Assembly: GCF_000003605.2 (NCBI RefSeq)
Contig: NW_003113961.1
Location: 25,138 to 56,886, forward strand
Origin: Saccoglossus kowalevskii
Lineage: Eukaryota; Hemichordata; Enteropneusta; Harrimaniidae
Length of the DNA stretch: 31,749 nucleotides
Direction: 5' to 3'
How positions within the stretch are numbered: the first letter of the stretch is position 1; the number at the start of each line of letters is the position of its first letter. The notes under the pieces are model-generated. The model did not search any database. It saw only the letters and a list, made by a program, of their open reading frames with translations, and was not told the origin of the DNA. Made by a program: the position numbers and the translations under genes. This document shows positions 1-31,749 of this stretch, one piece after another.

Positions 1-558
1 ATGAAATTGTGTCACTTTTATGTGCGCTAATATCTGTGAAGAGCGAAAAAGTTCGTGAGTAGCATTCTACCTTAAAATGCTTGGACAATAATGCTAAGAT
101 ACGTACAGTCTTGTCTTTTTTGTGTACAACATTTTGCCGTAATGAATCAAGGGTGTGGGTGTGTTTGTCTGTGGGTGGGGAATGGCCTAGGACCCCTTCT
201 CTAAAATGGTAAAATAATTCAAAAATTTTATGTGGAACAACTTACCAACGTAACACAAAGTAAACCAATTGAATTTAAAATCGAGAATATAAAAATGTAT
301 GTAACAGAGCTCAAACACACTTTTTGAATATTATAAAATTCACACGTTTCACATCAAATATATCATTTATTGTTGTTTTCGAACCCCCTATTCAAAAGTG
401 CTGGCTACGGGCCTGTATTTTACCTGTATTATCCACTGGAAGTGGGGGTGTCATTGGGCGCCATCATACTCATTGTAGCCTGATTACATGTTCATTTTCC
501 ATAGTGTGTATTTATTATTGATTAGCAACAAACAGAATTATTATTACAAAATAAATCT
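1..558. other. Non-coding sequence, no gene seen
   Basis: Apart from a short unrecognised open stretch at 324-521, which has no homologous motif and no splice context, I see nothing but AT-rich sequence with a G-rich tract near 148-181. Confidence 0.5.
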
Positions 559-720
559 ATTTCAGTGTTGTCTTAAATGTTAAAATCGTACTTCGGAGGA
601 AGCTGAACCATATTTCAGTGTTGCCTTAAATGTTAAAATCGTACTTCGGAGTAGGCTAAACCATATTTCGGTGTTGCCTGCAATGTCACACAAAAACGAA
701 TATTTCAGTTTTGCCTGAAC
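559..720. repeat. 53-bp tandem repeat, about three copies
   Basis: The unit begins ATTTCAGTGTTGCCTTAAATG and includes AAAATCGTACTTCGGAG. Copies begin at 559, 612 and 665; the third is shortened, and a fragment (ATTTCAGTTTTGCCTGAAC) lies near 702. The first two copies are nearly identical, so the duplication is fairly young. Confidence 0.8.
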
Positions 721-1114
721 AATTTCATAGTACTATATAGACCTTTTTATCTATATTTTACACTCAACTCGCCAAAACGAAATGCATATTCAGGCCACCT
801 GAATTGTGTTAACACAAATAGAACTGTAGCATACAGAGGACTTGGTCTAATATTGCAGCATGCCTTTTATGGCAATATCTTTGTAGTTATGTCGATAAGC
901 ATAACGTGATACACCTTTACCTGAACTGTATTACTAGTGAACATATCCCGCAAAGACAAAAATCGTCTGTAATGGAAATGACTTGTTGGATCGCCTGGTG
1001 TGGTAATGCGCAGGTCCCACTTTCTTCCAAGCAAGTCATTCATGGCAGTAAAACTAGGATTGCATAGTCTAGGGATATCCTTGGCAGTGTGTACACATAC
1101 TTAAATTTTTCAAT

Positions 1115-2209
1115 TCAAGCTTTGAGAAACAAACCGCCAACAACACAATTGTTTTCAATCACAAACACCTTGCACACAGCGTAAAATGCACCAGACTCGT
1201 ACTTCAATGCTTCAACAGTTACAGGCAACACATTCAAATATTGAAACACATCATCTATACAGATGATCTTATCTGTACCTAATGCCAAATGAAAATGTGT
1301 CACAAAAAACAGACCCATCAGGCATCATTTGAATTCAGTGCACTGCACTGTGTATGTGACATGTGCAGATAATTCATAATATGATAATAATAATGATTTT
1401 TGTCATTTTCTAGCATACAGCCAGTCAAATATATATTTACTGCGGCTAATGATTGGCTTGTCATGGTAGTACAGCGGTACTAAAACTTTTGTTATGTCGC
1501 GTTTTTCTACAACATTGTCCAATCGGAGCAACACCGTCCAATCATGATTCACTTGAATGTTATCCTCACCTCTTCCTACAAAAATCCATATTCTACAGTA
1601 AAAATAGGGAGAATTGCTCAACCCTGTAGACAAAATTTAGTCGCACATGCATTCATTGATGGAGTATGCAAATACATATTTAAACTAAACAAAATGACAG
1701 TCATTACCTTATTAGTATTTCCCTCGATTTATTGTACTAGATGACACTAGTCGTCAGCATGCCGACCATGATCTTCTGAGCCTCAATTAGTGGTTATCAA
1801 GTCAACTGAACACCGGAAACAAGCAAACACAATTTCACACATGAACAAAACAAAAATAAAAACGTATTGATCTTTCCGGTGTTTGCTTCCTAATGCAAGA
1901 CAAAGACGCATTCCTATTCCACCGTTTGCTCCAACCATCGAATGCATTGATGCAATGCTCGTCATCAAAACTAACAACACTGCCGCGACACAAACATCAA
2001 TGCCCATCAACAGATTCAACCCGATCCCCGGTGGCAAAAGTGTTTACTGAATTCATACACTTTATATCTGCTTGAAAAAAGATGCTCATAATCTTTTCTC
2101 TGGGTCGTGTATAAATTGAACAAAAAAAACAACAGAAAACGAGAATGAAACAGATACTAATTCTTAGCCTCGAGAGCGGACCCTCATTGTATAATAATAT
2201 AATTATCAA
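1115..2209 (-). pseudogene. Broken beta-1,3-glycosyltransferase-like (GT31) sequence
   Basis: Three or four minus-strand open stretches lie in the order expected for a Golgi beta-1,3-galactosyl/N-acetylglucosaminyltransferase, but they are separated by stops and frame changes. The stretch from 2209 begins with a hydrophobic segment (ICFILVFCCFFCSIY), as in a type II membrane protein. The stretch from 2037 contains LLVLMTS, resembling the start of the catalytic domain. The stretch 1633-1403 contains EDNIQVNHDW, resembling the DDD-V-FVN metal-binding region, then KPIISRSKYIF, resembling the KPIR..SKWYVS motif. The stretch 1318-1115 contains IDDVFQYLNVLPV, resembling the EDVYVG..L..LG motif. No intron is needed, as in many members of this family. 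The assignment rests on motif resemblance by eye. It could also be chance similarity, or part of a repeat. Confidence 0.4.
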
Positions 2210-2299
2210 AGAATAGGCACAAGGTATGCAATCAGGCAGTATGGTGGTTGGTCAGTACATTTACATTACTGTCCTAGTGAATATCCTGTGGTATTTCCA

Positions 2300-3640
2300 T
2301 GATAATCTCGTATGAGAAAACACTTTTCACTTGATAAAAAAAGCTTCAAAATACTTGATAAAAAAATACTGAAAAACAATGAAAAAAGGACGATTACTTA
2401 CTCAGCTGATAAAAAAAACTTGAACAAAAAATAGAAATATATCAGTGCGAATAATACAGTTTCTAAAAAAGAACAATGAAATTAATTAATGTTTGACAGT
2501 AAATTGCAATGATGAGAATGATATTGACGAACTTTCATGACACGACAATCATGAGCGAAACAACAAGAATGATATACTTCCTGTCTCTAAAACAATGACA
2601 CTCATGATTAGCGATGAAAACGCTGTTTAAGACAACAAGGGTGATGAACTTCCTGTCTCTGTAAACGATTTCAATGCCGAAGTAACATTCGCATACTAGT
2701 AGACCTTCACTTAAGTTTGGTTAATCATCAGAGGAGAAGAAAAAAATTCATATGTTATGATATCAATTTATTGATACTGAAATTGCTCACCGTGGTTATT
2801 GTCTGATTACTGTCATTTCATTACATTCCTGCTAAAATGAATTGTCGAGTAATAAAAAAAATATTATTATACTAGCAGTAAAATGTTAAAAAAGTTATTA
2901 CTCAAATAACTTGAAAACATAACTATTGCAATAAATACTCTTAATCCCTGAAAGTCTAGGCTCTCAATAGATTGTTTATAAAGCAATAAATACACATTTT
3001 CTATATATAACTAAATAAATTCATCTACAGATATTTAGTACATTTTAGAAAGAATCTCAAATTACTACATTTACCAAAGACTGAACTGAGATAGAGCATA
3101 GCAACGAACAAAATGTGGTTTGAAAAATAAATGAAAAAAGTAAAATAACATGGATCTCTACCAATTAATTAGGCAAACTGAATGACATCGAAGTCACAAA
3201 GTTTCATAAAAAGTAGCGAAAGTGAGTTGCATTTGTTTCTCCTTTCGGCGGAAAGTGTATGGTAAACACTTAAACCGTGGGTGTTAGTGATAAAAAGCTT
3301 GCCAACTATACGCCCGTTTCGATGTATCGTTGAATATCAACTGAAACCGACCAGTCTCTTCCCCCAGAATACCGTAGTGTATGTCATGTGAGTACGAGTC
3401 ACCTGATTTTAATACCGGAGTTTCCCCACAGTCCTTTGCACGCCAGGAGTAAAATTATTGTTCCTAGGGACCAACTTAAGAGGGAGTAAATCATTAGAAC
3501 GAATGCTCGTGCATTGAAACGAAACGAAATATTTACTGTTGTACTTAACAAAGAAGCTTACCACTTAACACAAAGGAACGTTTATAGGCTTAAAGTTGGA
3601 TTTAGATCGTGTTGTAACCCAAACCCAACTTGGAAGAGTT
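2300..3640. other. AT-rich non-coding stretch with small local duplications
   Basis: The motif TTGATAAAAAA recurs at about 2330-2420. A segment of about 80 bp containing ACTTCCTGTCTCT is present twice, near 2570-2590 and 2645-2665. No coding region or RNA gene is recognisable here. Confidence 0.5.
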
Positions 3641-3641
3641 G

Positions 3642-3712
3642 TAAACAGCTGGTTTACTCAGGGAGTCACCCATGCAAGTACTAACCTCGCAGATTGAGCA
3701 AAACTTTTGACT
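3642..3712 (-). pseudogene. 5S rRNA-like relic, copy A
   Basis: Read on the minus strand, this contains GTTAGTACTTGCATGGGTGAC, a close match to the 5S rRNA internal control region (box C, GGTTAGTACTTGGATGGGAGAC in the common animal consensus). It is followed by sequence like the 5S 3' stem ending in GCTGTTTAC. The 5' half of the gene has decayed. It is the leftmost of four related units. Confidence 0.65.
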
Positions 3713-4305
3713 TTGTTCATTCATCTAAACTTTGCAATCGCTTTTCACAATTTTGTATGTATTTTTTGTCGATTTTTCAGCTGGCTGTAGTGATAATCTG
3801 CTTATATGAGGCATTCTCGATACATTTACTTAATGTTTTCGAAATTTAACTGCTGGGTTGTCACGACAATGATTTAGGTTAAATATACAAGCAACTCCGC
3901 CAACATTTCCTTCGCTTTTTCCAGCTTTGCACGCTGTTTTCTAACATTTTACAGTCAGCTCATGTGAACATAAATAGGCTGCTTTCAACTGACTTATGTT
4001 ACATTTGTCGACTTTACAACTGCGCGTTTCGATATGCCAACAACTTAGGTCATATATACAAATACATCTACCAACTTTGCAATAACTTTCAACAACTTTG
4101 CAAGGTGTGTTAACAGCTTAAAACCCACTACGTGCCGACGGCATCAACAACTTGTTCTTAAAGATTAGCAGGGATTTCAAAACTTTTCATTAATTAAAAT
4201 TAGTTACAAAAATTTCACAATTTTCCACTATAAGTGATTGACATCACAGTAAGAAAGAATGCAGGAACGTTGCCGTATATCTTTTCCATGTGTGTGATGA
4301 AAAAA

Positions 4306-4413
4306 AAAATCAACAGCTCGTTTAATTAGGGAGTCTTCGATGCAAGTACTAACCACGCCCGATTGTGTTTTGTCACAAACACTTGACAGACACCAAACCA
4401 CACAGCTGCATGA
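4306..4413 (-). pseudogene. 5S rRNA-like unit, copy B, nearly full length
   Basis: On the minus strand the unit runs from CATGCAGCTGTGTGG, weakly like the 5S 5' end, through GGGCGTGGTTAGTACTTGCAT, which is the box C region. It ends at a degenerate 3' stem, ACGAGCTGTTGATT, immediately followed by a run of T that would serve as a Pol III terminator. About 108 bp, against the usual 119-120 for 5S rRNA. Box C is much better kept than the rest, as expected of a pseudogene or a 5S-headed SINE. Confidence 0.7.
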
Positions 4414-4645
4414 ATTAGTCGAAGTTAAGTCGAATTGGCGGCTATTTCATGTTTTTGGATGTTTTAAAATCAATATCGCTGACACAAGTACCTTCCAAAA
4501 TTTACCTATGACCTATACATACTTTGAGTAACACTACGGCAATTTAACACAAACTAACAAAATATTTATTCGGATTTTCAAACTTTTAACTATGGGACTT
4601 GTTAATATGATATTACAGCTAACAATTCCGAATGATACTAACAAC

Positions 4646-4690
4646 TTTGTCACAAACACTTGACAGACACCAAACCACACAGCTGCATGG
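4646..4690 (-). pseudogene. 5S rRNA-like fragment, copy C (5' half only)
   Basis: This segment (TTTGTCACAAACACTTGACAG onward on the plus strand) is almost identical to the 5'-half part of copy B, at 4370-4413. The box C half is missing. Its flank also matches the flank of copy B. Confidence 0.55.
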
Positions 4691-5213
4691 ATTATTCGAA
4701 GTTAAGGCGAATTGGCGGCTATTTCATGTTTTTGGATGTTTTAAAATCGATATCGCTGACACAAGTACCTTCCAAAATTTACCTATGACCCCTACATACT
4801 TTGATTAACACTATGGCAATTTAATAGCAATTAACGAAATATCTATTCACATTTTCGAACTTTTAACTATAGGACTTGTAAATATGATATCACAGGTAAC
4901 AATTCCGAATGATAATAAGAACTTTGCAATCGCTGTTGACAACTTTGTAACTAGTTTGTTACAGATTTTTCGGTTGGCTGTTGTGATAATCTGCAAATAT
5001 GTGAGGCATTCTCGATACATTTACTTAATATTTACGAAATTTCAATGCGGGGTTGTCATTAGAAGGCTGAAAATTAGAAGGAATTTGAAAACTTGTCATT
5101 AATTAAAATAGTTACAAAAATTCCACAATTTGCCACTATAAATGATTGACATCACAGTAAGAAAGAATGCAGGAACATTGCATTATATCTTTTCCATGTG
5201 TGTGATGAAAAAA

Positions 5214-5321
5214 AAATTTACAGCTCGTTTACTCAGAGAGTCTCCCATGCAAGTACAAACCACGCCCGATTGTGCTTTACCCCAAACTTTTGACGGCCAC
5301 CTAACCATTCAGGTGCATGGA
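5214..5321 (-). pseudogene. 5S rRNA-like unit, copy D, best preserved
   Basis: On the minus strand this copy reads GGGCGTGGTTTGTACTTGCAT through GGGAGACTCTCTGAGTAAACG and AGCTGTAAATTTTTTTTTC. It aligns along its length with 5S rRNA: box C, the loop E to helix IV region and the 3' stem are recognisable, and a T-run follows directly. The 5' part is divergent but keeps CCATGCACCTGAATGG, near the expected CCATACCACCCTGAACG. It is too divergent for a functional ribosomal gene. Confidence 0.72.
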
Positions 5322-5464
5322 TTATTTGAAATTTAACTGAATTGGCGGCTATTTCATGTTTTTGGATGTTTTAATGTCGATATCGCTGGCACAAGTACCT
5401 TATAGAATTGACCTATGACCTCTACATACTTTAATACTTTAATGTTGGCGTCGTAAACAATAGA

Positions 5465-5565
5465 GGTGGTCTACGAAGGCGTGATTTAAATGTTAATGTC
5501 GTTTACATTAGGTGTGTTTTACGAAGGCGTGGTTTAACGTTTTCGTCGTTTACATTAGTTATTGG
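5465..5565. repeat. 48-bp tandem duplication
   Basis: TACGAAGGCGTGATTTAA followed by GTCGTTTACATTAG occurs at about 5472 and again about 48 bp later with a few changes. Confidence 0.7.
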
Positions 5566-5741
5566 CTGGTTCCCGCCTCAAGTGTCATGGCGTATTAAGC
5601 CACAAGAGGTCGGTAACTAGTAACGGTTCCGTCACTTTCTCGTTGTTTGTTCTATTTCCTCTGGTTACCAGACGTCAGCGCTTACGCTCGTGGCCCCAGG
5701 GGTTTCCTTTTACTCTCGAAAGTTAGGCGAGTTTCTTTTGT

Positions 5742-6484
5742 TATAAATTTGCACAGAAACAGCGAGAAATGCCAGAAACATATGTAAGTCTAAAGAAGGC
5801 AGAATGTATGGGCATGGCGTAATGAAGATTTGTTTACAGAAAACGAATGTTTGAATGACGTCATTTAGTCACGTGATATTGGGCCCATTGGACTAATGTG
5901 GCGATTACTATATGGTGTTTACACGTGGGGGGAAGGCTAGCCTAAACTAGGTCGGTCAATAATCCGTATTGCTGGTTTAGTTTAGACCGGCATGACGTCA
6001 TCATTTTTTGCGCCCTCTTCAGTAGAAAAGCGGAGAATACTATCCTCGGGGCGGAGCAACATCACAAGACGTTAATTATCGATGACTCTTTATCAATTCA
6101 ATCAAGCGTCGATGAATCGTTAAACATTGACCAACGTGATGATGACGTCATCGGTGTAGCCGTAGCTGTAAATATTCATCAAAATGTATCAACATGTTGT
6201 ACATTAAACAATAACTCTTTATAAAAGTAATTGAGCTGATTTGGACTGGAATAAAATATTGTTTATTTGCAACACATCGCAAGTGATCATGAAATATTTT
6301 TTTGCTCCAATATTCTGCGTTGATGCTGTGGGCCGGTGACAGTTATACAATTTAAAATCAGTTTGCATTGTTTACTATAGCTGTTTACAGTGTTCTAATC
6401 ATTACGATTTTCTTATTTTTTTGCTTCCATTCTAGATAATTATGCTAGGTGTTTGATGTAAAATTGAAGCGTTGACTGAATAAA
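5742..6484 (+). promoter_or_regulatory. Promoter-like region with possible small two-exon transcript
   Basis: A TATAAA box (5742-5747) is followed 20-odd bases later by an ATG (5769) in the context GAAATGC. Five codons later there is a consensus donor (TAT then GTAAGT, GT at 5784). A strong pyrimidine-rich acceptor ends in TCTAG at 6435, and an AATAAA signal follows at 6479-6484. The putative intron carries three perfect TGACGTCA palindromes (5856, 5993, 6143) and two CACGTG E-boxes (5870, 5922). Joined directly, the reading frame would be only 11 codons, so if a transcript exists it may be non-coding or have further exons. The individual sites are visible; the transcript is inference. Confidence 0.3.
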
Positions 6485-7357
6485 CGAACCTTGGCTGGCG
6501 AAGATGTATCAGGAAGTGTACACATTTGTTGGAAGTGAAAAAAATATTCAAAAATTGTAAAATGCTGTGGAATTTCTTTTGTAAATAAAAAAAAAATTTA
6601 TTAATGGTTTATTCAAGTGGGCAAAATTTAATGTACAGAAAGATTGCCCGTGGATTATCGCTACACTGAAAAGTAAGCAACCGACAGTCTGTATAAAAGG
6701 GGGCTGTGATTGGCTGTTACTTACGCGAGTGGGACTTACATAGGCATCGGGTCAGATCCTTGTTTGCTTTCGCAATTACCAACACTTCAAAAAATAAATA
6801 CTAGATCAAAATAAAATAAAATAAATATACAAAAAAATGCCAAAACTAGGATCTTATTTTAATCAGATTGGGCTCCACCATATCTCAGGTAGATAATCTA
6901 TTAATTCATGGAGCTCCATTATTACAGTGAGTAGCCTTCAACAAGACTGACCTCCAACAATATGATTGAAAGTTCTGGAGCCAAACTTGCATGTAGAGCG
7001 AGTTAAAGATGTGTAATGCATTATTCCATTTTTTGCTTTTAACAGTGCTACCTATAAATTCTACTTCACGTAAGTGACATCTTGGCAATGTAAGGTCGGC
7101 TTCAGTGAAATCGGATCATGTATATGCGAGTGTGTGCCAGTGTGCCAAAACTGGTAAAATTTGGTACATACCGTAGACACCATATAATAAACTCCAGACC
7201 TGGTTAGATTGTGGTACAAATCAATGCATATTACTTATGTAATTAACATAACAATTAACCAAATTTTAAAAGTGCATTAAAATTTGGTTCATGCTTGCTG
7301 CTTTTCTAGATGAATGTCTAATAGTTTTGAATTATTCTGTGCACATTAATTAACCAA
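6485..7357. other. Non-coding AT-rich stretch
   Basis: Contains A-rich tracts (near 6587 and 6790-6840, the latter with several AATAAA-like runs). No coding region or RNA gene is seen. Confidence 0.5.
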
Positions 7358-7867
7358 TTTGCCAATTACCAGATTGTTTATTTCATACATTAGTTAGCTC
7401 AACTGGACCAGGTATCTGTAGATTGAGTTACTGGAAACACAGCATTTACTGGTATTTTATTTGCCAATTACCAGATTGTTTATTTCATACATTAGTTAAC
7501 TCAACTGGACCGGGTATCTGTAGATAGAGTTACTGGAAACACAGCATTTACTGGTATTTTATTTGCCAATTACCAGATTGTTTATTTCATACATTAGTTA
7601 GCTCAACTGGACCGGGTATCTGTAGATAGAGTTACTGGAAACACAGCATTTACTGGTATTTTATTTGCCAATTACCAGATTGTTTATTCCATACATTAGT
7701 TAGCTCAACTGGACCGGGTATCTGTAGATTGAGTTACTGGAAACACAGCATTTACTGATATTTTATTTGCCAATTACCAGATTGTTTATTTCATACATTA
7801 GTTAGCTCAACTGGACCGGGTATCTGTAGATTGAGTTACTGGAAACACAGCATTTACTGGTATTTTA
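7358..7867. repeat. 102-bp satellite, five copies
   Basis: Copies start with TTTGCCAATTACCAGATTG at 7358, 7460, 7562, 7664 and 7766, so the period is exactly 102 bp. Copies differ at only a few positions (for example GATTGAG versus GATAGAG), so the array is homogenised or young. It lies downstream of the MBOAT7 3' end. Confidence 0.95.
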
Positions 7868-9100
7868 TTTGACCTAATAAGTTAGCTAAAGTTATTTCAT
7901 GCATACTGTTTGAGTAGTTGCAAGACTGATATTTGTTTTAGCATTTTAATTAGATAATTTGCATACTGGAACTTCCAATATAAGTGTACTGGTATCTTTG
8001 AAAGAGAGAGCGCAAGCATGTAAGACTTGCATACAGTTTCTTATTTAATTTTTGGTGTTATTTTTTCAATAAATTAAATATGTGAGTCTATAAATGGCGA
8101 AAGCTGGGTTACCAAAAAATTATTTCGACATAACCCGACTTTCTTTATTTACACACAAATATGAAAAAACACCAAAAAATAAACAAGAGACTGTATGCAA
8201 GTCTACAGGCATGTACATAGTCTATATCATGTATGCAATAATACATTTTACAAGTGAAGTATCACATGATTTAATGGTGAAAATAATTAAAAACTGGTAC
8301 ATTTGTCTTATCAAAAAATCAGATTTCCATTTAAAAAGAAATTGCAATATGATGATATCTTTTAGAACTGGTCATTTGTGACCAGGACTAATAATATTAT
8401 GTGAAGCACAACTGTATATAATTCACACAATGAAAGTTTACCTGTATATACATAACAGTACCAACTTTACAATGTACTAGTATAAATAATAATTAATAAA
8501 ATAATTACAAATAATTTTGACACATTTTGACACAGTGTACATTCATACAGATCACATTATCATATATTTTTGTACATCAATAATAGATATAATGATGATA
8601 TTTGGAAAATTTCAACTGATATTTCTACTGTGAATGGGCAGCTCTGCTGAAATTCAGGTTATAGTGTTACATACAAAAAGAATCAATCTTTTGATTGGCT
8701 TGTGAACAAATTACAAATTCATACAACAATTATTCATGTGATCAGAAATTGTAAAACTCTGTCATGCTGTTTCACAGCCACTATTTGTATTGAAAATTCA
8801 AACTAAAAACACCAGGGTTACTTTCATGATGAACAGAAGCAAATTAGATGTGAATTTAATAAATAAATACACTTCACTGTACCGGGATACTTCCAAGATT
8901 ACATTCTTCTAATTGTTCAGTGATGCTCGCAGCGTTGCCATGATAAAATATAATCAGAAAATTCTGAGGGTGGTTCATCTTTAGTTTTATCTTTAGAAAT
9001 TCTCTTGACAAAAGATGACATTATATGATACTAACAATCACAATGCCACTACTATGGATATAAAGGGAGTTTACAGTCACAGTAGATTCTATGTTTTGTT
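7868..9100 (-). other. Probable 3' UTR and downstream region of MBOAT7
   Basis: No intron signals or protein motifs are seen in this stretch after the MBOAT7 stop codon. A minus-strand AATAAA (plus-strand TTTATT at 8144-8149) is one possible poly(A) signal, which would give a 3' UTR of about 0.95 kb. The true end cannot be decided from sequence. Confidence 0.35.
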
Positions 9101-9458
9101 TTATTTCTCTTTCTTTGCCTCATCAGTTTGGCTATCCAATTTCTTCTTCCTTGGTTTGAACAAGGTGCCAAATAGAATGAATATTGCACTATAAGCATGA
9201 CCAATAAAATAAGTTGACTTCCAGTAATTAAGTGTATAGTCCATCTTAAGCAGCAGAAAACCCATGGATAAATATTCAAAACTGCGCATACGGAAAAACC
9301 AGTTGAGCCAATCAAAGATCTTTTCGTTACTCGGTCTACGGAATGCTTTGATCATGACATCTTCTGCCATCAGTATAATAGGTACAGTCATGAAGCTGAG
9401 GTAATAGCCAGGGTGAATACCATGCCAAAACGCGCTCACCAGCATTGTCAAAGATGTT
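9101..9458 (-). CDS. MBOAT7: MBOAT7 terminal coding exon 6 (residues 344-462)
   Basis: Acceptor TATTTTACAG at 9459-9460. Encodes SAFWHGIHPGYYLSF with catalytic His356, then further helices and a charged tail ending EAKKEK before TAA at 9103-9101. The terminal KKEK fits an ER-retrieval dilysine signal. The exon is separated from exon 5 by a 5.3-kb intron full of repeats. Confidence 0.95.
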
Positions 9459-12400
9459 CTGTAAAATAACAAGCCTTTGTTAATGATGCAGTCCCTGTTG
9501 AAATTAGGAGAAATTGTATTCATGCCTAAGATAAAGTAATACCAGTTTAGTCAAAAAATAAGATGTTTGCAGCAAGTCTGTCTTTTACCTAATGATAAAT
9601 TGAATTGTTATGGACATGTATTGCCACATGCATAACACATGCAATCAAACTGAATATGCAAATCACTGGCCATGTGGCCAGGTAAATTGTTTCCGAATAA
9701 ATTAGAAGTGCATAGACAGTAATAGACTAATGTAGTATCAACAAAATTCAGATTTATTGCAGGACAATTTGCAATCTACTATATGATCATAAATACAAGT
9801 AAAGTTCATGTCTCCACTATTGTAAACGTGAGCTAGCTTATTCATTATGGTGTTACCAAATGACACTGTTTCTAGCAATGTTTTCATGGTGGGAATTAAG
9901 GCACTTGGCAATTTGCTGAGAATGAAGCAGAAGTCAAATATGAATGTGTACCAAGTGACTAACATCATGCATATACAACTTTGACAACTCACACCCATAG
10001 TTGTAATCTGTTGTACGAGTTAGGAGGAAATGTTTCCACTCATGAATTCATTTGCACCCAGACTCAGTTATGTTATCCTAAATGATCTATGTTCATGTTT
10101 TTATATATATTTTGAATTTTTGACATTTAATACAAACTTTGAAAGAAATTCTTACAAATAAACATAGGCATCTATTATGATGAATGTGACGAAAATATGA
10201 AACTGAACACTAGACCAGCTCTGATCGAATCATGTATCCCTGCAAGCCAGAAAGCTATCTTTAAACAAATAACATGACAATATATTATTACATATGTACT
10301 GCAGTTTATTTTGATTCGTCCCTGAAATCAAAATTGGTATTTCCACACCCCATATGCAAATGAGGTCTGAGAGCAAACATAGTACCGTAAAATCTGTATT
10401 AGAAACCTGCATCCCTAATAGAAGTCGCATCCATTCTATTTGAATAATTGAGAACCAAAAATTCATCATTTCTCATATGTGTAGATGCTCTAATAGAAGC
10501 CGCATCCCCTCTGTTGCATTGTACCATTTTAATAGAAGCCGCGGCTTCTAATACAGATTTTACAGTAGTCCCTTTAGGAGTATCGTTTTTCAAAACATAG
10601 CAAAAATAAACAATATTTAGAAGTACAATATTTTCCCTTTGGGGTACATGAATATACTTGCCGAGGGGAATGAAATTTGAACATGAGTAATGGTACTTAT
10701 TTTGACTAAAACTAATTTGCATATCACCCATGCAATAATGTTTTCGGTTTTTTCACGGTCAATATGCAAATGAAAATGGTATTTCCATGGGCTACCAAAC
10801 TATTTTTATTTGTTAAGCGTATTTTCATCTGCTATCTTTGTCCGGTTCAAATAGTTCAGCAACATTTTTGGCATGCTAGGTATACATCTCATGGAATACT
10901 ACGATTGGGAGAACTTAATGCATGTTGACCACCTCGAAATTGAGTTATATAAACCTTGAAGGGCTCTCGTAAGATCCACCCACAGTTAAATCAATGATTA
11001 CTATGAAGCCGCAATCATCAACAACGAGATACCATGAGGTTTCTGCTGGCGACGTTGCGGCGTTACTCAGCTCCAAATAAAGATTATCAAAGCCAAATGA
11101 GCAACGTTTTAACCGGTAACCAAGACTCATTCAATCCACGACCAGCAAGCAACATCACAAATGAAGTTGTAGCGTGACACTTTATCTAAATTAAGATTTT
11201 GTTAATTCATGCCAAGAGTCAAATCCGCTAAAATTGCATGCAGCTATTTCAACATGTTCTACAGAATTATGCCATAGGCATATATTTAGGCTTGGTGACA
11301 TAGAATGAAAAAAATTTATATTGTAAATGGTGGGGTACCTTTTGTTAGTCTCAATAATTTTAAAAATCTGGGTTTAAAAAAGTGGCAAAATCAGCCATTT
11401 TGAATACATAGCTCCGCTGTTAGCAAGGCACATTTCAATTAAAGAACAGAAGATATCCTTAGAAAATGAACAATATGTATAGTATGTATAGCAATCGGAC
11501 TTGCTGTTTTCAACAAGAATTCAAAAATATCACTTTTTATCAAAAATTACAAAAATATTCACCAAAATTAGTTAATTGAAGATATCATCACAAAATGAAC
11601 AAATCTGAGACAGGTCAACATGTAGTACCTATATATGTAGTATCAAAGCAATCAGACTTGCGGTTTTTAACAAGAAGTCGAAAATATCACTTTTTACCAA
11701 AAATTACAAAAATATTCACCAAAATTAAGGAATTTAAGATATCACCATGAAATGAACAAATCTCAGAAACGTCCACATGTAGCATCTATATATGTAATAT
11801 CAAAGCAATTGAACTTGTGGTTTTTAACAAGAAGTCGAAAATATCACTTTTTACCAAAAATGACAAAAATATCCACCAAAATTAGAGAATTTAAGATATC
11901 ATCACAAAATGAACAAATCTGAGAAAGGTCCACATGTAGTACCTATATATGTAATATCAAAGCAATTGGACTTGCGATTTTTAACAAGAAGTCGAAAATA
12001 TCACTTTTTACCAAAAATTACAAAAACATTCACCAAAATTAGAGAATTGAAGATATCATCGCGAAATGAACAAATCTGAGAAAGGTCCACATGTAGCATC
12101 TATACATGCAATATCAAAGCATTTTGACTTGCGGTTTTTAACAAGAAGTCAAAAATATCACTTTTTACCAAAAATGACAAAAATATTCACCAAATTTAGA
12201 GAATTGAAGATATCATCATGAAATGAACAAATCTAAGAGAGGTCTACCCCAGGTACATACACACCAAGTATCAAAGCATTCAGGCTTGTAGTTTTCAAGA
12301 AGAAGTTGAAAAAATAAAACATTGACACGGACGACGACGGACGGAGGGACGACGACGGACAATCACTCATATGATAAGCTTTGCTCGACAAAGTCGACAG

Positions 12401-15400
12401 CGGAGCTAATAACATGATGTATAACGAATATATAAAATTTGAATATAATCAGTCAAAGCATTTAAGAGATATGGCTCTAGAAGCCCAATCATTAAAACAA
12501 AATGACCACCAGTCAGCTATTTTGAATCCAATCTGAAAAATAAAATGACATGCATCAGGAACCTATAATGTCTAATGTATGTTATAAGTTTGAACAAAAT
12601 CCATCCTTAAATGCAAGAAATGCTTGATATTTGATGTATAATGAATATTAAAAATTTGAACATAATCAGTCAAAATAAGTCAGACGTTCATTAAAACAAA
12701 ATGTCCGCCAGACAGCCATTTTGAATCTGATCTGAAAAATAAAATGACGTGCATCAGGAACCCATAAAGGTCTCATGCCACTAATTAACCAATGGCTGCT
12801 CATAGCCCTCAATTTAAATGCCTAGCAGGAACCAATGACATTTTTTAATGTTATTATTCTCAGGTGTTCCCTGTTTGAATGCACGATCACCTGGGTCAGA
12901 GGTGAGACTAACATGTGGTCTTTTGTTTACTACTTAGCGGCTGTGTACCTGTGGGATTATTCCGTGTGTATTTGGATGTTCTAATCTTGGTGTTTTCCCA
13001 GGGATTTCTCTAGGTGCAGTCCAAATACAGTAGGTGTGTCTTGTTTACCTGAGTTTTGCAAAAGTTTGAGCTGGCCAACATGTGTGTTTTTTTCATTTGG
13101 TTGATTACAGGCATGTTGCTTTCCCATTTTAGAGCTATGTTTTCAACTTTGTTTATTATTTTCATATAGCAATCTCATCATATGTTAACATTGTCGTCTA
13201 TGGAGTTTTAATTAGTGGTATGAGCACATAATGTCTAATGTATGTACCAAGTTTGAACAAAATCCATCCATAAATGCCAGAAATGCTTGATATTTGATGA
13301 TTTTTTAGCACAAAAATGACCACCATTCTGCCATTTTGATTAGGATCGTCAAACCAATATATCTGTCTATCTATGACATAATGTATAATGAATATTTAAA
13401 ATTTGAACATAATCTGTCAAAACAAGTCAGAGATATAGGTCTAGAAGCCCATTCATTAAAACAAAATGGCCACCAGTCGGCCATTTTGAATGTTATCTGA
13501 AAAACAAAATTATTTGCATCAAGGTCCCATAATGTCTAATGTATATACAAAGTTTGAACAAAATATATCTGTAAACAGCCGGGAAATGCTTGATTTTGAT
13601 GATTTTTAGCACAAAAATGGTAGCCATTCGACCATCTTGAATCAGATCGTGAAACAAAATTGATGTGCATATGTATAATATCATATATGATGTATGTGTG
13701 AAGTTTGAATGTGATTGATACAGATACACACTGTTCGAACGGGCACTAAAAACAGAGTAATTATTTAACAATAAATCATATAATCCATTGTTTGAAGTAA
13801 AAGAAATATCAAACAAAGTTATTGAACAAAATTATTAAACATAATTATTACACAAAATCATGCTGAAAGTTATTTATCAATTTCAGTGTATGTGTAGTTT
13901 AGCATAAATGCAATACTCTGAATTTAGCAAGTACAACTTATAAAGAATTAATTTAATGTACGTAACCATTTCAAAGATTATTCAAACTTCAAATTAGAGA
14001 CTAATTTAAGTTTGTTTTGTTTTTTCCCATGTACATCGTACGTGCTAATGTGAATTACAGATTTGTTTCCACTACTTTAAGTACTGTAAAATTTGTATTA
14101 GAAATCCTGGCTTCTATTAAAATGGTACAATGCAACAGAAGGGATGCGGCTTCTCTTAGAGCATCTACACATATGAGAAATGGTGAATTTTTGGTTCTCA
14201 ATTGTTCAAAAAGAAGGTGTGCAGCTTCTACGGTAATAGTGTAATGATGCTTGTATTGATAGTGGCCATTTTGTCAGTATTATAACTTTTTATGTAATAA
14301 TATATTTTCATGTTATTTGTTTGAAGATGGCTTTCTGGCTTGCAGGGATACATGATTGGATCAGAGATATTATGCTGAAAAAATTATATATTGTGAATGA
14401 TTAGGTTATTTTCGGTGTACTGAATTATTTCAAAAATGTGGGTTTTAAAAAGAGTCATTGTGTTCTTAGGAATTGTTCTAAAAATAGCGATTTTTGAAAA
14501 ATATTAGGATAAATTTTTCAAAATACATCACTGTAACACACAAAAGAATGCTATTTCATTGTGCCATTGTACGATTGTACATAATAAATCGATGAACGTT
14601 GTCGTTCTATTTTTGACAAACTTTCTCTAAAATACGCTTCTAAGTACCCAGAGTCTTGTAAAGTAAACTGCAACATGAAGGATGTCATTAATACATTTAT
14701 GTCATTTATTTACCTCCATGCTTTACTTGGCACTCGTCTGTATATGTAGTTCGCCAACCACCACTGTACCGTCATATTCCAATATCTCATGGCATCTCGA
14801 AATGAGCTAGTGAAGTCACACTTGTATCCATTGATATTATTAATGGTTTCAAAACTATAATAATCATCAGAGCTAGTGTCTTTTTCTCTGTAATTTAAGA
14901 AGTTCAAAATGCATAAGATTAAGTACTGCTTAAGATGGTGAAGATAAATATTGATTAAACAAGAACACCAATATACAATTATAATAATTTTGAATTTTTC
15001 AGGATGACTGATCACAAATACAGCCAAAACAAAGTCACCTTGGATTTTCAGTTGTGAGACACGACAAAATAAATGCAGCCAATGATACATTTCGAGAATA
15101 AAAAAACAAAATAATACTACATATTCAAGTATTCAACTTTCTGATAAAAAAACGTGATTAGTATCAGCAACAATTTCTAGTACTTCTTGGATAATTGTGA
15201 ATTATTAGTTGTCATCAGACATATCCCTCAATAGGATTTTTTTAACAATGTCTTCAAATTTCTGAAAGAATGTTTGAATAATTTGAGGTGAATATGAATT
15301 GAATGCCCATATGATCTAAAAATTCAGCTAATAGTTCATCAGCACGATTATGGTGAATTAGTGAGTTATCAACGACGATGACGTCTCCGGTCATGAGCAG

Positions 15401-18400
15401 AGTTTGCTGCGTCATGGAAAATTTTGAAAACAAATCTGTGTCAGGGGAAACCTTGACGATGTTTGCATGGCAAATCCCATGTTAATTAGCTATTTTTGAT
15501 TGACATTCAATGAGATCGTTTGAACTTTGAATTTGATGGCTGGTTCAAGTTTATCCACTGTGTTTTTCCGTTGTCAATGTAATCAATATAAGTGCATTGG
15601 GAAATAGCATAATTTTATTGGGTGAGAGAAAGAAGCTGGTGAGACTGTGTCCCAATGTGTTCTATTCATTTCCAATGCATGTGGTCGGTGCCTTTGATTG
15701 CGTTTATTTTGTATTTGTATTTTTCGAAATGTATCACTGGCTGCAATTGTTTTGTCATGTCTCGCAACTGAAAGTCCAAGCTGACTTTGTTTTAGCTGTA
15801 ATGCAATAAATATTCACAAATGATTTCAAAATGATTAGTATACAATGCAAGAGTTATTTTTTTTTTTTTTTTAGATCAGGACACGCAAGATAACTCTTAC
15901 CTATTTTTTGGTAGTTCAACAGTTGGTCCTTGTGCACACTTGGGAAGGGTGTCTTTGGGATATGCTCCAAGAGTTGCCATGACGCAGATACACTCAGAGA
16001 GCACCCATGCTGCATACATGCGAGTACGAAACACAAAGAACATTGGAACCATGAAGAAAGTTTTGAACCAGTAACTGTAGGAGAAGAACTCATCAGTCAC
16101 AGCAATGTCTATTGTGATGTAGTGTGAAGATACAATAAACATAGACCCATAGAGGGCAGCAAACTTTAGTCTATCAAAGAGCGGTCCCATTGTGTCTATT
16201 TTGCTGGATTTCTCATTGTGGATCATATCATAGTATGTTTTGTATTTGTAGTAAGGACCTGTAATAAAACACATTAACGATTACAATTTTAATGAAAGAA
16301 AATAAGACATCTTGATTTTATTGCATTAATGCTTACAGGTTCACTTATACCAACACTGCAACAAGTCCCAGATGCAGATTTCTACTCAATCCTCTATGCA
16401 AATCAGTTGGATTCAATGGTTTCAGAGAAGACATGATTTTATCTGTCATGGATAACTGTATCACTTAAACTATAGTAAAATGTTTTTCATGATACATATA
16501 TATGCATGATTTTCTGTATGCATAGTGAACTAGATCAATATTGTTGGGTTCAGTGGTTTCAGAGAAGATATGACTTACCTGTCATAATACCAATATAACA
16601 GTATGCATTGTGAAATAGATCAATATTGTTGGGTTCAATGGTTTCAGAGAAGACATGACTTACCTGTCATAATACCAATATAACAGTATGCATTGTGAAA
16701 TATATCAATATTGTTGGGTTCAATGGTTTTAGAGAAGACATGACTTACCTGTCATAATACCAATATAACAGTATGCATAGTGAAATAGATCAATATTGTT
16801 GGGTTCAATGGTTTCAGAGAAGACATGACTTACTTGTCATAATACCAATATAACAGTATGCATAAAGAAATATATCAATATTGTTGGATTCAATGGTTTC
16901 AAAAAAGACATGACTTACCTGTCATATTACCAATATAACAGTATGCATAGTGAAATAGATCAATATTGTTGGGTTCAATGGTTTTAGAGAAGACACGACT
17001 TACCTGTCATAATACCAATATAACAGTATGCATTGTTAAATAGATCAATATTGTTGTGTTCAATGGTTTCAGAGAAGACATGACTTACCTGTCATAATAC
17101 CAATAAAACAGTATGCATTGTTAAATAGATCAATATTGTTGGGTTCAATGGTTTAAGAGAAGACATGACTTACCTGTCATAATACCAATATAACATTATG
17201 CATAGTGAAATAGATCAATATTGTTGGGTTAATGGTTTCAGAGAAGACATGACTTACCTGTCATAATACCAATATAACAGAATGCATTGTGAAATAGATC
17301 AATATTGTTGGGTTCAATGGTTTTAGAGAAGACATGACTTACCTGTCATAATACCAATATAACAGTATGCATAGTGAAATATATCAATATTGTTGGGTTC
17401 AATGGTATCAGAGAAGACATGACTTACCTGTCATAATACCAGTATAACAGTATGCATTGTGAAATATATCAATATTGTTGGGTTCAATGGTTTTAGAGAA
17501 GACATGACTTACCTGTCATAATACCAATATAACATTATGCATAGTGAAATAGATCAATATTGTTGGGTTCAATGGTTTTAGAGAAGACATGACTTACCTG
17601 TCATAATACCAATATAACAGTATGCATAGTGACATATATCCATAACTGATGGCTCATCTATAATGACTACAATTCTGGGTTTTTTATCACTATCTTGAAT
17701 TGGAGGATTAATCTTTGCGGCATATGAATCATGGATCTCAAACGTCATGCCAACCATCTAGAAATAATTAAGAGATTTTTACACTACCCTGTAATCATTG
17801 TACTTGCATAGTAACTTCAAGTTTCAAGAATATCTGTGTTTTAAATCTGAAGAAAAAAATAACCTTACAAAGTTTAGCACACACATGTTTGGCCTTTTGA
17901 TTCTGACTTAATCTGGTTGTGGAAATTGTAGACATTTAGTATTTTGTTCATTTATGACATGCATGCTTGGCACTTTAGTTCCCAAATTTTCATCTGGCTT
18001 TAGCCATGATAACCTTTTTGCATGTTGCCATCTTTACATTTATAACTTCAACTGTTGAAGCCTGGCATGAATGCCATATTTTTTTACTTTTTTGTGACTT
18101 TTTTGCTCTTGAATGCAGCTGTGGCATACATAGGTAAAATCTGGCTCAATGAATGAATTCTGTTTGTATTTGTAGAAATCACTTGAAATCAAAAGTTTCA
18201 GTATTTTGCCCTCAATATTACAGTTGCCAGTGACTGATTTACCTAATCTTATTTATTTAGCTGTGTTTCAGTTTTATGATTTTGTAGACACAAGCGTATA
18301 TTTTATGGGGTCAAAAATATTTGTATTTATAAAAAAAAAAATAGAAATGTCCAGATTACCTGGAAAATTTTGATCAGGATGTTATGTTTCTAGCAATGCT

Positions 18401-21400
18401 TAGATACAGCGCTATAATGTTGTCTCTAGGTTCAGGCTAGGTTAGGCTAGGTTAGGCTATGTTCAACATCATTATCCTTCAAGTCATTATGGAGCTGTGT
18501 GTCATGGCATTATATATGTATCGCAAGGTGCTATCCTTGTATCAACCAATTCAGGTTGAACACAATCCACTGTGCACAGTAATGTAGACAATAAGGTAGA
18601 TCACATGACAATTGTCATTGGGTTATTAAGTGCATGCATGGAGCTAAAATCCCCTGGTAACATAAATAAAAATAAAATAACATTCTGCTGTAATGTTACA
18701 GTGTTACATTACAATACAATGCAATGTTAAAGCACAATTAGCCATTTTTGTGGGAAAAAAGCTGGTGAACCAACATTCATATATTGACCGAGTGTAAAAT
18801 GACTTTATAAAATATTTGCAGCTTGCAAATCCATAACTGGGGCCAGTAATTTTGCAATGCCACCTTTCATCACAGCTATTGCATTTCTGTCATGAAAATT
18901 ATTCTTCTATCGTTGGAAAAATAAAAATTCTCTCTATTTCAAGCCCACCGCAATACCCATATAGTGAGATATTCCAACCTCCACAACTTGCTGAATGATA
19001 ACTTTGACCATGATTGATGAGCGTCTCGTCTGATAAGAAAGCATGATTTGACCTTATGATGAAACACTAGTAGTGATGTCATTCTTAGCCAATCAGTAAA
19101 GCAGATGTTTAAAGATGATTGAAAGACTGTAAAACAAAAGCATCGTGTGTCATTGCAGCAGAGTTGTTTGCCGCAACCCCATTTTTCGTGTCTCTTTATT
19201 GTGATTAGACATGAATTAAAAGTGCCAAGCTGAGTAAAAGTAAAGTGAAGTAAAAGTCAAAATTGTGTGCAACAACATCGACAAACTTTAGGACGAAGCT
19301 GTAGGGATTTTGTTCAGTGGCAACACTGCAGTGACGCCGACTTGGACTTTGGAGGTTTAACTTTAATGAAGATGGTGATGAAGTACAAATAGAGATCTGA
19401 GAAATGTTTCCTATGAACTTTTGTAATTTTTACTGTTCAGCAGTCTTTGTAAACCAACTGCATTCAAACCAAATAATATTAAATCGTGAGCAAATAGTAA
19501 GTAAAACAACTTAGGTAAACTAACATATACACCTGAAAATCGATGCTTCAAATAGTCACCAAGTTTGTTTATAAACAAAGCAAACAAAAGAAGTGACACG
19601 ATAGAACTGGGTTGAACCCCACATAGACATTTAAACGTTTCCATTACCCCTTTTGGGCCTCATACACAAGACTTTATATTTTTATACATAGACTGTAAAA
19701 CTTTGAAAAAGCGACCATGAAGACCAATTTTTAGCAATTTAAAGATTAACATATAATGATTAATATGGTTGAATGCTTTTACAAAATTGACAAACACACA
19801 ATAAAGTCTGCTCTTAGGAGTAAAATATCTATTTATGACAATGTTTAATATAAACATATTATCTAGTGAAATCTTGATTTTCGTTCAAAGGACAATTTTT
19901 TTCAACCCGTTTGTTCAATCTGGTATAAATAATAGATATATATAATAGAAGCAAATATTTTACCCAGCAGTGACAATAATGTAATTTCCCTATACTTATT
20001 ACATTGTCAATTCCATCCTTTTTTGTGTAACGGTACAATCAACCCAATACCCAATCACATGGAAAGTAACCAGCAGAATATAACTTGAATAATTTAACTA
20101 GTAAAACTGTGATTTCAGTTATGATATGAAGTATTAAAAAAATCAACAATCAGGATTGCATCTGCTAACATCCCCAACAATCAGGATTGCATCTGCTAAC
20201 ATCCCCAACAATCAGGATTGCATCTGCTAACATCCCCAACAATCAGGATTGAATGTGTTAGCATTACCAATGATCAGGATTGGATACATGTACATGTAGG
20301 TTACATTGACAAATAAAAAATTAAAAAATTACAAGTCCCTCTTAAATCAAATTACTGTTCGGGTTTTCTATGAAATCATTACTCTCAACAAACGTTAGTA
20401 GCTACTCGGCTTAACACAGATAGGCACTCCAAACATTCTTGTGCCGATTACATTTTGGGTTATAAAAAAAACTTGCACTACAAATTATGAAACATTATGG
20501 CAACAAGACTCCCAATCAAAGCTGATCACATGACATAATTACAGATACAGAACATGACGTACATGAATCGATGCATTCAGCCTTTTGACAACTGTATCAA
20601 CAAAAACAGAAAAAAACCTACCTTGAGTGTGAGTAACAACTGCACAGCATTAGCGAATGAGGGAGGGTACGGCAAACCAATAAAATGAACCATACGAAAG
20701 AATGCAATATATCCAAAGCACCAAGCAAATGTCAGCTTGTGACAATGTCTGTAAACAATGTATGTAAATATGAGATGTCTAGCAATTACACAGGTTTTCT
20801 AGACAAATCTTAGATTGTTAGGCTCTATCACTGGTATACGAGAAGCCCAGAACCTTTAATTATTATTTTATTGTAACAATAACAGTATCATATTCAATGA
20901 GATTTCAAACCTATAAGAGATGTTATTTGCAATCTAAGACATAAGGAGTTTGTTAGACCAAAAAAAAGATTTGTTTCTGGTCCAAAGTTTCTTAAAAAAA
21001 TTTTGAGGTGACGCAATTTTTTTGAAAACATCAAAAAAGCCAATTTGGGAATGAACATTAACAAGTTATTAACTAGGAGCAGGCACATCTCACCTTTTTT
21101 TCTTTGCTTTAAATAAAAAAAAAGTTTTAAGTGGTGCCTATTGAACCATGGAGGTACAAAAATGTATAAACACCTTTGGCTTTAGCGTCATCAACAATGA
21201 AATTAATGTTGCAATATTGTAGCAACCCTTACCCAGGAGAGTGGTTGAAAGCATGTTTTTTTGGCTTCATGAAATATTTGGAGCAGCTTGCTAATCCATA
21301 ACTAGGGCAGGCAATTTTGCAATGTCACATCGATGACTTGACCTCAATGATGAAACACTAGTAGTTCTGCCAACCGTTAATTATTCATAAATGAAGTCAA

Positions 21401-22198
21401 TTTGTGCAGTTTTCTTGATTTATTCTGCAGATATAGGTAAAATATAGGTAAGGCTTTGGCGAAATTTGAAAGAACAACTAATATTCTTCAACCTGGTGTT
21501 TTTTATAGATTTTATTTTTCATTCTGTTCATCTGTTTTTTACAGTTTAAAAAATATGAGCTTGGTGGAGCCTTCATCCCCTGTCTATTTCTTACACTAGA
21601 TACCAGCCGATACACCACCACCCCCCACCCCCCACTCATAGGGACTGCGTGGGTTGATCATAGTTTCTGGGCTCCCTGTGATACATGTACAATTAGTTGT
21701 TTACAGTAATTTATTTAACAGATGTAACATAAATATCTATATGAACTGAATGCTCACCCACCAAACACCAGTGTAGCACATTTTAATTTTATAGTATTTT
21801 TTTCCTAGTTCAAATCATGGAAGTACAAATGAACTCGAAATAAATGGCCTTGATACCGAAACAAAGGTATCAGAGTTGCAGGCTGATCTGCTGGCTTTTA
21901 TCTAATTGCTGAATGATGACGTGGTTGCTATGGTAATTTAGGTGATGTGTTGTCATTCGTCCATGGACGTATGAACCATGACCTACCTCCAGCCCGCTAC
22001 CTTGACGATCACACATGTCCCAATAGTTGTGACAATTGAATGTAGAATGTGGTAATGGCATAGTGACGCAACCAAGGCGATTCCCACACTACTGCTGACT
22101 ATCTTTTTACTGGTTGGACTTTTAGCATGTTTTACTAAATGGCCTACTGGCAGAGAAAATAGCAGAACACACATATAAATGAACTCATCCGGCGACAT
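9101..22198 (-). CDS. MBOAT7: MBOAT7, lysophosphatidylinositol acyltransferase (six coding exons)
   Basis: Membrane-bound O-acyltransferase 7 (LPIAT1) of the Lands cycle transfers an acyl group, preferentially arachidonoyl, from acyl-CoA to lysophosphatidylinositol in the ER membrane. Coding exons on the minus strand are 22198-21987, 20748-20622, 17757-17598, 16258-15901, 14887-14714 and 9458-9101. All introns are GT-AG and phases match at every junction, giving 462 residues against 472 in human. The protein opens with MSPDEF, like the vertebrate start MSPEEW. Family blocks follow in order: FANAVQLLLTLK (about 102-113), YCYIGIMTGPYYKY (about 159-172), MRYWNMTVQWWLANYIY (319-335, with the conserved Asn323) and FWHGIHPGYYLSF (354-366, with the catalytic His356). 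It is strongly hydrophobic throughout and ends in KKEK, a KKXX-type ER retrieval signal. No stop or missing key residue was found, so it should be functional. Confidence 0.95.
10383..10567. mobile_element. 185-bp MITE-like element with 22-bp terminal inverted repeats
   Basis: The left end TACCGTAAAATCTGTATTAG is the inverse of the right end TTCTAATACAGATTTTACAG apart from one mismatch in 22 bp. A second copy lies inverted at 14082-14234. No transposase is encoded, so it is non-autonomous. No clear target-site duplication beyond TA can be assigned. Confidence 0.75.
11411..12406. mobile_element. Non-autonomous DNA element with TIRs, TA target site and internal 157-bp repeats
   Basis: Ends are GCTCCGCTGT at 11411 and its inverse ACAGCGGAGC at 12397-12406, flanked by TA on both sides (11409-11410 and 12407-12408), as for TA-targeting DNA transposons. 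Inside, a unit of about 157 bp (marker GATATC at 11452, 11581, 11739, 11895, 12052, 12209) is repeated about five times with modest divergence; the first interval is shorter. A GACGACGACGGACGG tract lies near the right end. No transposase reading frame is present. Confidence 0.75.
12410..13720. repeat. Array of a 200-300 bp repeat with AAAATGGCC and GGCCATTTT motifs
   Basis: Recurring blocks are ATAATGTCTAATGTATG (about 12567, 13228, 13530), TTTGAACAAAATCCATCC, TTGAACATAATC and CATTAAAACAAAATG followed by GCCATTTTGAAT. Copies are diverged and some have internal deletions. The array is split by an insertion at about 12768-13226. Confidence 0.75.
12768..13226. mobile_element. Short TIR element inserted into the repeat array
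   Basis: The host repeat breaks at CCCATAA (12767) and resumes at CATAATGTCTAATG (13227), giving a CATAA direct duplication. Just inside, CTCATGCCACTAATTAA at 12772 is the inverse of TTAATTAGTGGTATGAG ending at 13224, with one mismatch in 17. It has no coding capacity. Confidence 0.7.
14082..14234. mobile_element. Second copy of the 185-bp MITE-like element, end-deleted
   Basis: Matches the reverse complement of 10383-10567 over the whole body (shared ATGGTACAATGCAACAGA and CATCTACACATATGAGAAAT). The right terminal repeat is cut down to TTCTACGGTA. The downstream 14235-14375 also matches the inverse of 10215-10382 in part (GGCTTTCTGGCTTGCAGGG), so both copies sit in a larger shared unit. Confidence 0.75.
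14365..14645 (-). repeat. Dispersed repeat family R1, inverted copy
   Basis: Matches the reverse complement of 24803-25290 and 30110-30590 (shared TGAATTATTT, GGGTTTTAAAA, TTGAAAAATATTAGGA and GATTGTACA). A shorter relative is at 11255-11400. Confidence 0.65.
14714..14887 (-). CDS. MBOAT7: MBOAT7 coding exon 5 (residues 286-344)
   Basis: Acceptor AAATTACAG, donor GTAAAT at 14713. Encodes YYSFETINNINGYKCDF and RDAMRYWNMTVQWWLANYIY, the block carrying the conserved Asn323. Phase fits both neighbours. Confidence 0.94.
14985..15110 (-). repeat. Left arm of intron 4 inverted repeat
   Basis: Pairs with 15705-15845 as an imperfect inverted repeat. The core on this arm (minus strand) is ATGTATCATTGGCTGCATTT and CTGAAAATCCAAGGTGACTTTG. 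The other arm has the same on the plus strand, with about 10-15% differences. Confidence 0.7.
15705..15845 (+). repeat. Right arm of intron 4 inverted repeat
   Basis: The plus strand carries ATGTATCACTGGCTGCAATT and CTGAAAGTCCAAGCTGACTT, matching the inverse of 14985-15110. The two arms sit near the two ends of the 1-kb intron between MBOAT7 exons 4 and 5. Confidence 0.7.
15901..16258 (-). CDS. MBOAT7: MBOAT7 coding exon 4 (residues 167-286)
   Basis: Acceptor TTATTACAG, donor GTAAGAG at 15900. Encodes PYYKYKTYYDMI, several membrane helices (including VPMFFVFRTRMYAAW) and the loop LGAYPKDTLPK. A 20-odd-base poly(T) tract on the plus strand lies just downstream in the intron. Confidence 0.94.
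16400..17642 (-). repeat. 85-bp satellite built from the MBOAT7 exon 3/intron 3 junction
   Basis: Thirteen copies in register, with the exon-end base at 16579, 16664, 16749, 16834, 16919, 17004, 17089, 17174, 17258, 17343, 17428, 17513 and 17598. The single 84-bp step is a one-base deletion near 17230. The copy at 17598 is the real exon end. Each unit, read on the minus strand, holds about 45 nt of exon (CACTATGCATACTGTTATAT and GGTATTATGACAG) plus the donor GTAAGTCATG and about 30 nt more of intron. A further decayed copy at about 16410-16470 has lost the donor GT. The array fills almost all of intron 3. Confidence 0.97.
17598..17757 (-). CDS. MBOAT7: MBOAT7 coding exon 3 (residues 114-167)
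   Basis: Acceptor TTTCTAG, then ATGGTTGGCATG in phase 0. The exon ends ATG ACA G before the donor GTAAGT (17597). Encodes MVGMTFEIHDSYAAKIN to YAYCYIGIMTG. The last 45 nt of this exon and the first 40 nt of the intron form the final copy of the 85-bp satellite that fills the intron. Reading past the donor gives a stop after G-K-S-C-L-L. Confidence 0.93.
18430..18462. repeat. 10-bp minisatellite AGGTTAGGCT
   Basis: About three perfect units of TAGGTTAGGC followed by a diverged one. Confidence 0.8.
18765..19090 (+). repeat. Dispersed repeat R2, copy 1
   Basis: Shares GCAGCTTGC.AATCCATAACT, AATTTTGCAATG.CAC and ATGATGAAACACTAGTAGT with 21225-21400 in the same orientation. This copy has about 150 extra bases between the two conserved blocks. 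Confidence 0.65.
19411..20100 (-). pseudogene. LINE (CR1/jockey-like) reverse transcriptase relic
   Basis: Non-LTR retrotransposon reverse transcriptase fragments in order on the minus strand: IVPLHKKG and ITLLSLLGKIF (about 20040-19950, frame-broken), LNENQ, LYCVFVNFVKAFNHINHYML (19808-19749, the RT motif where DF.KAFD is expected), LLKIGLHGRFFKVLQSMYKN, then LCGVQPSSIVSLLLFALFIN and LLFAHDLILFG (about 19540-19500). The catalytic YADD box is FAHD here, so the enzyme is dead, and stops and frame changes separate the parts. It lies in MBOAT7 intron 2 in the same orientation as the gene. Confidence 0.88.
20145..20295. repeat. 31-bp tandem repeat, about 4.5 copies
   Basis: The unit TCAGGATTGCATCTGCTAAC plus ATCCCCAACAA recurs at 20150, 20181, 20212 and 20243, with a decayed copy at 20274. 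Confidence 0.92.
20622..20748 (-). CDS. MBOAT7: MBOAT7 coding exon 2 (residues 71-113)
   Basis: Preceded by TTTACAG and followed by the donor GTAGGT. Encodes HCHKLTFAWCFGYIAFFRM and then GLPYPPSFANAVQLLLTLK, a block typical of MBOAT7. Ends in phase 0. Confidence 0.93.
20749..21986 (-). other. MBOAT7 intron 1
   Basis: A 1.24-kb intron with a copy of dispersed repeat R2 at 21225-21400 and a C-rich tract at 21612-21638 (CACCACCACCCCCC). No coding motif was found in its open stretches. Confidence 0.88.
21225..21400 (+). repeat. Dispersed repeat R2, copy 2
   Basis: Matches 18765-19090, with the two conserved blocks directly adjacent here. Ends near GTTAATTATTCATAA. Confidence 0.65.
21987..22198 (-). 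CDS. MBOAT7: MBOAT7 coding exon 1 (residues 1-71)
   Basis: Starts at ATG 22198 and encodes MSPDEFIYMCVLLFSLPVGH followed by two further hydrophobic helices. It ends in TGG AG before the donor GTAGGT at 21986. The start is chosen because it aligns with the MSPEEW start of vertebrate MBOAT7. The final AG joins the first base of exon 2 to make Arg71. Confidence 0.92.
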
Positions 22199-23972
22199 AT
22201 TGGATCTCGTATTTTATCGCTAGGGTGAGATGTCTCGCGAAACGCGAGACTTTTTAGGCACAACCTGTTGAGGAGCGAATCAGCCAATTTTAGATGTAAC
22301 CCGGAAACTAGTTGTAGAAGAAACTTTAACTGGTTCAACAGGAACTACGCAGAAGAACACAAAGATAACACAAAGTAAACAATACTGAGTTTAGAGGATC
22401 TGCGTTCACAGGGCACTTATAACAAAATTCAAAGCAATTTTAATTTCAAATTTTACACCAAACTCCTAATGTATTTGTTGTGTATTTGCTTCTATGGCTG
22501 CTATTACAATACCACAATATTAGCGTAATGACTTATTGTCTTGTCAGTTACGGGTTGGTGCTTGTTTTAAAGTGAGCGGGTCGTGTCCTGAGCACGCGCG
22601 GTAGTTGAGTCCTAATCGATGATAACAACCCACCTAAAAACGCGAAGGCTCATGGGTAGGCTTTTGTAAACAATGACACGCTATAGCCGTCTATCGCATT
22701 CGCAGGTGACGATTCCCTTGCATTAAATGTAACATCCAGCATACCATGAACACTACTGTCCCTTTGCTCAGTGTAATACTAATTAGAATTAACTAACAAT
22801 TTCTGAATTCTAACATCCATTTTGATTTACAAAATATGTATATTTATAAAACGTTCTCGCGACCACAACTTAATACTATTCAATGTTCAATTGGAAGTTT
22901 GTATACCTCATTTTACATTTTGCTATTTTCTCGAATCTGAACTATTTGTTATGAATATTGTGTGAATGTAAACGACTTGTGAATGGGACAGTGTTGGTTG
23001 TGGTTATGAATTATTAGAAAATTCTGATACTCTCAGCGCATTCCTTTCATCTATATACATTTATACGGCAACGTATAAATCCAGGAGCGTAGCATGCAGC
23101 AACGTTAAATATATATAACAACTGATTCTTACCTTAATTTTTACTATTTTTTGTTAATAAATTCCTTGAGCATTTTTTTAAATTGTAAGAATTTTATTAA
23201 AAGAAAGTCACACAAGTTCAATGGCATGGACATTGTCAGTTGAAAATCATGACACAAAAATATAATGATAATGGATGTATGTATTCGAGTTTTGGAATGT
23301 CATGTGACGTATCAGGGGTCTCAGTTAACGGTTTTATAGAACATACGCTATCGACATAGTGGATGCCGATGGCCACAAATGATACCGACATTGCCGCATT
23401 CCTATTATGTTGTGGAATAAGTATCAGCGAGAGATGTTATGGTGCACGTAGAAGTCAGCCTTGTGTATTTAAGTAGTTCAATTATATTAATTACCATGAC
23501 TACACACAAATGTTAGCAGCCGCACAGTTGCTTATCGATATGCCAATTAGTACATGCCAGTTAATTTGTAACTTGGTCGTTCGCTGATTTTTCTGGAGCT
23601 TGTAAAACACGAACGAGTATCCAATACAACTGTGTAATACATATATTAAGTATTATATTTAACAGTCACATTAACGGGATATTTGATTTCACATATATCT
23701 ATATTACTTCCTTATATTAAATTGGGGTTGTTTTCATCCGGGTAATATTGCTATTTTACGAGATTGAAGGTACATGCACGAATGCATGAACTTTGTACTG
23801 ACACTGAGTATCACGGAGTTTATTGTATTGCTAATAGGTGGATTTTCACCGTCATCGCCATTCGCGCAACTTTTACGTGCGCGGATACACGCTGGAACAG
23901 CGGAGTTTTCTTTATTTTACAGTCGTCGTTTAACAGAAATGATTAGGTAGTTTTAGAATTGCCCTGATTGAA
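22199..23972. promoter_or_regulatory. Intergenic region between divergent MBOAT7 and the plus-strand gene
   Basis: The start codons of the two genes face away from each other across 1774 bp. This interval must hold both promoters and 5' UTRs, unless further upstream exons exist. A more CG-rich patch lies at about 22560-22700 (CACGCGCGG). No canonical TATA/initiator pair can be assigned with confidence. Confidence 0.5.
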
Positions 23973-24177
23973 ATGGTTAAGGATAAACAAGCGGCTGGAT
24001 TCGATTCGAGTGCCGAGCTTAACGGCGTTGGCGGCGGACGTAGAACACCAATGGCTGCAGTTAATTCGATGACCACAATGGCAGCATTGCCGCCTGCCAG
24101 CCAAACAGCTTACAATCCCCCTGAAGATGTCGATACCACTAAACTTGGAATAAACGAAGCGGAAATTTCAAAATTTG
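23973..24177 (+). CDS. Plus-strand gene, coding exon 1
   Basis: Begins MVKDKQAAGFDSSAELNGV and ends EAEISKF plus the first G of a split codon before GTAAGA. GC content and CpG use are higher than in the surrounding DNA, as expected of coding sequence. Confidence 0.75.
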
Positions 24178-27100
24178 GTAAGAATAATATGACAAACTTT
24201 GACATAAGCTCTGACTGCCACGTAATACATATACACATGTGCCAATAATATGTACACAAAAGGTGTGGTCAAGTCGTGTCAATGTTTACATACAGTGTTT
24301 GTCGCATTAAAACACTTATTGAATAGGTTACATTTGCAGAAAACAAGCGATACATTTGTTGTGGTACTTCTATTTTTTTGTAAAACCATATCATACAATG
24401 GAATGCCATCTTCATGAAATAAATCAAGTTTAGAGGGTTCTATCAGCATCTCTGCTTTATTCCTGGTAATCGTGTAGTAATTTTGTACAAATCGTAACGA
24501 TTTTAGATTAAAATTTTCAAATACAACCAAATACTTAACGACAAGTGACTAAATATCGAGAAAGTCAGCAATAATTTGATGAAAGTGCTGTTCGAAGTAC
24601 ACAATAACATTTGTGGAGTATGCATGTTGCCTTTTATATACTGAAACATTGGGAATGGTGATAATCAGATATTGAAGACGAAATAGGTCCTCTGTGTGCA
24701 GCACTAATAAATACGCATTATATGCAAATCACTAGTAGTTAGTATAACAATGCATTCAATGCGAGTATTATTGGTACATTGCTGTAAATAACACAATTGT
24801 CTGTCTACTCATAATATTTTAGGAAGTTGGTCATAAATCGCATGACAATGTTCATTGGTTTACTGTGTACAATCATGAAGCTACTGTCCCATGTCAAAAT
24901 AAAATAGATCTTTTTTTGAGAAACTTGTCCTAATATTTTTCAAAAACCGTCCTAATATTTTTCAAAATTGTTTAGACATTTCCATAGTCTAAGAATACGA
25001 TGTTAAAAATTGCATTTCAACATATTTTAAAACCCAGATTTGTTAAATAATTCAGGACAGCAACAAGTACCATGAGATTAGCATTTTTTCAGCCTATGTC
25101 ACAAACCTGGAATTTAAGCTATGGCATAACATTCCTACCATAGGCCAAAATATGAACAACCAACTAAAATACAGCATACATTTTCTCCAAAATTAGGCTG
25201 GTTTCCCCCATTTTTTTCAAGCCAATAGCCTTATATTGACCTGGAGTACATTATATCGTAAAGTTCCAAGTCAATATCGAACACAACACAACGACTTCGA
25301 CGCTTTGATGGTCTGCCAATTATGTTTACTCTATTAAGCCTATTTGAAATTTTGTTTATGAACTTGCTTTAAATTAACGGAAATAGCCTTTGATAAATGC
25401 ACAGACAGCAGTTTTTTGTATTGCGGCTTGGTTTTAGTAGGGCAATTATTAAATTAGTTGTTTTGTAAATCAACCTTCATGAATACATGTATCGAAGAAA
25501 CGAACAAAAAAGTTATGAATTAATCTCATTATCTGACGATGCAAGGTTTACTGGGTTTAAGAAATATCAAATACTTCTACATATATCCTACACACGCAAC
25601 GGTTTTATTTGAGAGTGTGTCTTTTAATATTTAATGTTTGTTTGTATAAACAAAAGCATCAAACATATCAATACGACCCGAATATTCAGACTTCACAGGA
25701 CAATATCAGTATCTAAACTGCAGTGTCAGTACACTGATGCCCAGACTGCAGTGTCAGTACACTGATTCCCAGACTGCAGTGTCAGTACACTGATGCCCAG
25801 ACTGCAGTGTCAGTACACTGATGCCCAGACTGCAGTGTCAGTACACTGATTCAATGACTGCAGTGTCAGTACACTGATTCTCAGACTGCAGTGTCAGTAC
25901 ACTGATTCCCAGACTGCAGTGTCAGTACACTGATTCCCAGACAGCATGCAGTGTCAGTACACAGATTCCCAGACTGCAGTGTCAGTACACTGATTCCCAG
26001 ACTGCAGTGTCAGTACACTGATTCCCAGACTGCAGTGTCAGTACACTGATTCCCAGACTGCAGTGTCAGTATCCTGATTCCCAGACTGCAGTGCAGTACA
26101 CTTTTTCCCAGACTGCAGTGTCAGTACACTGATTCCCAGACTGCAGTGTCAGTACACTGATTCCCAGACTGCAGTGTCAGTACACTGATTCCCAGACTGC
26201 AGTGTCAGTACACTGATTCCCAGACTGCAGTGTCAGTACACTGATGCCCAGACTGCAGTGTCAGTACACTGATTCCCAGACTGCAGTGTCAGTACACTGA
26301 TGCCCAGACTGCAGTGTCAGTACACTGATTCCCAGACTGCAGTGTCAGTACATCGATTCCCAGACTGCAGTGTCAGTACACTGATGCCCAGACTGCAGTG
26401 TCAGTACACTGATTCCCAGACTGCAGTGTCAGTACACTGATTCCCAGACTGCAGTGTCAGTACACTGATGCCCAGACTGCAGTGTCAGTACACTGATTCC
26501 CAGACTGCAGTGTCAGTACACTGATGCCCAGACTACAGTGTCAGTACACTGATTCCCAGACTGCAGTGTCAGCACACTGATTCCCAGACTGCGGCCATTT
26601 CCGTTATAAAACTGTGTATTTGACGATGGCGACGAGGACGTATAATTAAACCTATAAACCCGCTTTCAAAACAATCTATACACACTAAATACTGTAGTGT
26701 TTTATCGTGAAATTGTTTAAAATCGTTGATTTCTGCCCATATTTCTTCTGCTTTGGAGATCTATTTAGCGTTCACCCTATGTACATGATTTGTATGAAAT
26801 GAGCAATGATGGAAGTGACATTGAAAAACATCATACTGTTACAAGACAATCTGGACGCATAGCTAATTGTTGGAATGCCCAGTTTGGGTTTATGGGATGC
26901 AAGATAGTTTTTGGTATATATGACATGCATTTTTGTAGGCACAAAATATATGTGGGAATCACAAAATAATTCTAGCCAGGAAGGGCACCTGACAAATTGA
27001 CACTATCCTAGGTAAGACCCCTAAAGTAATATTACACTTTAAATTGATCTCATCAGACATCCCCCCCTCCGCAAGCATTTATAATTAAAGCAACCGAACC

Positions 27101-27945
27101 CTCTAATCAATTGTTATTTTCACCTCAGAGTTCATCCTATTGTCCAAGTTTATTTGTATAGATATGTACTGTGACCAAAACTATGCGAATTATTTATACA
27201 TAATATGACACACTTCAGACTTAATCTTATTCCGTGCAGATCGTTATCTATGTCATGTCATCGTAGTGAACTATATTCGATTACTGACCATGTACTGTCA
27301 TTTGACCGCGTCATTAAAACTTCTCTGCTGAAAGTATTCATGCTATAATTACGATGACGTCATAGTGAACGTTATATTATGCCAGACATCATTGCACATT
27401 GCGTTTGTGTGTCAATGTGAGCCACCGTATTCCGCCAATTCTGTACACTGTCCTTCCATATATGAAATGAACACATTATATGAATTATGAATTAATTATG
27501 GAAATCTCGATAAATCTTAATATTGTATTTTTTTTCAGATACGCGGTCTATTCCTTTACCAAGTCACGCAACTGTCAACAGGCGGTTCGAGAAGTACATA
27601 GTAAGTACACAATGGCAATAAAATAAAATAAAATAAAATATAATGACTTCCAGAATTGATGTATGATGTGACACGTGTTGTACGAACTCAACTTGATACG
27701 CTCTAGCTCGGAAATTGTTGCGTCTCTTTATATAATTTTAACATTATTTAGTCAATATTATATTATTATTACCCATGTTTTATACCTTTTTTAAATGATA
27801 ATCACTATATAGACTAAACATATGCAATCTCACTGTGCACATCTATTATCCCGTACAGATGAAACAAGGTGATATTTCAGACGAAAAACGGAAACATCTA
27901 CGTGAAACAACAATTCATGAAAAATGGAGATTGTTATCGGAATCG
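23973..27945 (+). CDS. 5' part of an unidentified gene (formin-like N-terminus?), three exons, runs off window
   Basis: Coding exons 23973-24177, 27539-27600 and 27859-27945 join in frame (phases 1, 0, 0) through GT-AG introns with consensus donors (GTAAGA, GTAAGT, GTAAGT) and give 118 residues. The ATG is in good context (GAAATGG). Residues 1-68 are low-complexity (RRTPMAAVNSMTTMAALPPA), probably disordered. Residues 82-118 read NRRFEKYIMKQGDISDEKRK, then HLRETTIHEKWRLLSES. The pattern RF-x(n)-D/E-K-R-x-x-L-x(n)-EKW-x-L resembles the start of the GTPase-binding domain of FMNL and DAAM formins, but this is similarity by eye over one short helix pair. Later exons are not recognisable before the window ends. 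The gene model is well supported; its name is not. Confidence 0.7.
24803..25290 (+). repeat. Dispersed repeat family R1, copy in intron 1 of the plus-strand gene
   Basis: Starts CTACTCATAAT and shares GTTGGTCATAAATCGCATGA, CAATCATGAAGCTA, TTCAGCCTATGTCAC and CTACCATAGG with 30110-30590. The right terminal repeat is not recognisable. Confidence 0.8.
25714..26595. repeat. 28-bp hairpin satellite, about 31 copies
   Basis: The unit is GACTGCAGTGTCAGTACACT plus GATTCCCA, repeated head to tail. Each unit contains CAGTGT-CAGT-ACACTG, a perfect 6-bp stem with a 4-base loop, overlapping a CTGCAG palindrome. Variants GATTCCCA and GATGCCCA are interspersed, and a few units carry small indels (near 25935 and 26090). 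It lies in intron 1 of the plus-strand gene. Confidence 0.97.
27539..27600 (+). CDS. Plus-strand gene, coding exon 2
   Basis: Preceded by a strong pyrimidine tract and CAG (TATTTTTTTTCAG), followed by GTAAGT. The split codon gives Asp69, then TRSIPLPSHATVNRRFEKYI. Ends in phase 0. Confidence 0.78.
27617..27643. repeat. AATAA microsatellite
   Basis: Five or so AATAA units in the short intron between exons 2 and 3. Confidence 0.85.
27859..27945 (+). CDS. Plus-strand gene, coding exon 3
   Basis: Preceded by CCCGTACAG, followed by GTAAGT. Exactly 29 codons: MKQGDISDEKRKHLRETTIH and then EKWRLLSES. Phase 0 at both ends. Confidence 0.76.
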
Positions 27946-30109
27946 GTAAGTGCACATGCAGCTGAATGTAGACCGTTATCGTGTTACATTCCAACGCCTA
28001 TAACCATCACGGTGTGCGTGTGGACCAATTTTGATATAAAATTGGTACATAGGCCCAACTGAATATCCTCGCTGGGTGGTATCTCCACTGTTACAGTATA
28101 AGTAAGAGATACAGCGTTGGAATATAAAATCCGATAGGAGATATACTTCAAAGGAGTCTGCACAAAGATTGGCACATACATGTATATCTTCGAATTAATA
28201 AAATGAATAAACTTGATCGAGGTAAATGTATATATGTATTGCACATGTTTGTGCTGTAAATTAAAAATGTATATTTGAATATTTAGCTGGATCGCGACGA
28301 TACAATTATCATGGGAACTTCATGTAGGATCTGATTCTGATTTATATTAATGATCGCAATGGTCGTCGTTCCGTGTCGTGTTCGTTGACATGGGTCCCAT
28401 GCAACATATACAACACGTGTAAGAGCTTTGCGTGCTGCAAAAAGGCACAAGTGCCAAAAGTGTTTTTTTTATTAAAACAAGACACCTGTATTTAATAATA
28501 TGGTTAAATAATTCAACGGCGTTATTGATAGTGACAGTTTAGTACCTCCAATCGGGCGTGGTCATAACTGTTAACACTCAGTTATGGCGATGTGTACGTT
28601 TTTATTCCTCAATTAGCATTATCAACAGTATAGACGAGCGACTGGTACGTGCGTTATCACTACTTGTGATTCTGGTATCGCATTGTATCCGTTAAGGCAC
28701 GTTCCATGCCGGATAGGGGTAAATGTACAAAATGAGTGTTGTTGTTGTTGCTGTTGTTGCTGTTGTTGTTGTTGTTGTTGTAAATCATGTGAATATATTG
28801 ACACGTATAGGATTGTGTTCTATGCGAGATTATTACCAATTCAATGCTATTCTTCACCTGCTCAATTAGACTTTAGACACTACCGTACTTTGTATTATTT
28901 CTTATTACAAGAAAATTCGATAAAGACGTAAAATATATTAATATACATCTGTTACCGTAAGTTACCATAAGTTACAGCGTGCAGTAATTTCGCGGTATTT
29001 TACGGGGTATTTTCGTCCTACCATATTAGGAGTTCCAAATATGGAATGATTACGCGCGTGAGCGTCCTCTAATAATAAAAACAAACATGGCTGCCACCAG
29101 GGTTTGACTGGACACCACACAAAGAAGTTCGATAATTCTGTTCTAAACTTTTTGATGTATCATTGGGAGGAAAATAATAATAAGGTTATTACGAGAATAC
29201 CTCAAAGTATGCACTCAGACTGCGCGTCTGTCGATACTCCCGCTGTACTGTCTTCGTGCATACTTTTCGGTATCCTCGTAATACTCGTATTATATGGCTG
29301 GGAGTTTACATAGCTGTATCACAGCAATTCAAAAAAATACCCAGTGTGTAAAAACCTCCACCATGGATATAGAATACACTGTTATACGCCCAACTTTTAA
29401 AATAATAACTCGAATGTTATACTTTATTGCACACTGCAGTTGATTACAACCTCCGTCGGTTTACCCCGGCCTCAGACCATTAACAACCGCTATACGAGGG
29501 TGACACAGATAGTATTCGTGGATTACGCCGAGATTTATATTGGTAGTCACAAAGCTTGCTTACTGGTTCACCTGTCCACTGAAAATAGAGTATGTGTATC
29601 ACTTACATCTCACCTCAAAAAAATCACGAAAATTTACCAATTTTTATTTGAATAAGAATTACGTGTTCATAATATGTAACATAACAATAAACATTAGACG
29701 GCGAATTGTAACTATTCGTAGATCTAATATCCAGATACCGGCATACACCGTGACTGATGTGATAGTAAGCAAGTTTTCATCGTAAGCCCTGGGCCAATAA
29801 GTGACGTGGGTATAATCACGTAAACGTAGAATCATAGCTATCGTCAATCGCATACCACTCCCTCGTGTTGGTATTTAGCTTATCGATCAGTTGTCCGGCT
29901 TTCTTAACAATACAAGTATTTTAAAATTGACTTAGGGTCACGTCACATATCATACCGAGAGCAAATCGATTCGGAACTTACACGGCCCGGGACGTCATTT
30001 CAGATAACGCGCTGCGACACTACCTCAGTGCATACCGGGTAGTTAGTAGATTCACAGTCCCTCCAGTGGATTCAACTACTGACAAGCCTTAAACATTCAT
30101 CTAAAGTAA
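27946..30109 (+). other. Probable intron 3 of the plus-strand gene, no exon recognised
   Basis: Apart from the trinucleotide tract I see no supported exon. The open stretches at 29104-29313 and 29440-29785 have no family motif and no convincing splice sites. Confidence 0.5.
28738..28782. repeat. TTG/CTG trinucleotide microsatellite
   Basis: About 15 trinucleotides, TGT with interspersed GCT. It reads as poly-Cys on one strand and poly-Gln or poly-Asn on the other, with no gene context for any of them. Confidence 0.9.
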
Positions 30110-30590
30110 AAGCCTACTCATAATTTTTGATAAAATTGGTCATAAATCGCATGAAAATGTTCATTAGTTTATTATGTACAATCATGAAGCTAATGGTACA
30201 ATGACATTTGTGGGTTATAGTTAAGCTTTTTGAGAAACGTGTTCTAATATTTCATGAAAATTGCTATTTTTAGAACAATTCCATAGAGCACAATGCTAAT
30301 AAATAATTGCATTTGTTGACACTTTTTAAAACCGACGAGATTTTTTAAATAATTCAGAACCGCATATATGATTTTTTCAGCCTATGTCACCATGCTAGAT
30401 TTTGAGATATTGCATAATATCTCTACCATAGGAACCCGTGGTAAAAGTGTTATAATAGTGTCAAAATGGCGACTTTCCACTAAAATACAACCAACAATTT
30501 CTTTTTTAGGTCAATATCCTTTTATTGCCTTGGAGTACAGTTTATTGCAAAATGAATAAATTCTGGGTATTTTAATTTATGAGTAGGCTT
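30110..30590 (+). mobile_element. MITE-like element, full-length copy of family R1
   Basis: The left end AAGCCTACTCATAA (30110-30123) is the exact inverse of the right end TTATGAGTAGGCTT (30577-30590). The interior matches 24803-25290. About 481 bp, with no transposase. A clean target-site duplication is not visible. Confidence 0.75.
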
Positions 30591-31268
30591 AACTAACGAC
30601 CCAGTTGTTAAATTATTTTTTTCTAATTAGAATTTACTATATTTCGTTGGGATATATTTATTTGTCAGGATAGTCTTATGGCAAACAGAAATTGCATGAA
30701 TTGAAAATTTTTTGACAATCGACAATTTAGAGTCGTCAAATTCCGTTCAAAAAAACATTAAGCCGAGCACGACGCGGTGCGGCGGATGTGGTGCTGTGAT
30801 GGTGATGATTGTGAATATAAATATTGACTTATTATTTCAAATGTATAAATTATGTTGTAAATAATTTAAAACGAAAATTAGCGTAAGTGCGAATATTGAT
30901 ACAGTCTTCATCTGATGCTGTGCATCATGATTACTGAATCTAAATCTTACACAGGCCACTCATTGCTGTAATATGGTTGACGGGGTGCGAGTTTAGAATG
31001 TTACTTTCATTATAGCAACAGTTTCTGACATTTGCCGGTAAACTATGATAGATAGTACAGCGAGTTAATGCTACAATTGTTGCATGTATAGTTTGAAGCT
31101 GCCAATTAAATGTGACATTTTATCAATGCCTTACCTAAACTACTTAAATAGTTCGTTATATAATCCGATAGTATATTCACCTTCCAATTAATGTTCTACG
31201 TCTGAACACATCGTATGTGACGTCGTATACGTTACTTATCATATTTTGTGTGGTAAGTGAACATTTGA
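30591..31268. other. Non-coding stretch
   Basis: AT-rich, with a short CG-rich segment at 30770-30800 (GCACGACGCGGTGCGGCGG). No gene was recognised. Confidence 0.5.
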
Positions 31269-31749
31269 ATGCCGACATACGCGAATTCGTGTATTTTTGA
31301 TGAAAATTGTAAAACGCTTCGAGCACAGCCTTGCGCCCTCTATGCAGAAATTAGAAAATCTGATGCCATTATAACAAGTGACAATTTTATGGATCACTTT
31401 AATAAGCTATATAATAATAATAACATAAAGAATAATAAAATTGACCAAGACTTATTAGCAAAGGAGGACTTAAAAAACTACAATGCAGTGTTGAACGAAG
31501 AGATTAAAAAATCATGAAGTGATGATATTCAACACAAGTAACAGAGTACTGAAAAACCAAACTTTTATTGTAGATGGTAAAAACATAACACCAGTCAAGG
31601 AGTTCTGTTATTTGGGTATGATATTCACTCCGAATGGAAAATTTAAAACAAACCATTGTATGCTAAAAAATAAAGCAATGAAGACAATATTTGCCATTAG
31701 ACAAACTATACTGGATCATAAAATGATTTCAACTTCATTGTGTTTAAAA
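31269..31749 (+). pseudogene. Internally deleted LINE open reading frame, runs off window
   Basis: 31269-31517 encodes the region between endonuclease and reverse transcriptase of a CR1/jockey-like LINE (SDNFMDHFNKLYNNNN, then LNEEIKK). From 31516, in another frame, the sequence is the C-terminal end of the reverse transcriptase (EVMIFNTSNRVLKNQTF, EFCYLGMIFTPNGKFK). All catalytic motifs, roughly 300 residues, are missing between the two, so this is a deletion derivative. It has the same orientation as the upstream gene and may lie in one of its introns. Confidence 0.85.

What the first reader, a model, noticed from the sequence alone, without database searches (positions are those of the whole stretch)
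16400..17642. A satellite made of an exon-intron junction: twelve decoy 5' splice sites next to MBOAT7 exon 3
Seen: an 85-bp unit repeats 13 times and the last unit is the functional exon 3 end. Each copy keeps the codons for the family motif YCYIGIMTG and the donor GTAAGT, so near-identical donors occur every 85 bp through intron 3. One copy (16834) has changed the last exon base and a decayed copy near 16440 has lost the GT. Inference: use of any decoy would retain the authentic donor region and meet an in-frame stop within seven codons, so either the spliceosome reliably picks the first donor or decoy use lowers MBOAT7 output through nonsense-mediated decay. Copy number would then be a tunable dial.
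Basis: partly seen in the sequence, partly recalled or inferred. Interest (0 to 1): 0.85.

Follow-up and report, generated by a model that had tools for sequence, protein, structure and literature searches.

The report
Tandem exon-intron junction array in MBOAT7
The junction between one exon and its intron has been copied about a dozen times in a row in a lipid-enzyme gene, a kind of array known from amphioxus ("mirages") and here seen in several genes of what is probably another kind of animal, which offers a natural test of how cells choose one cutting point among many equal ones.

Summary
The array is real: an 85-bp unit repeats 13 times at the exon 3/intron 3 junction of an intact six-exon MBOAT7 gene (minus strand). 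Twelve of 13 units carry CAG|GTAAGT, found nowhere else in the window; 6 of 13 keep YCYIGIMTG exactly. Any decoy gives a 172-aa truncation whose stop lies 65-999 nt before the new junction, an NMD-type transcript. The same 572-Mb genome has donor-edge arrays in LSS, ADAM17, CSN1, NAGA and ZCCHC8 genes, three unidentified coding-looking exons, and an acceptor-edge array in GATM. The kind is known: "mirages", exon-intron boundary minisatellites of amphioxus, where RT-PCR suggested undisturbed splicing. A COX1 contig reads ATA as Ile, so this is probably not a cephalochordate. Donor columns are not more conserved than the rest: decoys look neither kept nor purged. Best reading: a neutral mirage whose exon-contiguous donor is used. 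The copy-number dial has no support. Worth testing: in the six named genes 46 of 55 decoys read pair with U1 at least as well as the authentic donor, while a published statement has the intron-proximal of two comparable donors favoured.

The parts
21987..22198 (-). MBOAT7 coding exon 1 (from ATG)
20622..20748 (-). MBOAT7 exon 2
17598..17757 (-). MBOAT7 exon 3, whose 3' end belongs to the first unit of the array
15901..16258 (-). MBOAT7 exon 4
14714..14887 (-). MBOAT7 exon 5
9101..9458 (-). MBOAT7 exon 6, including the stop codon
   Evidence: the 462-aa protein matches 8erc (lysophospholipid acyltransferase 7), E 2.7e-125
16516..17644 (-). mirage-type array: 13 units of 85 bp (one of 84), each exon 3 end + donor + intron 3 start
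17592..17600 (-). authentic donor CAG|GTAAGT
17507..17515 (-). decoy donor 1, CAG|GTAAGT
17422..17430 (-). decoy donor 2, CAG|GTAAGT
17337..17345 (-). decoy donor 3, CAG|GTAAGT
17252..17260 (-). decoy donor 4, CAG|GTAAGT
17168..17176 (-). decoy donor 5, CAG|GTAAGT
17083..17091 (-). decoy donor 6, CAG|GTAAGT
16998..17006 (-). decoy donor 7, CAG|GTAAGT
16913..16921 (-). decoy donor 8, CAG|GTAAGT
16828..16836 (-). decoy donor 9, weakened: CAA|GTAAGT
16743..16751 (-). decoy donor 10, CAG|GTAAGT
16658..16666 (-). decoy donor 11, CAG|GTAAGT
16573..16581 (-). decoy donor 12, CAG|GTAAGT
16400..16460 (-). decayed 14th unit, GT lost (CAG|ATAAAATC)
   Evidence: limits judged by eye
17578..17580 (-). in-frame TAA met if any decoy is used

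Best explanation
It is a mirage: a minisatellite grown by tandem duplication of a stretch that happens to span the end of exon 3 and the start of intron 3. Unequal exchange or slippage (inferred) makes and homogenises units; the unit joined to the exon is held by selection on protein and splicing (inferred), and the far edge decays. The decoys are bypassed: the donor contiguous with the exon is chosen, probably because it is made first and is paired with the acceptor of exon 3 by exon definition (inferred), and the whole array leaves with intron 3. Shown here: array, gene, consequence of decoy use, no detectable selection on decoys within the array, and sister arrays in other genes. Inferred: which donor is used, and why.
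For: Intact 462-aa reading frame when the first donor is used. Donor columns vary in 1 of 117 cells, permutation p 0.23, and 19 of 85 nine-column windows vary as little; exon-derived columns vary like intronic ones (p 0.54 by types, 0.71 by cells). LSS, 16 of its 17 units counted: donor columns p 0.57, exon columns p 0.18-0.25. Decayed copy at the far edge of MBOAT7 and, by eye, of LSS. Similar arrays at donor edges of LSS, ADAM17, CSN1, NAGA and ZCCHC8 and at an acceptor edge of GATM in the same genome. In six searches of one design the donor word was no commoner in arrays than its reverse, give or take one match (26:25, 26:227, 23:220, 43:1074, 85:1018, 31:548), so arrays do not seem drawn to donors; these counts are dominated by single satellites. 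Published mirages: both boundary types, AG/GT kept in many units, haplotype length differences, RT-PCR suggesting no interference with splicing (PMC3087553, passages).
Against: No RNA evidence from this animal. A passage of PMC6002489 says that the intron-proximal of two comparable donors is favoured, which predicts the last decoy, not the first donor. Predicted local structure hides all 13 donors alike, so it does not explain the choice. One donor word, CAGGTGAGT, was commoner in arrays than its reverse (821:16; all rows shown are one satellite contig). The within-array test is weak because units are not independent. The published splicing evidence is from amphioxus.
Confidence: 0.76

Rival explanations
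1. NMD dial: a fraction of transcripts uses decoys, meets the stop after MTGKSCLL and is degraded, so that copy number tunes MBOAT7 output.
For: Every decoy leads to the same 172-aa product with the stop 65-999 nt before the new junction; 11 of 12 decoys equal the authentic donor in U1 pairing; an intron-proximal preference is stated in print (PMC6002489, passages).
Against: Donor columns show no extra conservation. In LSS the unit is in frame, so its first six decoys would insert 24-aa repeats instead of a stop: no common regulatory logic. Amphioxus RT-PCR suggests regular splicing.
Confidence: 0.12
2. Recursive ladder: each junction reads AG|GTAAGT and can serve as acceptor and donor (dual-specific site). 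Units are removed stepwise, or a wrong decoy-exon 4 joint is re-spliced from the first donor to the AG of the last retained unit, which restores the exact mRNA, so decoy use would be silent.
For: The only AGs of the consensus unit are at CAG|GT and in GTAAGT; a branch-like TTCAC lies about 33 nt upstream; one unit (17088) scores -0.57 as an acceptor, the same as exon 4's own (frequencies recalled). Dual-specific sites in UBC splice out whole repeat units (PMC10809524, sections read). Regenerated sites are re-spliced when the EJC is missing (PMC8184009, one section).
Against: Nine of 12 AG-bearing units score -2.69 (the others -2.32, -0.57, -4.82) against +0.97 to -2.32 for the gene's five acceptors, and 23% of 452 intronic AGs outside the array score as well. 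The EJC restrains re-splicing. A consensus donor contains AG anyway, so the feature is not special.
Confidence: 0.08
3. Assembly artefact: the array, or its length, was made by collapse or mis-joining.
For: The assembly has N gaps beside two other arrays; a published mirage was mis-assembled in the amphioxus draft (legend in PMC3087553).
Against: No N in the window; units differ by distinct substitutions and one deletion; several separate arrays of the same kind.
Confidence: 0.04

Closest known systems
Mirages of amphioxus (Adh3; globin genes BflGb6 and BflGb9), as described in PMC3087553 (passages; its source, Canestro 2002, is not held and was not read)
   Same: Tandem minisatellite spanning an exon-intron boundary; donor or acceptor side; many units keep AG/GT; authentic copy at the exon edge.
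   Different: Other genes; unit 85 bp and 13 units here (10-72 and 150-160 bp there); the mitochondrial code argues against a cephalochordate; haplotype variation and RT-PCR not available here.
Dual-specific splice sites in tandem repeats (human UBC, VCX3A; PMC10809524, abstract and sections)
   Same: AG|GT at each unit of a tandem array, so whole units can in principle be removed.
   Different: UBC units are coding, in frame, and their use is shown; the MBOAT7 units lie in an intron, are 85 nt (not a multiple of 3), and no use is shown.
Intronic ratchet points of recursive splicing in Drosophila (PMC8605326, search listing only; PMC8184009)
   Same: Juxtaposed acceptor AG and donor GT.
   Different: Those are described as conserved and in long introns; this intron is 1339 nt and its would-be acceptors score low.

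Membership tests
[quoted passage not shown]
Mirage (exon-intron boundary minisatellite) | Authentic exon edge forms the outermost unit and the gene stays intact | tested here: met
   462-aa frame
Mirage (exon-intron boundary minisatellite) | Splice signals kept in many units | tested here: met
   12 of 13 CAG|GTAAGT
Mirage (exon-intron boundary minisatellite) | Copy number differs between haplotypes or cells | not testable with these tools
   one assembly only; the matches all lie in contig C759
Mirage (exon-intron boundary minisatellite) | Regular splicing not disturbed | not testable with these tools
   no RNA data
Amphioxus origin (where mirages were described; not a defining feature) | Cephalochordate mitochondrial code, ATA = Met (recalled) | tested here: not met
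   COX1 on contig C4830: its nine ATA codons stand opposite L, V, I, I, I, V, I, I, M in one solved structure and L, V, V, I, I, V, I, I, I in another
Recursive / dual-specific splice site array | AG|GT at each unit | tested here: met
   12 of 13
Recursive / dual-specific splice site array | Usable branch point and polypyrimidine tract upstream of AG | tested here: inconclusive
   low score in most units, one unit level with exon 4's acceptor
Recursive / dual-specific splice site array | Observed use as acceptor | not testable with these tools
   no RNA data
Regulated NMD switch | Decoy use gives a premature stop more than 50-55 nt before a junction | tested here: met
   65-999 nt; the 50-55 nt rule is recalled
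Regulated NMD switch | Decoys conserved by selection | tested here: not met
   within-array test only; no relatives held

The most novel reading that the evidence does not exclude
Boundary minisatellites are a common load outside cephalochordates too, and show that in a living animal the exon-contiguous donor beats up to 15 equal or stronger donors downstream (in LSS CAA|GTAAGT against CAG|GTAAGT, in ZCCHC8 GTAAAT against GTAAGT), the reverse of the stated intron-proximal preference; a first-come or exon-definition rule, or silent repair through dual-specific junctions, would have to explain it.
Probability: 0.35. Interest if true: 0.75.

Novelty: new member of a known kind. Interest (0 to 1): 0.52.

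Why it matters
How one of several comparable 5' splice sites comes to be chosen is stated to be unknown in PMC6002489 (passage, citing Roca 2013). Arrays of near-identical donors at regular distances (13 units in MBOAT7, 17 in LSS), in several conserved genes of one genome, are a ready-made dose series: one long-read RNA data set could measure choice against position and strength without any construct. They also bear on how new introns arise (model in PMC3087553) and on annotation and assembly of repeat-rich genomes.

Tried and rejected
Selection on decoy donors: no signal in MBOAT7 or LSS. Secondary structure as selector: unpaired probability 0.0007 for the authentic donor, 0.0002-0.0016 for decoys. 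Higher-order structure: units nine apart are the most alike (mean 2.7 differences over three pairs, against 4.2-5.8 at other lags), too few pairs to build on. U1 telescripting: one AATAAA (16322) and one ATTAAA (16293) in intron 3, both beyond the array; not pursued. Acceptor words: TTTTGCAGG x3 gave 1 match (reverse 3), not followed; TTTTACAG x3 gave 943 (reverse 3347) with a cut listing, of which one, GATM, was followed. AGGTAAGT x3 gave 1205 (reverse 1663) with a cut listing, of which three loci were looked at. CAGGTGAGT x3 gave 821 (reverse 16), all listed rows from one contig, C43, not evaluated. C3574 (89 bp) looked exon-like and its first unit was not coding by eye. C3858 was guessed to be an acyl ligase and found no support. 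Papers: ten searches. None used the word mirage, which I met only afterwards; one search had already listed PMC3087553 and I passed it over. So I make no claim that mirages outside amphioxus are absent from print.

Full report
What is there. The window holds a complete MBOAT7 gene on the minus strand: six coding exons, five GT-AG introns, 462 aa, best solved match 8erc (lysophospholipid acyltransferase 7) at E 2.7e-125, Pfam MBOAT at 8.2e-31. Intron 3 (17597-16259, 1339 nt) begins with a tandem array, 85 bp x 13.3, 16516-17644. Each unit is about 47 nt of the end of exon 3 and 38 nt of the start of intron 3. The exon itself ends with the first unit, so one authentic donor is followed by 12 decoys every 84-85 nt and a decayed 14th copy. 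Twelve of 13 donors are CAG|GTAAGT, the full U1 complement (U1 letters recalled); the other is CAA|GTAAGT. No further copy of the 9-mer lies on either strand of the window; a first-order model expects 0.0034 in 1129 b. The authentic donor has the best U1 pairing of the gene's five (-12.1 against -6.9 to -10.4 kcal/mol).

Consequence of decoy use. Any of the 12 decoys retains the first intronic segment, meets TAA as the seventh codon and gives 172 aa ending in MTGKSCLL; the stop lies 65 nt (first decoy) to 999 nt (last) before the new junction, which by general knowledge makes NMD substrates.

Selection within the array. Over 85 columns and 13 units, donor columns vary in 1 of 117 cells; 19 of 85 nine-column windows vary as little, permutation p 0.23 (0.28 for the 12 decoys alone). 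Exon-derived columns vary as much as intronic ones (24 of 611 against 15 of 494 cells; p 0.54 and 0.71). So nothing shows that decoys are kept or removed; units are not independent, so the test is weak. Predicted accessibility does not separate the authentic donor from the decoys.

One of a class in this genome. The window lies in an unnamed 572-Mb assembly; all 12 listed matches to the array lie in its own contig (which scores only the best candidates). I searched the assembly for three spaced copies of CAGGTAAGT (gaps 30-60, 61-91, 92-122) and of AAGGTAAGT; these six listings are complete and fall in 24 contigs. Nine of 24 are arrays whose first unit is the end of a coding or coding-looking exon. 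Six are tied to a named protein: MBOAT7; LSS (C4504, 72 bp x 17; 1w6k, E 3.8e-60); ADAM17 (C3162, 77 bp x 10; 1bkc, E 1.5e-14); CSN1 (C1210, 82 bp x 9.9, nine donors read; 6r7f, E 3e-34); NAGA (C1375, 66 bp x 6; 1ktb, E 1.5e-55); ZCCHC8 (C3770, 66 bp, first six donors read; 7s7b, E 3.2e-14). Three have an open frame between splice signals and no database match (C3858; C2844; C4612). One (C808) is undecided because its first unit lies in an assembly gap. Of the other 14, some flank was read for four (C998, C1685, C2921; C3574); ten were seen only as the 80 letters of their rows, so nine of 24 is a lower bound. An acceptor-edge array exists too: in GATM (C255, 82 bp x 5.5; 1jdx, E 7.1e-42, no Pfam match at 0.1) five upstream copies, four of them with the acceptor AG, precede the authentic exon start. 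In the six donor-word searches the reversed word was about as common or commoner (26:25, 26:227, 23:220, 43:1074, 85:1018, 31:548), so nothing there suggests that arrays seek out donors; CAGGTGAGT stood at 821:16, all rows shown from one satellite contig. Match counts are dominated by single arrays and are a poor measure.

Strength of decoys. In the six named donor arrays 46 of 55 decoys read pair with U1 at least as well as the authentic donor: MBOAT7 11 of 12, LSS 15 of 16, ADAM17 5 of 9, CSN1 6 of 8, NAGA 4 of 5, ZCCHC8 5 of 5, the last cut by the end of the stretch. The ADAM17 decoys that fall short differ only beyond +6. In LSS the authentic donor is CAA|GTAAGT (-7.5); 11 of 16 decoys are stronger, eight of them CAG|GTAAGT at -14.0. 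In ZCCHC8 it is GTAAAT (-6.8) against GTAAGT (-12.5). In LSS the unit is 72 bp and the frame stays open through the first six decoys, so their use would insert 24-aa repeats rather than a stop.

Comparison with what is known. Tandem minisatellites of exon-intron boundaries were named mirages in amphioxus (Adh3, then globins): PMC3087553, passages, reports both boundary types, AG/GT kept in many but not all units, units of 10-72 and 150-160 bp, 6 against 3 units in two haplotypes of BflGb6, RT-PCR that suggests no interference with regular splicing, an unclear mechanism of origin, and a model of intron gain. The original report (Canestro 2002) is not held and was not read. The MBOAT7 array meets the structural features. 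The animal is probably not a cephalochordate: in COX1 of contig C4830 the nine ATA codons stand opposite I, V or L in two solved structures, Met once in one of them, so ATA reads Ile; that amphioxus reads it as Met is recalled, and that C4830 is this animal's mitochondrion is assumed. The window is 34.8% G+C. The species is not determined.

How it most likely works. Array growth is blind to function; only the exon-contiguous unit is constrained (inferred). Splicing then has to pick the first donor. A passage of PMC6002489 says that the intron-proximal donor is favoured between two comparable ones and that the reason is unknown. PMC8316553 (abstract and discussion) describes the nascent upstream donor held on Pol II by U1, which could favour the first, although the same discussion says introns are not removed first come first served. 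A lead only: TGCAT lies in 13 of 13 MBOAT7 units (rows), and in human reporters TGCATG and TGCAT between competing donors suppressed the intron-proximal one (PMC1877881, passages). A recursive ladder is conceivable because 12 of 13 units read AG|GTAAGT, as at the repeat borders of UBC (PMC10809524), but most units score low as acceptors, one (17088) level with exon 4's own, and the EJC restrains re-splicing (PMC8184009, abstract and one section).

Verdict. The copy-number dial is unsupported. The value lies in a natural test of donor choice.

Noticed in passing
L065 3390-4622 (G000:C4504:222500-232400): LSS gene carries a 72-bp x 17 donor array in an intron of 1416 nt; the authentic donor CAA|GTAAGT is weaker than 11 of 16 decoys by U1 pairing; the unit is in frame.
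   Followed up: yes
L071 750-1208 (G000:C255:168600-170600): GATM acceptor-edge array, 82 bp x 5.5, the mirror case with the authentic unit last.
   Followed up: partly
L072 330-700 and on (G000:C2844, contig of 10477 b): 101-bp unit with a coding-looking exon end and donor; matches run to 10437 of the contig, so perhaps about 100 units; gene unidentified.
   Followed up: partly
L073 306-882 (G000:C4612:261700-262900): 118-bp units with a C-rich tract plus CAG upstream and a donor downstream of an exon copy, so a unit looks like a complete pseudo-exon; gene unidentified.
   Followed up: partly
L070 596-892 (G000:C808:73600-75000): 55-bp donor-bearing array directly beside an assembly gap; its first unit cannot be read.
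   Followed up: no
window 25717-26592: 28-bp x 31 minisatellite, overlapping the most G+C-rich kilobase of the window (26001-27000).
   Followed up: no
window 7357-7871, 11490-12244, 13225-13659: Further tandem arrays (102 bp x 5, 157 bp x 4.8, 150 bp x 2.9); the last two lie inside MBOAT7 intron 5.
   Followed up: no
window 31495-31749 (+): Open frame that looks like part of a LINE reverse transcriptase (recalled impression); no Pfam match at E 0.1.
   Followed up: partly
L074 (G000:C4830): COX1 with nine ATA at Ile-like positions, nine TGA, no AGA/AGG and one AAA; may help to place the animal.
   Followed up: partly
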